A stretch of DNA of 64,000 nt from the NCBI RefSeq assembly GCF_030812335.1, contig NZ_JAUSSN010000005.1, positions 1 through 64,000 on the forward strand, written 5' to 3'. Position 1 is the first letter of the stretch. Each line of letters begins with the position of its first letter. The notes beneath the pieces are model-generated. The model was not told the DNA's origin. It did no database searches and saw only the letters and a list, made by a program, of their open reading frames with translations. Positions 1 through 64,000 of this stretch are shown piece by piece. The position numbers and the translations under genes are program-made. This DNA is from Pseudarthrobacter oxydans (GTDB taxonomy: Bacteria > Actinomycetota > Actinomycetes > Actinomycetales > Micrococcaceae).

Positions 1-130
1 GGGGAGGTCCACCACCACCACCACCCCCCCAACCCCCACCACCCCCCCCCCCCACCGCCCCCCCCCCCCTTATTTCTCTTAAATTCCGGCGCCCCCCCCC
101 CCCCCCCCCGGCGGAGGGGGAGCGGAAGGT
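1..130. other. Low-complexity poly-C contig end, probable artefact
   Basis: These bases consist mostly of runs of C interrupted by CCACC units and one short AT-rich patch near 70-85. Nothing like it occurs elsewhere in the window, and no coding or regulatory signal is visible. It abuts the stop codon of the purine permease gene. A read-end or assembly error at a contig terminus is the simplest reading, but a true homopolymer tract cannot be excluded from sequence alone. Confidence 0.7.
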
Positions 131-132
131 GC

Positions 133-1587
133 CTAGTGCATCCCCAGCGCGGCCTCGATCGGGCCGATGGCGAAGAACAGCAGGAACGCCGCGGCCACAG
201 CCCACATGAGCGGGTGCACCTCGCGTGCGCGGCCCTGGAAGGTGCGGATCAGGACGAAGGTGATGAAGCCGGCACCCAGGCCGTTGGCGATCGAGTAGGT
301 GAACGGCATCAGCGTGAAGGTCAGGAAGGCCGGGATCGCGATGCCCAGGTCCTGCCAGTCGATCTTGCCGACCTGGGAGACCATCATGAAGCCGACGATG
401 ACCAGCGCCGGGGCGACGGCCTCGAACGGCACGAGGTTGATCAGCGGGGTGAAGAACATGGCCACGAGGAACAGCAGGCCGGTGACGACCGAGGCCAGGC
501 CGGTCCGGGCGCCTTCGCCGATGCCGGCGCCGGATTCGACGTAGATCTGGTTCGAGGAGACCGAAGCGCCGCCGCCGATGATCGCGCCGAGCGCGTCCAC
601 CTGCAGCACGCGGTCCACGTTGGGGATGTTGCCGTCCTTGTCGATGCTGCCGGCCTCCGTGGCCAGGCCCACCATGGTGCCCATGGCATCGAAGAAGATG
701 CTGAGCAGGATCACGAACGCCAGCAGGGTCGCGGCGACAAAGCCGAGGTGCTCAAAGGCGCCGAACGGGTTGGCCTGCCCGATCAGCGACAGGTCCGGGG
801 CCGCCCATTCCGAGAACGCCGGCGCCACGAGGGACCAGCCCTGCGGGTTGTAGGTCGTGCCGTCGAAGCTGGGGCCGATATGCAGCGTGAATTCCAGGAT
901 CACGGACAGGATCGTCGAGGCAACGATGCCGATCAGGATCGCGCCCTTGACCTTGCGGACCACGAGGGCGATGGTCAGGATCAGGCCGAAGACGAAGACC
1001 AGCGTGGGCCAGCCCAGCAGCTTGCCGTCGAAGCCCAGGCCGACCGGCACGGTGGTGCCGGCAACATCGGGGATGCGGCGCACGAAGCCGGCGTTGACCA
1101 GGCCGATCAGGGCGATGAACAGGCCGATGCCCACCACGATGGCGGTCTTCAGCCCTTCCGGGACCGCCTTGAAGACCGCGGTCCGGAAGCCGGTGAGGAC
1201 CAGGATCAGCATAGTGATGCCCGAGAGCATAACGAGGCCCATCATGTCCGGCCAGGTCAGGCCGGGGTTGGTGGCCACCGTGACGGCGACGAAGGCGTTG
1301 ACGCCCAGACCCGTTGCCAGCGCGAAGGGGTGCTTGGCCCACGCGCCCATCAGGATGGTCAGGATGCCGGCCACAAAGGCGGTGACGGCGGCGACGGCAG
1401 GGAAGCCGAGGGTGGCGCCGGAGGAATCGGGACCGGAGAGGATCAGCGGGTTCAGCACCACGATGTAGCTCATGGCGAAGAACGTGGCGAAGCCTCCCCG
1501 GATCTCCCGCGACAAGTTCGACCCGCGCTCGGAGATCTTGAAGTACCGGTCGAGTGCAGAGCCCTGCTTGAGCATTAGATCTTGCAT
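133..1587 (-). CDS. NCS2 family purine permease (AzgA/PbuG-like)
   Basis: Predicted 484-residue inner-membrane proton symporter for hypoxanthine/guanine/adenine-type purines. The family motif GFATFFAMSYIVVLNP lies at residues 32-47. A second family signature, YVESGAGIGEGARTG, lies in the middle of the protein. Many hydrophobic segments fit the 12-14 helices of the family. The ATG at 1587 was chosen because GGAGGA lies 3 bases upstream on the coding strand; the reading frame stays open for another 130 codons upstream, but that stretch is arginine-rich and unlike the family. A second ATG at 1575 is possible. The gene is divergent from the CopC-like gene across about 110 bp. Substrate within the purines is inferred from family only. 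Confidence 0.9.
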   Translation of the reverse strand: MQDLMLKQGSALDRYFKISERGSNLSREIRGGFATFFAMSYIVVLNPLILSGPDSSGATLGFPAVAAVTAFVAGILTILMGAWAKHPFALATGLGVNAFVAVTVATNPGLTWPDMMGLVMLSGITMLILVLTGFRTAVFKAVPEGLKTAIVVGIGLFIALIGLVNAGFVRRIPDVAGTTVPVGLGFDGKLLGWPTLVFVFGLILTIALVVRKVKGAILIGIVASTILSVILEFTLHIGPSFDGTTYNPQGWSLVAPAFSEWAAPDLSLIGQANPFGAFEHLGFVAATLLAFVILLSIFFDAMGTMVGLATEAGSIDKDGNIPNVDRVLQVDALGAIIGGGASVSSNQIYVESGAGIGEGARTGLASVVTGLLFLVAMFFTPLINLVPFEAVAPALVIVGFMMVSQVGKIDWQDLGIAIPAFLTFTLMPFTYSIANGLGAGFITFVLIRTFQGRAREVHPLMWAVAAAFLLFFAIGPIEAALGMH

Positions 1588-1696
1588 TAGTCCTCCGGGA
1601 GTGATGTGTATTGCCCTAATCCTATTTGGCGCCCGAGGGCCGACCCCGCGATTTCGCCTAGTCTGTAAGGAAGCCAACACTAGGAGCAGCTTTTCC

Positions 1697-2290
1697 ATGC
1701 GCCTCATCCGCCAGCTTTCAAGTGCCCTCCTGGGCGCCCTGATCCTCGCCGCCGCCCTGCTCGGCGCGCTTGCCCCGGCCTCGGCCCACGATGCCGCCGA
1801 ATCCACCAGCCCGGCCTCCGGGGCCACGGTGGCGGCGCCGCCGGAGCAGGTCTCGGTCACCTTCAACAAGAATCCGCTGGCGCTGGGGTCGCAGATCCTC
1901 GTGAACGATGCCGCCGGCACCAACTGGTCCGACGGCGCCGTCGAGATCGTGGACAACGTCGCCTCGCAGAAGCTCAAGGCCGGCGCCCCGGCCGGGGCCT
2001 ACACGGTGGTCTGGCGCGTCGTCAGCTCGGATTCACACCCGATCGAAGGCAGCTTCACGTTCACGGCCACAACCGGAGCGGCGGGCTCGACGGCGGCCGC
2101 CGCAGTCCCCACGATGGGAACCGCCCAGCCGGGCACCACGCCGGCGCCATCGCAGCCGGTCAGTTCCGCCGAGCCGTTCCCCTGGAGCATTGTGATCTTT
2201 GTCGGAACGGCCATCGGCATCCTGGTGGTCCTGGGCCTGATGGCCAAGAGCCGGCTCAAGCCGGACTCCGGCAGCGACACGAAAAGCTGA
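1697..2290 (+). CDS. CopC-domain copper resistance/binding protein, membrane-anchored
   Basis: 197 residues, exported and anchored to the outer face of the membrane. A signal peptide covers residues 1-30 and ends ASA, so the mature protein starts with His31, the N-terminal histidine expected to ligate Cu(II) in CopC proteins. The CopC fold continues to about residue 127 and contains WRVVSSDSHPIEGSF, where Asp112 and His114 match the other two Cu(II) ligands. A Pro/Ala/Thr linker and one transmembrane helix (about 162-183) with a basic tail follow. AGGAGC lies 9 bases before the ATG. No CopD partner is adjacent. The likely role is periplasm-side copper binding or delivery; the domain assignment is firm, the physiology inferred. 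Confidence 0.88.
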   Translation: MRLIRQLSSALLGALILAAALLGALAPASAHDAAESTSPASGATVAAPPEQVSVTFNKNPLALGSQILVNDAAGTNWSDGAVEIVDNVASQKLKAGAPAGAYTVVWRVVSSDSHPIEGSFTFTATTGAAGSTAAAAVPTMGTAQPGTTPAPSQPVSSAEPFPWSIVIFVGTAIGILVVLGLMAKSRLKPDSGSDTKS

Positions 2291-2370
2291 TCAGACGCAG
2301 CGCCGTTTCCCCGGCTAACTCAGTCACCACCTAACCCCGACACCGCATAACTCCGGGCGGCGAGCTGCGG

Positions 2371-3006
2371 CTAGGCCGGCGAGGCGAGATCGTAGTAGCC
2401 CGTGAGGGCGGCGGGAAAGCCGTCGGGGTGGACCTTGGCGGAGATCGCCTGGCCCACGACCTTCGCCTGGCGCAGCACTTCCTTCGGCGTCGGTGTGATG
2501 AGTTCGCCCACGCCCACCAGGTACATCCCGACGGCGTGCATGGCCGCCATCAGGTTTTGCCCCGCGGTCATGCCGAGCTCGGAGAGCATCCGGCGCAGCT
2601 GGCTGTGGGCGCAGCGCGTCAGGACGAGGTGGTCCGCCAGGAGGACGCCGCCGGGCGTGCGCACAGCCCACTGCTGGGCCGGGCCGGTGACGCCGGCGTC
2701 GACGTGGTCCAGCTGCAGGGCCCGGATGTTGTTCCGGACATCCAGCTTGTGGCTGGCGGCGTAGTTCCGCAGGTGCCGGAGGATCTCGTTGCGCTCCCGG
2801 AGGCTGGCGGCGTCGGCCGCGTCGCAGCGCTGCAGGGAGGAGGTGTTGGCCGGATGCCCGGCGCCCAGCAGATCGAGCCCGTCCACAATGATGGAGTCCA
2901 CGCCGCGTCGCTGCAGCTCGCTGGCAACCGCCAGCCCCGACAGGCCGGTGCCGATCACGACGGCTGCGGTCCGTTCGATACCACCGGACATGGGCATGGT
3001 CGACAC
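2371..3006 (-). CDS. Small FAD/NAD(P)-binding oxidoreductase-like protein
   Basis: 211 residues. The N-terminus carries a Rossmann dinucleotide-binding motif, VVIGTGLSGLAVASEL (about 16-31), followed by an acidic strand end (IIVDG), as in flavin-dependent oxidoreductases. The GTG start at 3006 is supported by GGAGGG 8 bases upstream. Typical members of the superfamily are 350-500 residues with a second nucleotide-binding domain, which is absent here, so this is either a minimal single-domain protein or the remnant of a longer one. No frameshifted continuation was recognised downstream. Substrate and partner are unknown. It is divergent from the universal stress gene. Confidence 0.65.
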   Translation of the reverse strand: MSTMPMSGGIERTAAVVIGTGLSGLAVASELQRRGVDSIIVDGLDLLGAGHPANTSSLQRCDAADAASLRERNEILRHLRNYAASHKLDVRNNIRALQLDHVDAGVTGPAQQWAVRTPGGVLLADHLVLTRCAHSQLRRMLSELGMTAGQNLMAAMHAVGMYLVGVGELITPTPKEVLRQAKVVGQAISAKVHPDGFPAALTGYYDLASPA

Positions 3007-3478
3007 TGCAGGGTCCCTCCTCGAATGGTGCCAGTCGCGGGGCCGATGCCCCGGACGCTGTCCGCTGCCCGCCCGAACGCGCCTCTCACCGCAACAGCAG
3101 CAGGATTCGCGTTCTGAAACACGAGTCTCGGTTCAGCAACGCCTCGAAGACTACCTAACATTTCCGGCCTTGGATAGAGCAGCCGCCACATTGGCTCATC
3201 CGGGAATTTCCGGGCTTTTCGGGCGGCGCCGAGGGCTTTTTCCCGCGCCCTCCGGGGCCGCCGGCAGCCCTGTAAACACTGGGCAAAACCTGCGTGACGA
3301 TCGCCGGTTCGGAGGCCCGGCAGCGCGCTTGCTAGTTCCCCGAAAACCGAGAATAGTTGGAAAGACCAGGGGTTCTAGCCCGCGGATTCTTCGGGCGCGT
3401 CGCCGGTGGACGCTGCACGCGGACACGTCTGGCAGAATAGCCGCAACATCAGGCAAGAATCGCGAGGAGGCGGACCCC
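3007..3478. other. Intergenic region without a recognisable gene
   Basis: About 470 bases separate the oxidoreductase-like gene (minus) from the universal stress protein gene (plus). The frames open here encode Arg/Ala/Gly-rich sequence with no family resemblance and no ribosome binding site. It must hold both divergent promoters, but I cannot place a convincing -35/-10 pair. A ribosome binding site (GAGGAGG) for the stress gene lies at 3464-3470. Confidence 0.6.
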
Positions 3479-4516
3479 ATGGGCCGAGAACAGGTTCATC
3501 CGGATCCGGCAGGGGATACCCCCGGCGGGTCTGCGGCTCCCCGGGGGATCGTGGTCGGCGTCGACGGTTCAGACCACAGCAAGTGCGCCCTGGTCTGGGC
3601 CGCCCGCGAAGCCGAGCGCCGCAATCGTCCGCTGCACATCGTGACCGCCTATTCCGTTCCGATCTTCGCGGCCTCAGGGCTCGACGGCGGTTATGCCACC
3701 GTTGATGATTCGGTGATCCGCGAAGGCGCTGAGGCCATCCTGAAGCAGGCCGTGAACAAGGTGGCCGGGTACCTGATCGACGTCGACGCCTCCGTCGAGA
3801 ACGGCGATGCCTCCGGCGTCCTGCTGGAGATGTCCGAAACCGCCGAGCTGCTGGTCTTCGGCACCCGGGGCCGGGGCGGTTTCGTCGGCCGGCTGCTGGG
3901 ATCCGTCAGCAGCGCCCTCCCCGCGCATTCCAAATGCCCCACGGTCACCGTGCCCCTGATCTGCGCCGACCGCCTGGGCGAGACCACCGACGACAAGCAT
4001 GTCCTCGCGGAGCGGGCGAAGTCCGGTCACGTCCCCGTCGAAAACGTGGTGGTGGTGGGGGTCGACGGCTCCGAGCAGGCCCGCGTGGCGGTGTTGGAGG
4101 CAGCAACGCAGGCCGAGCGGCTCTCGGCACCGCTGCGGGTGGTGTGCGCCGTCCCGCAGTACAGCGGTTCGCTGGCCTGGGTTCCCGCGCCGATGGACCG
4201 TGACGCGCTTTTCGCTGACATCAGGGCCCAGCTTGAGGCCGGCAGTGCCTGGATCAGGAGCCATTTTCCCCGCCTCACAGTGGAGACGCAGCTCGTTGAT
4301 GGCTCGCCGGTGGACATCCTCGTCGAGGCCAGCCGGCATGTGGAACTGGTGGTCGTCGGCACCCGCGGACGCGGCGGCTTCGCCGGGATGCTGCTCGGGT
4401 CCACCTCGGACGGGATCCTGCACCACGCCAAGGGCCCCGTCATGGTGGTCCCGGACCGGGACGATCCCCGGCTGGCGGACCGGGTGAATTTCGGACCCAT
4501 CCTCGGCGATTCATAG
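3479..4516 (+). CDS. Tandem-domain universal stress protein
   Basis: 345 residues with two UspA domains, about 22-160 and 187-335. Each begins with a strand ending in VGVDGS, and each has the ATP-binding signature of the form G-x2-G-x9-G-S/T: GTRGRGGFVGRLLGS at 128-142 and GTRGRGGFAGMLLGS at 294-308. It is therefore an ATP-binding Usp like the mycobacterial and streptomycete tandem proteins that respond to hypoxia, starvation and stationary phase. The ATG follows GAGGAGG by 8 bases. The long upstream open frame is not coding-like. The gene is 78 bp upstream of a rifampicin-phosphotransferase-like gene on the same strand, so joint expression is plausible. Regulation is not visible. Confidence 0.93.
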   Translation: MGREQVHPDPAGDTPGGSAAPRGIVVGVDGSDHSKCALVWAAREAERRNRPLHIVTAYSVPIFAASGLDGGYATVDDSVIREGAEAILKQAVNKVAGYLIDVDASVENGDASGVLLEMSETAELLVFGTRGRGGFVGRLLGSVSSALPAHSKCPTVTVPLICADRLGETTDDKHVLAERAKSGHVPVENVVVVGVDGSEQARVAVLEAATQAERLSAPLRVVCAVPQYSGSLAWVPAPMDRDALFADIRAQLEAGSAWIRSHFPRLTVETQLVDGSPVDILVEASRHVELVVVGTRGRGGFAGMLLGSTSDGILHHAKGPVMVVPDRDDPRLADRVNFGPILGDS

Positions 4517-4594
4517 CCCTGACAAGTCCGGCCCCGGGACGGGCCCGGACCCGGCCGGGACGGAAGGCTTCCTCGCTGAAGGGAGGGCCGGCAG

Positions 4595-7315
4595 GTGAAG
4601 CAGCTGGTGCTCGCACTGGAACTGGCCGGCGCGGAGCTGCTGCCCGACGTCGGCGGCAAGGCGGCCAACCTCGGTGAGCTGCGGCGGGCCGGGCTGCCGG
4701 TTCCGGCCGGTTTCTGCCTGACCACGCAGGCCTACCGGCGGGCCACGGCGCCCGCCGGGCTCGAGAACATCCACGCCGGACTGGCCGAGACCGCCCCGGA
4801 GGACCTTCCGGGGCTCGCCCGGCTCGCCGCCGCCGCCCGGGCCCTGGTCCTGGCCGCTGACATCCCCGCTGACGTTGCCGAGGCCGTCCGGGCTGCCTAC
4901 ACGGCACTGGGACCGGACGCGCCCGTGGCGGTGCGGTCCTCCGCGACCGCCGAGGACCTGCCGTTCGCCAGCTTCGCCGGCCAGCAGGATACCTTCCTGA
5001 ACGTCGTGGGCGCCGACGCGGTCCTGGCCGCCGTCCGGCAGTGCTGGGCGTCGCTCTGGACGGACCGCGCCGTGAGCTACCGCGCCACCCACGGGATCAG
5101 CCCCGCAGCGGTGTCGCTCGCCGTCGTGGTCCAGCAGATGGTGGACGCGGCCGTGGCCGGTGTCCTGTTTACCGCGAATCCGGTGACCGGACGGCGGCAT
5201 GAGGCGGTCATCGACGCCAGCCCCGGGCTGGGCGAGGCCGTGGTGTCCGGGGCGGTCAACCCGGACCACTTCGTTGTCGACAGCGCCACGCGGCGGATCC
5301 TCGAGCGCCGGACCGGGAGCAAACGGATGGCCATCCGGCCACGGCCGGGCGGCGGAACCGAACGGATCGAGCAGACCGGTTCCGGGTCCCAGCCCTGCCT
5401 GGACGAAGCCCAGCTCCTGGCGCTGGAGCGCCTTGGACGGCGCGCGGAGGTGCACTTTGGCGCGCCGCAGGACCTCGAATGGGCCATTGACGGCAGCGGA
5501 GCCGCATGGCTGACACAGTCGCGGCCCATCACCACCCTCTACCCGCTGCCGGAGCCGCGGCCCGGCCGGGACGGGACACGCGTCTACCTGTGCTTCAGCC
5601 TGGCCCAGGGCCTGACCCGCCCGCTGACCTCGATGGGGCTGGCCGGCTTCCGGCTGATTGCCTCGTCCGTGGCACGGGCCGCGGGGTTCGATGTCCCCGT
5701 CCCGCACGACGGGCCGGCGCCCTACGTCCAGGCCGGCCAGCGCCTCTTCTTCGATCTGACCCCGGTGGTGCGCAGCGCCGTGGGACGGGCCATCGTGCCG
5801 CGCGTGTTCGACATCATGGAGGCCCGCTCCGCGGCCGTGCTGCGGCGGCTGTTCGCAGATCCCCGCTGGTCCGTCACCAGCAGGTCCCCCTGGCGGGTGC
5901 TGCGGCACGTCGGCCCGGTGGCGGCGCGGGCCAGGGTCCCGGAGACGTTGCTCCGCGCCCTGTTCCGGCCCGAGGCCGCGCTGCGCCGGGCGGAACGGTT
6001 CGGCGAACGGTTCAGGGCCGCCCTCGTCGTGCCGGCCGGGTCCACCCCGGTGCAGCGGCTGGACCACGTGGAACGCATCCTCGGGCAGGAGCTCTTTCCG
6101 GTGGTGCCCAACATCCTGCCGCTGCCCGCCCTGGGCTTTGCGCTCCTGGCGGCCGCCGGCCGGCTGCTGGGACCCGCGGCCGGCCCGGGAGCACTGCAGC
6201 CGGTGCTGCGCGGACTTCCCAACAACGTGACCACCGAAATGGACCTGGCACTCTGGCAGCTCGCCTCAGCCATCCGGGCCGACGCCGGATCCGCCGCGAT
6301 GTTTGAGGGTGCTGTGTTCGATGAAACAGGGGTGCCGGAGCTGGTCCGCCGCTACCGGGCCCGCGAACTGCCCGCCGTCATGCAGTCCGGGCTCGCCGGC
6401 TTCCTGGGCCGCTACGGGCACCGCGCCGTGGCGGAAATAGACCTCGGGATGCCGCGCTGGTCCGACGACCCGGCCCATATCCTCGGCGTCCTGGCCAACT
6501 ACCTGCGGCTGGACGACCCCGGCCAGGCCCCGGACCGGCTGTTCAGCAAAGCGGCACGTGACGCCGAGACCCAGGTGGAGCGGCTTACCGCCGCCGCGGG
6601 GGAACGGGGCAGGCTGCGAGCAGCGCTGGTCCGGGCGGCGCTGAAACGCACCAGGATGTTTGCCGGGTTGCGGGAACTGCCGAAGTACCACATCGTCGAG
6701 GCCCTGGCCGCGGTGCGCGGGCAGCTCCAGGCCATCGGGGCCGAACTCGCGGCCGCCGGCAGCATCACTGCAGCGGACGACGTCTTCTTCCTGGACCTGC
6801 CCGAGGTCCGCGAAGGCCTCGCGGGAAGGGAACTGCACGACGTCGTGGCGCAGCGCCGCGCAGCGTATGCCCAGGAACTGGGCCGCCGGCACATCCCGCG
6901 GGTACTGCTCTCGGACGGAACGGAACCTGAGGCGCTGCAGGCCGGCGCCGCCGGGGCGGAGGCCGGACCCGCGGGCCTGCTGACGGGAACTCCGGCGTCG
7001 GCGGGCACGGTCACCGCCCCAGCCCGCGTCATCCTGGAGCCGCAGGGCGCGCACCTGGAGCCGGGCGAGATCCTCGTGGCGCCGTCCACGGACCCGGGCT
7101 GGACGCCGCTGTTCCTGACCGCCGGCGGACTGGTGATGGAAATGGGCGGCCCCAACTCGCACGGCGCCGTCGTCGCCCGCGAGTACGGGATCCCGGCAGT
7201 GGTCGGGGTTCCGGACGCCACCTCGCTGATCGTCACCGGGCACAGCGTCACGGTCGACGGCGCCGCCGGCACCGTCAGACAGGACCGCCCGGACCAATCC
7301 GCCGGGGAAGGGTGA
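4595..7315 (+). CDS. PEP synthase/rifampicin phosphotransferase-like dikinase
   Basis: 906 residues with the three-part layout of rifampicin phosphotransferases (Rph). There is an N-terminal PPDK-type ATP-grasp domain (about 1-315) with GGKAANLGELRRAGLPVPAGF including Lys22 and VAVRSSATAEDLP including Arg114, then a long variable middle region, then a C-terminal swivelling phosphohistidine domain with SHGAVVAREYGIPAVVG, in which His856 is the predicted phospho-carrier. In true PEP synthase the His domain is central and a PEP-binding barrel follows; that barrel is missing, which favours the Rph family. The GTG start follows GGGAGGG. The actual acceptor (rifamycin or another small molecule) is unknown. 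A frameshifted paralogue lies at 54501-57205. Confidence 0.85.
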   Translation: MKQLVLALELAGAELLPDVGGKAANLGELRRAGLPVPAGFCLTTQAYRRATAPAGLENIHAGLAETAPEDLPGLARLAAAARALVLAADIPADVAEAVRAAYTALGPDAPVAVRSSATAEDLPFASFAGQQDTFLNVVGADAVLAAVRQCWASLWTDRAVSYRATHGISPAAVSLAVVVQQMVDAAVAGVLFTANPVTGRRHEAVIDASPGLGEAVVSGAVNPDHFVVDSATRRILERRTGSKRMAIRPRPGGGTERIEQTGSGSQPCLDEAQLLALERLGRRAEVHFGAPQDLEWAIDGSGAAWLTQSRPITTLYPLPEPRPGRDGTRVYLCFSLAQGLTRPLTSMGLAGFRLIASSVARAAGFDVPVPHDGPAPYVQAGQRLFFDLTPVVRSAVGRAIVPRVFDIMEARSAAVLRRLFADPRWSVTSRSPWRVLRHVGPVAARARVPETLLRALFRPEAALRRAERFGERFRAALVVPAGSTPVQRLDHVERILGQELFPVVPNILPLPALGFALLAAAGRLLGPAAGPGALQPVLRGLPNNVTTEMDLALWQLASAIRADAGSAAMFEGAVFDETGVPELVRRYRARELPAVMQSGLAGFLGRYGHRAVAEIDLGMPRWSDDPAHILGVLANYLRLDDPGQAPDRLFSKAARDAETQVERLTAAAGERGRLRAALVRAALKRTRMFAGLRELPKYHIVEALAAVRGQLQAIGAELAAAGSITAADDVFFLDLPEVREGLAGRELHDVVAQRRAAYAQELGRRHIPRVLLSDGTEPEALQAGAAGAEAGPAGLLTGTPASAGTVTAPARVILEPQGAHLEPGEILVAPSTDPGWTPLFLTAGGLVMEMGGPNSHGAVVAREYGIPAVVGVPDATSLIVTGHSVTVDGAAGTVRQDRPDQSAGEG

Positions 7316-7375
7316 AACGGGACAATCCCGGGCGTAGTGTTGAATCATGAACTGCAAGGTTGGAGCGCGGTCACG

Positions 7376-8533
7376 ATGACGCGCAAATGGCTGCGTTGGA
7401 TGCCCGCCGCCGTGGTGCCCGCCGTGATCGCGGCCGGTGTCCTGTCCGGATCCCTTCCCGCGAGCGCCGGAGACCCGCTGCCGGAGAAAACCCCGCAGCA
7501 GGTGCTGCTGATGGTCGCCCAGCACGGCGAGAAATCCCTGTCCGGGACGCTGGAACAAACCTCCGAGATGGGCCTGCCGGCACTTCCGAAGGCCGGTGCC
7601 GGGTCCCCGGAGACCGCCTGGCTGGAACTGCTGACCGGACCGCACACCGCCCGCGTCTACCGGGACGGGCCGGAGAAGGCCCGGGTGCAGGTCATGGACC
7701 GGATGGCGGAACGGAACGCGGTCCGGAACGGTGATGAGCTCTGGTTCTACAACTCCAAGGACAACACTGCCGCCCACGCCCAGCTTCCCGCCGATGCTGA
7801 CGGCCGCCACGAATCGCATCCAGGAACCGTAGCCACCCCCGAGGAGCTGGCCGACAAACTGCTCGCCAAACTCGACGCGAGCACCGACGTGACCGTCGGA
7901 GCGGATGTCCAGGTCGCCGGACGGGCAGCCTACAATCTCCAGCTGACCCCGACGTCGGAGGCCACCCTGGTGGAATCCGTCGCCATCGCGGTCGACGGCG
8001 ACAGCGGACTTCCGCTTGGCGTCGAAGTGAAGGCGCGGGGACAGGCCGAGCCGGCTTTCAGCGTCGCCTACACGAGCCTCACGCTTGAGGCCCCGGATGC
8101 CGCCATCTTCAACTTCACCCCGCCGCCCGGGGCCGCCGTGGAGGAAATTCCGGTGCCGGACCACAAGGCCGCCGCCGCCGTGCCGCCGTCGGACGCCGAC
8201 GCGGCGAAGGCTGCGAAGCGGCCGACCGTCACCGGCACGGGCTGGGCCTCGGTGCTCGAATTCCCGGCCGGGGCCGTGGCGCTGCCGGGCCAGGCACAGC
8301 TACAGGACGGAACCCCGGACCCTGCGACCGCCAACCCGCTGCGGCCTGGAACCTCCGACCCGGAGGGAACCGGGTCCGGCGCAGCCGCCCTGCTGGAGCA
8401 GGCCGCAGTTGCCGTCCCGGGCGGACGGCTCGTCTCGACGTCGCTGCTGAATGTGCTGATCCTCGACGACGGGCGCATCCTCGCCGGTTCCGTGCCGTTG
8501 GAGCGGCTGCAGGCCGCCGCGACGCCGCGGTGA
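7376..8533 (+). CDS. Secreted LolA-like/RseB-like fold protein
   Basis: 385 residues. An Arg/Lys-containing N-terminus and hydrophobic segment (about 8-30), ending near ASAGD, form a signal peptide. The middle (about 40-250) has the long amphipathic beta-strand pattern of LolA/RseB-type lipoprotein-carrier proteins of actinobacteria: GTLEQTSEMGLPALP, then RVYRDGPEKARVQVMDRMAERN, then ELWFYNSKDNT. The C-terminal third is Ala/Pro-rich and less conserved. The ATG at 7376 was preferred over an upstream GTG at 7337 because it puts the signal peptide at the N-terminus and has a GGAG 10 bases upstream. It is followed 43 bp later by an ABC exporter, so it may handle a lipid or lipoprotein substrate for that system. 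Confidence 0.72.
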   Translation: MTRKWLRWMPAAVVPAVIAAGVLSGSLPASAGDPLPEKTPQQVLLMVAQHGEKSLSGTLEQTSEMGLPALPKAGAGSPETAWLELLTGPHTARVYRDGPEKARVQVMDRMAERNAVRNGDELWFYNSKDNTAAHAQLPADADGRHESHPGTVATPEELADKLLAKLDASTDVTVGADVQVAGRAAYNLQLTPTSEATLVESVAIAVDGDSGLPLGVEVKARGQAEPAFSVAYTSLTLEAPDAAIFNFTPPPGAAVEEIPVPDHKAAAAVPPSDADAAKAAKRPTVTGTGWASVLEFPAGAVALPGQAQLQDGTPDPATANPLRPGTSDPEGTGSGAAALLEQAAVAVPGGRLVSTSLLNVLILDDGRILAGSVPLERLQAAATPR

Positions 8534-8576
8534 ACCACCCGCGGAACCACTCGGTGAACCGCCCGGTGTCCGCCGC

Positions 8577-9566
8577 GTGACCGCCGCCGCGCCGGCGACG
8601 GAACTGAGCATCGAGACGACCGGTCTCAGCAAGCGCTTCGGCCACCAGCTGGCGGTCGACAGCGTTGACCTGGCCGTGCCCAAGGGGTCCGTCTTCGGCT
8701 TCCTGGGTCCCAACGGCTCGGGAAAGACCACCACGATCCGGCTCATGCTCGGTCTCGCCGCACCCACGGGTGGCTCCGTCCGGCTCCTCGGCGAGGAAAT
8801 GCCGCGGCAACTGCACGGTGTGCTGCCCCGCGTGGGTGCTTTGGTCGAGGGACCGGCTTTCTATCCTTTCCTCTCCGGCGCGGCCAACCTGCACCGGTTC
8901 GACGCCGCCGACCCGCATGTTCCCGCGGCCACGCGGAAGGCGCGGGTCCAGTCGGCGCTGGACCGGGTGGGGCTGACGCATGCCGCTGACAAAAAGGTCC
9001 GCGCCTATTCGCTGGGCATGAAGCAGAGGCTCGGCATCGCCAATGCCCTGCTCGCCCCCCGGGACCTGTTGATTCTGGACGAACCCACAAACGGGCTGGA
9101 TCCGCAGGGCACGCGGGAAGTCCGCAGCCTGGTCCGCTCGCTCGCGGCCGACGGCGCCACCGTATTTGTCTCCAGCCACCTGCTGGCCGAGGTGGAGCAG
9201 ATCTGCACCCACGCCGCCATCATGAGCGCGGGCCGGCTGGTGGCGCAGGGAACCCTGGAGGAACTGCGCCAGGGCGGGCAGGCACGGATCCGGGTCCTGA
9301 CGCCCGACGCAGGGACCGCGGCCGACGTGCTGGCCCGGCTGGGCCTGAGCGCGGCCACAGGTTCCGGCAGCGCAGCGTACGGCGGCGCCGAGGTGCTCTA
9401 CGCGCCGCTCCCCGAGGCGGCAGGGAACGGAGCCGTGGCACCCGAGGCCGTGGTGGCCGCCCTGGTGGCCGCCGGCGTCCGGGTCCGGGGCTTCGCCACC
9501 GAGCAGGTCAGCCTGGAGGACCGCTTCGTGGCGCTGACGGGGGAGGGCTTTGACGTTGTCCAGTAA
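8577..9566 (+). CDS. ABC transporter ATP-binding protein
   Basis: 329-residue cytoplasmic ATPase of an ABC-2 type exporter. Walker A is GPNGSGKTT (about 44-52), the ABC signature is YSLGMKQR (144-151), and Walker B with the catalytic glutamate is LLILDEP (Asp168, Glu169), followed by NGLDPQG and the switch-histidine strand VFVSSHLL. The GTG start has only a weak ribosome binding site, so translational coupling with the LolA-like gene is possible. The stop codon overlaps the start of the permease gene. Similar to BcrA/NatA-type exporters of antibiotics, lipids or ions; the substrate is unknown. Confidence 0.9.
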   Translation: MTAAAPATELSIETTGLSKRFGHQLAVDSVDLAVPKGSVFGFLGPNGSGKTTTIRLMLGLAAPTGGSVRLLGEEMPRQLHGVLPRVGALVEGPAFYPFLSGAANLHRFDAADPHVPAATRKARVQSALDRVGLTHAADKKVRAYSLGMKQRLGIANALLAPRDLLILDEPTNGLDPQGTREVRSLVRSLAADGATVFVSSHLLAEVEQICTHAAIMSAGRLVAQGTLEELRQGGQARIRVLTPDAGTAADVLARLGLSAATGSGSAAYGGAEVLYAPLPEAAGNGAVAPEAVVAALVAAGVRVRGFATEQVSLEDRFVALTGEGFDVVQ

Positions 9567-10407
9567 AGAATCCGCGACCACGCAGCGGGGGCAGTGGGGC
9601 CGCGGTCTGCTCGCGTCCGAGCTTGGGGTGCTTTTCCGCCGCCGCCGGACCTGGGCCATGCTGTGCGCCCTGGCGGCCATTCCGATCCTGATCGCCGTGG
9701 CAGTGCGGCTGTCCTCCGCCGTGCCGCCGGGCCGGGGACCGGCGTTCCTGGACCGCATTACGCAGAACGGCTTGTTCGTGGGCGTGACCGCCATGCTGGT
9801 TTCCGTCCCGCTGTTTCTGCCGCTGACCGTGGGGGTGGTGGCCGGCGATACCGTGGCCGGCGAGGCCGGACTGGGGACGCTGCGGTACCTGCTGGTGGCG
9901 CCCGCGGGCCGGATCCGGCTGCTGCTCGTGAAATACGCCGGGGCCGTGGCCTTCGCCGTCGCTGCGCCGCTCGTGGTGGCGCTGGTCGGGGCCGGCATCG
10001 GTGCGGCGCTCTTCCCCGTGGGGCCGGTCACGCTGCTCTCCGGGGATTCGATCGGGGCCGCGGAGGCGCTGCAGCGGCTGCTGCTGATTGCCGCCTATCT
10101 TGCCGTGTCGCTGACGGGGCTGTCGGCGATCGGGCTCTTTATGTCCACACTCACGGACGTCCCCGTGGGCGCGATGGCGTCCACGGTGGTGCTCGCGGTG
10201 GTCTCGCAGGTCCTCGACGCGCTGCCGCAGCTGGAATGGCTGCACCCGTGGCTGTTCAGCCACTACTGGCTGGACTTCGCCGACCTGCTTCGCCAGCCCA
10301 TTGCGTGGGATTCCTTCCTCACCAATGCACTGCTGCAGGGCGGCTACGTCGCCGTGTTCGGCGCGCTCGCCTACGGCCGGTTCGTCACCAAAGACGTGCT
10401 CTCCTGA
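9556..10407 (+). CDS. ABC-2 type transporter permease
   Basis: About 283 residues with six predicted transmembrane segments, for example the helices starting at WAMLCALAAIPILIAVAV and LFLPLTVGVVAGDTVAGEAG. It contains the conserved stretch GDTVAGEAGLGTLRYLLVAPAGR typical of ABC-2 permeases, where ageing subfamilies have E-x-E-x-GT-x-R-L-L. Two in-frame TTG codons are candidates (9550 and 9556); 9556 is preferred because GGGAGGG at 9541-9547 then sits 8 bases upstream. The gene overlaps the ATPase gene, giving a tightly coupled exporter pair. It converges with the CDF exporter gene 33 bp downstream. Confidence 0.87.
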   Translation: MSSKESATTQRGQWGRGLLASELGVLFRRRRTWAMLCALAAIPILIAVAVRLSSAVPPGRGPAFLDRITQNGLFVGVTAMLVSVPLFLPLTVGVVAGDTVAGEAGLGTLRYLLVAPAGRIRLLLVKYAGAVAFAVAAPLVVALVGAGIGAALFPVGPVTLLSGDSIGAAEALQRLLLIAAYLAVSLTGLSAIGLFMSTLTDVPVGAMASTVVLAVVSQVLDALPQLEWLHPWLFSHYWLDFADLLRQPIAWDSFLTNALLQGGYVAVFGALAYGRFVTKDVLS

Positions 10408-10440
10408 CAGGGGCCTCCGGCCAGTAATGCGGGGCCGGGC

Positions 10441-11361
10441 TCAGGCGTGCTGGTGGGATTCGTGCTCCGCGTGGGAGACCGGTTCCAGCTGGAAAGTGCA
10501 GTGTTCGGTGTCGAAGTGCGAGCCCAGGCAGCTGACAAGCTTGTCCAGGATCTGGTCGGCGCCGCGGGCGCCGAGGGCCGAATCCTCCACCACCACGTGG
10601 GCGGAAAACACGGGCACGCCGGAGGTGATGGTCCAGATGTGGATGTCGTGCACGGACACCACACCCTCCACGGCAAGGATGTGCTCGCGGATCATCTGCA
10701 CTTCCACGCCCTTGGGGGTTGCCTCGAGCAGCACGTCCACCACGTCGCGGAGCAGGTGCCAGGCCCGCGGCAGGATCATCAGCGCGATGACGATCGAGGC
10801 GATGGTGTCCGCCGTCTGGAAGCCCGTGACCATGATGACGACGGCGGCGGCGATGACGGCGAAGGAGCCGAGCAGGTCGCCCAGGACCTCAAGGTAGGCG
10901 CCGCGGACGTTGAGGCTCTCCTTCTGGGCGCGGCGCAGGATCAGCAGGGACACGAGGTTGGCGACGGCGCCGAGGACGGCCGCGGCAAGCATGACGTCGG
11001 TCTGCACCTCGGGGGCGGAGCCAAGCCGGCGGATCGCCTCCGTGAAGATGACCACCGAGATCACAATCAGGACCAGGGCGTTGGCCAGGGCGGCCAGCAC
11101 CTCGGCGCGCTGGTAGCCGTAGGTGCGCTGCTCGCTCGCCGGCCGGGCGGCGATCCAGGCGGCCAGCAGGGCGATGAAGACCCCGGCCGCGTCGGACAGC
11201 ATGTGCCCGGCGTCGGCCAGCAGGGCCAGGGAGCCGGAAATCAGCGCGCCGACGATCTGGATCAGGACGACGGCGAGGGTGATGGCCAGGACGGCGACCA
11301 GGCGCTTCCGGTGCTTGGCCGTGCCGGTAAGGCCGTGTGAGTGGCTGTGGTCGTGTCCCAT
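10441..11361 (-). CDS. Cation diffusion facilitator (Zn/Cd/Co efflux) protein
   Basis: 306-residue inner-membrane metal/proton antiporter. The N-terminus is His-rich (MGHDHSHSHG), and the transmembrane metal site signatures HMLSDAAGV and later hydrophobic helices match the CzcD/ZitB subfamily. The motif LLADAGHMLSD carries the conserved His and Asp ligands. The cytoplasmic C-terminal domain (about 210-300) includes GVVSVHDIHIWTI, usual for CDF dimerisation domains. The ATG at 11361 gives the canonical His-rich start; a longer frame reaches 11391 but would overlap the stop of the zincin gene. The gene follows the zincin by 10 bp on the same strand and may be co-transcribed. Metal specificity is inferred. 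Confidence 0.92.
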   Translation of the reverse strand: MGHDHSHSHGLTGTAKHRKRLVAVLAITLAVVLIQIVGALISGSLALLADAGHMLSDAAGVFIALLAAWIAARPASEQRTYGYQRAEVLAALANALVLIVISVVIFTEAIRRLGSAPEVQTDVMLAAAVLGAVANLVSLLILRRAQKESLNVRGAYLEVLGDLLGSFAVIAAAVVIMVTGFQTADTIASIVIALMILPRAWHLLRDVVDVLLEATPKGVEVQMIREHILAVEGVVSVHDIHIWTITSGVPVFSAHVVVEDSALGARGADQILDKLVSCLGSHFDTEHCTFQLEPVSHAEHESHQHA

Positions 11362-11371
11362 GCCTACAAGG

Positions 11372-11833
11372 CTAGCCCCAGCCGAGCTCATGCAGGCGAT
11401 CGTCGCTGATGCCGAAGTGGTGTGCGATCTCGTGGACCACGGTGACCGTCACCTCGTGGATGACGTCCTCGCGTGTTTCGCAGATGTCCAGGATCGGCTG
11501 GCGGTAGATCGTGATGCGGTCCGGCAGCGAGCCGGCGTCCCACCACGAGTCCCGTTCGGTCAGGGGCACGCCCTCGTAGAGGCCCAGCAGCACGGTGTCC
11601 GGATCCTCGCCGGGCTGGGGGATGTAGTCGTCCTCGATGAAGATGGCCACGTTGTTCATGGTCTTGGCGAGGTCCGGCGGGATCCGGTCCAGGGCGTCGC
11701 TCACCGCGGCCTCGAAGTCGGTCTCGGACATCGGGAACGGCACGTGGCCGTGGCCGTTCCCGCCGTCGCCGTTCCCGCCGTCGTCCGGGTTGTCCGGAAT
11801 GATCGGGAGACCTGGCGGCAGGGAGGCGGGCAT
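11372..11833 (-). CDS. Metallopeptidase family protein (minimal zincin)
   Basis: 153 residues of the short actinobacterial zincin family formerly called DUF1025. The zinc motif is HEIAHHFGISDDRLHELGW: HExxH with the two His ligands and catalytic Glu, then a downstream acidic/His residue as third ligand. A Gly/Asp/Asn-rich linker (about 14-32) precedes the domain. No signal peptide is present, so it is probably cytoplasmic. The ATG at 11833 lacks a strong ribosome binding site. The gene lies 21 bp downstream of the EamA permease gene and 10 bp upstream of the CDF gene, all on the minus strand. Substrate is unknown for the family. Confidence 0.85.
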   Translation of the reverse strand: MPASLPPGLPIIPDNPDDGGNGDGGNGHGHVPFPMSETDFEAAVSDALDRIPPDLAKTMNNVAIFIEDDYIPQPGEDPDTVLLGLYEGVPLTERDSWWDAGSLPDRITIYRQPILDICETREDVIHEVTVTVVHEIAHHFGISDDRLHELGWG

Positions 11834-11854
11834 AGCTGAAACTCTAGCGCCGAA

Positions 11855-12847
11855 TCAGCGGGACCGGCGCCGCGTCAGACCCACGCCCACGAGGCAGATC
11901 GCGCCGCCGACCAGGCCCCAGATCGTGGGGATCTCGCCGAGCACCAGCCAGGAGATCAGGATTGTGGTGCCGGGCACCAGATAGGTGGTGGCGGCGAGCC
12001 GGCCGGCGTCGATCAGCGACAGGGCATAGGCCCAGGTGGTGAAGGCGATCGCGGTGGGGAAAACGCCGAGGTAGACGAGGCCCAGGGTGGCCGGCAGCGG
12101 GGCCGCCTGCAGTTCGGAGATCAGCTGGCCGCTGAAGGGCAGGCAGCAGATGGCGCCGACCATGATGCCGAACCAAGTGGCCTGGGCGGCGGGGAACTTC
12201 CGCAGCACCGGCTTCTGCACGATCACACTCACCGCGGCGAGGGCCGCCGCCAGCAGGCACAGCAGCACCCCGGCGACGTCCGCCGTCGACCGCTGGCCGG
12301 AACCCAGGGCGATTACCGCGACCCCGCCGAATGCGACGAGGCTGCCGATGATCAGCCAGCGCGGGAAGCCCTCCTTGAGGATCACGCCGGCCATGATGGC
12401 GACCAGGATCGGGTTGACGTTGATGAGCAGGGCGGCCGTGCCGGCGTCGAGGAGGTGCTCCGCCGCGTTCAGCGCCACGTTGTAGCCGCCGAACCACATA
12501 ACGCCGTAGGCCAGGATGGGCCACCATTCGCGGCCCCGGGGGAGGTTGCGGGTCTTCAGAAGCTGCGGCAGCACCACCAGGCCCAGCACGACGGCGGCAA
12601 TCGCCAGCCGGCCCAGGGTCAGGGAACCGGGGGAGAAGCTCGGTCCCACGGCCCGGATGCCGACAAAGGCGGACGCCCACAGCACCACGGTGACCACGAC
12701 GGCGGCGATGCCCAGCCGGCTGATCTGGCCCGGCTGCAGGGTCTTGGACGGGGGAGCGGGGGCGGGAGCGCGCGGCGGCACTTCGTGGGTGCCGTCCTGG
12801 TGCGTGCTGTCCGGCTGGGGGGAGCCTGTCTGGGCGGTGGTGGCCAT
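11855..12847 (-). CDS. EamA/DMT superfamily permease
   Basis: 330 residues with ten predicted transmembrane helices in two EamA repeats. The first begins LGIAAVVVTVVLWASAFVGIRA and the second around ADVAGVLLCLLAAALAAVSVI. A Pro/Thr-rich hydrophilic N-terminal tail of about 45 residues is longer than usual. Members export amino acids or metabolites (RhaT/YdcZ-like). The ATG at 12847 has no strong ribosome binding site. It probably heads a minus-strand unit with the zincin and CDF genes. The substrate cannot be read from sequence. Confidence 0.88.
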   Translation of the reverse strand: MATTAQTGSPQPDSTHQDGTHEVPPRAPAPAPPSKTLQPGQISRLGIAAVVVTVVLWASAFVGIRAVGPSFSPGSLTLGRLAIAAVVLGLVVLPQLLKTRNLPRGREWWPILAYGVMWFGGYNVALNAAEHLLDAGTAALLINVNPILVAIMAGVILKEGFPRWLIIGSLVAFGGVAVIALGSGQRSTADVAGVLLCLLAAALAAVSVIVQKPVLRKFPAAQATWFGIMVGAICCLPFSGQLISELQAAPLPATLGLVYLGVFPTAIAFTTWAYALSLIDAGRLAATTYLVPGTTILISWLVLGEIPTIWGLVGGAICLVGVGLTRRRSR

Positions 12848-12944
12848 GCTGCCAATCTAGTCCGCGCGGCGGCCCCGGGGCTGGCGGAAATCGGCCATGT
12901 CTAGTCGAGTTCCTGCCAACCGGGACGCCGCGGCATGGTCTGTC

Positions 12945-13826
12945 TCACCGGAGGGGGCGGGCGGCGGCCTGGATTGCCGCTGCGACCTCCTCGAGGGCCG
13001 CCGATCCGTGCCGCCACTGCTGCCAGTGGAGCGGCACGTCGACGTGCGCGGCGGGGTCCAGGGAGACCAGCGTGCCGCGCCTCAGTTCCTCCGACACCTC
13101 GATCTCGGGGAGCAGCCCCCAGCCCATCCCCCAGCGGATCGCTTCGCCGAACTCGTGGGCCGCCGGGACATAGTGCCGGGGCGGCTGGAGTGCCTGGCGG
13201 CTCACCGACCGCAGGTACCGGTCCTGCAGGTCGTCCTTGCGGTCGAAGATGATGACCGTAGCGGCGGTGAGCGTTTCCGGCGCTGCCCCCGCGGGGAACC
13301 ACCGGGCGGCGAAGTCCGGCGTGCAGACCGGCAGGTAGCGCATGACGCCCAGGCGCCGCGAGGAACAGCCCGGCGCCGCCTTGGCCGTGGTGGTGATGGC
13401 AGCGGCTGCGGCGCCGCTGCGGAGGAGCTCCAGCGAGTAATCCTGGTCCTCGCGCAGAATCTCCAACTGGACCCTGTCCGCCACGGCCGCCAGCCCGGGC
13501 AGCGCCCAGGTGTGCAGGGAATCGCTGTTGATGACCAGGGTCAGCCGGACGCTGGCGGGCTGCGCGCCGGGGTGCAGCTCTTCGGCCAGATCGGCGGAGA
13601 GCATGTCCAGCTGCCGGGCGAAGCGCACCACCGCCTGACCGGAGGAGGTGAGTTCGACGGGGCGGGTCCGTTTCAGCACCGGCCGGCCGACGGCCACTTC
13701 GAGGGCGCGGACGCGCTGGCTCACCGCCGACGCCGTGACGCGCAGGTGGCTGGCGGCGGCCTCGAAGCTTCCGTGGGCCACGATGGCCGCGAGGGTCCGG
13801 GCCTGGTCCGGATGGATGTCAATCAT
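12945..13826 (-). CDS. lysG: LysR-type regulator, ArgP/LysG family
   Basis: 293 residues. A winged helix-turn-helix occupies residues 1-60 (DQARTLAAIVAHGSFEAAASHLRVTASAVSQRVRALE), followed by the periplasmic-binding-like effector domain. Divergent placement 60 bp from a LysE/ArgO exporter is the classical lysG-lysE arrangement of Corynebacterium, where the protein activates lysE when Lys, Arg or His accumulates. The intergenic stretch 13827-13886 is AT-rich, including TATATT, and has the partial dyads expected of a LysR site, but I cannot fix the exact box. Family assignment is strong; effector specificity is inferred from the neighbour. Confidence 0.9.
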   Translation of the reverse strand: MIDIHPDQARTLAAIVAHGSFEAAASHLRVTASAVSQRVRALEVAVGRPVLKRTRPVELTSSGQAVVRFARQLDMLSADLAEELHPGAQPASVRLTLVINSDSLHTWALPGLAAVADRVQLEILREDQDYSLELLRSGAAAAAITTTAKAAPGCSSRRLGVMRYLPVCTPDFAARWFPAGAAPETLTAATVIIFDRKDDLQDRYLRSVSRQALQPPRHYVPAAHEFGEAIRWGMGWGLLPEIEVSEELRRGTLVSLDPAAHVDVPLHWQQWRHGSAALEEVAAAIQAAARPLR

Positions 13827-13886
13827 TAGCTCATCTTATATTGGCCAAGAATTATTAACTGGCTTCATGTTCCAACGCCCTCTAGC

Positions 13887-14498
13887 GTGGAACCCGTGAT
13901 CCTCTCTCTCCTTTCGGGCCTGGCAAGCGGGCTGTCCCTTATCGTCGCGATCGGTGCGCAGAACGCCTTCGTGCTTCGCCAGGGCGTCCAGCGCTCGCAC
14001 GTGCTGCTGGTTGTTGCCGTGTGCGCCCTCTCCGACGTCCTGCTGATCGTGCTGGGCGTGGCCGGGGTGGGCGTCCTCATCGAGCAGGCGCCCGGCGTTC
14101 TCGACGTCGTGCGCTGGGCCGGAGCCGCCTTCCTCCTGGCCTACGGCGGCATGGCTGCCGTGCGGGCCATCCGCGGAACGCAGGCGTCCCAGCCGGTGGC
14201 CGGGCAGCCGGGAACGTGGGCGGCCGCGCTGGGGACCTGCCTTGCGCTGACCTGGCTGAACCCCCACGTCTACCTGGACACGGTGCTGCTGCTGGGGTCC
14301 CTGGCCGGCACCCACGGCCCGGACGGGCGCTGGTGGTTTGCCGGCGGTGCCGGTCTGGGGAGCATCGCGTGGTTCGCGGCCCTCGGCGCCGGCGCCCGGT
14401 TCCTCGCGCCGGTGTTCGCCCGGCCGGGCAGCTGGCGCGTGCTCGACGGCGGCATCACCCTGGTTATGGTCACCCTGGCTGTCATGCTCGTAGTCTGA
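13887..14498 (+). CDS. lysE: LysE/ArgO family basic amino acid exporter
   Basis: 203 residues with six predicted transmembrane helices. The N-terminal signature LSLIVAIGAQNAFVLRQG is diagnostic of LysE/ArgO, and TWLNPHVYLDTVLLLG gives the second conserved segment with the Asn-Pro and Asp residues. Function: export of L-lysine and/or L-arginine driven by the membrane potential. The start is uncertain: GTG at 13887 or GTG at 13896, neither with a clear ribosome binding site. Expression is probably activated by the divergent LysG regulator. Confidence 0.92.
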   Translation: MEPVILSLLSGLASGLSLIVAIGAQNAFVLRQGVQRSHVLLVVAVCALSDVLLIVLGVAGVGVLIEQAPGVLDVVRWAGAAFLLAYGGMAAVRAIRGTQASQPVAGQPGTWAAALGTCLALTWLNPHVYLDTVLLLGSLAGTHGPDGRWWFAGGAGLGSIAWFAALGAGARFLAPVFARPGSWRVLDGGITLVMVTLAVMLVV

Positions 14499-14549
14499 GC
14501 TGACCAGCCGTCCCGCACGACACATCACCATTCGACAAAGGAAGCCGCC

Positions 14550-15188
14550 ATGTACGTCCCCTCGCACTTCGCCGCCGACCAGGACGCCATCAGTGAACTG
14601 CTCTCGGATCCGGGCGCAGCCAACCTGGTGACCTCAACGGAGCGCGGACTGCTCGCGACGCTGCTGCCGTTCGTCTATGACCCGGAGGCCGGCGACCACG
14701 GGGCTCTGCTGGGCCACCTCGCCCGGAACAACGACCAGTGGCTCTTGCCGGCGCTGGGCGAATCCCTGGTCATCATCCAGCGCCACGATGCGTACATCTC
14801 CCCGTCGTGGTACCCGTCCAAGGCCGAACACGGCCGGGTGGTGCCCACATGGAACTACACCACGGCGCACGTGTACGGCCGGCTGGTCATCCACGACGAC
14901 CCGGTCTGGGTGGAAGATCTGGTCCGGCGGCTGACCACACTGCACGAAGCGTCGTCCGCAAAGCCCTGGACCGTGGACGATGCACCCGCGCGCTACGTCG
15001 CCGGGCAGCTCCGGGCGATTGTCGGCGTCGAACTTGTTATCACGAGGGTGGAGGCGAAGCGGAAGCTGAGCCAGAACCGGCCGGCTGCCGATGTGGACGG
15101 CGTCATCGCGGGACTGCGGGCCAAGGGCGACCTGGGGTCGGCCGGTGACGTGGAGCGGGCGCAGCAGGAGTCGGGCCGGCGGGACTGA
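14550..15188 (+). CDS. FMN-binding negative transcriptional regulator (PaiB-like)
   Basis: 212 residues matching the PaiB family: N-terminal MYVPSHFAADQ, then HLARNNDQW, then YISPSWYPSK and VPTWNYTTAHVYGRL, the segments that make the split-barrel flavin/heme-binding fold. In Bacillus, PaiB affects protease and sporulation genes. In actinobacteria the protein is usually an orphan and may be an enzyme or FMN/heme carrier. The ATG follows AAAGGAAG. It lies 51 bp downstream of lysE on the same strand. There is no DNA-binding motif, so a regulator role is uncertain. Confidence 0.88.
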   Translation: MYVPSHFAADQDAISELLSDPGAANLVTSTERGLLATLLPFVYDPEAGDHGALLGHLARNNDQWLLPALGESLVIIQRHDAYISPSWYPSKAEHGRVVPTWNYTTAHVYGRLVIHDDPVWVEDLVRRLTTLHEASSAKPWTVDDAPARYVAGQLRAIVGVELVITRVEAKRKLSQNRPAADVDGVIAGLRAKGDLGSAGDVERAQQESGRRD

Positions 15189-15347
15189 GCGCCCCGGAGC
15201 GCTGCGACCGACGATTTTGGATAATCCGGGGGTCTGCCCTTATAGTTTTATAGTCCAGTTCGGAGCAACCCGAAAGGACAAAAACGACAGGCTTCGGCCC
15301 TTAATTTTTGCCCTTGTTTATATCGTGTTTATCCGAATGGCGTCCTG

Positions 15348-15420
15348 GCCCCCATCGTCTAGCGGCCTAGGACACCGCCCTTTCACGGCGGCGGCACGGG
15401 TTCGAATCCCGTTGGGGGTA
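15348..15420 (+). tRNA. tRNA-Glu (TTC)
   Basis: A 73-nt cloverleaf. The acceptor stem is GCCCCCA paired with TGGGGGT (closing G-U pair), the anticodon loop is CTTTCAC with anticodon TTC closed by CCGCC/GGCGG, and the T arm is CGGGTTCGAATCCCG. The discriminator is A and CCA is not encoded. The upstream 150 bp are AT-rich with possible -10 elements (TATAGT near 15253). It is the first of three tRNA genes on the plus strand. Confidence 0.97.
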
Positions 15421-15516
15421 CGCAAGGAACTGGTCTAACCGGATGTGAAAGTCTGGTAGGCTAAAGGCCTTGAAAAATTGCAGTAGCGATACTGCAGAGA
15501 AGCAAGAAAATAGCAA

Positions 15517-15590
15517 GGCCCTGTAGCGCAGTTGGTTAGCGCGCCGCCCTGTCACGGCGGAGGTCGCGGGTTCAAGTCCCGTCAGGGTCG
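15517..15590 (+). tRNA. tRNA-Asp (GTC)
   Basis: A 74-nt cloverleaf. The acceptor GGCCCTG pairs with CAGGGTC (one G-U), the D arm is AGCGCAGTTGGTTAGCGC, the anticodon loop is CTGTCAC with anticodon GTC closed by CCGCC/GGCGG, and the T arm is CGGGTTCAAGTCCCG. The discriminator is G, as expected for Asp. CCA is not encoded. It lies 96 bases downstream of tRNA-Glu. Confidence 0.97.
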
Positions 15591-15638
15591 CTCTGATTGC
15601 CAGAAGAAATTCCGGCTCTCATGGTGACATGTCACCTA

Positions 15639-15714
15639 GGCTCTGTAGCTCAGTTGGTAGAGCGTTCGACTGAAAATCGAAAGGTCACCGGATCGACGCC
15701 GGTCGGAGCCACCA
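15639..15714 (+). tRNA. tRNA-Phe (GAA)
   Basis: A 76-nt cloverleaf including an encoded CCA tail. The acceptor GGCTCTG pairs with CGGAGCC, the D arm is GCTCAGTTGGTAGAGC, the anticodon loop is CTGAAAA with anticodon GAA closed by TTCGA/TCGAA, and the T arm is CCGGATCGACGCCGG. Unlike the Glu and Asp genes, the 3' CCA is encoded. A strong terminator follows at once. Confidence 0.96.
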
Positions 15715-15719
15715 CTGGG

Positions 15720-15756
15720 AAGCATCAGTTCTTCGGAACTGGTGCTTTTCTTCTTT
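15720..15756 (+). terminator. Rho-independent terminator of the tRNA cluster
   Basis: A 12-bp stem (15720-15731 with 15736-15747, one G-U pair) closed by a TTCG tetraloop and followed by a T-rich run, TTCTTCTTT. This is the clearest intrinsic terminator in the window and ends the tRNA operon. Confidence 0.92.
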
Positions 15757-15760
15757 AACC

Positions 15761-15826
15761 CCCATCGACTGCTCCGCAACTGCCCTTCTCGCGGGGCAAA
15801 AGGGCCGTTGCGGAGCAGTCGATGGG
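15761..15826. repeat. Long palindromic element, copy 1
   Basis: A perfect 20-bp inverted repeat (15761-15780 with 15807-15826), extended inwards after one mismatch by four more pairs, around a 16-nt loop. The right arm contains GGCCGTTGCGGAGCAG followed by TCGATG. A near-identical 22-nt right arm recurs at 16177-16198. It lies just after the tRNA terminator and just before the GH32 remnant. A dispersed extragenic palindrome is the likely nature. Confidence 0.8.
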
Positions 15827-16140
15827 CCTGTGAGTGGGTCCGGCGCCCGCGGCCGCGGCGGCACGGCCTTCCTGTACTAGTCCGTCGACCTCCGCCGCTG
15901 GGACTGCATCGGCCCGCTGTTCATTGGCGACGACGCCTCCGCGGATACGGCCGCCACAGACTGGCAGGGCACCATATGTGGGAGTGCGTTGACCTGTTTC
16001 GCGCAGGGCACGGGGCGCTGGGGGACGGGACCCTGGTCCGGCCGCCGGGCGGCGAAGGAGCCCGCCCAGGGATCGGCGGCAGCGTCGATGCCACCGACGT
16101 CCCGGTTTTCTCGGCCTGCTGTTCCCCTGACATCCCCGTC
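15827..16140 (+). pseudogene. Degraded GH32 beta-fructosidase fragment
   Basis: About 105 codons resembling the second to third blade of a GH32 fructosidase. In one frame: FLY, an in-frame TAG (15878-15880), then SVDLRRWDCIGPLFIGD and TDWQGT. After a 2-nt insertion near 15974-15977 the reading continues in another frame as WECVDLFRAGHG and TDVPVFSA. The WEC element would carry the acid/base glutamate of GH32. Neither the N-terminal NDP nucleophile motif, the RDP motif nor the C-terminal beta-sandwich is present. The fragment starts exactly after palindrome copy 1 and ends exactly at copy 2. It lies beside intact fructan genes, so it is probably the relic of an intracellular sucrose or fructan hydrolase. 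The call rests on motif recognition, not a database search. Confidence 0.78.
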
Positions 16141-16198
16141 GAGTGCTCCGTATCGGCCCTTTTGGGGCTTCATAACGGCCGTTGCGGAGCAGCCGATG
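16139..16198. repeat. Palindromic element, copy 2 (imperfect)
   Basis: An imperfect inverted repeat with arms at about 16139-16158 and 16177-16198. The right arm, GGCCGTTGCGGAGCAG then CCGATG, differs from copy 1 at one base in 22; the left arm has decayed more. With copy 1 it brackets the GH32 fragment. Confidence 0.7.
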
Positions 16199-16369
16199 CC
16201 CCGCCGGACGGCCGGGCAACGTATCAGGCGGCGCTGGTGACCGGCCCCACGGATGAATCCCGGGGGCCGGGATACGGTGAATTGCGCGTCGCCCGAGGGT
16301 GACATTTCACACTATCGATGCGGCATTTGACGCGGAAAATTTCCTGTGGCACGCGCGCGGATTGTGCAA
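16199..16369. other. Intergenic stretch upstream of the levansucrase operator
   Basis: No gene is recognisable between the second palindrome and the LacI-type operator. A frame continuing from the GH32 fragment is open to a stop at 16300-16302 but shows no family resemblance. Base composition becomes more AT-rich from about 16305, consistent with the start of a promoter region. Confidence 0.5.
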
Positions 16370-16383
16370 TGTAAGCGCTTGCA
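16370..16383. promoter_or_regulatory. LacI-family operator before levansucrase
   Basis: TGTAAGCGCTTGCA, a 14-bp near-palindrome centred on CG, the classic form of LacI/GalR-family operators. It differs at one base from the site at 22942-22955 before the sugar importer. It lies about 255 bp before the levansucrase start codon. A TAGAAT at 16414-16419 could be the -10 element of the promoter. The most likely ligand-binding protein is the LacI-type regulator at 26673-27788. Confidence 0.75.
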
Positions 16384-16464
16384 CTGGTGGCGTCAAACAC
16401 GGTTCTTCGGGCCTAGAATCACGGTTTGGTAAGCAGGCTTCGGCTTGCATAGCGTAGTAACCGG

Positions 16465-16638
16465 CACAGGAAAGGAGTCCTTTCCGAATCGCCAGACGGG
16501 GCCCTACCCAGGCCCCGTCCCTCGACACGATGGCGTCCTCGATGACGCCTGCGGTGTTGTCGGGACTGTCGGAGTTCGGGAAATGAGGGCACAAGCCCGA
16601 CTTCCACGACTGGTCTCAACTCCGCGAGAGAAGCAAGA
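16465..16638 (+). promoter_or_regulatory. Structured 5' leader of the levansucrase mRNA
   Basis: Three consecutive hairpins can be drawn: GGAAAG/CTTTCC (16469-16485), GACGGGGCC/GGCCCCGTC (16495-16519, 7-nt loop) and GGCGTC/GACGCC (16532-16549). If transcription starts just after the TAGAAT at 16414, the leader is about 210 nt. No T-tract follows any hairpin and none matches a riboswitch class I know. The gene it precedes is a secreted enzyme, so leader-based control of stability or translation is possible but unproven. Confidence 0.4.
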
Positions 16639-18231
16639 ATGCACAAGCACCCCCATACACCCCAGATGCTGCGGTGGCGCCGGGCCTCCGCAGTACTGGT
16701 AGCCGCCTTCGTGGCCTCAGCGTTTCTGGCCGCTCCCGCGGCGCAGGCCAACGAGCCTGCGGATCCGCCGGCGGCGCAGATGCCGGAGCCGACTCCCGGC
16801 TTCCCGCTGCCGACCAAGCACAGCCAGCAGGCGTACGATCCGGCGTCGGACTTCACGTCCAAGTGGACCCGGGCCGACGCCAAGCAGATCATGGCGCAGA
16901 GTGACCCCACGGTCGCCCCTGGTGAGAACTCCATGAACCCGAACGTCACCATGCCGGAAATCCCGGAAGACTTCCCCACCATGAATGAGGACGTCTGGGT
17001 CTGGGATACCTGGTCCCTCACCGACGAGAACGCGAACCAGATCAGCTACAAGGGCTGGGACGTCGTGTTCTCCCTGGTCGCTGACCGCAACGCCGGCTAC
17101 GGCTTCGACCAGCGTCACTGGAATGCCCGGATCGGCTACTTCTTCCGCAAGACCAACGCCGACCCGGCCAAGGACAAGTGGAACTACGGAGGCCACGTCT
17201 TCGCCGACGGGGCCTCGATCGGCAACACTGAATGGTCCGGTTCCACCCGCCTGATGCAGGGCAACCAGGTCAACGTGTTCTACACGGCCACCACGTTCTA
17301 CGATGTGGCCGAGCGCAACACCGGCGGCGGCGGGATCGCCCCGGACGCAGCCATCGCGAAGGCCCTGGGCAAGATCCACGCCGACCAGAACGGGGTCACC
17401 TTCGACGGCTTCCAGCACACCAAGCTGCTGGAACCGGATGGCACGATGTACCAGACCAAGGCCCAGAACCCGGGCTTCGCCTTCCGCGACCCGTACACGT
17501 TTGCGGACCCGGCGCACCCCGGCAAGACCTTCATGGTCTTCGAAGGCAACACCGGCGGAACCCGCGGACAATACGAGTGCAAGCAGGAGGACCTGGGCTA
17601 TCAGCCCGGTGACCCCAATGCCGAGGCCCTGAACGACGTCAACAGCAGCGGCGCCTACTTCCAGACCGCCAATGTGGGCCTGGCCGTGGCGGACAACAAG
17701 GACCTCACCAAGTGGTCCTTCCTGCCGCCGGTGCTGTCGGCGAACTGCGTCAATGACCAGACCGAGCGTCCGCAGATCTTCATCCAGAACGAGGGCGGCA
17801 AGAACAAGTACTACCTGTTCACGATCAGCCACCAGTTCACCTATGCGGCCGGCATGCGCGGCCCGGACGGTGTCTACGGCTTCGTAGGGGACGGGGTCCG
17901 TTCCGACTACCAGCCGATGAACAACAGCGGCCTGGCGCTGGCCTCACCGACCGACCTCAACCTGCCGTCAGAATCCCCGGAACGGCCCACCCCCAACCAG
18001 AACGGCCGGCAGTTCCAGGCCTACTCGCACTACGTGCAGCCCGGCGGCCTGGTGCAGTCGTTCATCGACAACGTCAACGGCGTCCGCGGCGGCTCCCTCT
18101 CGCCCACCGTGAAGATCAACTTCCGCGACGGTGTTTCAGCCGTTGACCGCACCTTCGGCCAGGACGGCCTCGGCCCGTTCGGTTACCTGCCCACCAACGT
18201 CAAAGTTGGCGGGAACGGCCTCTACAAGTAG
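16639..18231 (+). CDS. Secreted levansucrase (GH68)
   Basis: 530 residues. The signal peptide has a basic start (about 1-16) and a hydrophobic core, with cleavage after AAQA at about residue 37. The GH68 five-bladed propeller carries all three catalytic elements: nucleophile Asp123 in VWDTW, transition-state stabiliser Asp284 in FRDPY, and acid/base Glu376 in TERPQ. It splits sucrose and transfers fructose to make beta-2,6 levan (or fructo-oligosaccharides) outside the cell. The ATG is 16639; a GAGAG precedes it. A hairpin terminator lies 26 bp after the stop, then the GH32 gene. Control by a LacI-type repressor is inferred from the upstream operator. Distinction from inulosucrase cannot be made by eye, but bacterial levansucrase is the usual activity. 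Confidence 0.94.
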   Translation: MHKHPHTPQMLRWRRASAVLVAAFVASAFLAAPAAQANEPADPPAAQMPEPTPGFPLPTKHSQQAYDPASDFTSKWTRADAKQIMAQSDPTVAPGENSMNPNVTMPEIPEDFPTMNEDVWVWDTWSLTDENANQISYKGWDVVFSLVADRNAGYGFDQRHWNARIGYFFRKTNADPAKDKWNYGGHVFADGASIGNTEWSGSTRLMQGNQVNVFYTATTFYDVAERNTGGGGIAPDAAIAKALGKIHADQNGVTFDGFQHTKLLEPDGTMYQTKAQNPGFAFRDPYTFADPAHPGKTFMVFEGNTGGTRGQYECKQEDLGYQPGDPNAEALNDVNSSGAYFQTANVGLAVADNKDLTKWSFLPPVLSANCVNDQTERPQIFIQNEGGKNKYYLFTISHQFTYAAGMRGPDGVYGFVGDGVRSDYQPMNNSGLALASPTDLNLPSESPERPTPNQNGRQFQAYSHYVQPGGLVQSFIDNVNGVRGGSLSPTVKINFRDGVSAVDRTFGQDGLGPFGYLPTNVKVGGNGLYK

Positions 18232-18256
18232 CGCATCAATGAGGCAGTAACAGGGA

Positions 18257-18284
18257 GGAGGCGCCCGGGAATCCGGGCGCCTCC
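18257..18284 (+). terminator. Hairpin terminator or attenuator after levansucrase
   Basis: A perfect 12-bp GC-rich stem (18257-18268 with 18273-18284) around a GAAT loop. No T-run follows, so it may terminate only partly, or protect the levansucrase mRNA 3' end while allowing some read-through into the GH32 gene 94 bp downstream. Confidence 0.65.
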
Positions 18285-18377
18285 ATCCACCGTGTGTGCG
18301 GATGCCTGTGCTGGCCCACCAAGGTGGAACCGGCCCCAACGGCGTCACGTCACCACCAGAACCAGGAATGTTGAATT

Positions 18378-20402
18378 GTGAGAGACCTTGTCCGCCCGCA
18401 GGTGCTGAAAAAGTTGAAGCAACTTCGACGCAAGCGACCGCCAGCCTGGCTAATCAATGCGCTGAGCCCCCGCACGATCTGGATTGGTGTGGCGGCCGCG
18501 GCCGCGGCGGTTCTCGTCGCGGTGGCGTTGGTCCCGACGACGACGGGTTCCCGTCCGGCTGCCCGCGGCCAGGTCGAGCAGGCCCTTCTGGGCATCGCCG
18601 ACGCGCAGGCCGAAGCCATGGAATCCCAGGGCCGTTACGGCTCCTATTGGCTCAGCGGCGGTGACCGCACCCTCGAGAAGCTGACGCATCCGATCCGGAC
18701 CGAAGGCGTGGCGGATCTGCGGAGCATCGAATGCACCAACGGGTGGGTGGCAGCCGCACGGATCGGCGATGACGTCGAGATCAGGTCCAGCGTGGAAGAC
18801 CGGGTCGTTCGTGCAGGCACCGGTGAAGTCGTCCGCCCGGAGTGCATGTCTTCCGAAGCAGTTGCGTCCATGCTCTCGGATCTGGGCGTGCCGCGGCAGA
18901 CGCCGCCGCTCCCGGCTTCAGCTTTCGACCGGCCCGACGGGGCATCCGAGTTCCGGCCGAGCTATCACATCACGCCCCAGAAGAACTGGATGAATGATCC
19001 GCAGCGTCCGATCCTGCTGGACGGGCTGTGGCACTACTACTACCTCTACAACGCCGGGTATCCGACGGAAAACGGCACCGAGTGGTACCACCTGACCAGC
19101 ACAGACCTGGTGCACTGGAAAGACGAAGGGGTCGCGATCGCCAAGTACAAAAACGGGCTGGGCGACATCGAGACCGGAAGCGCCGTGGTGGACCATGACA
19201 ACTCGGCCGGCTTTGGCAAGGGGGCCGTTATCGCGGTCATGACGCAACAGGACCAGGGCATCCAGCGGCAATCCCTGTTCTATTCCAACGACAACGGATA
19301 CTCGTTCACCGAGTATGAGAACAACCCGATCATGGAAAACCCCGGCGAACCGGACTGGCGGGATCCCAAGATCATCCGCGATGAAGCCCACGGCCAGTGG
19401 GTGATGGCACTGGCCGAAGGCGAGAAGATCGGCATGTACACCTCCACGGACCTCAAGGACTGGCACTACTCTTCGGGCATCGAACGCACCGGTCTGGGCA
19501 CCCTGGAATGCCCGGAACTCTTCCAGCTGGATCTCGACGGGGATCCATCCAAACGGACCTGGGTCCTGGCCGCCAGCGCCAACGGGAGCGACGAGGGGTT
19601 CACCACGGGCGTTGCCTACTGGACTGGCTCTTGGGACGGAACCCGCTTCACCGCCACGGACGACGCGCATCAGTGGCTCGACGCCGGCTCCGACTTTTAT
19701 GCCGCCGTGACGTGGGATGATCCGAGGCTCACCGAAAGCCAGCGGATGTCCTCCCGGCACGCCGTCGGGTGGATGAACAACTGGACGTACGCCCGGCAGC
19801 TTCCCACCGAGGACTGGCACGGCGGTGCCGACTCCATTGTGCGCGACATCAGGCTGAAAACAATCACCGGAAAGCCGACCCTGGTGTCCAGCCCCACCGC
19901 AGCCATGAAGTCTATTGAAGGACCGGTGGCAACGGTCGGGGAACGTCGAATGACGCAGGAGGGCGCAGGGCAGCTACCGGCTCCGGAAGGCGGGGCCTAC
20001 AGGCTCGATGTGACGCTTGAACGGACGGCCGGCCAGGACGGATCCGAAGCGAGGATCGAGCTTGGAAGCGACAAGGGAACGTTCGCGACGGTCGGATATG
20101 ACTTCGCAAGTGAATCGGCATTCATTTCCCGCGATGCTGATGCCGCCGCCACCGGCAAGGCCGAACTCCACCCTGGCTACCGGGCATCGCGACGCACCGT
20201 CAGCCCGCCGCGGGAAGGGAAAGTCGAGCTGACAATGTTCGTCGACTATTCCTCAGTGGAGGTTTTCATCAATGGCGGGGAAAAGACCATGACGTCACTC
20301 GTGTTCCCGACCGGGGGGGCGCCGACCATCAACGCCGTCACGGCGGAGGGGTCCCTGACGCTCAAGTCCCTCAGTTACAGGCGGCTGGCCGCGACACGCT
20401 GA
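18378..20402 (+). CDS. Membrane-anchored GH32 levan-degrading enzyme
   Basis: 674 residues. A basic cytoplasmic stub is followed by one transmembrane helix (about 33-52), then a roughly 125-residue extracytoplasmic spacer, then the GH32 catalytic propeller from about 190 and a C-terminal beta-sandwich. Catalytic elements: nucleophile Asp207 in WMNDPQRP, Asp329 in WRDPK, acid/base Glu377 in TLECPEL. The Gln after NDP (instead of Asn-Gly) is, as far as I recall, seen in levan fructotransferases and levanbiohydrolases, so the product may be DFA IV or levanbiose rather than fructose; plain levanase is the alternative. GTG start with AGGA upstream. It follows levansucrase on the same strand and should act on the levan that enzyme makes, tethered to the cell. 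Confidence 0.87.
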   Translation: MRDLVRPQVLKKLKQLRRKRPPAWLINALSPRTIWIGVAAAAAAVLVAVALVPTTTGSRPAARGQVEQALLGIADAQAEAMESQGRYGSYWLSGGDRTLEKLTHPIRTEGVADLRSIECTNGWVAAARIGDDVEIRSSVEDRVVRAGTGEVVRPECMSSEAVASMLSDLGVPRQTPPLPASAFDRPDGASEFRPSYHITPQKNWMNDPQRPILLDGLWHYYYLYNAGYPTENGTEWYHLTSTDLVHWKDEGVAIAKYKNGLGDIETGSAVVDHDNSAGFGKGAVIAVMTQQDQGIQRQSLFYSNDNGYSFTEYENNPIMENPGEPDWRDPKIIRDEAHGQWVMALAEGEKIGMYTSTDLKDWHYSSGIERTGLGTLECPELFQLDLDGDPSKRTWVLAASANGSDEGFTTGVAYWTGSWDGTRFTATDDAHQWLDAGSDFYAAVTWDDPRLTESQRMSSRHAVGWMNNWTYARQLPTEDWHGGADSIVRDIRLKTITGKPTLVSSPTAAMKSIEGPVATVGERRMTQEGAGQLPAPEGGAYRLDVTLERTAGQDGSEARIELGSDKGTFATVGYDFASESAFISRDADAAATGKAELHPGYRASRRTVSPPREGKVELTMFVDYSSVEVFINGGEKTMTSLVFPTGGAPTINAVTAEGSLTLKSLSYRRLAATR

Positions 20403-20500
20403 CGTGTATGGACCCCTTTTGACCTCGTGGCCCGCCGGGAAGCGGCCACGTTGTCGGTGGCAGGTACTAGGGTGGTCACAAAGAGAAGGGGGAGTGCCTT

Positions 20501-20965
20501 ATGGAATACCAGAATTCCCAGCCCGCAGCGGCCCCGGTGCCCGGGTTGGCCACCGACCTGCCGCTGCCCGGTGCCGGCCGCACCGTCATTTCCGAAACCG
20601 CCGTCGCGAAGGTCGCGGGCATCGCCGCCCGCTCCGTTCCCGGCGTGTACTCCCTGGGATCCGGCCCGTCCCGCGCGCTCGGCGCCTTCCGCGACGCCGT
20701 CGGCAGCTCAGACCACGCCGCCGGTGTCCGCGCCGAAGTCGGTGAAACCCAGGTCGCCGTCGACATTGACCTGGTGGCGCTGTACGGCACACCCCTGCAC
20801 GCCCTGGCGGACCAGATCCGCGCCGCCGTGTACGCGGCGGTCGAGGAACTCGTCGGACTGCAGGTCATCGAAGTGAACATCGAGATCATCGACGTCTACG
20901 TGCCCGGCCCGGCGAAGCCCGGCACCCCCGCCGAGACCCGGCCGCCAAGGGAGGCAATCCAGTGA
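20501..20965 (+). CDS. Asp23/Gls24 family envelope stress protein
   Basis: 154 residues. The Asp23 domain (about 27-135) starts GRTVISETAVAKVAGIAARSVPGVYSLG and continues with VDIDLVALYGTPLHALADQIR, as in alkaline shock protein 23. In Staphylococcus, Asp23 sits under the membrane bound to AmaP; here the AmaP homologue is four genes downstream. The ATG follows AAGGGGGAG. It heads a run of five overlapping genes (20501-22809). A role in cell envelope homeostasis is inferred from the family. Confidence 0.9.
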   Translation: MEYQNSQPAAAPVPGLATDLPLPGAGRTVISETAVAKVAGIAARSVPGVYSLGSGPSRALGAFRDAVGSSDHAAGVRAEVGETQVAVDIDLVALYGTPLHALADQIRAAVYAAVEELVGLQVIEVNIEIIDVYVPGPAKPGTPAETRPPREAIQ

Positions 20966-21153
20966 ATCTGACGGTTGTGGGAATCGCGATGGGCGCCTTC
21001 GTCGCGTTCATGTCCTTCCAGTTCGGCGCATGGGGCTTCCTCGGCGCCCTGCTGTTCATGGGTATCGGAGCCCTGCTGGGCCGCGCCGCGGAAGGGAAAC
21101 TGGACCTGCGCAGCGTGCTTGACGCCCTCACAGGCCGGCGTTCCTCCTCATGA
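20962..21153 (+). CDS. Small membrane protein, DUF2273-like
   Basis: 63 residues with two hydrophobic segments (about 3-20 and 24-40) and a short polar tail. It has the size and position of the DUF2273 protein that follows asp23 in Gram-positive amaP clusters. The GTG start overlaps the previous stop by 4 bases (GTGA) and follows AAGGGAGG. Likely a partner of AmaP in the membrane; exact role unknown. Confidence 0.82.
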   Translation: MNLTVVGIAMGAFVAFMSFQFGAWGFLGALLFMGIGALLGRAAEGKLDLRSVLDALTGRRSSS

Positions 21154-21530
21154 GCGCGGCAGCTGGGGCGGTCCGCGCCGCCGCGATGGCTGGACACACC
21201 AGGATCAGCACGCAGGCGCTCACGAGCGTGGCCCAGGCCGCCGCGGCCGAAGCCCTCGGTGTCACGCCGCATGAGGTGCGGGCTGAATGGTCCGACGACG
21301 ACGGGCTGCTGGCACTGTCCCTCGTCTCACCCATCACCCTCCCGCCGCTGGCCGTAGTCCTTCGGGAGCCCGGACGCGTCGCGGGCTTCGGCGGCTCCGT
21401 CTGGAACCGGGCTGTGGCCGCCAAGGCCGACATCCTGCGCCGCGTGACGGAGCTGAGCGGTGCCCGGCTGAGCCGGGTCGACATCCGGATCAGCGGCGCC
21501 AGCGTGAGAGAAGGAGGGCGGGTCCATTGA
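21150..21530 (+). CDS. Hypothetical protein of the Asp23/AmaP cluster
   Basis: 126 residues, no transmembrane segment or signal peptide. It is Ala-rich and has the pattern of a small alpha/beta domain: ISTQALTSVAQAAAAEALGV, then WSDDDGLLALSLVSPI, then RVDIRISGA. This is reminiscent of a shortened Asp23-like domain, but I cannot assign it firmly. It overlaps the upstream small membrane protein gene by ATGA and the downstream gene by one to three bases, so it is certainly part of the operon. Confidence 0.7.
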   Translation: MSAAAGAVRAAAMAGHTRISTQALTSVAQAAAAEALGVTPHEVRAEWSDDDGLLALSLVSPITLPPLAVVLREPGRVAGFGGSVWNRAVAAKADILRRVTELSGARLSRVDIRISGASVREGGRVH

Positions 21531-22201
21531 GCCACGCCACCGACCGTCATTCCAGCGGCGGACGCCACGTCCCGCCCGCTCCCAGCGCCGCACCGTCCGC
21601 CGGCAACCCGTCAGCTGCCGGGACGGGCGTCGAGGGTATGGAACAGATCCTCAAGCGCGAAACCCACTCCTCCAGGGCTACGGCCTCGATCATCGCCGCC
21701 GTGCTCGTCATTGCCCTTTGCGTCTACGCCCTGCTGGAAACCGCGGTCCGGGCCGTCGGCCAGCCGCCCTGGCTCGTGGATCCGCAGACCGCCGCGGAGA
21801 AGGTTGTGGCGCTCCCGGACGGGGTCCCGCCGCTCCTGCTCGGCGTCGTTGGCGCCGTGCTGGTCATGGCCGGGCTGTTCTTCTTCCTGAACGCGGTGCT
21901 GCCCGGACGCCGTGCCCGCCACGTCCTGCTGGACCGCCGCGCCGCCGTCGTGGTGGACGACGAGGTGATCGCTTCCGCGCTGGCGCGGCGGGCGCGGCTG
22001 GCTGCCAACGTGAGCCAGGAACAGGTGATGGTGACGGTGTCCCGGCAGCAGGTCGAGGTCAACGTCCGTCCCACCTCCGGTGTCCCGTTGAGCCGGAGCG
22101 CCGTGCTCACGGCCGTCCAGGACGAGCTCCGGGAGATGGGATTGACCCCGACGCCGGAAGCCCGGATCAATGTCACCTCGACGGGGGTGGTCGGCGCATG
22201 A
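21527..22201 (+). CDS. DUF6286-like membrane protein of the AmaP cluster
   Basis: 224 residues. A polar, Ser/Pro-rich N-terminus of about 45 residues precedes two transmembrane helices (about 52-72 and 102-121), then a soluble C-terminal domain (ARRARLAANVSQEQVMVTVS, then VEVNVRPTSGVPL) resembling the AmaP tail. TTG start at 21527 chosen because GGAGGG lies 8 bases upstream and the codon overlaps the previous stop; the frame is open further upstream but only as a shadow of the previous gene. Conserved in actinobacterial amaP clusters; function unknown. Confidence 0.78.
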   Translation: MSHATDRHSSGGRHVPPAPSAAPSAGNPSAAGTGVEGMEQILKRETHSSRATASIIAAVLVIALCVYALLETAVRAVGQPPWLVDPQTAAEKVVALPDGVPPLLLGVVGAVLVMAGLFFFLNAVLPGRRARHVLLDRRAAVVVDDEVIASALARRARLAANVSQEQVMVTVSRQQVEVNVRPTSGVPLSRSAVLTAVQDELREMGLTPTPEARINVTSTGVVGA

Positions 22202-22809
22202 ACGGCACCCCCAGAACCCTCAACCGGATCCTGATCGGCGTCCTCGGCTTCAAGCTGCTCGCCATCGGCGTGCTGCTCATCCTGCTGGCGACTGTGCCGG
22301 CGGTCGCCGTTTGGTGGCAGGGCTGGGCCGCCGGCGTCTGGAGCCTCTGGCGGGAGCTCTTCGAGCGCACGCGCTTCCCCGGCCGCGCGGAGAGCTGGCT
22401 CTGGATCGTGGTGGTCCTGATGCTGCTCCTCGTGATCGGTGCCATGGTGGCCTGGGTTGCCCAGCAGGGCAAGGGCCGGGCCAACACGCTCCTGTCCGAA
22501 GAGGACCCCGGTGAGGTGCCCGGAAACGTCAGGATCGGCAGCGGGGTAGCCGAGCAGGCGCTCCGGGCCGCCCTGGCAGACCGTCCGGATCTGGCCGGCA
22601 CGACCGTGGCCACCTACGAATTCCGCGGCGAACCGGCCCTGAGAATCAGGATCCAGCCCCGCCATGGCGTGGCCCCGCACCGGCTCGCGGCCGAGGTGTC
22701 CGCCCTTGTGGAGGCCCTCGACGTCGCGCTCGGGAAACGCACCCTGGTGCTCATTCATCTCGCCTCGGGGGCCCGGTCACGGTTTGGCCGGGCCGAACGG
22801 GTCCGCTGA
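22198..22809 (+). CDS. amaP: AmaP-like alkaline shock membrane anchor protein
   Basis: 203 residues with two transmembrane helices (about 10-36 and 67-90) and a cytoplasmic C-terminal domain containing VRIGSGVAEQALRAALADRPDL and RPRHGVAPHRLAAEV-like segments. Size, topology and position after asp23 and DUF2273 genes match AmaP, the anchor that holds Asp23 at the membrane. The ATG overlaps the preceding stop (ATGA). It is the last gene of the five-gene run; an operator/promoter for the sugar importer follows at 22942. Confidence 0.82.
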   Translation: MNGTPRTLNRILIGVLGFKLLAIGVLLILLATVPAVAVWWQGWAAGVWSLWRELFERTRFPGRAESWLWIVVVLMLLLVIGAMVAWVAQQGKGRANTLLSEEDPGEVPGNVRIGSGVAEQALRAALADRPDLAGTTVATYEFRGEPALRIRIQPRHGVAPHRLAAEVSALVEALDVALGKRTLVLIHLASGARSRFGRAERVR

Positions 22810-22941
22810 CCGGTGTGAGCTTTCGGCAACATCTTTTTCGGGCATGCTGCAGGCGCCCTGTGGCCGGATTCCAGTGAATCGGCGCGGGCTCACCCACAGA
22901 AAAATCTCCGGCACAAGGGTCTCCTTTCTGTAAAGGTTCCA

Positions 22942-22955
22942 TGTAAACGCTTGCA
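22942..22955. promoter_or_regulatory. LacI-family operator before the sugar importer
   Basis: TGTAAACGCTTGCA, one base different from the site at 16370-16383. TTGCAT (22951-22956) overlapping its right half could serve as the -35 element, with GATTAT or TTATCG near 22972-22979 as a weak -10. Binding here would block transcription of the importer. The start codon of the solute-binding protein is 87 bp downstream. Confidence 0.78.
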
Positions 22956-23042
22956 TTCCTCACCGGGTGTTGATTATCGTGATGGGCACCACACGAACGC
23001 ACCGCCGTTTCTTGACCGGTACTCAGCGAGGAGCCCCCCAGT

Positions 23043-24323
23043 ATGAAAACACCGAAGTTCTTACTTCCCGTCGCCGCAGCAGGCGTTCTAGCCTTGACTC
23101 TCTCCGCCTGTGGCGGCGGAGGAGGCGGCACGACCGCCGGCGCCGACGCCGAGCAAGGCCTCGACGGCCGCGGTCCCATCACGTACGTCCAGGGCAAGGA
23201 CAACAACAACGTGGTCCGCCCGGTGATCGAAAAATGGAATGCTGCCCACCCGAACGAGAAAGTCACGTTCAAGGAGCAGACCGACCAGGCCGACCAGCAG
23301 CACGATGACCTGGTCCAGAATTTCCAGGCCAAGAACGCCAACTACGACGTCGTCAGCGTCGACGTGGTGTGGACGGCCGAGTTCGCCGCTAAGGGCTGGC
23401 TCCAGCCGCTCAAGGACAAGATGGCGCTGGACACCTCGGCGATGCTGAAGCCGACGGTGGATGCGGCATCCTACAAGGGCACTCTGTACGCGGTACCGAA
23501 GGACTCCGACGGCGGCATGCTCTACTACCGCAAGGACTTGGTCCCCACGCCACCCAAGACTTGGGACGAGATGATGAGCATGTGCTCCATCGCCAAGGAG
23601 AACAACATCGGTTGCTTCGCCGGCCAATATTCCAAGTACGAGGGCCTCACTGTGAACACCGCAGAGGCGATCAACTCGACCGGGGGGTCCGTGCTGGATG
23701 CGGACGGCAAGCCGAACCTGAACACCCCCGAAGCCAAGGCTGGCCTCGGCAACCTCGTCACGGCATATGCCAACGGCAACATCCCGAAGGAAGGCATCAC
23801 CTTCCAGGAGGAGCAGGGCCGCCAGGCCTTCCAGGACGGCAAGTTGCTCTTCCACCGCAACTGGCCCTACATGTACAGCCTGGCAACGACGGAAGGGTCG
23901 TCGAAAGTCAAGGACGTCCTCGGCCTAGCGGCTCTGCCCGGCATTGACGGTCCCGGGGCATCGACGCTCGGCGGGCACAGCGTCGGCGTGAGTGTCTACT
24001 CGAAGAACAAGGCCACGGCCGTGGACTTCCTGAAGTTCATCACCACCGAGGAAACGCAGAGGTTCTACGCCACGCAGGGTTCACTCGCTCCGGTTCTCAG
24101 TGCGCTGTACGACGACCAGGAACTTGTCGCCAAGCTGCCGTACCTCCCGGTGCTGAAGACCTCCATCGAGAACGCCGTGCCGCGTCCTGTCACCCCGTTC
24201 TACCCGGCCGTCACGAAGGCCATCCAAGAAAATGCGTACGCTGCCATCAAGGGTGAGAAGACCGTTGATGCAGCCTTGTCCGACATGCAGAAGTCCATCG
24301 AGTCCGCTAGCGCGGGACAGTAG
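23043..24323 (+). CDS. Sugar ABC transporter solute-binding lipoprotein (CUT1)
   Basis: 426 residues. Lipoprotein signal peptide with lipobox LSAC (Cys23) followed by a Gly-rich linker. The mature part is a cluster-B (maltose/trehalose type) binding protein: VIEKWNAAHP, VSVDVVWTAEFAAKGWLQPL, YAVPKDSDGGMLYYRKDL and GGHSVGVSVYSKNK. It captures an oligosaccharide at the cell surface for the two permeases that follow (7 bp to the next gene). A GAGGAG lies upstream of the ATG. Operator-controlled and next to levan enzymes, so levan-derived fructo-oligosaccharides or DFA IV are the most likely substrates; this is inferred from context. Confidence 0.92.
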   Translation: MKTPKFLLPVAAAGVLALTLSACGGGGGGTTAGADAEQGLDGRGPITYVQGKDNNNVVRPVIEKWNAAHPNEKVTFKEQTDQADQQHDDLVQNFQAKNANYDVVSVDVVWTAEFAAKGWLQPLKDKMALDTSAMLKPTVDAASYKGTLYAVPKDSDGGMLYYRKDLVPTPPKTWDEMMSMCSIAKENNIGCFAGQYSKYEGLTVNTAEAINSTGGSVLDADGKPNLNTPEAKAGLGNLVTAYANGNIPKEGITFQEEQGRQAFQDGKLLFHRNWPYMYSLATTEGSSKVKDVLGLAALPGIDGPGASTLGGHSVGVSVYSKNKATAVDFLKFITTEETQRFYATQGSLAPVLSALYDDQELVAKLPYLPVLKTSIENAVPRPVTPFYPAVTKAIQENAYAAIKGEKTVDAALSDMQKSIESASAGQ

Positions 24324-24329
24324 CTAGCC

Positions 24330-25367
24330 ATGGCAACCGAATTGGGCCCGACGCCGGTCAAGGAACCGGCGTCGGGCGGTACCCCGATCCACCACGGGCC
24401 CAAGGGCGTCGGGGAGGATAACGCGATTGCGAGCCAGGGCAAGTGGGCCGCATGGCTCCTGGCTCCAACCATCGTCGCACTGGCCATCGTGATCGTTTAC
24501 CCGATCATCAGCGCCATCGTGATGTCATTCCAGAAGGACGCCGGCCTTGACCCCGTCACGGGGCTCTTCACCGAAGGCGGCCCGGCTGGCCTCTCGAATT
24601 ACACGAACTGGATCTTCCAGCAGTGCGCCGCCCCGGGCGGCGGAACCGTGGCCTGCCCGCCAGGAACCCTCGGCTCCCAGTTCTGGTCCGCCACGGGAAC
24701 GACCTTCTACTTCACCATCGTCACGGTGACGCTGGAGACGATCCTCGGCTTCTGGATGGCCATCATCATGGCGCGTACGTTCCGCGGACGCAGCCTGGTG
24801 CGCGCGGCCGTGCTGGTGCCGTGGGCCATCCCCACCGCCGTCACTGCCCAACTGTGGCTGTTCATCTTCGCTTTTGAGGGCATTGGCAACAAGCTGTTCA
24901 ACACCACAATCCTGTGGACGGGCAGCGAAAACCCGGCCCGCTGGGCCGTCATCATCGCCGACACCTGGAAAACGACGCCGTTCATGGCCCTGCTGATCCT
25001 AGCCGGGCTGCAAATGATTCCGGCCGACGTCTACGAAGCGGCCAAGGTCGACGGGGCTTCAGCGTGGCAGCGGTTCCGGATGATTACCCTGCCGCTGGTG
25101 AAGCCGGCGCTGATGGTCGCCATCCTCTTCCGGACGCTGGATGCCCTGCGGATGTTCGACCTCCCGTACATCCTGACGGAGGGCTCCAACAACACCACAA
25201 CGCTCTCCATCCTGGTGGTCAACCAACTCAGGCAGGGGTTTAACTCAGCCGCTGCCTTGTCGACCATTACGTTCATCATCATCTTCATTGTGGCCTTCAT
25301 CTTTGTCCGTTTCCTCGGAGCGAACGTCGTGGAGCAGCAGACCGGTGCAGGTAAGGGGAAGAAATGA
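24330..25367 (+). CDS. Sugar ABC transporter permease (MalF type)
   Basis: 345 residues, six transmembrane helices after a polar N-terminal region of about 45 residues. The EAA loop EAAKVDGASAWQRFRMITLPLVKP that contacts the ATPase is present in the C-terminal third. It stands between the binding protein and the second permease, overlapping the latter by 4 bases. Specificity follows the binding protein. Confidence 0.93.
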   Translation: MATELGPTPVKEPASGGTPIHHGPKGVGEDNAIASQGKWAAWLLAPTIVALAIVIVYPIISAIVMSFQKDAGLDPVTGLFTEGGPAGLSNYTNWIFQQCAAPGGGTVACPPGTLGSQFWSATGTTFYFTIVTVTLETILGFWMAIIMARTFRGRSLVRAAVLVPWAIPTAVTAQLWLFIFAFEGIGNKLFNTTILWTGSENPARWAVIIADTWKTTPFMALLILAGLQMIPADVYEAAKVDGASAWQRFRMITLPLVKPALMVAILFRTLDALRMFDLPYILTEGSNNTTTLSILVVNQLRQGFNSAAALSTITFIIIFIVAFIFVRFLGANVVEQQTGAGKGKK

Positions 25368-26251
25368 CCGCCGCGACCGAACTCCGTGCCAAGCAGGACC
25401 GTGGCCGCAAGGTGGCCCAGAACCGCGAGAAGTGGGCGAGCGTCCGCACCTATGTCAGTGCAGCCGTCATCCTGTTCTGGTGCCTCGCACCGGCCTACTG
25501 GATGGTGGTGACGGCGTTCCGCGAGGTGGGCTACACCTACGACACCTCACTCCTGCCCACTCACGTGACGCTCGACAACTTCAAAACAGCCTTCGATACA
25601 TCGTTTGGCAACAGGTTCGGCCAGGCGCTGCTGAACAGTGTGTTCATCGGCGTAACGGTGACCGTGATCTCGCTGGTGGTTGGCGTTTTCGCAGCCTATG
25701 CGCTGGCCCGGCTGAACTTCCGGTTCAAGTACCTGGTGCTGGGCTTCATCCTGGGGGCGTCCATGTTCCCCGGGGTCGCCCTCATCACCCCGCTGTTCCA
25801 GCTGTTCACCAATATCGGCTGGATCGGCACCTATCAGGCGCTGATCATTCCGAACATCTCCTTTGTCCTCCCGTTGACGGTCTACACCATGACGTCGTTC
25901 TTCCGGGAAATGCCGTGGGAGCTTGAGGAAGCAGCCCGGGTGGACGGCTGCACCCAGGGGCAGGCGTTCCGGCGGGTGATCATGCCGCTGGCGGCACCGG
26001 CCATCTTCACGACGGCGATCCTGGCGTTCATCTCCTCGTGGAATGAGTTCCTGATTGCCAGCCAGCTCTCCAATGATGCGACCCAGCCGGTGACGGTGGC
26101 CATTGCCAACTTCGCCGGGGCCCAGCCGCAGCAGATTCCCTACACGGCCATCATGGCCGCCGGAACGATCGTCACAATTCCGCTGGTGATCCTGGTGCTG
26201 ATCTTCCAGCGTAAGATCGTCGCGGGCCTCACCGCCGGCGCCGTGAAGTGA
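25364..26251 (+). CDS. Sugar ABC transporter permease (MalG type)
   Basis: 295 residues, six transmembrane helices. The EAA loop begins EEAARVDGCTQGQAFRRVI and continues MPLAAP. The ATG overlaps the stop of the first permease (ATGA). No ATP-binding gene follows, so the importer probably uses a shared MsiK-type ATPase encoded elsewhere, as is common for actinobacterial CUT1 systems. Confidence 0.93.
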   Translation: MTAATELRAKQDRGRKVAQNREKWASVRTYVSAAVILFWCLAPAYWMVVTAFREVGYTYDTSLLPTHVTLDNFKTAFDTSFGNRFGQALLNSVFIGVTVTVISLVVGVFAAYALARLNFRFKYLVLGFILGASMFPGVALITPLFQLFTNIGWIGTYQALIIPNISFVLPLTVYTMTSFFREMPWELEEAARVDGCTQGQAFRRVIMPLAAPAIFTTAILAFISSWNEFLIASQLSNDATQPVTVAIANFAGAQPQQIPYTAIMAAGTIVTIPLVILVLIFQRKIVAGLTAGAVK

Positions 26252-26261
26252 CGGCTTGGCC

Positions 26262-26516
26262 ATGAACAGCAAGCCGAGCCGCGGGCTGGTGCGCAGCCAA
26301 TACCGCCACGTCCGTTCCGGGGAGGATTTCGACATCATCATCGGTCTCCTCGGGTTCTGGGGACTGGTGCTGCTGGTGATCACCGTCTGGATGGAGGTGA
26401 CCGGCCAGCCAGCGCTGGGCTGGGCCCTGGGCCTGCTGGCCATGGTGTTGGCCCTGTACGGATTGATCCGGCTGCGCCGGCGCCTGCCCGAAAGGACGGC
26501 GTCCCGGCGCAAGTGA
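26262..26516 (+). CDS. Small two-helix membrane protein, hypothetical
   Basis: 84 residues with two hydrophobic segments (about 24-42 and 50-68), a polar N-terminus and a very basic C-terminus. ATG at 26262 is preferred; an in-frame TTG lies 6 bases earlier. It starts 10 bp after the MalG-type permease and is followed by a bipartite hairpin, so it is the last gene of the importer operon. Small membrane proteins of this kind often accompany actinobacterial sugar importers; function unknown. Confidence 0.68.
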   Translation: MNSKPSRGLVRSQYRHVRSGEDFDIIIGLLGFWGLVLLVITVWMEVTGQPALGWALGLLAMVLALYGLIRLRRRLPERTASRRK

Positions 26517-26576
26517 ACGCGGGGTCACCTGGCGCCCATCCCGAGGGGGTTTATGGGCGGAAAGTGACCCCGCGTT
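26516..26576. terminator. Two-tier hairpin, probable terminator/dispersed repeat
   Basis: Outer arms AACGCGGGGTCAC (26516-26528) and GTGACCCCGCGTT (26564-26576) are perfectly complementary. An inner pair CGCCCAT/ATGGGCG forms a second stem. It overlaps the last base of the small membrane protein's stop. The architecture resembles the element at 63545-63622, so it may belong to a family of intergenic palindromes that also end transcripts. Confidence 0.65.
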
Positions 26577-26672
26577 GCTTAAGCGGGGCATTTGTTGCCG
26601 TGGGGGAGGCAGGCTAATGGAGTGCTTCGGAGGCCGCGAGTTGCCTCAGGAGCCAGTCGACAAGGGGACACG

Positions 26673-27788
26673 GTGGCAAGGACGACAGACAGGGCACAGC
26701 GCGGGGGCCACTCCGGTGTCAGCATCGAAGATGTGGCCGCCGCCGCCGGAGTATCCACCGCCACCGTGTCCCGCGCCGTCCGCGGCCTGCCCAGGGTTTC
26801 GCCGGCCACCCGGGAGAAAATCCTGGGCATCGCCGCAGACCTGGGCTACGTCGCCTCCTCCTCGGCGTCCGGGCTGGCCACCGGGCGCACCAAGACCATC
26901 GGCGTGCTGGCCCCCTTCGTCAGCCGCTGGTTCTTCTCCAAGGCCATCGAGGGTTCCGACCGTCAACTGCACGCCCGCCAGTACAATCTGTCGCTCTTCA
27001 ACCTGGGCGGCCACGGCAGCAACCGCGAACGGCTCTTCAGCAAGACTATGGTCTACAAACAGATCGACGCGCTGCTGGTGCTGTGTATGGCACTGACCCA
27101 CGAGGAAATCGAACACCTGCAGAAGATCGACATCCCGCTGATCGTTGTCGGCGGCCACGTCGAGGAATGCCCCTACATCGGAATCGACGACTACGCCGCC
27201 GCCGCCACGGCCGTGCGGCACCTGATCGACCTCGGCCACACGGAGATCGCACTGCTGCACGGCGATGACGAAACGGACCTCAACTTCGACGTTCCCCGAG
27301 TCAGGATCCAGGGCTTCCAGGACGTCATGGCCGAAGCCGGCCTAAACGTCCGGAAGGAATGGGACGAATGGGGGGACTTCACGGTCCGCAGCGGCCAGGA
27401 CGCCTTTCACCGTCTCTGGGACAGGCCCGGACCGAAGCCCACGGCAATCTTTTGCGCCTCGGATGAGATGGCCATGGGGATCATCTTTGAGGCCACCCGG
27501 GCCGGGGTGAAGATCCCTGAGGACCTCTCCGTCATCGGGATCGACGACCACGACTTCTCCGAGGCCATGGGGCTCACCACGGTGCGGCAGCGACCGGACG
27601 AGCAGGCCGAACTGGCCACAAAAATGCTGCTGGACGAGCTCGACGGGATCGCCGGTTCAGTGCACTCCATGCTGGCCCCGCACGAGCTGATTGTCCGGAC
27701 CACGACGGCGCCGCCCCGCGGCGCGGAGGCTGCAGCCCGGAAGGGCGCCGCACCGGAGACTCTCATCCCTCGGGCCGGCCGCCCGTAG
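26673..27788 (+). CDS. LacI-family regulator of the fructan genes
   Basis: 371 residues. The N-terminal HTH is VSIEDVAAAAGVSTATVSRA followed by the hinge-helix region VRGLPRVSPATREKI (about 17-60). The periplasmic-binding-like sugar domain follows, for example GVLAPFVSRWFFSKAIEG, and GIDDHDFSEAMGLTTVRQ near the C-terminus. GTG start at 26673 with AAGGGG upstream. It lies downstream of the importer on the same strand, and two near-identical LacI-type operators are present upstream of the importer and of levansucrase, so it is the natural candidate repressor for both. The effector is probably a fructan breakdown product (inference). Confidence 0.9.
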   Translation: MARTTDRAQRGGHSGVSIEDVAAAAGVSTATVSRAVRGLPRVSPATREKILGIAADLGYVASSSASGLATGRTKTIGVLAPFVSRWFFSKAIEGSDRQLHARQYNLSLFNLGGHGSNRERLFSKTMVYKQIDALLVLCMALTHEEIEHLQKIDIPLIVVGGHVEECPYIGIDDYAAAATAVRHLIDLGHTEIALLHGDDETDLNFDVPRVRIQGFQDVMAEAGLNVRKEWDEWGDFTVRSGQDAFHRLWDRPGPKPTAIFCASDEMAMGIIFEATRAGVKIPEDLSVIGIDDHDFSEAMGLTTVRQRPDEQAELATKMLLDELDGIAGSVHSMLAPHELIVRTTTAPPRGAEAAARKGAAPETLIPRAGRP

Positions 27789-27878
27789 CGCCAGCCGCCG
27801 CCCGAGGCCCCGGCCCGAAGCGGAGGCCGCGCACAGTGCCAGCCCCCGGCGAGCAGCCGGACGCGGCCGGCGCCCCCG

Positions 27879-28847
27879 TCAGGACGCGCGGGCCAGCTGC
27901 CGGATCGGGATCCAGCGGGACGCCAGCCGGCGGTAGGCGGCAGCGGCCCCGGTCATGTCCCCTTCGGCCAGGCACTCGATACCCAGCCGGACATCCATGG
28001 GCGAGTCATCCGGGTAGACCTTGTCCGCCACGGCGCCGTAGTCCAGCTCCACCATGGACTCCGGGTGGAAAAGCTCCAGCCATTCGGTGAGCTGGGTCAG
28101 GTCCTCGAGCATGTCCAGATCCGGGGCGGCCAGGGCCAGATGGGCCACGGCGTAGCGGACCCGCTCCAGGGACTCGCCGATCGTCGCGCGGATGCGCACG
28201 GTGACGATCCGCCCCTCGGATTCCACCACGTCCGTGGGGTCCGATTCCTTGAACAGGCAGAACCAGCTGAAGGGGATGCCCCAGGTGGACGCCCGGGTGT
28301 GCACGCGGCCCAGCCCGGAATGCGCCCGAACTTCATCGATGCGCTCCTGGTGCCGGTCGCGCTGCTCCTCCGGGATGAGCAGCTGGGCCAGCGGCCCGTG
28401 GATGCCCTCCATCAGGGCGTTGGCCGCCAGCCCGGCCCGCAGCACCAGCTGGCTGGGGCAGTACAGCAGCCGCTCCGGCCGCCCGGCGTCCGGAGCAACG
28501 GTGTCCGGCGCCCCGGCGTCGGAGCTCCCGGCATCGGCCGGCCCTGCCTCCTGGGCAGTGCCGCCGGGGGCGGTGCCTCCGGGGGCAGTGCCGCCGGTCC
28601 GCGGGACGGCAAGGATCCTGACCAGGTCCGTCGCCCCGGTGGGGAACGGGTCCCCGCCCGGGCGGGTGATGCGGCCGAGGGAAGCCAGCAGCTCGGCGTT
28701 TTCAACGGCGGCCCGGGAAACGCTCCGGGCCCCCGCAGTGCGCAGGGCACCCTGCTGCTCCTCCGGGAACGCCTCCAGGGGTTCGTAGACCCGCAGCGCG
28801 GAGGAGAACGGCAGCCCGGCCTGGCCGCGGTAGAGGTTTCCCGTCAT
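27879..28847 (-). CDS. Conserved actinobacterial hypothetical protein
   Basis: 322 residues, no signal peptide or transmembrane segment. Starts MTGNLYRGQAGLPFSSALRVYEPLEAFPEEQQ; the central part contains a low-complexity insertion of APGGT and Asp/Ala/Gly repeats (about 87-122); the C-terminal half (LLYCPSQLVLRAGLAANAL, then WGIPFSWFCLF, then VRYAVAHLALAAPDLDML) looks like a conserved cytoplasmic domain found in actinobacteria without known role. It lies 31 bp upstream of the exonuclease III stop on the same strand. Convergent with the LacI gene. I cannot assign a function. Confidence 0.72.
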   Translation of the reverse strand: MTGNLYRGQAGLPFSSALRVYEPLEAFPEEQQGALRTAGARSVSRAAVENAELLASLGRITRPGGDPFPTGATDLVRILAVPRTGGTAPGGTAPGGTAQEAGPADAGSSDAGAPDTVAPDAGRPERLLYCPSQLVLRAGLAANALMEGIHGPLAQLLIPEEQRDRHQERIDEVRAHSGLGRVHTRASTWGIPFSWFCLFKESDPTDVVESEGRIVTVRIRATIGESLERVRYAVAHLALAAPDLDMLEDLTQLTEWLELFHPESMVELDYGAVADKVYPDDSPMDVRLGIECLAEGDMTGAAAAYRRLASRWIPIRQLARAS

Positions 28848-28878
28848 CGCACCACGTCGCTTCCCTGGGCTGCGCCCA

Positions 28879-29685
28879 TCAGTCGCTCAGCTCCACGATC
28901 ACGGGGGCGTGGTCCGAGGCACCCTTGCCCTTGCGTTCCTCGCGGTCGATGGCGGCGCCCGTGACCCGGGCCGCGAGGGCGGGGGAGGCCAGGACGAAGT
29001 CGATCCGCATGCCTTCCTTTTTCGGGAAGCGCAGCTGGGTGTAGTCCCAGTACGTGTACACGCCGGGGCCGGGGGTGTGCGGGCGGACAACGTCCTGGAA
29101 GCCGGCGTTCTCAAAGGCGTGGAAGGCTTCGCGTTCCGGTTCGCTCACGTGGGTGAGGCGTTCGGCGCGGAAGTAGTCGATGTCCCAGACGTCGTCGTCC
29201 TGCGGGGCAATGTTCCAGTCGCCCATCAGGGCAATCTGCGCTGCGGGGTCCTCCCGGAGCCAGCCCTCGGCGTGGGTCCGCAGGGTGTCCAACCAGCTGA
29301 GCTTGTACGGCATGTGTTCATCGTCAAGGGCCCGGCCATTGGGAACGTAGAGGCTCCAGACCCTGATCCCGCCGCAGGTGGCGCCGATGGCTCGGGCCTC
29401 CTGCACGGCATCCTTGCCGGCCTTGCCGAAGACGGGCTGGTCCAGGAAGGTGCGTTCGACGTCGTCGAGCCCCACGCGGGAGGCGATCGCCACGCCGTTC
29501 CACTGGCTCAGGCCGAAGTGCGCCACCTCGTAGCCCAGGCTCTCGAACAACTCCCAGGGGAAGTTGTCGTCCTTGCACTTGGTTTCCTGGATGGCCAGGA
29601 CATCACAGTCGGTGCGCTGAAGCCAGGCTTCAACACGGTCGGCACGGGCGCGGAGCGAGTTCACATTCCAGGTAGCTATCTTCAC
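28879..29685 (-). CDS. xthA: Exodeoxyribonuclease III (xth family)
   Basis: 268 residues. Canonical start MKIATWNVNSLRAR (written from GTG), metal-binding Glu in LAIQETKC, catalytic Asp/Asn in MGDWNIAP, and the final SDHAPVIVEL with the catalytic Asp-His pair. It is an AP endonuclease and 3'-5' exonuclease of base excision repair. The frame is open 50 codons upstream, but the family N-terminus places the start at the GTG at 29685. Divergent from the methylmalonate-semialdehyde dehydrogenase gene across 164 bp. Confidence 0.94.
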   Translation of the reverse strand: MKIATWNVNSLRARADRVEAWLQRTDCDVLAIQETKCKDDNFPWELFESLGYEVAHFGLSQWNGVAIASRVGLDDVERTFLDQPVFGKAGKDAVQEARAIGATCGGIRVWSLYVPNGRALDDEHMPYKLSWLDTLRTHAEGWLREDPAAQIALMGDWNIAPQDDDVWDIDYFRAERLTHVSEPEREAFHAFENAGFQDVVRPHTPGPGVYTYWDYTQLRFPKKEGMRIDFVLASPALAARVTGAAIDREERKGKGASDHAPVIVELSD

Positions 29686-29849
29686 AATCCCTAACTTACC
29701 GAACTTGGCTGCCGGACGAAGCGGCGGTCCGGCCCCGCCCCTCTGGAATTTAGTAGGAAGTCCGAGTATATTCGGGAGCAGAGGATGGCGTGGGTCACAC
29801 GGCCCGGCCGTCACTTCGGCAATCACACGGTGCAAAGGAGCATTCCATC

Positions 29850-31349
29850 ATGGTTCGCGAACTATCCCATTACATTGACGGACAGCACGTTGAAGGCACC
29901 TCGGGGCGCTTCAGCGATGTCTACGATCCGTGCACCGGCGAGGTCCAGGCCAGGGTGCCGCTGGCCAGTACCGAGGAAGTCCGCAACGTGGTCTCCAATG
30001 CGGAAAAGGGCCAGCTCGAATGGGCGGCCATGAACCCGCAGCGCCGCGGGCGGATCCTGCTCAAGTTTGTCGATCTGGTCAACCAGAACCTCGACGAACT
30101 CGCCACTCTGCTGTCATCGGAGCACGGCAAGACCTTCCTCGACGCGAAGGGCGACATCCAGCGCGGCATCGAGGTCGTGGAATTCGCCGCCGGCGCCCCG
30201 CACCTGCTCAAGGGTGAATTCTCGGACAACGCCGGAACCGGCATCGACGTCCACTCGCTGCGCCAGCCGCTCGGCGTCGTCGCCGGGATCACGCCGTTCA
30301 ACTTCCCGGCCATGATCCCGCTCTGGAAGTCCGGCCCGGCGCTCGCCGCGGGCAACTCCTTCATTCTCAAGCCGTCCGAGCGGGACCCCTCCGTGCCGCT
30401 GCGGCTCGCGGAACTCTTCACCGAGGCCGGGCTGCCCGCCGGTGTCTTCAACGTCGTCAACGGCGACAAGGAAGCGGTCGACGCGCTGCTGGAGGACCCC
30501 CGGGTCCAGGCCATCGGCTTCGTCGGCTCCACACCGATCGCGCAGTACATCTACGCCACCGCCGCCGCGAACGGCAAGCGCGCCCAGTGCTTCGGCGGGG
30601 CCAAAAACCACATGGTGATCATGCCGGATGCGGACCTGGACATGGCCGCGGACGCCCTGATGGGCGCCGGCTTCGGCTCCGCCGGCGAACGTTGCATGGC
30701 GATCTCGGTGGCCGTGCCGGTCGGCAAGGCCACAGCCGACGCGCTCGTCGCGAAGCTGGAGGAGCGGATCGCGGCCCTCAAGGTCGGCCACAGCCTCGCC
30801 AAGGACTCGGACTTCGGCCCGGTCGTGGCGGCCTCCGCCAAGCAACGGATCGAAGGCTACATCCAGGCCGGCGTCGACGAGGGCGCAACCCTGCTCACCG
30901 ACGGCCGCGGCCTCAAGGTCGAGGGCTACGAGGGCGGCTTCTGGGTCGGCCCCACCCTCTTCGACAACGTCACGAAGGACATGTCGATCTACAAGGAAGA
31001 GATCTTCGGCCCGGTGCTGAGTGTGCTCCGCGCGGAGGACTACGACGAGGCGCTGCGCCTGTGCAGCGAGCACGAATTCGGCAACGGCGTGGCAATCTTC
31101 ACCCGCGACGGCGACTCCGCCCGCGACTTCGCCAGCCGGGTCCAGGTGGGCATGGTGGGCATCAACGTCCCCATCCCGGTGCCGATCGCGTACTACACGT
31201 TCGGCGGCTGGAAGGCCTCCGGCTTCGGCGACCTCAACCAGCACGGCGCGGACGCCTTCCGCTTCTACACCAAGACCAAGACGGTCACCACCCGCTGGCC
31301 CTCCGGCATCCGCACCGGTGCCAGCTTCGTGATGCCGGAAGGCAGCTGA
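29850..31349 (+). CDS. mmsA: Methylmalonate-semialdehyde dehydrogenase (CoA-acylating)
   Basis: 499 residues. Starts VRELSHYIDGQHVEGTSGR; the aldehyde dehydrogenase fold contains GITPFNFPAMIPLW, FVGSTPIAQYIY and the catalytic Cys282 in AGERCMAIS. GFWVGPTLFDNV and AYYTFGGWKASGFGD are the MmsA/IolA signatures. It converts methylmalonate semialdehyde to propionyl-CoA in valine (and possibly inositol) breakdown. ATG at 29850 with AAAGGAG 9 bases upstream. A TATATT at 29767-29772 may be the -10 element. It leads a run of four valine-degradation genes. Confidence 0.95.
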   Translation: MVRELSHYIDGQHVEGTSGRFSDVYDPCTGEVQARVPLASTEEVRNVVSNAEKGQLEWAAMNPQRRGRILLKFVDLVNQNLDELATLLSSEHGKTFLDAKGDIQRGIEVVEFAAGAPHLLKGEFSDNAGTGIDVHSLRQPLGVVAGITPFNFPAMIPLWKSGPALAAGNSFILKPSERDPSVPLRLAELFTEAGLPAGVFNVVNGDKEAVDALLEDPRVQAIGFVGSTPIAQYIYATAAANGKRAQCFGGAKNHMVIMPDADLDMAADALMGAGFGSAGERCMAISVAVPVGKATADALVAKLEERIAALKVGHSLAKDSDFGPVVAASAKQRIEGYIQAGVDEGATLLTDGRGLKVEGYEGGFWVGPTLFDNVTKDMSIYKEEIFGPVLSVLRAEDYDEALRLCSEHEFGNGVAIFTRDGDSARDFASRVQVGMVGINVPIPVPIAYYTFGGWKASGFGDLNQHGADAFRFYTKTKTVTTRWPSGIRTGASFVMPEGS

Positions 31350-32422
31350 TGGCGGGGAAGCATTCCTCTGACGCCACGTCGGCGGAGGTGCTGTTCGAAC
31401 GGCGCGGCCGGCTGGGCGTGGTCACGCTCAACCGGCCCCAGGCCGTCAACGCGCTCACCGCGGGCATGGCCTCGGCCATGCTGGAGCAGCTCACGCTCTG
31501 GGCGGACGACGACGCCGTGGCGGCGGTGCTGGTCCACGGCGCGGGTGACCGGGGCCTGTGCGCCGGCGGCGACATCGTGGCGATCTACCGGGACATGCTC
31601 GACGGCGGCGACGCCACAGCCGACTTCTGGGCCGAGGAATACCGGATGAACGCGCTCATCGCGGGCTACCCGAAGCCGTACGTGGCGTTCATGGACGGCC
31701 TGGTCCTCGGCGGCGGAGTGGGAATCTCCGCACACGGATCGGTCCGGATCGTCACCGAACGCACCCGGATGGGGATGCCGGAGACCACCATCGGGTTCGT
31801 GCCCGACGTCGGCGGCACCCTGCTGCTCTCCCGCTCACCGGGGGAGTCCGGCACCCATGCGGCCCTCACCGGCGCGCACCTGAGCGGCGCCGACGCCCTG
31901 TTCCTGGGCCTCGCGGACCACTTCGTCCCGTCCGCGAAGCTCGCGGAACTTGCCGACGCGCTGGAGAGCGAGGCGGCGGATGACGCCGTCGCGCGCTTCG
32001 CCGAGGAGGCACCGCCCTCCGTCCTCGCAGCGCAGCAGGAATGGATTGACGCCTGCTATTCAAGCGACGACGCCGGGGAGATCGTGCGCCGGCTGCGGGC
32101 CGTGGGCGGGGAAGCCGCCGACGCCGCCGACACCATCGAGGCCAAGTCGCCGACCGCCGTGAAAGTGGCGCTGGAATCCCTCCGCCGGGTCAGGGGACTG
32201 GGCCTCGAGGAAGCCCTGGCGCAGGAATACCGGGTGGGGCTGCGGTTCCTCGCCGGGCCCGACTTCCGCGAAGGCATCCGCGCCCAGGTCGTGGACAAGG
32301 ACCGCAACCCGCACTGGCAGCCCGCCACACTGGCGGAGGTCAGCCGCGGCGACGTCGAATCCTATTTTGCGCCGCTGGGCGACCGTGAACTGATGCTATC
32401 GAAGGAGCGCGACAATGTCTGA
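31349..32422 (+). CDS. 3-hydroxyisobutyryl-CoA hydrolase (enoyl-CoA hydratase family)
   Basis: 357 residues. Crotonase-fold enzyme with oxyanion-hole segments GAGDRGLCAGGDI and VLGGGVGISAHGSVRIVTERT, then MPETTIGFVPDVGGTLLLSR. The length (about 350) and GDI plus PETxIGxxPDVG pattern distinguish 3-hydroxyisobutyryl-CoA hydrolase from ordinary 260-residue hydratases. It frees 3-hydroxyisobutyrate for the next enzyme. The ATG overlaps the mmsA stop (TGATG), and its own stop overlaps the start of mmsB, so all three are translationally coupled. Confidence 0.9.
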   Translation: MAGKHSSDATSAEVLFERRGRLGVVTLNRPQAVNALTAGMASAMLEQLTLWADDDAVAAVLVHGAGDRGLCAGGDIVAIYRDMLDGGDATADFWAEEYRMNALIAGYPKPYVAFMDGLVLGGGVGISAHGSVRIVTERTRMGMPETTIGFVPDVGGTLLLSRSPGESGTHAALTGAHLSGADALFLGLADHFVPSAKLAELADALESEAADDAVARFAEEAPPSVLAAQQEWIDACYSSDDAGEIVRRLRAVGGEAADAADTIEAKSPTAVKVALESLRRVRGLGLEEALAQEYRVGLRFLAGPDFREGIRAQVVDKDRNPHWQPATLAEVSRGDVESYFAPLGDRELMLSKERDNV

Positions 32423-33374
32423 ACCCTCGACGCCTGAACCCGGCCGGCCCGGGGCGCAGGCCGGCCCGGTCGCCTTCCTCGGCCTGGGCCACATGGGCGG
32501 GCCGATGGCCATCAACCTGGTCAAGGCCGGCTACACCGTGACCGGCTTCGACGTGGTGCCGGCCGCGCTGGAGACTGCCCGGGCGCACGGCATCGCCACC
32601 GCGGACACGGCGGCCGAGGCCGTGGCCGGTGCCGCCGTCGTCCTCACCATGCTGCCCAGCGGCAAACACCTGCTGGATGCCTACCGCGGCACCCCCGGCC
32701 AGCCTGGACAGTCCGGTCTCCTCGCCACCGCAGCCCCCGGCACCCTGTTCCTGGACTGCTCCACGATCAATGTGGATGAGGCCCGGGAGGCGGCTGAACT
32801 CGCCGTGGCGGCCGGGCACCGCGCCGTGGACGCACCGGTTTCCGGCGGCGTCGTGGGCGCCGAGGCGGGCACCCTGACGTTTATGGTCGGGGCGCTTCCG
32901 GAGGACTTCGAGGCCGTCAGGCCGATGCTCGAGGTGATGGGCAAGCGGGTGGTCCACTGCGGGGAACATGGTGCCGGACAGGCCGCGAAGATCTGCAACA
33001 ACATGATCCTCGGCGTCTCGATGATCGCGGTCAGCGAGGCCTTTGTGCTCGGCGAGAAGCTGGGCCTGACCCACCAGGCGCTGTTCGACGTCGCCTCGGC
33101 GGCCTCGGGCCAGTGCTGGGCGCTCACCACCAACTGCCCCGTGCCGGGGCCGGTGCCCACGAGCCCCGCCAACCGCGACTACCAGCCCGGCTTCGCCGGG
33201 GCCCTGATGGCGAAGGACCTCAAGCTGGCACTCAACGCGCTCCAAAGCACCGGCGTCGCCGCGCGGCTGGGTCCGCTCGCTTCCGAAATCTACGATAGCT
33301 TTGCCGCGGAAGGCGGGGCGGGCCGGGACTTCTCCGGCATCATCACCGACATCCGGGACAGATCCGCACACTAG
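32415..33374 (+). CDS. mmsB: 3-hydroxyisobutyrate dehydrogenase
   Basis: 319 residues. NAD-binding motif VAFLGLGHMGGPMAINLVKAG (about 19-39), substrate-binding DAPVSGGVVGAEAGTL (139-154), and catalytic Lys192 in GAGQAAKICNN. It oxidises 3-hydroxyisobutyrate to methylmalonate semialdehyde, the substrate of MmsA upstream. The ATG overlaps the preceding gene by 8 bases. A short Pro/Gly-rich N-terminal extension precedes the Rossmann fold. Confidence 0.94.
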   Translation: MSEPSTPEPGRPGAQAGPVAFLGLGHMGGPMAINLVKAGYTVTGFDVVPAALETARAHGIATADTAAEAVAGAAVVLTMLPSGKHLLDAYRGTPGQPGQSGLLATAAPGTLFLDCSTINVDEAREAAELAVAAGHRAVDAPVSGGVVGAEAGTLTFMVGALPEDFEAVRPMLEVMGKRVVHCGEHGAGQAAKICNNMILGVSMIAVSEAFVLGEKLGLTHQALFDVASAASGQCWALTTNCPVPGPVPTSPANRDYQPGFAGALMAKDLKLALNALQSTGVAARLGPLASEIYDSFAAEGGAGRDFSGIITDIRDRSAH

Positions 33375-33434
33375 CCGGGTCTGAACACCGACCAGCCGAA
33401 CACCAAACATTTTTGAACAGCTAAGGGGACAGGC

Positions 33435-34214
33435 ATGAGAGAGCAGTACACAAACATTCTGGTGGAGCGCCGTGGCCGCGTGGGGCTCGTGACGCTCAAC
33501 CGGCCCGAGGCGCTGAACGCCCTCAACAAGGCCACCATGGACGAACTCGTGGCCGCCGTGTCGGCCATGGACGCCGACCCCGAGGTGGGGGCGGTCGTGC
33601 TGACCGGCTCCGCCAAGGCCTTCGCGGCCGGGGCGGACATCAAGGAAATGCAGTCCAAGGGCTACATGGACATGTACGCGGCGGACTGGTTCCGCGGCTG
33701 GGAGGACTTCACCCGGCTGCGCATCCCGGTGGTCGCGGCCGTGTCCGGCTTCGCCCTGGGCGGCGGCTGTGAACTCGCGATGATGTGCGATTTCATCATT
33801 GCCGGGGACAACGCCAAGTTCGGCCAGCCGGAAATCAACCTGGGCGTGCTCCCCGGCATGGGCGGCTCGCAGCGCCTCACCCGGGCGGTGGGCAAATCCA
33901 AGGCGATGGACATGATCCTGACCGGACGCTTCATGGACGCCGAGGAAGCCGAACGCGCCGGCCTCGTGTCCCGTGTCGTGCCGGCCGCCGACGTCGTGGA
34001 CGAGGCCCTGAAGGCCGCCGCGGTGATCGCCTCCAAGTCCAAGCCGGTGACGATGGTGGCCAAGGAGGCCGTCAACACCGCGTTCGAGACCGGGCTGGCC
34101 CAAGGGGTGCTGTTTGAACGGCGGGTGTTCCACTCGCTGTTCGCCACCGAGGACCAGAAGGAAGGCATGGCGGCCTTCGCCGAGAAGCGCCAGCCGGACT
34201 TCACGCACCGTTAG
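33435..34214 (+). CDS. Enoyl-CoA hydratase
   Basis: 259 residues, full-length crotonase. AAGADIKEM forms the first oxyanion segment and [19 protein letters not shown] the second; catalytic glutamates lie in GCELAM and [13 protein letters not shown]. It would hydrate methacrylyl-CoA to 3-hydroxyisobutyryl-CoA in the valine pathway and may also serve general beta-oxidation. It lies 60 bp after mmsB, behind AAGGGGA. It converges with the P450 gene, the two stops being 14 bp apart. Confidence 0.93.
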
Positions 34215-34228
34215 ACCACACGGCGTCA

Positions 34229-37200
34229 TCAGGTGAAGATGTCGGCCACGTACCTGCTGTGGGTGCGTTCCACCTCATCCATCCATGCCTCGGCCTCCGC
34301 CTTTGAGGCGCCGGTCGCCTCCTGGTAGATCAGCGCGCACGTAGCGCGGACCTTCGGCGCCATGTGCCTGCCATCGCCGCAGACGTAGACAGTGGCGCCC
34401 TGCCTGACCAGCTCGACGACGTCGGCCCGGTCTGCCCACAGCCGGTCGTGGACGTACTTCACGCCGTCCACGGGTGCGGCGGAGAAGGCCGGCCGGAGGT
34501 CCAGGTTGGCTTGGTCTGCCCACGAAGCAAGTTCCGCGTGGTAAAGGAAATCGGTGTCCGGGGCCCGGCAGCCGAAGAACAGTAGGGCGGGCGCCGGAGT
34601 CGTGTCTTCGGCCTCGGCCCGCAACGCCCGGTCCTGCACGAATCCGCGGAAGGGTGCCAGCCCGGTTCCTGCACAGACCATGATGAGCGGGACCGCCAAG
34701 GACGGTGGCGGGTGGAAGGCCGCATTCGAAGCGCGGACAGTGACTGCGACTCTTGACCCGGGCCTGGCCTGGGCGAGGAAGGTCGAAGAGGCGCCTTCGA
34801 AGACGCCGCGTCCGGACCAGGCCGGCGCCTGGATGACGGTGAAGGTCAGGGTCGCGTGGGCGGGGCTCCAGAGCGGGGACGAGGAAATGGAGTACCGCCG
34901 AGGGGTCAGCTGGGTCAGCAGTTGCAGGAACGAGGTGAACGATAGCTGGCATGACGGGTGCGTTTCCAGCAGATCCAGGACAGAGACGCGCTTGTCGAGG
35001 ATCTCGGCCGCATAGCGCTCGCGGTTCTTCGCCAGGGCCTGAAGTTCCCCGCGCTGTGCCGGATCCGTTGCAACATCAGCCAGGTCCTCCAGCTGGGGGC
35101 GTGTGGCAGGAACCGCGAGCTCGACATAACTGCTCAGCAGTTCGCCAACAGCCACGGGCGCGCCGGTGGGAAGGAACGTATTTCCCCGCTCCATGCTCAA
35201 CTGGACGTGCGAGTCGTAGTCGAGGTTGAAGCGGGCCAAGGCGCGCTGGACGAGTGCGCTGGGGTTCAGCGGCAGGACAGCCAGATAGTCCCCGGTCCGG
35301 TAGGTCATCCCTTCGGGCAGGGCGATCTCGACATGCCGTTTGGACCGGGCGCCGGGCTTGGCCAGATCGACCAGTTCCCGGTTCGCGACGACGGTACCGA
35401 GGGACAGCCCATTCTGGCGCAGCAACGGGTCCCGGACGTTGCCGACGAACTGAAGTTCAAGCTGGGGCTGCGCGGCCGGGGTGCTGGTCTTCTGCCCGAG
35501 GGCGGCGTCGACGGCGGGCCAGAACCCCGCGTACCACTCTTCAAAGTTGCCGAAGAAATCGCCCCGGGCGTTGGCTTCGCCCCGGACATAGATCCGTGTG
35601 GCGCCGGCAGCCTCGAGCCGTGCGTCGATGGCCTTGGGCACCTCCTGGTACGTTCGCGCCCAGTCCTTGTTGCCGTTGCCGAAGACCGTGTACCGCACTC
35701 CGGCGAGGCCGCCCGGCTGCAGGCCCTCCGTCCAGGCCACGAATTTTCGGGCGTTGTCCGGTGGCTGTCCCTCGTAGGAGGATGTCACGATCGTGACGAG
35801 CCCCTCCGCCGGCAGTCCGGCAGCCGCCTCGTCGAGCGGAACGAGGGTGGGGCTGTAGCCGCGCCGTCCGGCATCGTTGGCGATACGCTGGGCGAAGTCC
35901 TTGGACGTGCCTGCATTTGAACCGTAGAGCACACGGATCGGGACGCCGTTGGGTGCGGCGGCCGTCGCTGCCGCTTCTACCTGCCGGGCATGTTCGACGG
36001 CGACCTGGAGTCCGGCCGCGATCGTGACCTCCCGCCTGCGCACGTGGATGAAGAGCCCCTCAGGCTTCATCGTCAGCGTGTGCTTGATTTGCAGTTCGTA
36101 GCCCGGGTCCGCCGCCGTGATCTCGAAACGCTGCAGGAGCTTGGCCAGGAAGAGCATGGCCTCCTGCAGGGCAAATCCCCGGCCGATGCAGGAGCGCTGC
36201 CCGTTGCCGAAGGGCTTCCACGCATTGGCGGGGATTTCCGCAGCCCGTTCCGGGGAGAACCGGTCCGGATCGAAGATCTCGGCGTCCTCGCCCCATGCCG
36301 CCTTGTCCCGGTGCAGCAGCGGGATCACAACCAGGATGGGTTGGCCTGCCGGGACCTCGAAGCGGCCGCCGAGCGTCGTGTCCTCATACGGAGCGACGTT
36401 GTACGCCGGGGCGGTGGGCCACAGCCGGAGCGTCTCCTTGAGGATTTGGTCCAGGTACCCCAGTCGGGGCAGGTGCTCGAAGCGGGCGCTTTCAGTGCCG
36501 AGGACCTCGTCCGCCTGGGCGCGCGCCTTGGCCAGGACACCCGGATGGCGGAGCAGCTCGTAGAGCGCAAAGGACAGCAGTCCGCTGGTGGTCTCGTGCC
36601 CGGCCACCAGGAAGGTGACCATCTGATAGCGGACGTTTTCCTCGGACAACCGCTCGCCGGTCACCGGGTCCGCCGCATTGAGCATGGTGTCCAGGATGTC
36701 TTCGCTTCCGGCCGGACTCGGGTGGCGCCGACGGTCGCTGATAATCTGGTCGGCGACCTCGAACAGCAGGGCAGTGTCTTCCTCGAACTGGTGTCGTCTC
36801 CGCAGCATGATTTTGTTCTGGACCGGGAGCCTGCGCGCCCGATCCCCGGATTCGACCAGGGCTCGGACCATGGACCCGACGAAGGGATGCATCTCCTCCC
36901 GGTAAAGGCTGTTAAAACGGTAGCTGAACGAGCACAGGGCTATCGTGTCCAGGGTCAGCCGGGTGGTGTTGTCGGGAACGTCGATCCGGGCCGTGGGGCC
37001 GAGCCTCTCCCACTTGAGGAGCAGCTGCTCGGCGATGTCGTCCATACCGCTGAACATCCGCTTCAACGCGGCAGGCCCGAACGCCGGCATCAGGATCCGG
37101 TGCGCCTTTTGCCAGTTTGGTTCCTCCGTTCTTGCGGTGAATAGGCCGTCGCCGGTGAAATCCCGTACTTGTCGAAGGGAAACTCCCAGCACTTTGCCGA

Positions 37201-37408
37201 AACGGGACTCGTCGCACACTTCGTTGACGAGCTGCTGGGAGGAGATGGCGATGACGCTGCGGTTGAAGAACTGAATGCGCACAATGGGGCCGTACCGCTC
37301 GGCCACCTCGACTATGCCAAAGATTCCCTTGCTGGAGTCAATGTCGGGAAGGTTGCCCACCACCGGCTTCGGGGGAGGCTGCGGTATGGGGAGGCTGGGC
37401 GAAGTCAT
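34229..37408 (-). CDS. Self-sufficient cytochrome P450-NADPH reductase fusion (CYP102)
   Basis: 1059 residues, close to the 1048 of P450 BM3. Heme domain about 1-470: Phe90 in GDGLFTAR (matching BM3 Phe87), I-helix AGHETT (269-274), ExxR Glu325/Arg328, and heme ligand Cys407 in FGNGQRSCIG. Then an FMN flavodoxin domain (about 495-640, VLYGSNAGTSKDFAQRI), an FAD domain (RRYSISSSP) and an NADPH domain (MVCAGTGLAPFRGF, VYVCGDGRHMAPKV). It should hydroxylate or epoxidise fatty acids with electrons from NADPH in one polypeptide. The BM3 carboxylate anchor Arg47 is kept (Arg50) but Tyr51 is Ala54 in my alignment from memory. ATG follows CAGGAGGGG. No BM3R1-like repressor is adjacent. Confidence 0.95.
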   Translation of the reverse strand: MTSPSLPIPQPPPKPVVGNLPDIDSSKGIFGIVEVAERYGPIVRIQFFNRSVIAISSQQLVNEVCDESRFGKVLGVSLRQVRDFTGDGLFTARTEEPNWQKAHRILMPAFGPAALKRMFSGMDDIAEQLLLKWERLGPTARIDVPDNTTRLTLDTIALCSFSYRFNSLYREEMHPFVGSMVRALVESGDRARRLPVQNKIMLRRRHQFEEDTALLFEVADQIISDRRRHPSPAGSEDILDTMLNAADPVTGERLSEENVRYQMVTFLVAGHETTSGLLSFALYELLRHPGVLAKARAQADEVLGTESARFEHLPRLGYLDQILKETLRLWPTAPAYNVAPYEDTTLGGRFEVPAGQPILVVIPLLHRDKAAWGEDAEIFDPDRFSPERAAEIPANAWKPFGNGQRSCIGRGFALQEAMLFLAKLLQRFEITAADPGYELQIKHTLTMKPEGLFIHVRRREVTIAAGLQVAVEHARQVEAAATAAAPNGVPIRVLYGSNAGTSKDFAQRIANDAGRRGYSPTLVPLDEAAAGLPAEGLVTIVTSSYEGQPPDNARKFVAWTEGLQPGGLAGVRYTVFGNGNKDWARTYQEVPKAIDARLEAAGATRIYVRGEANARGDFFGNFEEWYAGFWPAVDAALGQKTSTPAAQPQLELQFVGNVRDPLLRQNGLSLGTVVANRELVDLAKPGARSKRHVEIALPEGMTYRTGDYLAVLPLNPSALVQRALARFNLDYDSHVQLSMERGNTFLPTGAPVAVGELLSSYVELAVPATRPQLEDLADVATDPAQRGELQALAKNRERYAAEILDKRVSVLDLLETHPSCQLSFTSFLQLLTQLTPRRYSISSSPLWSPAHATLTFTVIQAPAWSGRGVFEGASSTFLAQARPGSRVAVTVRASNAAFHPPPSLAVPLIMVCAGTGLAPFRGFVQDRALRAEAEDTTPAPALLFFGCRAPDTDFLYHAELASWADQANLDLRPAFSAAPVDGVKYVHDRLWADRADVVELVRQGATVYVCGDGRHMAPKVRATCALIYQEATGASKAEAEAWMDEVERTHSRYVADIFT

Positions 37409-37559
37409 GGCCCCTCCTGGGGGATCGCCAATCGACGCTCTGTGAGCACTAATTGCTGCCTGACCGGACGGCGCTGTCCGGCTTCGAACCACGATACTCC
37501 GGTCAGATTCAGGGCAAAATAGGCTCCGCCGCTTCGGCCCGACGCTGCTGGTTAGGTCA

Positions 37560-37988
37560 TCACGCCGCGCTGATCCCGAACAGGCCGATGATGAGGGCCA
37601 TCACCATGAGGGTCACGAGTTCGTGCGCGCAGTTCAGCACCGTCAGTCCGGCCGGGCGGCCCTCGAAGGCGTCGTGGGTGATGAAGCGCGCCGCCGTGAA
37701 CCCCGCCCACAGGATCAGGGCCGTGACCAGGGTGTTGGCCAGGAAATCCCCGCCGTAGAAGTGCTGCGAGATGGCGGCGGCCCCGGCCAGCACCAGGGCG
37801 CTGACGAAGCTGACGACGAGGGTGATCAGGATCGGTTTGACGGCGTCCTTGGCGTCCCCGCTCGGGGTGACCTTGGCGACGCGCATCCAGTAGTTGCCGA
37901 ACACCTTCGGTGTGTACCAGACGGACCCCACCACCATGCTGGACAGGGTGGCCAGCAGTACCGCCCAGATGTTGATCTCCGGGATCAT
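37560..37988 (-). CDS. DUF1761 family membrane protein
   Basis: 142 residues with four predicted transmembrane helices. The N-terminal INIWAVLLATLSSMVVGSVWYTPKVFGNYW and the later GFTAARFITHDAFEGRPAGLTVLNCAHEL are characteristic of DUF1761. Function unknown. It lies alone upstream (in its own orientation) of the P450 gene, with about 150 bp between, and is divergent from the MHS permease. Confidence 0.88.
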   Translation of the reverse strand: MIPEINIWAVLLATLSSMVVGSVWYTPKVFGNYWMRVAKVTPSGDAKDAVKPILITLVVSFVSALVLAGAAAISQHFYGGDFLANTLVTALILWAGFTAARFITHDAFEGRPAGLTVLNCAHELVTLMVMALIIGLFGISAA

Positions 37989-38061
37989 GACGCTCCTCAG
38001 GTTCAGAATTGGTTTCTTCCCGAAGTCTAGGGGACCGCCCGGGTGGTCCCGCGCTTTTCGG

Positions 38062-38085
38062 AACTACCTCTTTTGGGAGGTAGTT
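38062..38085. promoter_or_regulatory. Inverted repeat before the MHS permease, possible operator
   Basis: AACTACCTC and its exact complement GAGGTAGTT are separated by 6 bases (TTTTGG), giving a 24-bp dyad 76 bp before the permease start codon and about 75 bp before the DUF1761 start. The form suits a dimeric regulator; the GAF-LuxR protein at 39654-40508 is a candidate. It could also form an RNA hairpin in the leader. Confidence 0.6.
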
Positions 38086-38160
38086 GGATGTCCACGCTTT
38101 TCGCTACGGTGAGCTAAGTCACAAAGCCGCGCATCGAGGCTGACATCAAAGGAGATTGCC

Positions 38161-39558
38161 ATGACTTCAGTTTCACCAACTTCGCCGGCCGGGCTGCAAG
38201 CGCCGCCCAGTAAGAAGACGCTGCGCAAGGTTGCCTTCGCCAGCGCCGCCGGAACCACCATCGAGTTCTACGACTTCTTCATCTACGGCACCGCCGCCGC
38301 CCTGGTGTTCCCGGTCGTGTTCTTCCCGGCCCTGGGTGCCGCCGCCGGCACCATTGCCTCCTTCGGCACGTTTGCCGTCGCCTTCTTCGCCCGTCCCGTC
38401 GGCGCCATCATCTTCGGCCACTTCGGAGACCGGATCGGCCGGAAGAAAACCCTCATCACCACGCTGCTCATGATGGGTATCGCCACCGTGATGATCGGCC
38501 TGATACCTGACGCCAACACCATCGGCGTGGCCGCCCCCATCCTGCTGGTCGTGCTCCGCTTCGTGCAGGGACTCGCCGTTGGCGGCGAATGGGCCGGCGC
38601 CACGCTCCTCGTGGCCGAATACGCCCCCAAGGGCAAGCGCGGGCTTTTCGGCTCCTTCCCGCAGATGGGCCCGTCCGTTGCCTTCGCCCTGGCCAGCGGC
38701 ACGTTCCTCATTACCAACCTCACACTCGGGGACAAGTCCGACGCCTTCATCACCATCGGCTGGCGGGTGCCGTTCATCCTCAGCGCCGTGCTGGTTCTCG
38801 TGGGCCTGTGGGTCCGGCTGAGCATCGAGGAGACCCCGGTCTTCAAGAACGCCGCCAAGGTTACGCATACCAGCACCAAGCTGCCCATCCTCGAATCCGT
38901 CAAGCGCCAGCCGCGCGAAATCCTCCTCGCCGGCGGCTCCCTGACGCTGCTGTTTGCCTTCTTCTACATTGGCACCGCCTACCTCACCAGCTTTGCCACG
39001 AGCCCCACAGGCATGGGACTGAGCCGGGTGGAAGTGCTGAGCACGGGCATGGTCTCCTCCCTGTTTGTCGCCGCCGCCACCCTGGCCTCCGGCGTCCTCT
39101 CGGACCGCTTCGGCCGCAAGAAGGTCATTGCCACCTCCTGCATCCTCGCCGTGCCGTGGTCGCTCATGCTGTTCCCGATCCTCAGCGCGAACACCGTCTT
39201 CGCCTTTGGTCTCGGCCTCACCGTCACCCTGGTGATCTTCGCCATCGCCTATGGCCCTGCCGGGGCACTGCTGCCGGAGCTCTTTGAGACCCGCTACCGC
39301 TACACCGGCGCCGGTATGGGCTACAACCTGGCCGGCGTCGTCGGCGGAGGCATTGTCCCTCTCGTGGCGGCGCAGCTCGCCGTTACGTCCGGTGCGTGGT
39401 CCATCGGGGTCCTGCTCGCCGGGATCGGCGTGTTCAGCGTGCTCTGCACCCTGGCCCTGCCCAACCGCGAAAAGCAGGGGCTGGACGACGGCGGTCCGCA
39501 CGCCTCCTCGAAGCATGTGGACGACGCAGCATTTGTCGGGCCCGTCGCCGGTCCCTAG
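38161..39558 (+). CDS. MHS family major facilitator permease
   Basis: 465 residues with twelve predicted helices. The MHS hallmarks are AAGTTIEFYDFFIYGTAAAL at the first helix, FGHFGDRIGRKKTL in the first cytoplasmic loop, and GGEWAGATLLVAEYAPKGKRG in the middle of the first half. Relatives carry metabolites such as shikimate, proline/betaine, citrate or protocatechuate by proton symport. ATG behind AAAGGAG. Convergent with the GAF-LuxR gene through a strong hairpin. Substrate not readable from sequence; aromatic or dicarboxylic acids are plausible. Confidence 0.91.
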   Translation: MTSVSPTSPAGLQAPPSKKTLRKVAFASAAGTTIEFYDFFIYGTAAALVFPVVFFPALGAAAGTIASFGTFAVAFFARPVGAIIFGHFGDRIGRKKTLITTLLMMGIATVMIGLIPDANTIGVAAPILLVVLRFVQGLAVGGEWAGATLLVAEYAPKGKRGLFGSFPQMGPSVAFALASGTFLITNLTLGDKSDAFITIGWRVPFILSAVLVLVGLWVRLSIEETPVFKNAAKVTHTSTKLPILESVKRQPREILLAGGSLTLLFAFFYIGTAYLTSFATSPTGMGLSRVEVLSTGMVSSLFVAAATLASGVLSDRFGRKKVIATSCILAVPWSLMLFPILSANTVFAFGLGLTVTLVIFAIAYGPAGALLPELFETRYRYTGAGMGYNLAGVVGGGIVPLVAAQLAVTSGAWSIGVLLAGIGVFSVLCTLALPNREKQGLDDGGPHASSKHVDDAAFVGPVAGP

Positions 39559-39618
39559 GGGTCTGCGCCGAGACAAATCCAGGCTGCGGTTCCCGGGCGT
39601 GCGGGGATCCGCAGCAAG

Positions 39619-39654
39619 GGGCGGGGCCGCCGGTGAACACCGGCGGCCCCGCCC
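39619..39654. terminator. Bidirectional terminator between permease and regulator
   Basis: A 17-bp, almost entirely G/C inverted repeat (39619-39635 with 39638-39654), its arms meeting over a tight AA centre. It sits between two convergent genes and reaches the stop of the LuxR gene. No T-run, as usual for actinobacterial terminators. Confidence 0.8.
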
Positions 39655-40508
39655 TACGGGATGAGTCCCAGCCGGCGGGCCGCGGACACGGCCTCAAGCC
39701 GGTTGTGCGCGGACAATTTGGACATCGCGTTTTGCAGGTAGCTCTTGACCGTCACCGCTTTCAAGCCGAGGCGTTCAGCGGTTTCCTGGTACGAACAACC
39801 CAGCGCCACCTGCGCCAGCACATCGAGCTCGCGGCGGGCCAGCCGGGCCGTCGGATGGATCCCGACGGCGGACGGCGGCGCCAGATGGCTGCCGATAATG
39901 TCCAGCTGCCGCGCCAAATGAGGATCGGACACCGTGCCGGCGAGGGACCGCAGCTCGGCGTGGGCTTCCCGGACGTGCTCGAGCCAGCTGCGGTCCTGGA
40001 CCAGGGCAGGCGCGGCCCTGGCAGTATCGATGATCGAGACCCGGCGGTCCACCTCGTCCCGGATCCGCAGTTCGGCGGCGATTTCGGCGGCCGCCTCCAT
40101 CGCCTCGCACACTGTATTTTCGCCCAGCGGGGCGCTGTCCCTGCTGGCGATGTACAGCACCGCGCGCGACTGGCCCCGGACCACCACCGGCACGGCCGCC
40201 ATGGACGTCAGGCGTTCCCGCCGGACCGCGAGATCGTATTCGTGGGTGATTCCCTCGGAGGCGATATAGTCCTCGACGAGGAACGGCCGCCGCTGCGTGA
40301 AGACCCGGCCGCCGAGCCCCGTGCCTGGAACCACCTGCATCTGGTGCAGGCTGGACGTGGCGGTGCCCAGGAAATCCGTCAGCTGCAGCAGCTCGCCGCT
40401 GGCCAGTCCGGCGAAGAGCACGGCGGGCCGGAACCTGCCGGAGAGCAGGCGCAGGGAGGCGCGGAGCAGCTCCCGGTCATCGGGGCGGGAATAGGCGTTC
40501 GGCTGCAT
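39654..40508 (-). CDS. GAF-domain LuxR-family transcriptional regulator
   Basis: 284 residues. A GAF-like sensor domain (about 25-150; VVPGTGLGGRVFTQRRPFLVEDYIA is typical of the GAF loop) is joined to a C-terminal LuxR helix-turn-helix (about 218-275; LARRELDVLAQVALGCSYQETAERLGLKAVTVKSYLQNAM). Proteins of this design often control aromatic or organic-acid catabolism in Arthrobacter and relatives. The neighbouring convergent MHS permease is the natural target. ATG at 40508. Confidence 0.88.
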   Translation of the reverse strand: MQPNAYSRPDDRELLRASLRLLSGRFRPAVLFAGLASGELLQLTDFLGTATSSLHQMQVVPGTGLGGRVFTQRRPFLVEDYIASEGITHEYDLAVRRERLTSMAAVPVVVRGQSRAVLYIASRDSAPLGENTVCEAMEAAAEIAAELRIRDEVDRRVSIIDTARAAPALVQDRSWLEHVREAHAELRSLAGTVSDPHLARQLDIIGSHLAPPSAVGIHPTARLARRELDVLAQVALGCSYQETAERLGLKAVTVKSYLQNAMSKLSAHNRLEAVSAARRLGLIP

Positions 40509-40586
40509 GAGTCGTCTCCTGGTGCCGCGGAACCCGCCACTGCGGTGTGACGGGACGTCAGTTCTGTTGGGGCCCTCCGGCCGGGG

Positions 40587-41093
40587 TTAGTCGCTGAAAT
40601 CGCCGGCGTCGCGGCGGAAGGTGCCCAGGATCCGGATCAGCTGGTCGACATCCTGCTCCGCGAAGCCGGACTGGGCGAAGACCTCGGAGTTCAGTGCCGC
40701 CGTCGCCCTTTTAGCCAGCGTACGCCCTTCCTGGGTGAGTTCAATCAGGGTGGTGCGCCCGTCCGTGGGGTGCGGCGAGCGGATCACCAGCCCCGCGCCC
40801 TGCAGCCGGTCGACGGCGTTCGTCACCGAGGTGGGGTGGACCTGCAGCAGCGCGCTCGCCTTGTTCATGGGCAGCGCGCCGCTGCGGGCGAAGCTCAGCA
40901 GGGCGAGCAGTTCGTAGCGGGCGAACGTCAGCCCGAACGGCTTCAGGATGCCCTCGATCCGGGCCAGCAGGATCTGCTGGGTCCGCATGATGGCGGTGAT
41001 GGCCGCCATCGGTGCGGCGACGTCGGACCAGCCGTGCCGTTCCCAGTTCAGCCGGGCGTCGGCGATCGGGTCACGCGGCAGCGGCGTTGCCAC
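40587..41093 (-). CDS. MarR-family transcriptional regulator
   Basis: 168 residues. Winged helix core from about 52 to 140: LTFARYELLALLSFARSGALPMNKASALLQVHPTSVTNAVDRLQGAGLVIRSPHPTDGRTTLIELT, with the wing Asp-Gly-Arg typical of MarR. GTG start at 41093. It lies 36 bp downstream of the acyl-CoA synthetase gene on the same strand, so it may be co-transcribed with it and control that gene and the divergent acyl-CoA dehydrogenase. Ligand unknown, probably an acyl-CoA or aromatic acid. Confidence 0.9.
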   Translation of the reverse strand: MATPLPRDPIADARLNWERHGWSDVAAPMAAITAIMRTQQILLARIEGILKPFGLTFARYELLALLSFARSGALPMNKASALLQVHPTSVTNAVDRLQGAGLVIRSPHPTDGRTTLIELTQEGRTLAKRATAALNSEVFAQSGFAEQDVDQLIRILGTFRRDAGDFSD

Positions 41094-41129
41094 GGCACCC
41101 CCAGCGTCTTGTCCTGAATTTCATACGGT

Positions 41130-42908
41130 TCAGCCTAGCTTTTCGGCGGGGCTTTTCAGGCCGGGGAAGTCGGCTTCGGAGTACTCCGTGCCGAGTCCGG
41201 CCGGGACGGTCCCGCCGCCGTGGCGCAGTTCCTCGCTGTGCCGCAGCTCCACACGCCGGATTTTGCCCGAGATCGTCTTGGGCAGTTCGGCGAATTCCAG
41301 CCGGCGGATCCGCTTGAACGGGGCCAGGTGGTCGCGGCAGTAGCGCAGGATGTCCTCGGCGAGTTCCGGGCCGGCCTCGTGCCCGGCGGCAAGGACCACA
41401 AACGCCTTGGGCACCGAGAGCTTGAGCGGGTCGGGGGAGGGGACGACGGCGGCCTCGGCCACCGCCGGGTGCTCGATGAGCACGCTTTCCAGCTCGAACG
41501 GGGACAGCCGGTAATCGGAGGACTTGAAGACGTCGTCGCCGCGGCCCACATAGGTGATGATGCCGCGCTCGTCCCGGCTCGCCATGTCACCGGTGTGGTA
41601 GTAGCCGTCTCGGAACGCCTCCGCCGTCTTTTCGGGATCCCCGTAGTACGCCTTCATCAGCCCGACGGGGCGGGGGTCGAGGCGCAGGCAGAGCTCGCCG
41701 TCGTCGCCCTCGTCACCCGTCGCCGGGTCCACGAGCACAACGTCGTAGCCGGGCAGCGGCTTGCCCATGGCGCCGATCTTGATCGGCTGGCCGGGGGTGT
41801 TGGCGATCTGCACCGTGGATTCGGTTTGGCCGAAGCCGTCGCGGATGGTCTGTCCCCAGGCGCGCTGGACCTGGTCGATCACCTCGGCGTTGAGCGGCTC
41901 GCCGGCGGAGACCACCTTGGTGGGCGGGTTCTTCAGCAGGGTCAGGTCGGCCTGGATGAGCATGCGCCAGACCGTGGGAGGGGCGCAGAAGCTCGTCACG
42001 GACTCGCGGTCCATCTGCTCCATGAGTGCCTTGGCGTCGAAGCGTTCGTAGTTGTAGATGAACACGCAGGCTTCGGCGATCCAGGGTGTGAAGACGTTGG
42101 ACCAGGCGTGCTTGGCCCAGCCGGGCGAGGCCACGTTGAGGTGCACATCGCCGGGTTCCATCCCGATCCAGAACATGGTGGACAGGTGGCCGACCGGGTA
42201 CGAGGTGTGCGTGTGCTCGACGAGCTTGGCCTTGGAGGTGGTGCCCGAGGTGAAGTAGAGCAGCAGGGTCTCGTCGGCCAGGGTCGGCGCGTCCGGGGTG
42301 AAGGCCTCCTCTGCGCCGGCGGATCCGGTGTACTGCAGGGCGGCTGTGTTTATGCCGGCGTTGGCTGTGTTTATGCCGGCGTTGTCGGCGCTGCCGGCGT
42401 CGCCGCCGATTTCGATCAGGGTGTAGTCGCCCGGGACCTCGGCGAACTTGGCTATATTGGCGCTCCCGACGGCGGCCCAGTTCGCGCCGCCGCGCTCCAC
42501 CCGGTCCTTGAGGTCCGCGGGCCCCATCAGGGTGGTGGTGGGGATCATGACGATGCCGAGCTTGATGCCGGCGAGCATCAGTTCCCAGAGTTCCACCTGG
42601 TTGCCGAGCATGATGATCATCCGGTCACCGCGCCGCACCCCCTGGCTGCGGAGCCAGTTGGCCACCTGGGCCGAGCGCCGGGACAGATCCGCGTAGCTGC
42701 GCCGCGTGGCCGAGCCGTCCTGCTCGACGATGACGAGGGCCGGGTTGTTCGCCTTGGCCGGGTCCACCGCGATCTGGTCGAACCAGTCGAGGGCGAAATT
42801 GAAGTACTCAAAGCGCGGCCACTGAAATTCGCTGCGCGCCGCCTCGTAGTCCGTGCGGAGGTCAAGCATGCGGTCGCGTGCTGCGCGGAATTCCTCAGTG
42901 ACTGTCAT
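41130..42908 (-). CDS. Acyl-CoA synthetase (AMP-forming)
   Basis: 592 residues. ANL superfamily enzyme: AMP-binding P-loop LYFTSGTTSKAKLVEHTH, motif DGFGQTEST, GYYHTGDMASRDERG, and C-terminal PKTISGKIRR with the catalytic lysine. The N-terminal EYFNFALDWFD and general layout are like medium-chain/acetyl-CoA-type synthetases. It activates a carboxylic acid via an acyl-adenylate. Residues about 175-190 contain a doubled NAGINTA heptapeptide coded by a perfect 21-nt tandem repeat (42343-42384), absent from homologues as far as I know. Divergent from an acyl-CoA dehydrogenase. Chain-length preference cannot be told. Confidence 0.92.
   Translation of the reverse strand: MTVTEEFRAARDRMLDLRTDYEAARSEFQWPRFEYFNFALDWFDQIAVDPAKANNPALVIVEQDGSATRRSYADLSRRSAQVANWLRSQGVRRGDRMIIMLGNQVELWELMLAGIKLGIVMIPTTTLMGPADLKDRVERGGANWAAVGSANIAKFAEVPGDYTLIEIGGDAGSADNAGINTANAGINTAALQYTGSAGAEEAFTPDAPTLADETLLLYFTSGTTSKAKLVEHTHTSYPVGHLSTMFWIGMEPGDVHLNVASPGWAKHAWSNVFTPWIAEACVFIYNYERFDAKALMEQMDRESVTSFCAPPTVWRMLIQADLTLLKNPPTKVVSAGEPLNAEVIDQVQRAWGQTIRDGFGQTESTVQIANTPGQPIKIGAMGKPLPGYDVVLVDPATGDEGDDGELCLRLDPRPVGLMKAYYGDPEKTAEAFRDGYYHTGDMASRDERGIITYVGRGDDVFKSSDYRLSPFELESVLIEHPAVAEAAVVPSPDPLKLSVPKAFVVLAAGHEAGPELAEDILRYCRDHLAPFKRIRRLEFAELPKTISGKIRRVELRHSEELRHGGGTVPAGLGTEYSEADFPGLKSPAEKLG
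42343..42384. repeat. 21-bp tandem duplication inside the acyl-CoA synthetase gene
   Basis: Two exact adjacent 21-bp units (42343-42363 and 42364-42384). They preserve the frame and add a second NAGINTA heptapeptide in a surface loop of the enzyme. A recent slippage duplication is likely. Confidence 0.9.
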
Positions 42909-42964
42909 GGTGCACCTTTCGAAGTCTGGTGGCGCAGCCGTTTCAAGCCCGGCGCCGTTGCCCG

Positions 42965-42990
42965 GTGATCACGAGTTGCCTAGTGATCAC
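42965..42990. promoter_or_regulatory. Paired GTGATCAC palindromes in the acyl-CoA gene divergent promoter
   Basis: GTGATCAC occurs at 42965-42972 and again at 42983-42990, 18 bp apart. TATACT at 43004-43009 looks like the -10 of the acyl-CoA dehydrogenase promoter, so the second palindrome would overlap the -35 region. The MarR regulator at 40587 is a candidate binder. Confidence 0.6.
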
Positions 42991-43077
42991 CATCACTATG
43001 CAATATACTAGGACATCCAAGGGTTTGGAAGAGCCGACCCGGTTCATGACCGGATCACTACGAAGGGATACCTGCCC

Positions 43078-44337
43078 GTGCAGCCACAAGGACGTGCCAG
43101 CGGAGCGACCCTCACGGAGGAGGCCACGCAGCGGCAACCCGCCGCGTCAGCAGCGGAGAGCGCGGCCGGCATAGCGGCACCGCCGTTCCCGGACGCCGAC
43201 CTGATGTACATCGTCGACCTGCTTCCCCCGGAGGAACAGTTCCGCTACCAGGAAGTCCGTGACTTCCTCCAGTCCCGGGTCCGGGCGGCCTCGATCGACT
43301 ACTGGAACCGTGAGGAATTCCCGTTCGGACTGGTCGCCGAGCTCGGCAAGTACGGCCTGGGCGGCCTGCAGACGGACGGGACGTCCAAGCTGTTCAAGGG
43401 CCTGATGTACGTCGAGTTGGCCCGCGCCGATGTGTCCCTCTCGGCCCTGGTAGGGATCCACAATGAGCTGATCGTCGGGATGATCGACCAGCTCGGCTCC
43501 GAGGAACAGAAGGCGCGCTGGCTGCCGGGACTTACGGCCCTGACGCAGATCGGCGCCTTTGCCCTGACTGAGCCGGAGCACGGCTCGGACATCGCGGGCG
43601 GCCTGGCCACCACGGCACGGCTGGACGGCGGGGAATGGGTCATCAACGGCGCCAAGCGCTGGATCGGTGCCGGCACCATTGCGGACTTCGCCGTGGTGTG
43701 GGCGCGGGACGTCGCGGACCAGCAGATCAAGGGCTTCATCGTGGAGACGGACCGCCCCGGCTACACCGCCACCAAGATCGCGAACAAAATCGGGCTGCGG
43801 ATCATGCAGAACGCGGATATCGTGCTCGACGAGGTCCGCATCCCGAAGGCCAACCTGCTGCCCGGGGCCACGGACTTCTCCAAGGCCAATGAGCTGCTGC
43901 GCGATTCGCGCGCCTGGGTGGGCTGGCAGGCCGCCGGCATCCAGCTGGCCGCGTTCGACGTCGCGCGGTCCTATTCGCTGGAGCGGAAGCAGTTCGGCAA
44001 GGAACTGGCGCGTTTCCAGCTGATCCAGCAGCAGCTGGCCGAGATTCTGGGCAACGCCTCCGCGTCGCTGTCGCTGATGGCGCAGCTCGCCAGGATCCAG
44101 GAGGACGGCCAGCTGGAGATGGTCCAGGCCGCAATGGCCAAGTCCACCACCACCCGGCTGGCCCGGGCGTCGGTGGCGATGGGGCGCTCGCTGATGGGCG
44201 GCAACGGGATCAGCAGCGACTACGAGATGGGCAAGCTCTTTGGTGATGCCGAGATCCTGTACACGTATGAAGGCAGCTACGAGATCAACTCACTGATCGT
44301 GGCCCGGGCTGTGACGGGCAAGTCCGCGTTCGTGTAG
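43078..44337 (+). CDS. Acyl-CoA dehydrogenase (glutaryl-CoA dehydrogenase-like)
   Basis: 419 residues. Flavoprotein dehydrogenase fold with FALTEPEHGSDIAGG and WVINGAKRWIGAGTIADFAVVWAR for FAD/substrate binding, RKQFGKELARFQLIQQQLAE, and catalytic Glu398 in YTYEGSYEIN. The C-terminal position and context of that glutamate match the glutaryl-/isovaleryl-type group. An Ala/Gln-rich N-terminal extension of about 35 residues precedes the fold. GTG start behind GAAGGGA. Divergent from the acyl-CoA synthetase, so both probably act on one imported acid. Exact acyl-CoA is unknown. Confidence 0.92.
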   Translation: MQPQGRASGATLTEEATQRQPAASAAESAAGIAAPPFPDADLMYIVDLLPPEEQFRYQEVRDFLQSRVRAASIDYWNREEFPFGLVAELGKYGLGGLQTDGTSKLFKGLMYVELARADVSLSALVGIHNELIVGMIDQLGSEEQKARWLPGLTALTQIGAFALTEPEHGSDIAGGLATTARLDGGEWVINGAKRWIGAGTIADFAVVWARDVADQQIKGFIVETDRPGYTATKIANKIGLRIMQNADIVLDEVRIPKANLLPGATDFSKANELLRDSRAWVGWQAAGIQLAAFDVARSYSLERKQFGKELARFQLIQQQLAEILGNASASLSLMAQLARIQEDGQLEMVQAAMAKSTTTRLARASVAMGRSLMGGNGISSDYEMGKLFGDAEILYTYEGSYEINSLIVARAVTGKSAFV

Positions 44338-44342
44338 GGAGG

Positions 44343-44373
44343 GACCGGTCCCGCGGATCCCGCGGGACCGGTC
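44343..44373. terminator. Bidirectional terminator
   Basis: A perfect 14-bp GC-rich inverted repeat (44343-44356 with 44360-44373) around a 3-base loop, between the convergent acyl-CoA dehydrogenase and kdpE genes; it reaches the kdpE stop codon. Confidence 0.85.
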
Positions 44374-45043
44374 AGGGCAGGAACCGGTAACCGATCCCCG
44401 CCTCGGTGATCAGGTGCCGGGGCGTGGCCTCGGGTTCCAGCTTGCGCCGGAGCTGGGCCATATAGACCCGCAAATAGTTGGTTTCTTTGGCGTAGGCCGG
44501 ACCCCACACCTCGGACAGCAGCTGCTGCTGGGTGACGAGCTTCTCCGGATTCCGGACCAGCACCTCCAGCATTTTCCATTCGGTCGGAGTGAGCCGGATG
44601 TCCTGGCCGTCGCGAAGCACGCGGCGTTTACCCAGATCCACAGTGAATGCTTCGGTAGTGATGAGCGCCGGAGGCTCCGCCTCAGCGCTGCGGCGCAGAA
44701 GAGCGCGAAGCCGGGCCAGGAGTTCGTCCAGCCCGAACGGTTTGGTGAGGTAATCGTCGGCGCCGGCGTCGAGCGCTTGAACCTTGTCCTCGGAACCATG
44801 ACGGGCGGAGAGGACCAGAATCGGCACTGAGCTCCAGCCGCGGAGCTTCCGGATCACCGCCGATCCGTCCATGTCAGGAAGCCCCAGGTCCAGGATCACG
44901 AGGGCGGGCGGCTGTTGCTGCGCAGCGAGCAGCGCCGAACGGCCGTCCGGTGCCGCCACGACGTCGTAGCCATGGGCCTGCAGGGTGATCCGCAGGGCCC
45001 GGAGCAGGTAGGTGTCGTCGTCGACTACCAGCACGGCGGTCAT
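44372..45043 (-). CDS. kdpE: KdpE response regulator
   Basis: 223 residues. Receiver domain 1-118 with acidic pocket VVDDD (Asp8-10), phospho-acceptor Asp52 in LVILDLGLPDMDG, and conserved Lys in TKPFG. OmpR/PhoB winged helix from about 127: LTPTEWKMLEVLVRNPEKLVTQQQLLSEVWG, and YLRVYMAQLRRKLEPE. The start overlaps the kdpD stop by 4 bases, giving an operon of sensor then regulator. Expected to control potassium uptake; the adjacent divergent K+ permease is the obvious target. Confidence 0.93.
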   Translation of the reverse strand: MTAVLVVDDDTYLLRALRITLQAHGYDVVAAPDGRSALLAAQQQPPALVILDLGLPDMDGSAVIRKLRGWSSVPILVLSARHGSEDKVQALDAGADDYLTKPFGLDELLARLRALLRRSAEAEPPALITTEAFTVDLGKRRVLRDGQDIRLTPTEWKMLEVLVRNPEKLVTQQQLLSEVWGPAYAKETNYLRVYMAQLRRKLEPEATPRHLITEAGIGYRFLP

Positions 45044-47742
45044 ACCGGGTCCGTCCCGGACGCGAGGATAGGCGGTGCATGGTGGCGGCCGATGATCGCT
45101 GATTGCGGTTCCAGCGGCGCCTGCTCCGGCTCGGCGTGGAACGGGATGCCAGCTGACAGCGGAAGGCCGATCACCATGGTCAGGCCGCCGCCCGGCGTCG
45201 CTTCGGCGGTCAGTCTGCCGCCCATCGCTTCGGTGAATCCCTTCGCCACGGCCAAACCGAGTCCCACCCCGGTTGCCTGCGTGGCATCGTCGAGGCGTTG
45301 GAAGGGGCGGAACATGTCCACGACCCGGTCCGCCGGGATGCCCGTACCGTGGTCGATGATGCGCAGTTCACCGGCCGGGCGGCCGCTCACGGGTGCCGGG
45401 CCCAACACGCCTGCTGATCCGGTCAGGACAATGTCGGATTCGGGGGCGTACTTGACGGCGTTCTCGACAATATTCGCCAGGACACGTTCAAGCATGCCCG
45501 GGTCCGCCTCGACCTCGGGCATGTTGGCCGGGAGCTCGACGCGCACCCGGCCCGGATCGATCCCGTGCAGACCGCCGGGAATGACCTCGTACCACCGCAC
45601 CGGCCGCAACAGCGGCTTGATCGAGTCGGATGTGAGCCGGGACATGTCCAGCAGGTTTCCGACCAGCACTTCCAGCCGGTCCGAACAGTCTTCGATGGTT
45701 GCCAGCAGTTCCTGCTCCTCCTCCGGGCTGTAGCGGACGCCCTCCTGCCGAAGGCCTCCCACCGCGAGCTTGATGCCGGCCAGCGGAGTTCGAAGGTCGT
45801 GCGAGACGGCGCGCAGGATCGAAGTCCGCATCGTGTTCCCCTCAGCGAGCTTGAGGACTTCGGATCGGCTGGCCAGCAGTTGCTGGCGTTCCAGCTGAGC
45901 CATCAAATGGACAGCAAAGGCGCCGAGCAGGCGTCGGTCGCTGGCCGGCAGCACCCGGCCGGTCAGCACCAGGCAGGTGGTGTCATCGATCCGTTCCACG
46001 GTGTCGCCGCGGATAGCTGCTGTTCCGGGGCTGTCCCCGGCGCCGCCGGAACCGACGTCCGGAGCTTCGCCGGCGCTGGCGATAAGCCGCCAGCTTCCAC
46101 CCGGGCGGGCCACGGTTCCGGCGCCAGCCGGGAAAACGTCGTCGTCCTGGCGGCTCAGAAGGGCCGCGGCCCGGACCTGGAAGACGTCCAGGGCTTGCTC
46201 CAGCAATCCCACAACCGTATCCTCCGAACCGGCCGCCCCGCGCGAGAGGTCCGCGAGGGTGGCGGCCTCCGCCCGGGCGAGTGCCGCTTCCTTGGAACGC
46301 CGCGCGGAGAGGTCCACCACGGTGGCGACTGCTGCGGACACCCCGACAAACACCAGGAGGGCCAGCACGTTCTCTGAATCGCTGATGGTCAGGGTCCCTA
46401 CCGGCGGGGTGGAGAAGTAGTTCACCAGCAGGCTGCTCCAGAGCGCCGCGAGGACCGCTGGCCACAGTCCTCCGACCAGCGCCACCGCGACGGAGCCGGT
46501 GAGCTGGACCAGGACCGTAGTCGCCAGATTCTTGTCCGGGTTGACCGCCAGCAGGAGCTGCAGCAGGGCGGGAAGCAGGACGGCCATGACAAAACCTATT
46601 GTGACGCGGGTGCGGCCCAGATTCCGCCGCCGGGGCACGTCCGGGCTTCCGCCCTCGGGCGGCTGGGACACGATGTGAACGTCGATGGCACCAGCGCCGC
46701 GGACCACCCTGGCGCCGGTGCGGCCGCCGCGAAGGCCAGCCAGTAGTCCGGCCAGCCTGCCGCGGCGTGAGATTCCGACGACGATCTGGGTGGCGTTGAC
46801 ACTGCGGGCGAAGTCCAGCAGCGCTGCGGCCGGATCTTCACCGGCCACCAGATGATAGCTGCCGCCAAGGTCCTGGACCAGGCGCCGCTGTGTCTCGAGC
46901 TCCTGGGGAGATTCTGCCGCCGCACTTTCCGCCGCGCGTACGTGCACCGCCAGGAGGTCGCCCCCGTTGACCCGGTTGAGGATGCGCGCGCCGCGGCGGA
47001 TCAGCGTTTGACCCTCGGGGCCGCCGGGCAACCCGACGACGACCCGCTCACGGGCCGGCCAGCTGGCTTCGATGCCGTTCCCCGTCCGGTACCTTGCAAG
47101 ACCCTCGTCCACCCGGTCCGCCAACCACAGCAGGGCCAGCTCACGTAGGGCTGCCAGGTTGCCCGGGCGGTAGAAGTTCGTGAGCGCAGCGTCGACCCGG
47201 TCTGCGGCGACGATTTTGCGGTCCGCAACGCGCTGCCGCAGGAGTTCCGGGGAGACATCAACGAGCTGAATCTGCCCGGTCCGCCGGGCGACCTCATCGG
47301 GCACCGTCTCCGCCGGCCGGACGTCGGTGATGGCGCTGACAACGTCGCTGAGGGATGCGAGATGCTGGATGTCAAGGGTGGACAGGACGTTGATCCCGGC
47401 CTCCAGAAGTTCATCAACATCCTGCCACCGGTGGTCGTTCCGGCTGCCCGGGGGGTTGGTGTGGGCGTAATCGTCGACGATGGCCGTGGCCGGGCCGCGA
47501 CGGAGGACCGCGTTCAGGTCCAGCTCCTCGAGGAAGACCCCGCGGTACGGGACCCGCTTGGCCGGAATCAGCTCGAGCCCCGCCAACAGGGCGCGGGTGT
47601 CGCGGCGCCCCCGGTCCCGGGCGAACGCGACGACGACGTCCTCCCCGCCGTCGTGCAGCCGGTGCCCCTCCCGGAGCATCGCGTAGGTCTTCCCGACGCC
47701 AGGTGCTGATCCCAGGAAGATGCGCAGCGTTCCACGTGCCAT
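45040..47742 (-). CDS. kdpD: KdpD sensor histidine kinase
   Basis: 900 residues with the full KdpD plan. N-terminal KdpD domain (about 1-215) with Walker A IFLGSAPGVGKTYAM; a Usp-like domain (about 235-365); four clustered transmembrane helices (about 400-500); a GAF-like region; HisKA with phospho-His648 in AVSHDLRTPLAG; and an HATPase domain with NIVENAVKYAPE and DHGTGIP/GVGLGLAVAKGF. It senses K+ limitation or ionic stress. ATG at 47742 with GGAAG upstream. No kdpFABC is visible in the window, which is unusual for a complete KdpD. Confidence 0.94.
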   Translation of the reverse strand: MARGTLRIFLGSAPGVGKTYAMLREGHRLHDGGEDVVVAFARDRGRRDTRALLAGLELIPAKRVPYRGVFLEELDLNAVLRRGPATAIVDDYAHTNPPGSRNDHRWQDVDELLEAGINVLSTLDIQHLASLSDVVSAITDVRPAETVPDEVARRTGQIQLVDVSPELLRQRVADRKIVAADRVDAALTNFYRPGNLAALRELALLWLADRVDEGLARYRTGNGIEASWPARERVVVGLPGGPEGQTLIRRGARILNRVNGGDLLAVHVRAAESAAAESPQELETQRRLVQDLGGSYHLVAGEDPAAALLDFARSVNATQIVVGISRRGRLAGLLAGLRGGRTGARVVRGAGAIDVHIVSQPPEGGSPDVPRRRNLGRTRVTIGFVMAVLLPALLQLLLAVNPDKNLATTVLVQLTGSVAVALVGGLWPAVLAALWSSLLVNYFSTPPVGTLTISDSENVLALLVFVGVSAAVATVVDLSARRSKEAALARAEAATLADLSRGAAGSEDTVVGLLEQALDVFQVRAAALLSRQDDDVFPAGAGTVARPGGSWRLIASAGEAPDVGSGGAGDSPGTAAIRGDTVERIDDTTCLVLTGRVLPASDRRLLGAFAVHLMAQLERQQLLASRSEVLKLAEGNTMRTSILRAVSHDLRTPLAGIKLAVGGLRQEGVRYSPEEEQELLATIEDCSDRLEVLVGNLLDMSRLTSDSIKPLLRPVRWYEVIPGGLHGIDPGRVRVELPANMPEVEADPGMLERVLANIVENAVKYAPESDIVLTGSAGVLGPAPVSGRPAGELRIIDHGTGIPADRVVDMFRPFQRLDDATQATGVGLGLAVAKGFTEAMGGRLTAEATPGGGLTMVIGLPLSAGIPFHAEPEQAPLEPQSAIIGRHHAPPILASGTDPV

Positions 47743-47788
47743 GGGGCCATTCTTCCATTTCACGCAGCATTGGGCGGGGCAGCCCGGC

Positions 47789-47805
47789 GTCAAGGATTCG
47801 TCAAG
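47789..47805. promoter_or_regulatory. Direct repeat of the OmpR/KdpE type before the K+ permease
   Basis: GTCAAG occurs at 47789-47794 and at 47800-47805, with an 11-base period, one helical turn, which is the geometry used by OmpR/PhoB-family regulators. It sits 105 bp upstream of the permease start and 47 bp upstream of kdpD. A TAGTTT near 47843 may be a -10 element. Assignment to KdpE is inference from position. Confidence 0.5.
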
Positions 47806-47909
47806 ATCCCCGTCCCGGCAGGGGCGCCGCGGGCGGCCGCTGCTAGTTTCGCAACTGAGAGCTGTGCGGCGCACCGCCATCTTCGACCGCGCTGTGAGGG
47901 AAGGAAACC

Positions 47910-49886
47910 ATGACCACGCTGAGCAGGCCGCCGGCAGACCCGTCTGCCGCGCGCCCCCGTGCCAGGACCACGCTGAAGAACTGGCTGCTGTTCGGGCTGC
48001 AGGACAGCAAGGGCACCCACCAGGGCCCGGGCGGGGTGCCCACGGCCCACGAGAAGAAGCACACCTGGTGGCAGGTGATGTGCCTGACCGGCGTCGACTA
48101 CTTCTCCACCCTGGGGTACCAGCCGGCGATCGCAGCGCTCGCCGCGGGCGTGATTTCGCCGCTCGCGACCCTCGTGCTCGTCGCCATCACGTTGCTGGGC
48201 GCCCTCCCCGTCTACCGGCGGGTGGCGGGCGAGAGCCACCGGGGCGAGGGCTCCATTGCAATGCTCGAGCGGCTCATGCCGCGCTGGGGCGGAAAGCTGT
48301 TCGTCCTGGTGCTGCTGGGCTTCGCCGCGACGGACTTTATGATCACCATGACGCTGTCCGCGGCAGACGCCACGGCGCACCTGATCCAGAATCCGGTAGC
48401 CCCCGGTTGGCTGCAGGGACAGGACGTGCCGGTCACCCTGTTCCTGCTGGCGATGCTGGGCGCGGTCTTCCTCCGCGGCTTCAAGGAGGCCATCGGTGTC
48501 GCGGTCCTGATAGTCGCCATCTACCTGGGACTGAACGTCGCAGTGCTAGCCGTTTCGGTCCTTGAGGTGTTCACGCACCCCGTTGCGGTGGACAACTGGT
48601 GGCAGGCAATCTCCACCTCGCACGGAAACCCGCTGCTGGCCGTCGGCTTTGCCCTGCTCGTCTTCCCGAAACTCGCACTCGGCCTGTCCGGGTTCGAGAC
48701 CGGGGTCGCTGTCATGCCGCAGATCCGGGGACACGCAGGCGATACCGAGGACCATCCCGCCGGCCGCATCCAGGGGGCCAGGAAACTGCTGACGACGGCG
48801 GCGCTCATTATGAGCAGCTTCCTGATCGTCAGCAGCTTCACCACGGTGGTGCTCATCCCGGAGCAGGAATTCCAGCCCGGCGGCGAGGCGAACGGCCGCG
48901 CGCTGGCGTTCCTGGCGCATGAGTATCTGGGTGTGGGATTCGGCAGCGTCTATGACATCAGCACCATCGCGATCCTCTGGTTCGCGGGGGCCTCCGCCAT
49001 GGCAGGGTTGCTGAACCTGGTGCCCCGTAACCTGCCCCGCTACGGCATGGCCCCTGGGTGGGCCCGGGCCGTCCGGCCGCTGGTGCTCGTGTTCACCCTG
49101 GTCGGGTTCCTGATCACCTGGCTGTTCGACGCCGACGTCGATGCCCAAGGCGGCGCCTACGCCACCGGCGTGCTGGTGCTGATGACCTCGGCTGCGGTGG
49201 CCGTCACTCTCTCGGTCCGCCGTCAGCGGCAGCGCAAACGCACGGTCGGGTTCGGTGTCATTACCGTTGTGTTCATCTACACGACCGTCGCGAACATCAT
49301 CGAACGTCCTGAAGGCATCCGGATCGCGTCGGTCTTCATCCTGGGGATCATTGTGATATCGCTGCTGTCGCGGGTCGGACGTTCCTTTGAGCTGCACGCC
49401 ACCCGGGTCCATCTGGACAGTTCGGCGCTGGAATTCATGTCCGACGAACTCGAAGGACCCATCCGGATCATCGCGCATGAACCGCTCCGGCTCAGCCGTG
49501 GGGCGTACCAGCAGAAACTGGAGTCCGCCACGGAGGTCAGCCACCTACCGCTGGACTACCGCGCACTGTTCCTTGAGGTGGTAGTCGACGACTCGTCCGA
49601 CTTCGAAACAGAACTCGTGGTCCGCGGCATCACCCGGCACGGCTACCGGATCCTGGAAGTCCACGGACCCGTCGTCGCGAACACGATCGCGTCGGTCCTG
49701 CTCCACATCCGCGATGTGACGGGCCTGATGCCGCACATCTACTTCCGCTGGACCGAAGGGAACCCCATCACCAACCTCCTGCGCTTCCTGGCCTTCGGCG
49801 AGGGGGAAATTGCGCCAGTGACCCGCGAAGTGCTGCGGGAGGCGGAGCCGGACGTGACCAGGCGGCCGTGGGTCCACGTCGGCTGA
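47910..49886 (+). CDS. APC superfamily potassium permease (KimA-like)
   Basis: 658 residues: about twelve transmembrane helices and a C-terminal soluble domain of about 150 residues starting [15 protein letters not shown]. The core opens [28 protein letters not shown] and contains [14 protein letters not shown], which match the YdaO/KimA group of K+/H+ symporters more than amino acid permeases. ATG behind GGAAGG. Divergent from kdpD across 167 bp, which supports K+ transport and KdpDE control. An amino acid permease remains the alternative. Confidence 0.82.
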
Positions 49887-49905
49887 CACCACGGCGCCCA
49901 CAACG

Positions 49906-49946
49906 ACAGACGCCCCGTCCGAGGAATCCTCGGGCGGGGCGTCTGT
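49906..49946. terminator. Bidirectional terminator
   Basis: A near-perfect stem of about 19 bp (ACAGACGCCCCG at 49906-49917 with its complement at 49935-49946, continued by CCGAGG/CCTCGG inside, one G-T pair). It lies between the convergent permease and cold shock genes. A short TT follows on the plus strand only. Confidence 0.85.
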
Positions 49947-49998
49947 GGTCTTGGGGAAAGCATGGCGGCCGGATGGCCGGTGCTGCTATCCGGAGTAT

Positions 49999-50202
49999 TT
50001 AGAGCGGGCGGATGTTCTCGGCCTGCGGGCCCTTCGGACCCTGGGTGACGTCGAACTCGACCTTCTGGTTCTCGTCCAGCGAGCGGTAGCCGCTGCTGGC
50101 GATTGCCGAGTAGTGGGCGAAAACGTCGGCTGACCCGTCATCCGGGGCAATGAAGCCAAAACCCTTTTCGGCGTTGAACCATTTAACTGTGCCTGTAGCC
50201 AT
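49999..50202 (-). CDS. cspA: Cold shock protein (CspA family)
   Basis: 67 residues, the usual length. [22 protein letters not shown] carries RNP1 (KGFGFI) and DVFAHYSAI carries RNP2; [20 protein letters not shown] is the usual C-terminal strand pair. It binds single-stranded RNA/DNA as a chaperone during cold or growth transitions. The ATG at 50202 follows AGAAGGA by 8 bases. The 158-bp upstream region is shared with the divergent glycosyltransferase. No cold box can be assigned. Confidence 0.96.
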
Positions 50203-50360
50203 GCCATATCCTTCTGAAATGCTGCTGATCTCCGGCGGCCCGGAGGCCAACGGCTGCGGAGACATTCGTCCGCTGTTGCTCAACCTACGGGGCCGGGGGC
50301 CGCGGTGCAAGGGTCCAACGGGGGTATTTCGTCCCGTTCGCGGACTATAGTCGGGGCAAT

Positions 50361-51119
50361 ATGACAACAATCTCGGTGGTTATCCCGACCCGGAACGACG
50401 CTGACGTGCTCGCCGTCTGCCTTGCGGCACTCGCCCGGCAGACCCGTCCGGCCGATGAAATCGTCGTTATAGACAACGCCAGCACGGACAATACCGCGGA
50501 GGTCTGCGCCGCCGCCGGGGCCCGGCGGGTCGCCGTCGAACTCCCCGGGATCGCCGCGTCCACGGCATACGGATTCGACGAGGCACGCTGCGAGCTGATT
50601 GCCCGGCTGGACACGGACTCGATCCCGCCCGCGGACTGGCTCGAACGGGTTGAATCCATTCTGGAAAAGGCTGGCCCGCTGTCCGCCGTGTCCGGTCCCG
50701 GCGACTTCTACGGCGAAACCCGGTTCGCCCGGTGGGTGGGTACGAGTGTCTACATTCCCGGGTATTTCTGGGCCATCGGGTGGCTGCTGGGTCATCCTCC
50801 GCTGTTTGGCTCGAACTTCGCCCTGCGCTCGGACGTCTGGGACCGGATCCGGAATTCCGTCCATCGTGGCCTTCCGGCCGTGCACGATGATCTGGACATT
50901 TCCTACCAGATCCCGCCCGAAGCGACGGTGATCGCCGACCCCACCCTGCGCGTGCAGGTCTCCGCTCGGCCGCTGGCGAACTGGCACTCCGTCGGGCGCC
51001 GGCTGTCGATGGCGTGGACCACTTTCGGTATCGAGTTCAGGCAGGAGGGCCCGTTCCGGCGGCGCCGCCGGCGTCGTCAATGGGAACGCGACCACCCGCG
51101 CCGGGGTGTGTTGCCGTGA
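50361..51119 (+). CDS. Family 2 glycosyltransferase
   Basis: 252 residues, GT-A fold: [21 protein letters not shown], then [16 protein letters not shown], then the metal-binding DTD in [19 protein letters not shown], and DDLDISYQI in the acceptor region. One hydrophobic stretch (about 133-148) could touch the membrane. The C-terminus is very Arg-rich. Substrate unknown, probably envelope polysaccharide or lipid. Its stop overlaps the GTG of the next gene. Confidence 0.88.
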
Positions 51120-51943
51120 CTAACTATCGCGACCTGACCACGGCCGAGGCCACCGCCGCCCTCCAGGAGTTCCTCGACGAGCGCGGCCCGGCACTGGCGC
51201 GGCTCAGGGATTACCTGGTGGCCGACGGCCAGGACCCGGTTGCGCTCCTTGACGGCACCCCGGAGAGTTTCGTTCCCCTGTGGCGATGGATGCTGTCCCG
51301 CCTCACCAGCATCGACGCCCCCGGCGCGACGGACCCCGCCTCCGTGCCGCGCGAGGCATGGCCGTCGTGGGAGCGGCACACCGCCGAGAAAGAACCGACC
51401 CTGTCCCTGGAGTCCCTCACGCTCCTGGACGGTCTTGTGTCCTACCTCGCCGCTGTAGTGCGGAACCGGGCGCCGCTGGCACGCTGGGAGATCGCGCGCG
51501 ATCCCCACAAGCGCTACGCCTATAACAACCACCCGGTCCTGGTCAGCGGCAGGGGCGAGAACCACAACTTCCTGCCCGGGCTCTCCACGGTCGACGCACG
51601 CGCGGCCCTTCGCGGGGTACGGGAGTCGCCGGATGACACGATCGCGGTCTATGCTCGGGCGTTGATCGAACAGCTAGGCACGGCCGCGGGTGACACCGCG
51701 GAGGGGCTGGAACCAGAGCCGCCCTTCGAGATCGGGGACGTCCGCGACGAACCGGGCGGCTACGACTTCGAGATCGGCCTGGGCGACGAGATCGCCCACG
51801 AACGGTCGGCCGACGTCGACCGGGTCGTCCGCAAACTATCCCGTGAGGACGGCATCCTCGAGGTCCTCCGGGAGGACCGGGAGCTGATTCTGGTTAGGGC
51901 ACCGTCGTGGAGCCTCGGCGCGCTCCAGACGTGGATCTCATAG
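51116..51943 (+). CDS. Hypothetical protein
   Basis: 275 residues, no signal peptide or transmembrane helix, acidic. Notable stretches: ATAALQEFLDERGPALARLRDYL, YAYNNHPVLVSGRGENHNFLPG and DYLVADGQDP. It has no motif I can tie to a known family. GTG at 51116 overlaps the stop of the glycosyltransferase gene, so the two are translationally coupled. Confidence 0.7.
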   Translation: MTNYRDLTTAEATAALQEFLDERGPALARLRDYLVADGQDPVALLDGTPESFVPLWRWMLSRLTSIDAPGATDPASVPREAWPSWERHTAEKEPTLSLESLTLLDGLVSYLAAVVRNRAPLARWEIARDPHKRYAYNNHPVLVSGRGENHNFLPGLSTVDARAALRGVRESPDDTIAVYARALIEQLGTAAGDTAEGLEPEPPFEIGDVRDEPGGYDFEIGLGDEIAHERSADVDRVVRKLSREDGILEVLREDRELILVRAPSWSLGALQTWIS

Positions 51944-52024
51944 CGACTTTGACGGCGCGTGCCGGGGGCGTCACGCGAAAATGTTGGCGGCCACAACGTG
52001 GAAGCGTCCGGCCAAGGTGACACC

Positions 52025-52192
52025 CTAGCCCCCGGCCGGACCTGCCCATGCGCCAAAGGAACCGGCCCCGCCGCCTCCGCGGTCGTCGTCTTTGCCGCAA
52101 CGTTTGCAGCGCTTATATAAGGCGCCGTCGTCGGCGTGTTCAATATGCCACTCGTGCTGAATGTTCAGCTTGCACAGCCACGTCTTGAGCAT
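52025..52192 (-). CDS. Small Cys-motif protein (55 aa), actinobacterial
   Basis: Below the usual length cut-off but convincing: MLKTWLCKLNIQHEWHIEHA, then ALYKRCKRCGKDDD, and a Gly-rich tail ending PAGG. CKRCGKD with the nearby His and upstream Cys resembles one half of a zinc ribbon. I recall similar 50-60-residue proteins (LCKLNLGHHW...RCxRCGKD) in Arthrobacter and relatives. ATG behind GGAGA (6-base spacing) and a clean TAG. It fills most of a 360-bp gap between the hypothetical gene and the alpha/beta hydrolase. Function unknown. Confidence 0.72.
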   Translation of the reverse strand: MLKTWLCKLNIQHEWHIEHADDGALYKRCKRCGKDDDRGGGGAGSFGAWAGPAGG

Positions 52193-52304
52193 GGTCTTCT
52201 CCGATCGAATCGAGCCGGCGGAGGTCGGTAATCCAATGATCTCCTTCGTGCCGCCGCCGCAAAAGACCTAAAAGCTGGGTTCCGTCTTTCCCTCCGGGAA
52301 CGGC

Positions 52305-53243
52305 CTAGGCGGATTCGTAGAGCGCGATCAGGTCCCGGCTCATCTGGTGCGGCGAGGTCTCACTGGGACTGTGCCCGCCGCGGTACACCGCGATGCGCGC
52401 GCCGATGGACTGCGCTAAGCGGCGGTGCAGCGTCAGCGGCCAGAGGTCGTGTTCCCCGACGGCCACGAACTTCGGCAGCGACGCTGCCGCCAGTACCGGC
52501 CGCAGATCCGGCGTGTGCTGCATCAGTCCGACGATGTCGCGCACGGAACTCCGGCGGGTGAAACGGAACCGGTGATTCACGAACCGAATCCGGTTGGGCG
52601 GGACACGCACGACGTTGACGCGGATGCCCCAGATCATCAGCGCGGCCCCGACCCTCGGGCTGACCCAGCCGCTGAACCATCCGATGCGCTGGACGCCGCG
52701 GAAGCTCTGGCCGGGTTCGGGCGGGCAGCTGAGCAGGGTGAGGCTGCGGAATTTTTCCGGCCGCCGGGAATAGGCCACCTGGGCGACGATCGCGGCGAAG
52801 GAATACCCGACGACGTGCGCGGCCCCGTCGTCGGCGTCGAGCATGGCGAGCAGGTCGTTCGTGAACAGCTCGTAGTCGTAGTGCATGCGGGGCGGCGAGA
52901 GGTTTTCCGGTCCCGCCGCGGCGGATTCGTACTGGCCGGCGATGTCGCAGCTCAGGACGAAGTACCCGGCCGCGGCGAGCTCGGGCAGCATCAGGACAAA
53001 GTCTTCCTTGGACCCCGTGGCGCCGGGGATCAGGAGCACCCGCGGGTTGCCCGGGGTGCCCATGGAGAGCGTGGCGAGCGGGCCGCTGGGGGCCTCGAAG
53101 GTGCCCCGCACCGCGCCCTCGGGCAGGATGGTCCAGTCCACGTCGCCCAGGGCGGCGTCCCGGCGGGCGGCTTCGTCAACTAGCGCCGATCCGAATCCCT
53201 CAGGATCCCGGTCGCCCTGTGCGTTGCTGTCGGCAGACACCAT
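52305..53243 (-). CDS. Alpha/beta hydrolase
   Basis: 312 residues. Alpha/beta-hydrolase core from about 65: RVLLIPGATGSKEDFVLMLPELAAAGYFV (the Gly-rich oxyanion loop), nucleophile elbow GYSFAA, and a late RGGHSP with the catalytic His. Asp in VGEHDLWPL is the likely acid. Cytoplasmic. Substrate unknown (esterase, lipase or C-C hydrolase). No ribosome binding site feature stands out at the ATG (53243). Lies 61 bp downstream of a second hydrolase gene on the same strand. Confidence 0.88.
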   Translation of the reverse strand: MVSADSNAQGDRDPEGFGSALVDEAARRDAALGDVDWTILPEGAVRGTFEAPSGPLATLSMGTPGNPRVLLIPGATGSKEDFVLMLPELAAAGYFVLSCDIAGQYESAAAGPENLSPPRMHYDYELFTNDLLAMLDADDGAAHVVGYSFAAIVAQVAYSRRPEKFRSLTLLSCPPEPGQSFRGVQRIGWFSGWVSPRVGAALMIWGIRVNVVRVPPNRIRFVNHRFRFTRRSSVRDIVGLMQHTPDLRPVLAAASLPKFVAVGEHDLWPLTLHRRLAQSIGARIAVYRGGHSPSETSPHQMSRDLIALYESA

Positions 53244-53303
53244 GGACTAAACATAGCCCCGGGCGGCGGCGGACGGGACCCGGTCGGGCCGGAGCAGCAG
53301 TCC

Positions 53304-54449
53304 TCAGGCCACTTTCCGCACGAAGGCGTGCAGCCGGCGGTACACTTCCTGCGATTCCGGGTAGCGGAAGTCCTGCTGCCAGGTGTGCTCGGTGTTGGAG
53401 TTGTCCCAGTCGTAGATAAGGCTGTCCACGGGGACGGAATGTTCGCGCAGCCGGGCAATGAAGTTCATGTTGGCGGCGTAGAAGAAGTCCCGTTCCGAGG
53501 TGGTCACGAAGACCGGCGGAAAGCGCGAATCCAGCCATTCGATCGGGGAGAGGAAGCCTGCTCCCTTGCGGAGCGCCTCGATGCCGCTGGGACCGGAGCC
53601 GGAAAACCTGCTGCCAAAGCCGCCGCGCAGCCCCCCGCCGATGCCGCGGTTCCGGCCGCCGGAACGGAGGCCGGGAAGCAGCATGCGGATGAAGTTCAGG
53701 CTGAGCACGAAGCCCTTTTCGAAGAAAACGGAGAAGTCCACGACGCTGCAGTGCTGGACGAGCCCCTTGAAATCGGACGCCGGGACGGCGGGCGTGAGGC
53801 CGTGGTGCCGCGCCAGTTCCGGACGGAAACTGGCGGCGGTGAGGAGGGCCGCGATCTGGCCGCCGGCGGAGTCACCGCCCAGCACGATCCGCGATCCGTC
53901 CCCGCCATAGCCGGCAATGTTTTCCCGGACCCAGGCCAGCGCGGCGTTGGCGTCCGCCAGGACGTGGGCCATCTGGAAACGCGGAGCCTTCCGGTAGTTC
54001 ACGTTGACCACCACCATGCCGCCTTCGGCCTGGCTGGCGCAGTACTTGGTCAGCGAGACCTTGTCCCCGGACGTCCAACCGCCGCCGTGGAAGTACACGT
54101 ACACCGGCAACGCCCCCGGCGAGCCGGCTGGGGTGGTGCCGTCTGCTGTGGTGCCGGCGGGCACGTGGGGGGTGATGACGTCGAGGCGGTGCGCCCGGAT
54201 GCCGTCGCCCACGAAGTCGATGTCGTGGAAGTAGTCGACGCCGGTGATCGGGTCGACGTTGAAGCGGGAGTTCTCGCTGGCCTTCACCGAGTGCATCAGC
54301 ACCCGCCAGGTCCACACCGGAACCCGCCGTAGGACGTTCCTCGCCTTGCGGGCCAGGGCGAAGGAGTTGCCGGATGGTTGCGGCCGGTGCTGGGACAGCT
54401 GAAAGGGCGACTCGTGGTGCGTTGGCTGGTGGGCCGGTGTGGTCATCAT
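53304..54449 (-). CDS. Alpha/beta hydrolase, hormone-sensitive lipase family
   Basis: 381 residues. HSL signatures: oxyanion-hole HGGGW (121-125) and nucleophile Ser194 in GGDSAGGQ. The acid Asp is in TSERDFFYA and the His in NTEHTWQQD near the C-terminus. A polar N-terminal region of about 60 residues and a Gly/Arg-rich loop (about 265-285) are additions. Likely an esterase/lipase acting on short acyl esters. ATG at 54449. It lies 51 bp past the stop of the frameshifted phosphotransferase gene. Confidence 0.9.
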   Translation of the reverse strand: MMTTPAHQPTHHESPFQLSQHRPQPSGNSFALARKARNVLRRVPVWTWRVLMHSVKASENSRFNVDPITGVDYFHDIDFVGDGIRAHRLDVITPHVPAGTTADGTTPAGSPGALPVYVYFHGGGWTSGDKVSLTKYCASQAEGGMVVVNVNYRKAPRFQMAHVLADANAALAWVRENIAGYGGDGSRIVLGGDSAGGQIAALLTAASFRPELARHHGLTPAVPASDFKGLVQHCSVVDFSVFFEKGFVLSLNFIRMLLPGLRSGGRNRGIGGGLRGGFGSRFSGSGPSGIEALRKGAGFLSPIEWLDSRFPPVFVTTSERDFFYAANMNFIARLREHSVPVDSLIYDWDNSNTEHTWQQDFRYPESQEVYRRLHAFVRKVA

Positions 54450-54500
54450 CCAATTCTATCTGGCACACCTGTGCTACAGCTGTGAGGCAGCCTGCCCTGG

Positions 54501-57205
54501 TTACGGCTCCTCGCGAATGGTGCCCGCCGCGCCGTCGACGGTGACCGTCTGGCCGGTCCGCAACCGGGTGGTGGCGTCCGGGACGCCGACGACGGCCGGG
54601 ATGCCGTACTCGCGGGCCACCACGGCCCCGTGGGAGATGACCCCGCCCATTTCCATGACGAGCGCGCCGGCCGTCAGGAACAGCGGCGTCCAGCCGGGGT
54701 CCGTCGAGGGGGCGACCAGGATGTCGCCAGGTTCCAGATGGGCGCCCACCGGGTCCATGATCACCCTGACCCGTCCGGTGGCGGTGCCGGCCGAGGCCGG
54801 TGTTCCGGTCACGGCCCCGGACGGCGGAGACTTCGCCATCATCGCGGCCTCGACGTCTGTGCCGTCGGAGAGCAGCAGCCGCGGGATGCGCCGGCGCCGC
54901 AGTTCAATGTCGTACAGCCGGCGGCGGTCCGCGACGATGCCGTGCAGCTCCGCGCCGCGCAGGCCCACGCGGATCTCGTCGAAGTCGAGGAAGAACACGT
55001 CCTGGGCGTCGGGGATCGTGCCGGCCGAGGCCAGGTCCGCGCCGATCCGCAGCAACTGCCGGTGCATCTCGCCGAGCACAAGCACGATGTAGAACTTGGG
55101 CAGTTCCCGCAGCCCCGCCAGTTGCCGCACGCGGCGCAGACAGAGCTCCACCGCCGTGCGCGCCAGGGGCTCCGGACCCGCGCCCGCTCCACCAGGCTGC
55201 GGATCCGGTCCTCCGCGTGCTCGGCGGCCCGGGCGAACTGCCGGTCGGGGGCCTGCTCCGGATCCTCGACGCGGAGGTAGTTGGAGATCATGCCGAGGAT
55301 ATGGTCGGGCTGCTCGGACCAGCGGGGCATGCCGAGGTCTATCTCCGCCACGGCGCGGTGGCCGTAGCGGGCGAGGAAGCCGCGCACCCCGGCCTGGGCC
55401 TGTGGCGGCAGTGTGCCGGCGAGATATTCGGCGGACAGCTCCTCGGGGCGTTTCGCCAGGAATTCCCCGCGCGACACCGGGTCGTCGCCGATGGAAACGG
55501 CGAGCTTCCAGAGCTCCAGGTCCATTTCGGTCGTGATGTTGTGGGGCAGGCCGCGCAGGACAGCCTCCAGCTCCCGGGGTGGGGCGATGCCGCGCAGCAG
55601 CCGCCGGGCCACGGCCAGCAAGATGTAGCCAGCGGACGGGCCCGGCAGGGTGGCGCGGATCAGCCCGTCAATCGTCCGGCCCAGGATCTGCTCGGTGAAT
55701 TCGAGCCGCTGGGCGGAGCTGGCGGGTTCGGCCAGCCGGAGCTCGGCCTCGAGCCCCCTGCCGTAGTTTTTGGCCCGCCGAAGCTCAGCGGCGGGCCGCA
55801 ACGCGGACCGGATCATGGCAGGAATGAGCCCCACAAAGAGGCCGAGGCTGGCCGATTTCTCGGTGCCGCCGGTGCGCCGCGGTGGTGTGGGGACGCGGCG
55901 CGCGGGCCCGCGCTTGCGCAGGCGTGCCCGGAACGGGTGCTCGATGAGGCTGAACCTGGGGTCCTCAAGCAGGGCCGGCATCACGGCACCGGATCTGCCG
56001 TCCGCCAGGGGGAGGACCCGCAGCAGGTAGGCGCGGCCGGACTTGTTGCGGGCCACCGCCGTCAGGTCAACGTACATCCGCAAGCCCGGATTGACGTACC
56101 GCCAGGGCCCCTTACTGTTGCGCATCACCTCGAGGACGGCCAGCCCCATCGGCGTGATCGGCCGGGTCAGCCCCTGGAACAGGGTGCCGCACAGGTACAC
56201 CCGGGTGGGCGCCGCGGGGCCGGCGGCGACGTCTTCGGGCGCGGGCTCCGGCAGCGGGTACAGCGTGGTGATCGGACGTGACTGGGTGAGCCAGATCCTG
56301 CCGGCGGTGTCGACCGCCCATTCGATATCCTGGGGCGCCCCGAGGAGGTGCTGGACGCGGTCTCCCAGCGCCGTGAGTTCCTGCAGCCGGGAATCGCCCA
56401 GGACCGGGCCGTGACCGGGGTCCGTCCCTCCCGGCGTTCGAAGCCTGACCGCGCCGGAGGCCGTGTCCAGCACGAACTGGTCCGGGTTGACCGCTCCCGA
56501 GACCACGGCCTGCCCCGAACCCGGGCTCGCGTTGATGACCGTCTCCGTCCGGGTCCCGGTGACGGGGTTGGCGGTGAACAGCACTCCGGCCGTGGCGGCG
56601 TGGACCATGGCCTGGACGACGACGGCGAGTCCCACGTCGCGGTTGCTGATCCCGTTGGCGGACCGGTACGCCACCGCCCGGTCGCTCCAGAGGGACGCCC
56701 AGCAGCGCCGGACCGCCTCGACGACGTCGTCGGCGCCGACGACGTCGAGGTAGGAGTCCTGCTGCCCGGCGAAACTCGCGAAGGGCAGGTCCTCGGCCGT
56801 GGCGGAGGACCGGACGGCTACCGGCAGGGTTCCGCCCAGGTCCGCGTAGGCGGTGCGGACGGCGGCATCCACCGCGGGCGGAATCGGCGCTTCCTCGATC
56901 AGTGCCCTGGCCCGCCCGGCAACCGTGACGGGCGCTGCCTCGGATGCTGCTATTCCCGCCGCCGTTCGCGGCGCGTCGAGTTCGGCTGCCAGGGCGGCGA
57001 GACCGGGTGGTTCCGCCAGTTCGTAGGCGGCGGTCGTCAGGCAGAATCCGCGGGGCACCGGCAGGCCGGCCGCCAGGAGTTTGCCGAGGTTCCGGGCCTT
57101 GCCGCCCACCAGCTTGAGGGGCGCCGTGCCGGTCCCGCCGAGGTCCAGCACTAGGGGGCCTGCGGGGGAACTGCTGGCCGACGGGTCAGGACGTGCAGTA
57201 TCCAT
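54501..57205 (-). pseudogene. Frameshifted rifampicin phosphotransferase-like dikinase
   Basis: Second member of the same family as 4595-7315. From ATG 57205 the frame is intact for about 675 codons: GGKARNLGKLLAAGLPVPRGF, VAVRSSATAEDLPFASFAGQQD, and WASLWSDRAVAYRSANGISNRDV. Near 55178-55190 (a GC-rich stretch) one base appears to be missing; the protein continues in another frame from LARTAVELCLRRVRQ to the His domain (ISHGAVVAREYGIPAVVG) and a stop at 54501. Restoring one base gives an enzyme of about 901 residues matching the first copy throughout. Either a real recent pseudogene or a sequencing indel; the otherwise perfect conservation makes an error or very recent mutation likely. Confidence 0.85.
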
Positions 57206-57214
57206 TGCGGGCCC

Positions 57215-57532
57215 CTACTCAAGGTCCGTTGGACTGCCGGTGTCCTCCCACATCACGTCCAGGTTCCGGAACACCGGCGGCCCATCGCAAAGGGCCGCCA
57301 TCCGGGCGGCGAAGTCGGAGGTCTCGGGCCGCGCCGAGTTCTCCATCGCCGAGTCGTAGGAATCGAATTCGACCAGGGTGAGATAGGTTCCGGGACGGTC
57401 GCGGTCCGCGGTGGCCAGGATCCGGCGGAACGTGGGCGGGGTGCTTCCCTCGGTTCTCGACGGCCGGCCCAGCGCCTCAATTTCCTCGATGCGGGAGGTC
57501 TGGAATTCGATGATCTGCACAAACCTGGCCAT
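57215..57532 (-). CDS. Hypothetical small protein, dimeric alpha/beta-barrel-like
   Basis: 105 residues. MARFVQIIEFQTSRIEEIEAL and GTYLTLVEFDSYDSAMENS have the strand-helix pattern of stress-responsive A/B barrel or antibiotic-biosynthesis-monooxygenase-like proteins, but no family-specific motif is certain. ATG at 57532 follows GAGGAG by 6 bases. It precedes the frameshifted phosphotransferase by 9 bp on the same strand, so they form an operon. Confidence 0.7.
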   Translation of the reverse strand: MARFVQIIEFQTSRIEEIEALGRPSRTEGSTPPTFRRILATADRDRPGTYLTLVEFDSYDSAMENSARPETSDFAARMAALCDGPPVFRNLDVMWEDTGSPTDLE

Positions 57533-57631
57533 GACGGCTCCTCGACAGCGGCGGATGCTGATGCGCTCACGGTAGACCCGGTCCCCTCGGAAGAACAAGA
57601 GCCAGAACAAGAGCCGGCAAGAGGCGATCCC

Positions 57632-58687
57632 TTAGGGGGTCAGCAGGACCTTGATGGCCCGTCGTTCGTCCATCGCGCGGTAGGCCTCCGCGGCCTCCTC
57701 CAACGGCATAACGACGTCGAAGACGCGGCCCGGGTTGATCGTGCCGTCGAGGACGTCCGCGAGCAGTTCCGGGATGTAGGTGCGTGCCGGGGCCATGCCG
57801 CCGCCGATAGAGATGTTCGTGTCGAAGAGGTAGCGCAGCGGGACCTCGCTGCCGCCGGTGGGGACCCCGACAAAGCCCAGAGCGCCGCCCGGGCGGGTGC
57901 TGTGCAGCGCCTGGTCCATGGATTCCTTGGTCCCGACGCACTCAAGGACGGAGTCGGCCAGCACTCCACCGAGGAGTTCACGGACCTTGGCGACGCCGTC
58001 GTCCCCTCGCTCCGCCACGATGTCGGTGGCCCCAAACTCGCGGGCGATCGCCTGGCGGTCGGCGTGGCGCGACATCGCGATGATCCGTTCCGCCCCGAGC
58101 CGCTTGGCGGCCAGCACCCCGCAGAGTCCGACGGCGCCGTCGCCCACCACCACCACGGTGCGGCCCGGACCGGCTTTCGCGGCGAGGGCCGCGTGGTGGC
58201 CGGTGGCCATCACGTCGGACAGCGTGAGCAGGCTCTTCCGGAGGGCATCATCCGGTTCCGTGATGCCGGGCACCTTGACCAGGGTGGCGTCGGCCAGCGG
58301 GACGCGGACCGCCTGCCCCTGGCCGCCGTCGACGCTCAAGCCCGTGTCGTCCCTGCCTCCCCAGCCGGCCAGATGGTCACAGGCCACAGTGACCCCGTTC
58401 AGGCACTGGGGGCAGGCCCCGCAGCTGATCACGAACGGTGCGATCACGAGGTCGCCGACGGCCAGGCCGGTGATCCCGGAGCCGATGCTCTCCACGGTGC
58501 CGATGAACTCGTGGCCGATCGCGGTGGGCCGGCGGGTGGGCCGCACGCCGCGGTAGGGCCACAGGTCCGAGCCGCACACGCAGGACGCGGTGACCTTCAC
58601 GACGGCGTCGGTGGGCAACTGAACCGTGGGATAGTCGCGGTCTTCAACCCGGATGTCGCCGGGGGCGTGGATGATCGTGGCGCGCAT
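57632..58687 (-). CDS. Zinc-dependent medium-chain alcohol dehydrogenase
   Basis: 351 residues. Catalytic zinc ligands in SCVCGSDLW (Cys) and GHEFIG (His); four structural-zinc cysteines in CGACPQCLNGVTVAC; nucleotide-binding VVVVGDGAVGLCGVLAAKRLG. Related to threonine- and sorbitol-dehydrogenase-like enzymes; substrate not fixed. The ATG at 58687 has GAGGAG 6 bases upstream; an ATG five codons earlier is possible. Divergent from the 3-hydroxyacyl-CoA dehydrogenase across 168 bp with repeated sequence elements. Confidence 0.9.
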   Translation of the reverse strand: MRATIIHAPGDIRVEDRDYPTVQLPTDAVVKVTASCVCGSDLWPYRGVRPTRRPTAIGHEFIGTVESIGSGITGLAVGDLVIAPFVISCGACPQCLNGVTVACDHLAGWGGRDDTGLSVDGGQGQAVRVPLADATLVKVPGITEPDDALRKSLLTLSDVMATGHHAALAAKAGPGRTVVVVGDGAVGLCGVLAAKRLGAERIIAMSRHADRQAIAREFGATDIVAERGDDGVAKVRELLGGVLADSVLECVGTKESMDQALHSTRPGGALGFVGVPTGGSEVPLRYLFDTNISIGGGMAPARTYIPELLADVLDGTINPGRVFDVVMPLEEAAEAYRAMDERRAIKVLLTP

Positions 58688-58747
58688 GGAAGCTCCTCGC
58701 ATGGGGGCGGGCGGGTTTGGATCGAGTTTAGTCCTCCCTGCCCGCCG

Positions 58748-58794
58748 GCCCTTGTGTTGGCCGCTGTCCCTGCCCTTGTATTGACGCCAAGGGC
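58748..58794. promoter_or_regulatory. Direct and inverted repeats in the ADH/3HCDH divergent promoter
   Basis: GCCCTTGTGTTG (58748-58759) and GCCCTTGTATTG (58772-58783) are direct repeats with a 24-bp period. The second is also half of an inverted repeat: GCCCTTG and CAAGGGC (58788-58794) around 9 bases that include TTGACG, a possible -35. This looks like a regulator site for one or both divergent genes; no regulator gene is adjacent. Confidence 0.45.
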
Positions 58795-58855
58795 ACCAGC
58801 ACGAACCGCATCCACCTGGCCGCTGCATCGGTGCACGCCGCTGAAAGGAATTGGC

Positions 58856-59716
58856 ATGACCTACACGCTCCCCGCCAACATCGCGGACCGGCCCATTACC
58901 GTCGTCGGCGGCGGAACCCGGGGCCGGCGCATCGCCTTGATGCTGTCGCTCCAGGGCGCGGAAGTGCGCGTCTTCGACATCAGCCTCGCCGTGGCCAGAG
59001 CCGCACTCGAGTATGTCGCCACGCAGCGCCACCGCACCGTCGAAGAGCTCGGCGGCAGCCCGGCGGTCCGGCTCGCGGCGCGGGACAACCTCGCGGACGC
59101 CCTGCGGGATTCGTGGCTCGTGGTCGAGGCGGTGCCCGAAAAGCTGGGCCTCAAGCAGGCCATCTTCGCTGACCTTGACCAGCTGGCAGCCACGGACGCC
59201 GTGCTGGCCAGCAGCTCTTCCGCGTTCGCTTCCTCCGAATTTATCGGCGGCGTGAACAACCCGGAGCGGGTCCTGAACATGCACTTCTACATGCCGCCGG
59301 AAGTGCGTTCGGTGGAGCTGATGTCCAGCGGCCACACCGACCCGCGGATCATCGAACTGCTCATGGCCGAGCTGCCCAAGTACGCGCTGGTCCCGCATCG
59401 GGTGCGCAAGCAGAGTGCCGGTTTCATCTTCAATCGGATCTGGGCGGCGATCAAGCGCGAATCGCTGCTGGTCGTGGCCGAGGGGGTGGCGGAGCCGCGG
59501 GACGTGGACGCCTTGTTCGCCGACCTCTTCAAATCCGAGATCACCCCTTTCCGCTTCATGGACGAGGTGGGCCTGGACGTGGTCCTGGACCTCGAGAACC
59601 ACTACTGCGAGCTGGCCGGGGTCGAGAACAAATCGGCCCCCATGCTGCAGGAGTACATCGCCAACGGCTGGCTGGGGGTCAAGAGCGGCCGCGGCTTCTA
59701 CAACGACTACGCCTGA
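58856..59716 (+). CDS. 3-hydroxyacyl-CoA dehydrogenase
   Basis: 286 residues, the length of single-domain bacterial HBD/FadB-C type enzymes. N-terminal nucleotide-binding region VVGGGTRGRRIALMLSLQGAEVRVFD; SSSSAFASSEF around the catalytic Ser; NMHFYMPPEVRSVELMSSGHTDPR with His-region; C-terminal helical domain ending VKSGRGFYNDY. Note the motif is GGGTRG rather than the usual GxGxMG. Oxidises 3-hydroxyacyl-CoA to 3-oxoacyl-CoA in beta-oxidation. ATG behind AAAGGA. Convergent with the thiolase gene. Confidence 0.88.
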   Translation: MTYTLPANIADRPITVVGGGTRGRRIALMLSLQGAEVRVFDISLAVARAALEYVATQRHRTVEELGGSPAVRLAARDNLADALRDSWLVVEAVPEKLGLKQAIFADLDQLAATDAVLASSSSAFASSEFIGGVNNPERVLNMHFYMPPEVRSVELMSSGHTDPRIIELLMAELPKYALVPHRVRKQSAGFIFNRIWAAIKRESLLVVAEGVAEPRDVDALFADLFKSEITPFRFMDEVGLDVVLDLENHYCELAGVENKSAPMLQEYIANGWLGVKSGRGFYNDYA

Positions 59717-59854
59717 CCCGGCCCCGCAGCGTCCCGGCCCCGCCCGACCCGGCACCGCACGAGCAACCCATCACAAGCAACGCCGGGGTCAGACACGGCC
59801 CATCAAGGCGTCCGGCACCGGCCGGATCTGACTGTGAGGATTGCGCTGGTTTCC

Positions 59855-61051
59855 TCAGACGGCTTCAAGCACGCTGACGTAGTTGGCGATGCCGACCCCG
59901 CCCATGTTCTGCACGGCGCCGCGGCGCGGATTCGCCAGCTGCATGGCGCCGGCGGTGCCGGTGAGCTGCATCGCGGCGATGACGTGCTGCGAGACGCCGG
60001 TCGCACCCACGGGATGGCCCTTGGCCTTGAGTCCGCCGGAGACGTTGACGGGCAGCTTGCCGTCCTTGAAGACCCAGCCTTCCTCGATGGCGCGGGAACC
60101 CTGGCCCGGTTCGGTCAGTCCCATGGCCTCGTACATGAGCAGTTCGGCGATGGTGAAGCAGTCGTGCACCTCGGCGAAGTCCAGCTCATCGAGCCCGACG
60201 CCGGCCATCCCCAGCGCGCGCTGCCAGGAGGCCCGCGTCGCGGTGAAGGCGGTGGGGTCGCGGCGCTCGGTGGGGAAAAAATCGTTGGCATGACCGAACC
60301 CGGCAAGCCGGACCGGGGCCGTGGCACCGCCGGTGGGGGAAACGCTGAGCACGACGGCGGCAGCGCCGTCGGACACGGGCGAGCAGTCGGTGCGGCGCAG
60401 CGGGTCGGCGACCATCGGGTTCTTGTCCGAGACGGTGCGGCAGAACTCCTCGCCAAGGTCCTTGCGGAGCTGGGCGTAGGGGTTGTCCACGCCGTTGCGG
60501 TGGTTCTTCGCGGCGATGGTGCCCAGGACGTCCGACAGGTTCCCTGCGCCAGCGCCATAGCGCTTCTCGTAATGCTTGGCGACCTCGGCGAAGAGACCGG
60601 TGAAGCCGGTGCTGGAGGCCTTGCCGGCCATGTCGTAGTCGGCGCCGAGCAGGGCAGCCCCGACGACGTCGGCCCCGGCGTGGGTCATCTTTTCGGCGCC
60701 GATCACGAGGACGGTCTTCGCGGTTCCGGCCAGCAGCGATTTGGTGCCCTGCTGGAAGGCGGCCGACCCGGAGGCGCAGGCGTTCTCGACCCGGGTGGAC
60801 GGGACGTTGGCCAGCTGCTCCGAGACCTGCAGCGCGAGTGAGGACGGGAACGCCAGCGGCATCATGCCGGAGTTGAACTGGCCGAGGTAGATCTCGTCGA
60901 TCTGGCCGGGTTCGATCCCGGCATTGCCGATCGCTTCCGTGGCGACCTGGACGATCAGGGATTCGAGGGTTTCATCGGTGAGTTTTCCGAAGCGGCTGTG
61001 GCCCCAGCCGGTCAGCAGGACGTCTTTGCCGAACTGTTCGCGCAGGCTCAT
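59855..61051 (-). CDS. Thiolase family acetyl-CoA acetyltransferase (SCP-x-like)
   Basis: 398 residues. Nucleophile Cys92 in [17 protein letters not shown] in the middle-late part, and [11 protein letters not shown] near the C-terminus give the thiolase triad. The overall form ([14 protein letters not shown] with HDCF) is of the SCP-x/archaeal thiolase group rather than the classical PhaA/FadA group. It overlaps the scoB gene by 4 bases (ATGA), so it works with the CoA-transferase: the transferase makes acetoacetyl-CoA, the thiolase splits it to acetyl-CoA. Confidence 0.9.
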
Positions 61052-61761
61052 GCGGTTGCTCCTTCAAGGGTGCTGGCTTCTATGGTCGGGGTGGTGTCCA
61101 GGGACGGGGCAACCTCGAACGGGGCCTCGGTCTTCCCGCGGAGTTCCTCCACGGTGACGCCCGGGGCGAGGCGGGTCAGCGTGAGCTGCCGGCCGCCGCC
61201 TGCAACGTGTTCATTCTTCACAAGGTCGAACACCGCGAGGTCGCTGATGATGCGGTCCACGCAGCTCAGCCCGGTGAGGGGCAGGGTGCATTCCTTGACG
61301 ATCTTGGCGGTGCCGTCCTTGGCGTTGTGCTCGGTGAGGACCACGACGCGCGGGGTGCCGGCGACGAGGTCCATGGCCCCGCCCATGCCCTTGACCATCT
61401 TGCCGGGGATGGTCCAGTTGGCGAGGTCGCCGTCCCCGGAGACCTGCATGGCGCCCAGGATGGCGACCTTGACGTGCCCGCCGCGGATCATGCCGAAGGA
61501 GGCGGCGGAGTCGAAGATGCTGCCGCCAGGCAGGACCGTGACGGTTTGCTTGCCGGCGTTGATGAGGTCCGCGTCCTCCTCGCCCTCGTAGGGGAACGGG
61601 CCCATGCCGAGAAGGCCGTTTTCGCTCTGCAGCACGACGCGGACGCCTTCGCGCAGGTTGTTGGCGACCAGCGTGGGGATGCCGATGCCGAGGTTGACGT
61701 AGTCGCCGTCGTTGAGCTCTTCGGCCGCGATGGCAGCCATTTCATTCCGGGTCCAAGCCAT
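61048..61761 (-). CDS. scoB: 3-oxoacid CoA-transferase subunit B
   Basis: 237 residues. [14 protein letters not shown] followed by [14 protein letters not shown], in which Glu47 is the catalytic residue that forms the enzyme-CoA thioester. Partner of subunit A upstream (33 bp apart). Transfers CoA from succinyl-CoA to acetoacetate (or 3-oxoadipate). Its stop overlaps the thiolase start. Confidence 0.94.
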
Positions 61762-61794
61762 GATGTTTCTCCTGAAGGAAGTAGGGGCGGGCGC

Positions 61795-62541
61795 TTAGGC
61801 CGGGACGGATGCGGCGGCCGCGGCGGCTGCTGCGGCCGCTTCGGCGCGGGGGCGGACCGTGCGCTGTTCGATGTCCTTGACCCGGTCGCTGGCCTGGACC
61901 AGGCGCTGGATGAAAACGCCGGGAGTGATGATGTGGTGGGGGTCCAGGACGCCGGGTTCGACGATGACCTCGGCCTCCGCGACGGTCACGGCGCCGGCAG
62001 CCGCGACGACGGGGTTGAAGTTCTGCGCGGTGTAGCGGTAGATCAGGTTGCCGTCGGTGTCGGCGGTGTGGGCGTGCACCAGGGAAACGTCGGCCTTGAT
62101 GGCGCGTTCCAGGACGAACGTCTCGCCGTCGAACTCCGCAAGCGGTTTGCCTTCAGCGACGAGGGTGCCGACGCCGGTCTTGGTGTAGAACGCCGGGATG
62201 CCGGCGCCGCCGGCGCGGAGGCGCTCGGCCAGGGTGCCCTGCGGGGTGAACTCCACCTCCAGCTTGCCGGCGAGGTACTGCTCCGCGAAGAGCTTGTTCT
62301 CGCCCACATAGGAGGCGATGACCTTGCGGACCTGGCCGGCTTCAATCAGCACGCCGAGGCCCTTGCCGTCCACGCCCATGTTGTTGGACACCACGGTGAG
62401 GTCCTTGACGCCTGAGTCGCGCACCGCCTCGATCAGATCAGCCGGGATGCCGCTGAGGCCAAAGCCTCCGACAGCGAGCGTCATGCCGTCCCGCAGTACG
62501 TCCTGCAGCGCGGCGGCCGCTCCGGATTTCAGCTTTGACAT
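61795..62541 (-). CDS. scoA: 3-oxoacid CoA-transferase subunit A
   Basis: 248 residues. LAVGGFGLSGIPADLIEAV, DLTVVSNNMGVDGKGLG, VRKVIASYVGENKLF and VEFTPQGTLAERLRAGGAGIPAFYT match ScoA/SCOT closely, favouring acetoacetate over 3-oxoadipate. An Ala-rich C-terminal tail is an oddity. ATG at 62541; a palindrome at 62571-62583 lies 30 bp upstream. First gene of scoA-scoB-thiolase, divergent from the IclR regulator. Confidence 0.94.
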   Translation of the reverse strand: MSKLKSGAAAALQDVLRDGMTLAVGGFGLSGIPADLIEAVRDSGVKDLTVVSNNMGVDGKGLGVLIEAGQVRKVIASYVGENKLFAEQYLAGKLEVEFTPQGTLAERLRAGGAGIPAFYTKTGVGTLVAEGKPLAEFDGETFVLERAIKADVSLVHAHTADTDGNLIYRYTAQNFNPVVAAAGAVTVAEAEVIVEPGVLDPHHIITPGVFIQRLVQASDRVKDIEQRTVRPRAEAAAAAAAAAASVPA

Positions 62542-62570
62542 TGCATCTCCTCATTGAGCTCTTGACGCAA

Positions 62571-62583
62571 TCCACTTTGTGGA
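62571..62583. promoter_or_regulatory. IclR operator before scoA
   Basis: TCCACTTTGTGGA, a perfect 5-3-5 palindrome 30 bp upstream of scoA. An identical pair of half-sites with a different 3-base centre occurs before the iclR gene. Confidence 0.75.
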
Positions 62584-62690
62584 CTGTTCCTCTGGTGTTG
62601 GAGCCTACGGTGCCGAAATGGGGGCTGTCAATGGATAATTTTGGCCTCAAAGGTGCCGTTATTACAGTGTGGACGGTAGGCTGTTCACCA

Positions 62691-62703
62691 TCCACAATGT
62701 GGA
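62691..62703. promoter_or_regulatory. IclR operator before the regulator gene
   Basis: TCCACAATGTGGA, the same half-sites as the scoA site, 39 bp upstream of the regulator's ATG. With the other site it indicates one regulator controlling both divergent units and itself. Confidence 0.75.
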
Positions 62704-62741
62704 TAGTCTGGATGGATCCAACGCAAAGTCCGAGGAAAAAG

Positions 62742-63536
62742 ATGTCTTCATTACCGGTCCAGGGCGCACAAGTCGTCAGCCGCGTGGCGTCCCTGCTGCG
62801 CATCGTCGGGCGGAAACCGGAGGGCTCCCCGCTTGTGGAACTCGTCAGGGAATCCGGGCTCACCCGTCCCACCGTGCACCGCCTGCTCAGTTCGCTGGCC
62901 GCCGAGGGGCTGCTGGACCAGGACCCGGCCAGCGGCAACTGGGTGCTGGGACCGGAAATCCTGCTGATGGGTTCGGTGGCCTCGGCGCGGTTCCCGCTGG
63001 AGGACATCGCCCGGCCCAGCCTCCGCCGGCTCGCCGAAGAGACCGGCGAAAGCGCATTCTTCTCCATCCGGCGCGGCGCCGAAACGGTGTGCCTGCTCCG
63101 GGAGGAGGGCAGCTTCCCGGTGCGGTCCTTCGTGCTGCACGAGGGCGTCCGTTTCCCGCTCGGGGTCGCTTCCGCCGGGACCGCCATCATGACGTTCCTG
63201 CCCGAGGCGGAGCAGGAGGAACTGCTGGCAGACTGGCCCGCGCACGCGGGCAGTTTCGCGGCAGCCCACACCGAGGCGTTGGTCCGGGCCAACCTGGCCG
63301 CGACGCGGCAGGCCGGCTACTCGGTGAATCCTGGGCTCGTGCTGGAAGGCAGCTGGGGGATGGGGGCAGCGGTGTTCGACCAGCGCGGGCGTCCGGCCTG
63401 GGCGCTGTCACTGACCGGCATCGAACCGCGCTTCAAGGGGGAACGCCAGGCGATGCTGGGCCGCCTGCTGATGGACGAGGCCCACCGTATCTCCACGCTG
63501 CTGCAGGGCACCACCCAGGCGCAGGGCACCACCTAG
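62742..63536 (+). CDS. IclR-family transcriptional regulator
   Basis: 264 residues. Winged helix about 8-65 (VASLLRIVGRKPEGSPLVELVRESGLTRPTVHRLLSSLAAEGLL) followed by the IclR effector domain (about 75-255), with GETVCLLREEGSFPVRSF and SVNPGLVLEGSWGMGAAVFD typical of that fold. ATG at 62742 behind GAGGAAA; a longer open frame upstream (to 62535) runs through the operators and is not preferred. Divergent neighbour of scoAB-thiolase; likely sensor of acetoacetate or a related acid. Confidence 0.91.
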   Translation: MSSLPVQGAQVVSRVASLLRIVGRKPEGSPLVELVRESGLTRPTVHRLLSSLAAEGLLDQDPASGNWVLGPEILLMGSVASARFPLEDIARPSLRRLAEETGESAFFSIRRGAETVCLLREEGSFPVRSFVLHEGVRFPLGVASAGTAIMTFLPEAEQEELLADWPAHAGSFAAAHTEALVRANLAATRQAGYSVNPGLVLEGSWGMGAAVFDQRGRPAWALSLTGIEPRFKGERQAMLGRLLMDEAHRISTLLQGTTQAQGTT

Positions 63537-63544
63537 CTTCCGCC

Positions 63545-63622
63545 GTCCGGGGGCACATTGGCACGGATACGCCGGCCCCGGGCGCCGAAACCGTCCGGTC
63601 AGGGCTCAAAGTGCCCCCGGAC
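63545..63622. terminator. Long inverted repeat, probable bidirectional terminator
   Basis: GTCCGGGGGCAC (63545-63556) is the exact complement of GTGCCCCCGGAC (63611-63622). A second pair, GCCGGCCCCGG at 63571-63581 and CCGGGGCCGGC at 63641-63651, crosses the first. It lies between convergent iclR and nadE genes. The outer-arm layout resembles the element at 26516-26576. Confidence 0.65.
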
Positions 63623-63650
63623 GGCCGGACCGCTGACTATCCGGGGCCGG

Positions 63651-64000
63651 CTACTTCCACCAGGTGTCAAAGATGGTGACCGGGACGGTGCGCTTGTGCC
63701 GGGTGCGGAGGTATTTCTCTTCGATCAGCTGGGCCTCGGCATCGGGGATGTCTCGGCCCTCAAGGTAGTCATCGATCGTGTCGTAGCTGATGCCCAGTTC
63801 GTCCTCGTCGGTGCGTCCGGGCTGGCCGTCGAGGAGGTCGGCCGTGGGCACTTTCTCCCAGATCCGGGCCGGGGCGCCCAGCTCGGCGAGCAGGGCACGG
63901 TTCTGGCGCTTGTCCAGTCCGAACAGCGGCAGGATGTCCGCGCCGCCGTCGCCGTACTTGGTGAAGAAGCCGATGACCGATTCCGCGCCGTGGTCCGTGC
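63651..64000 (-). CDS. nadE: NAD+ synthetase (NH3-dependent), C-terminal part
   Basis: The stop is at 63651 and the frame is open to the right edge, about 115 residues. [22 protein letters not shown], then [19 protein letters not shown], then [21 protein letters not shown] and [15 protein letters not shown] are the conserved C-terminal segments of bacterial NadE. It forms NAD from deamido-NAD with ammonia and ATP. The N-terminal ATP-binding SGGxDS part lies outside the window. Confidence 0.94.

Follow-up and report, generated by a model that had tools for sequence, protein, structure and literature searches.

Organization of the levansucrase-type and GH32 genes

The window (64,000 nucleotides of Pseudarthrobacter oxydans contig NZ_JAUSSN010000005.1) contains a GH68 gene at positions 16639-18231, followed by a GH32 gene at 18378-20402. 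Both genes lie on the + strand, and 146 bases separate the GH68 stop from the GH32 start. Open reading frames, Pfam domains (PF02435, PF00251 and PF08244) and hydropathy confirmed the arrangement described in a first-pass annotation of this DNA: a secreted-type GH68 enzyme followed by a GH32 enzyme held in the membrane by a single helix.

The 530 aa GH68 protein (PF02435, 461.7 bits) begins with a signal-peptide-like N-terminus of ~37 aa ending in AAQA (16639-16749, +; translation read by eye). Its best solved relative is the levansucrase 1w18 (607 bits), with which the motifs VWVWDTW, FRDP and TERPQ align; the protein thus has the PF02435 domain and the catalytic motifs of a GH68 levansucrase. 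Enzymes named beta-fructofuranosidase are also among its close solved relatives. We infer from its sequence that the enzyme is levansucrase-type and that its product would be a beta-2,6 fructan.

The GH32 gene encodes 674 amino acids and has a GTG start, with AGGA 10 bases upstream. The protein comprises a catalytic propeller (aa 197-506, 18966-19895, +; PF00251, 239 bits) and a C-terminal beta-sandwich (aa 532-667, 19971-20378, +; PF08244, 74.5 bits).

Between the two genes, reading by eye revealed a GC-rich hairpin with a 12-bp stem, a 4-base loop and no U tract (18257-18284, +), which resembles a terminator or an attenuator. The automated stem search reported no stem in P. oxydans, for which its loop rule is the probable reason. 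The 130 bases 3′ of the GH68 stop, a span that can extend into the GH32 gene, had a fold z of -4.81; when 15 of the 20 adjacent pairs were folded, z was below -2 in 13, and -0.71 and -1.84 in the other two. With this hairpin between them, the genes may or may not be cotranscribed. A promoter and terminator scan gave nothing above shuffled sequence.

Catalytic motifs and the substituted pocket residue

By homology, the GH32 enzyme has a complete catalytic triad: D207 as nucleophile in NDPQRP (aa 206-211, 18993-19010, +; alignment with 9h8i and 4fff), D329 as transition-state stabiliser in RDP (aa 328-330, 19359-19367, +) and E377 as acid/base in ECP (aa 377-379, 19506-19514, +), the latter two motifs being invariant in the alignment. 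The full nucleophile string is WMNDPQRP (aa 204-211), which bears out the earlier statement that the enzyme is not of the NDPNG kind. A separate, secreted-type NDPNG GH32 enzyme is encoded elsewhere in the genome.

In the P. oxydans enzyme the (W/F)(S/T)G pocket motif of GH32 enzymes is replaced by ETG (aa 265-267, 19170-19178, +). In a 199-row alignment the position of E265 is occupied by Glu in 62 rows, Trp in 132, Phe in four and Gln in one, so that 136 of the 137 non-Glu rows have an aromatic residue. Hits scoring below 100 bits, those of fewer than 380 residues and duplicates of other rows had been excluded, and two-piece proteins such as L104 are therefore outside the alignment. All 62 Glu rows belong to one lineage (57 P. 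oxydans-type enzymes of the same genus and five relatives). Trp is retained at this position in the sister group (nine rows), whereas one relative has Gln. The other pocket tryptophans, W204 and W236, are retained in the P. oxydans enzyme. In a yeast inulinase, replacement of the aromatic residue at the position of E265 (F113L) is reported to abolish activity (PMC7545266).

The membrane helix and the pilin-like domain

The GH32 protein has a single hydrophobic stretch, which follows a basic N-terminus (peak 19-residue segment at aa 34-52, hydropathy averaging 2.67). Hydropathy and helix 31-50 of the AlphaFold model indicate a transmembrane helix at aa 31-50 (18468-18527, +), probably oriented N-in/C-out, which would place the catalytic part outside. 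In 55 of the 57 same-genus P. oxydans-type GH32 proteins, with or without the domain described below, the enzyme comes after a strongly hydrophobic segment; the open frames of L066 and L079 lack it.

Between the helix and the enzyme, high-pLDDT models, structural matches and profile searches delimited a pilin-like domain of ~110 residues (~aa 60-170, 18555-18887, +). The first 20 rows of a structural search with this domain were all pilins or pseudopilins, with Z values of 7.4-4.4, the best being under 8; the best Foldseek match was the pilin 4bhr (E 0.28). A PDB sequence search returned nothing better than E 0.94. Pfam gave weak matches only for the 37 domain members, e.g. INV_N for 11 (best E 0.0023) and DUF7283 for seven (best E 0.00088), which we took to be the membrane helix. 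The domain is present in 36 of the 57 same-genus P. oxydans-type enzymes (counting L079).

A domain profile run against 41 same-genus genomes found 10 matches, all at P. oxydans-type GH32 genes; the match in G019 lay in the membrane stretch only. In 197 family genomes three matches fell at such genes, and two further weak ones (E 1.8e-4 and 3.9e-4) at loci whose listed ORFs look unrelated. A second hit in the P. oxydans genome (E 0.1) fell in a region that holds no similar protein.

Modular type IV pilins, such as PilB of Streptococcus sanguinis, likewise combine an N-terminal helix, a pilin-like fold and a large C-terminal functional module. They differ from the P. oxydans enzyme, which has no class III (prepilin) signal and whose helix is broken between the membrane part and the domain. 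The signal G....E was absent from the first 40 letters in 36 of 37 rows, and its sole match, in L060, sits after the membrane helix. The missing signal and the broken helix suggest that the enzyme is probably not a filament subunit. Among the open-licence papers listed on levanases with pilins, pilin-like glycoside hydrolases, membrane-anchored actinobacterial levanases and Arthrobacter levanases with a levansucrase, none describes this enzyme in its title or the opening of its abstract.

Relationship to LevB and LftA

The first-pass annotation had associated the NDPQ nucleophile motif with levan fructotransferases and levanbiohydrolases. As a mark of levan fructotransferases the motif did not hold: the solved endolevanase LevB1 (9h8i) reads NDPQKP, whereas CDPQ stands in the fructotransferase LftA of Paenarthrobacter ureafaciens (4FFF) and in nine fetched orthologs, and SDPQ in two remoter relatives. 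Bacillota LevB-like loci had NDPQ in 80 of 80 cases (best 80 of 544 confirmed relatives), partly by construction, as they were ranked against LevB1 and chosen by W[KML][NC]DPQ[RK]P or AYWTG; these rows carry Trp at the E265 position.

By sequence the closest solved relative of the P. oxydans GH32 enzyme is LevB1 (366 bits, ~41% identity over the catalytic part), followed by LftA (226 bits) and an exo-inulinase (218 bits). In structural Z, LftA ranked first among solved entries (45.2), ahead of LevB1 (41.6), whose chain has fewer residues. The enzyme shares with LevB the N- and C-terminal domains, the D/RDP/ECP triad, NDPQ(R/K)P and a gene adjoining that of the levansucrase, but has ETG instead of W(S/T)G and falls outside the clade of solved LevB1 in free trees. 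With LftA it shares the GH32 domains, DPQRP and a close fold (Z ~45), but has Asn rather than Cys or Ser before the nucleophile. It also lacks an insertion of ~12 residues before RDP, which is present in 4fff and in 10 of 11 fetched LftA relatives (not in L234) and missing from all 62 Glu rows.

The trees comprised 88 and 60 rows hand-picked from the 199, with NDPNG enzymes as the outgroup, whose long branch was flagged in both. In the 60-row tree the P. oxydans-type enzymes and their sister group formed one clade (support 100/99) and LevB and LftA another (99/97); the Glu rows as a single clade were weakly supported (84/52). The positions of L220 and L221 (Q) were unsettled in a quick tree. 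A single Trp-to-Glu change in the lineage seems likely. The annotation had proposed phylogeny against LftA, LevB and SacC as a check. In free trees the enzyme grouped with neither LevB nor LftA, but an AU test did not reject one clade uniting the P. oxydans-type enzymes, their sister group and LftA (p 0.09). Membership in LftA was rejected on the motif and the insertion in spite of this value. On these alignments and trees we place the enzyme on its own branch inside a wide NDPQ clan that holds both LevB and LftA.

Distribution of the gene pair and the neighbouring importer

Among 121 same-genus genomes, GH68 was found in all 57 with a P. oxydans-type GH32 gene and in 26 of the 64 without one (Fisher 1.7e-14, kinship ignored and within one genus). 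No such link to GH68 was seen for a paralogous LevB-like GH32 whose N-terminus is twin-arginine-like (9 of 11 versus 74 of 110). The order GH68 then GH32 on the same strand, with 105-375 bp between matches, recurs in 20 of the 57 genomes, P. oxydans included, and therefore the pairing is not due to chance. In the other 37 the two genes are not adjacent. Adjacency requires at least five changes on a quick enzyme tree; the genes were thus joined or separated more than once. Wider GH32 searches (E limits 1e-80 and 1e-75), whose counts mix P. oxydans-type with other LevB-like enzymes, gave hits in 42 of 295 genomes from the family, 14 of 396 from the order and four of 396 from the phylum, the last being two in the same genus (P. 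oxydans included) and two at 41-45% identity.

Downstream of the pair (23043-27788, +) Pfam identified a sugar importer, with its binding protein at 23043 and its permeases at 24330 and 25364, and a LacI regulator at 26592. The idea that this importer takes up the levan product of the pair proved weak. Only in P. oxydans and one relative is it less than 12 kb from an adjacent GH68-GH32 pair; it neighbours GH68 at 41 of 89 GH68 loci and occurs without GH68 in 29 sampled genomes (counts from 91 of 94 importer-positive genomes and 89 of 90 GH68 places, weaker matches and one GH68 fragment being excluded). On this distribution, its proposed role as the pair's levan importer was rejected. Elsewhere in the genome, another ABC importer cluster, which includes a GH32 gene of the NDPNG kind, would be the better candidate.

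Proposed function and alternatives

Our preferred reading, to which we assign a probability of about 0.55, is that the locus encodes a secreted levan maker and a membrane-tethered, probably endo-acting hydrolase of the cell's own levan. Around the cell, the secreted GH68 enzyme would turn sucrose into levan (or a beta-2,6 fructan). The GH32 enzyme would be kept in the membrane by its one N-terminal helix with the catalytic part outside, and held off the membrane by the small pilin-like domain, which some relatives lack. It would hydrolyse the levan, most likely at internal bonds, by the retaining mechanism usual in GH32 enzymes, with D207 as nucleophile, D329 as stabiliser and E377 as acid/base, giving short beta-2,6 oligosaccharides including levanbiose. 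The sequence match to LevB1, the NDPQ(R/K) motif with its full triad, the co-occurrence with GH68 and the levansucrase-levB clusters of other bacteria support this reading. Its activity on levan and its outward orientation we infer; the endo mode, the product sizes and the roles of E265 and the pilin-like part are guesses. Against this reading are the position of the enzyme outside the LevB clade, as judged from the trees, the replacement of an aromatic residue by E265, the higher Z of LftA, a GH68 association drawn from one genus, the 37 genomes with non-adjacent genes and the intergenic hairpin.

Overall identity is reported not to separate endo from exo levanases (PMC5245892). An exo-acting levanbiohydrolase, tethered to the membrane and releasing levanbiose from chain ends, is unlikely. 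The exo-acting levanases LevB of Streptomyces exfoliatus and LevM of Microbacterium laevaniformans are up to 60% identical to a Bacillus endo-levanase (PMC5245892), so the mode can change within the clan; the same 60%, however, would put them in the LevB branch, whereas the P. oxydans enzyme is 41% identical to LevB1. GH32 enzymes are mostly exo-acting, and the trees, rooted on NDPNG rows, cannot show a tie to NDPNG enzymes. A surface exo-levanase that sets free fructose is nevertheless very improbable, given the NDPQ motif and the separate secreted-type NDPNG enzyme.

Glu at a position that is otherwise almost always aromatic, with Trp in the sister group and Gln in one relative, could indicate altered specificity: another fructan, a charged or branched fructoside, or mainly transfructosylation. 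We regard this as rather unlikely, the triad, W204 and W236 being retained and the co-occurrence with GH68 being complete in the genus sample. The annotation had expected DFA IV or levanbiose as the product. DFA IV is not indicated, because NDPQ is the motif of an endolevanase and LftA reads C/S-DPQ; levanbiose is a possible product, since the end product of the B. licheniformis endolevanase LevB1 is likewise mainly levanbiose (PMC5245892, PMC9881289). A fructotransferase could be argued from the rank of LftA, second by sequence and first by Z, and from the AU value. The LftA group has the C/S motif and the insertion, neither of which is found here, free trees join LftA with LevB, and LftA relatives are separate genes in six genomes with P. 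oxydans-type or sister-type GH32 (G001, G740, G698, G721, G725 and G734); this reading we consider the least credible, and highly improbable.

The pairing of levansucrase and endolevanase genes is itself already known: the levansucrase gene is reported to be clustered with levB in Bacillus subtilis, Priestia koreensis and Cellulosimicrobium cellulans (PMC11540611). The Bacillus sacB-levB operon (LevB/LevB1) also has GH68 followed by an NDPQ-type GH32 gene. The P. oxydans enzyme differs from Bacillus LevB in forming its own branch in free trees, in having ETG for W(S/T)G, and in its transmembrane anchor and pilin-like domain; Priestia LevB is reported to have a Sec signal (PMC11540611). Cellulosimicrobium cellulans MP1, likewise an actinobacterium, is reported to have levansucrase and levB together in the cluster sacC1-levB-sacC2-ls (PMC11540611). 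BT1760, the surface endo-levanase of Bacteroides thetaiotaomicron, is also a cell-surface GH32 enzyme acting on levan (PMC6560043), but its sequence is remote, with 18% identity over the structural alignment. BT1760 is not known to have a levansucrase partner. What is unusual in the P. oxydans enzyme is the ETG pocket motif and the pilin-like domain between helix and enzyme, neither of which the first-pass annotation mentions.

Tentatively, and with considerable doubt, the P. oxydans-type enzymes could be a new GH32 subfamily with a pilin-derived, non-filament anchor, in which E265, standing where the fructose pocket otherwise has its conserved aromatic wall, would alter specificity or product and the cell's own levan coat would be trimmed unlike by the characterised levanases. 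For the family, a misleading rule is removed: NDPQ is no marker for levan fructotransferases. The GH32 pocket residue offers a natural experiment, with Trp in the sister group, Gln in one relative and Glu in the P. oxydans type. If the pilin-like domain is real, a pilin fold, present in some close relatives and absent from others, would here act as the stalk that links an enzyme to the membrane with no filament involved. With a cutter that never occurs without the maker in the genus sample and is kept at the membrane, the locus would permit a direct test of a bacterium's use of its own levan.

Gene organization

The GH68 gene (16639-18231, + strand) encodes a 530-residue protein with a signal-like N-terminus. 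The GH32 gene (18378-20402, + strand), which starts with GTG and has AGGA ten bases upstream, encodes a 674-residue protein. The first-pass annotation had located both genes correctly. A domain search found both GH32 domains in the second product, which also has the motif WMNDPQRP and one hydrophobic helix at approximately residues 31-50, preceded by a basic stretch. The intergenic stretch contains a GC-rich hairpin, so joint transcription of the two genes may not be constant. GC-rich hairpins of varying sequence, at which partial termination is possible, also occur in many other adjacent pairs (loci L042, L055, L056, L065 and others); the fold z was below -2 in 13 of the 15 adjacent pairs folded. 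The tandem is ordinary: according to an excerpt of PMC11540611, a levansucrase gene lies beside an endolevanase gene in Bacillus subtilis, Priestia koreensis and the actinobacterium Cellulosimicrobium cellulans.

Meaning of the NDPQ motif

The NDPQ motif had been read as a mark of levan fructotransferases or levanbiohydrolases. By sequence, the closest solved relative of the window GH32 is the Bacillus licheniformis endolevanase LevB1 (9h8i, 366 bits), followed by LftA, the levan fructotransferase of Paenarthrobacter ureafaciens (4fff, 226 bits). The nucleophile motif of LevB1 is NDPQ, whereas LftA and nine fetched orthologs have CDPQ and two remoter relatives SDPQ, the relatives having been collected without use of this motif. 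Moreover, LftA and 10 of 11 fetched relatives have about 12 extra residues inserted ahead of RDP; this insertion is found in none of the 62 rows with ETG at residues 265-267 in a 199-row GH32 alignment. NDPQ thus indicates the NDPQ clan at large rather than a fructotransferase, and formation of DFA IV, the LftA product, by the window enzyme is unlikely. NDPQ was present in 80/80 loci of one named-genome scan (the best 80 of 544 relatives, all Bacillota by title), a count partly built in because the scan patterns required [NC]DPQ or AYWTG. The annotated endo-levanase LevP of phage phiNIT1 (L237:1007-2440) has WMSDIQRP at the nucleophile, unlike either NDPQ or CDPQ.

Phylogenetic position

A carefully built 60-row tree, whose long outgroup branch was flagged by the tree tool, placed GH32 enzymes of the window type and a sister group with WTG in one clade (100/99) and Bacillota LevB, actinobacterial LevB-like enzymes and LftA in a second (99/97). 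A wider quick tree agreed on this separation. The window type stood apart from both LevB and LftA in the free trees; forcing the window clade and its sister group together with LftA cost 11 log units and was not rejected (AU p 0.09). In six genomes LftA relatives occur alongside window-type or sister-type genes.

An excerpt of PMC5245892 gives up to 60% identity to a Bacillus endo-levanase for characterised levanases with exo action from Streptomyces exfoliatus and Microbacterium laevaniformans, and cautions that identity is no guide to endo or exo mode. At 60% identity these two would belong to the LevB branch. Among the papers listed in searches of the open-licence literature, none reported an assay of a window-branch enzyme.

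Altered pocket motif

GH32 enzymes conserve an aromatic residue in (W/F)SG; replacing it in an exo-inulinase abolished activity (F113L) or weakened action on inulin (F113W) (excerpt of PMC7545266). At this position, E265 in the window enzyme, the 199-row alignment has Trp in 132 rows, Glu in 62, Phe in four and Gln in one. Glu occurs in every one of the 57 window-type rows from the genus sample and in five relatives, of which one comes from another family; the nine-row sister group keeps GDIWTGS, and locus L221 has GDIQTGS. The distribution assigns the aromatic-to-Glu change to the window lineage; a single origin is likely but weakly supported in the 60-row tree (84/52). The window enzyme retains its catalytic residues and a further two tryptophans of the pocket.

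Anchor and extra domain

Of the 57 window-type frames of the genus, 55 have a strongly hydrophobic stretch ahead of the enzyme. Scoring by the pattern C..GW.A revealed an extra domain of about 110 residues before the enzyme in 36 of the 57, the remainder having a short linker. Mapped onto a quick tree of the enzyme, its presence requires at least five changes, as would be expected from a single gain followed by several losses. The domain has a high-confidence structure model, for which the first 20 VIA-align rows were all type IV pilins or pseudopilins (Z 7.4 to 4.4; unrelated proteins from 4.2); the top Foldseek match was also a pilin, though at E 0.28. The alignment tool cautions that top Z values of 7 to 8 often arise for models that have no clear match, so a pilin-like fold is likely rather than proven. 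The class III signal is absent, and the modelled helix is interrupted between residues 51 and 59; the domain is therefore not called a pilin. Searches of 41 genomes of the genus and 197 of the family found the domain only on window-type GH32, apart from two weak matches judged to be chance. According to an excerpt of PMC8179133, pilins with grafted functional modules number more than 1,200 proteins in 264 architectures; a GH32 may be among these.

Importers and other fructan enzymes

DFA IV or levanbiose released by the GH32 enzyme had been proposed as the substrate of the downstream sugar importer (23043..27788 with its LacI regulator, + strand). The importer neighbours GH68 in 41/89 GH68 loci, its binding protein lying 4.3-6.6 kb downstream on the same strand (in the window, GH68 through binding protein spans 16639-24323), and it is present in 29 sampled genomes lacking GH68; its substrate therefore cannot be read from the gene pair. 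The small ORFs between GH68 and the binding protein in the window are presumably Asp23-like. Four genomes (G016, G036, G086, G115) have two GH68 loci each, the first close to the importer and the second next to GH32; the importer-side copy of G086 contains stop codons.

Elsewhere in the genome that holds the window, a cluster on contig C10 (L104:14829-19001 and L105:114-1763) is a stronger candidate than the window importer for uptake of fructo-oligosaccharides. It comprises a LacI regulator, a binding protein and two permeases, together with an NDPNG GH32 in which no signal is apparent by eye. The same contig encodes a secreted-type NDPNG GH32 of 904 residues (L104:5869-8583); within one open frame, about 340 inserted residues divide its match to the catalytic domain. 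Eight loci (L093-L097, L101-L103) have a distant NDPNG GH32 immediately next to a LevB-like GH32 that has a twin-arginine-like start and the motifs KNDPQRP and GDCWSG.

Partnership with GH68

Among 121 genomes of the genus, GH68 was present in 57/57 with window-type GH32 and in 26/64 others (Fisher 1.7e-14, kinship within the single genus ignored). LevB-like GH32 with a twin-arginine-like start had no link to GH68 (9/11 versus 74/110 genomes). The pair is adjacent in 20/57 genomes; in 23 of the other 37 both genes share a contig, 20 at 91-160 kb and three farther apart.

We could not match the window branch, the ETG motif or a pilin-like stalk on a fructanase to known systems. The gene pair is a new version of the levansucrase-levanase pair, and the GH32 protein is most likely a membrane-tethered levan hydrolase, which we hold with moderate confidence to be endo-acting. 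The co-occurrence with GH68 is consistent with the predicted enzyme acting on the cell's own levan.
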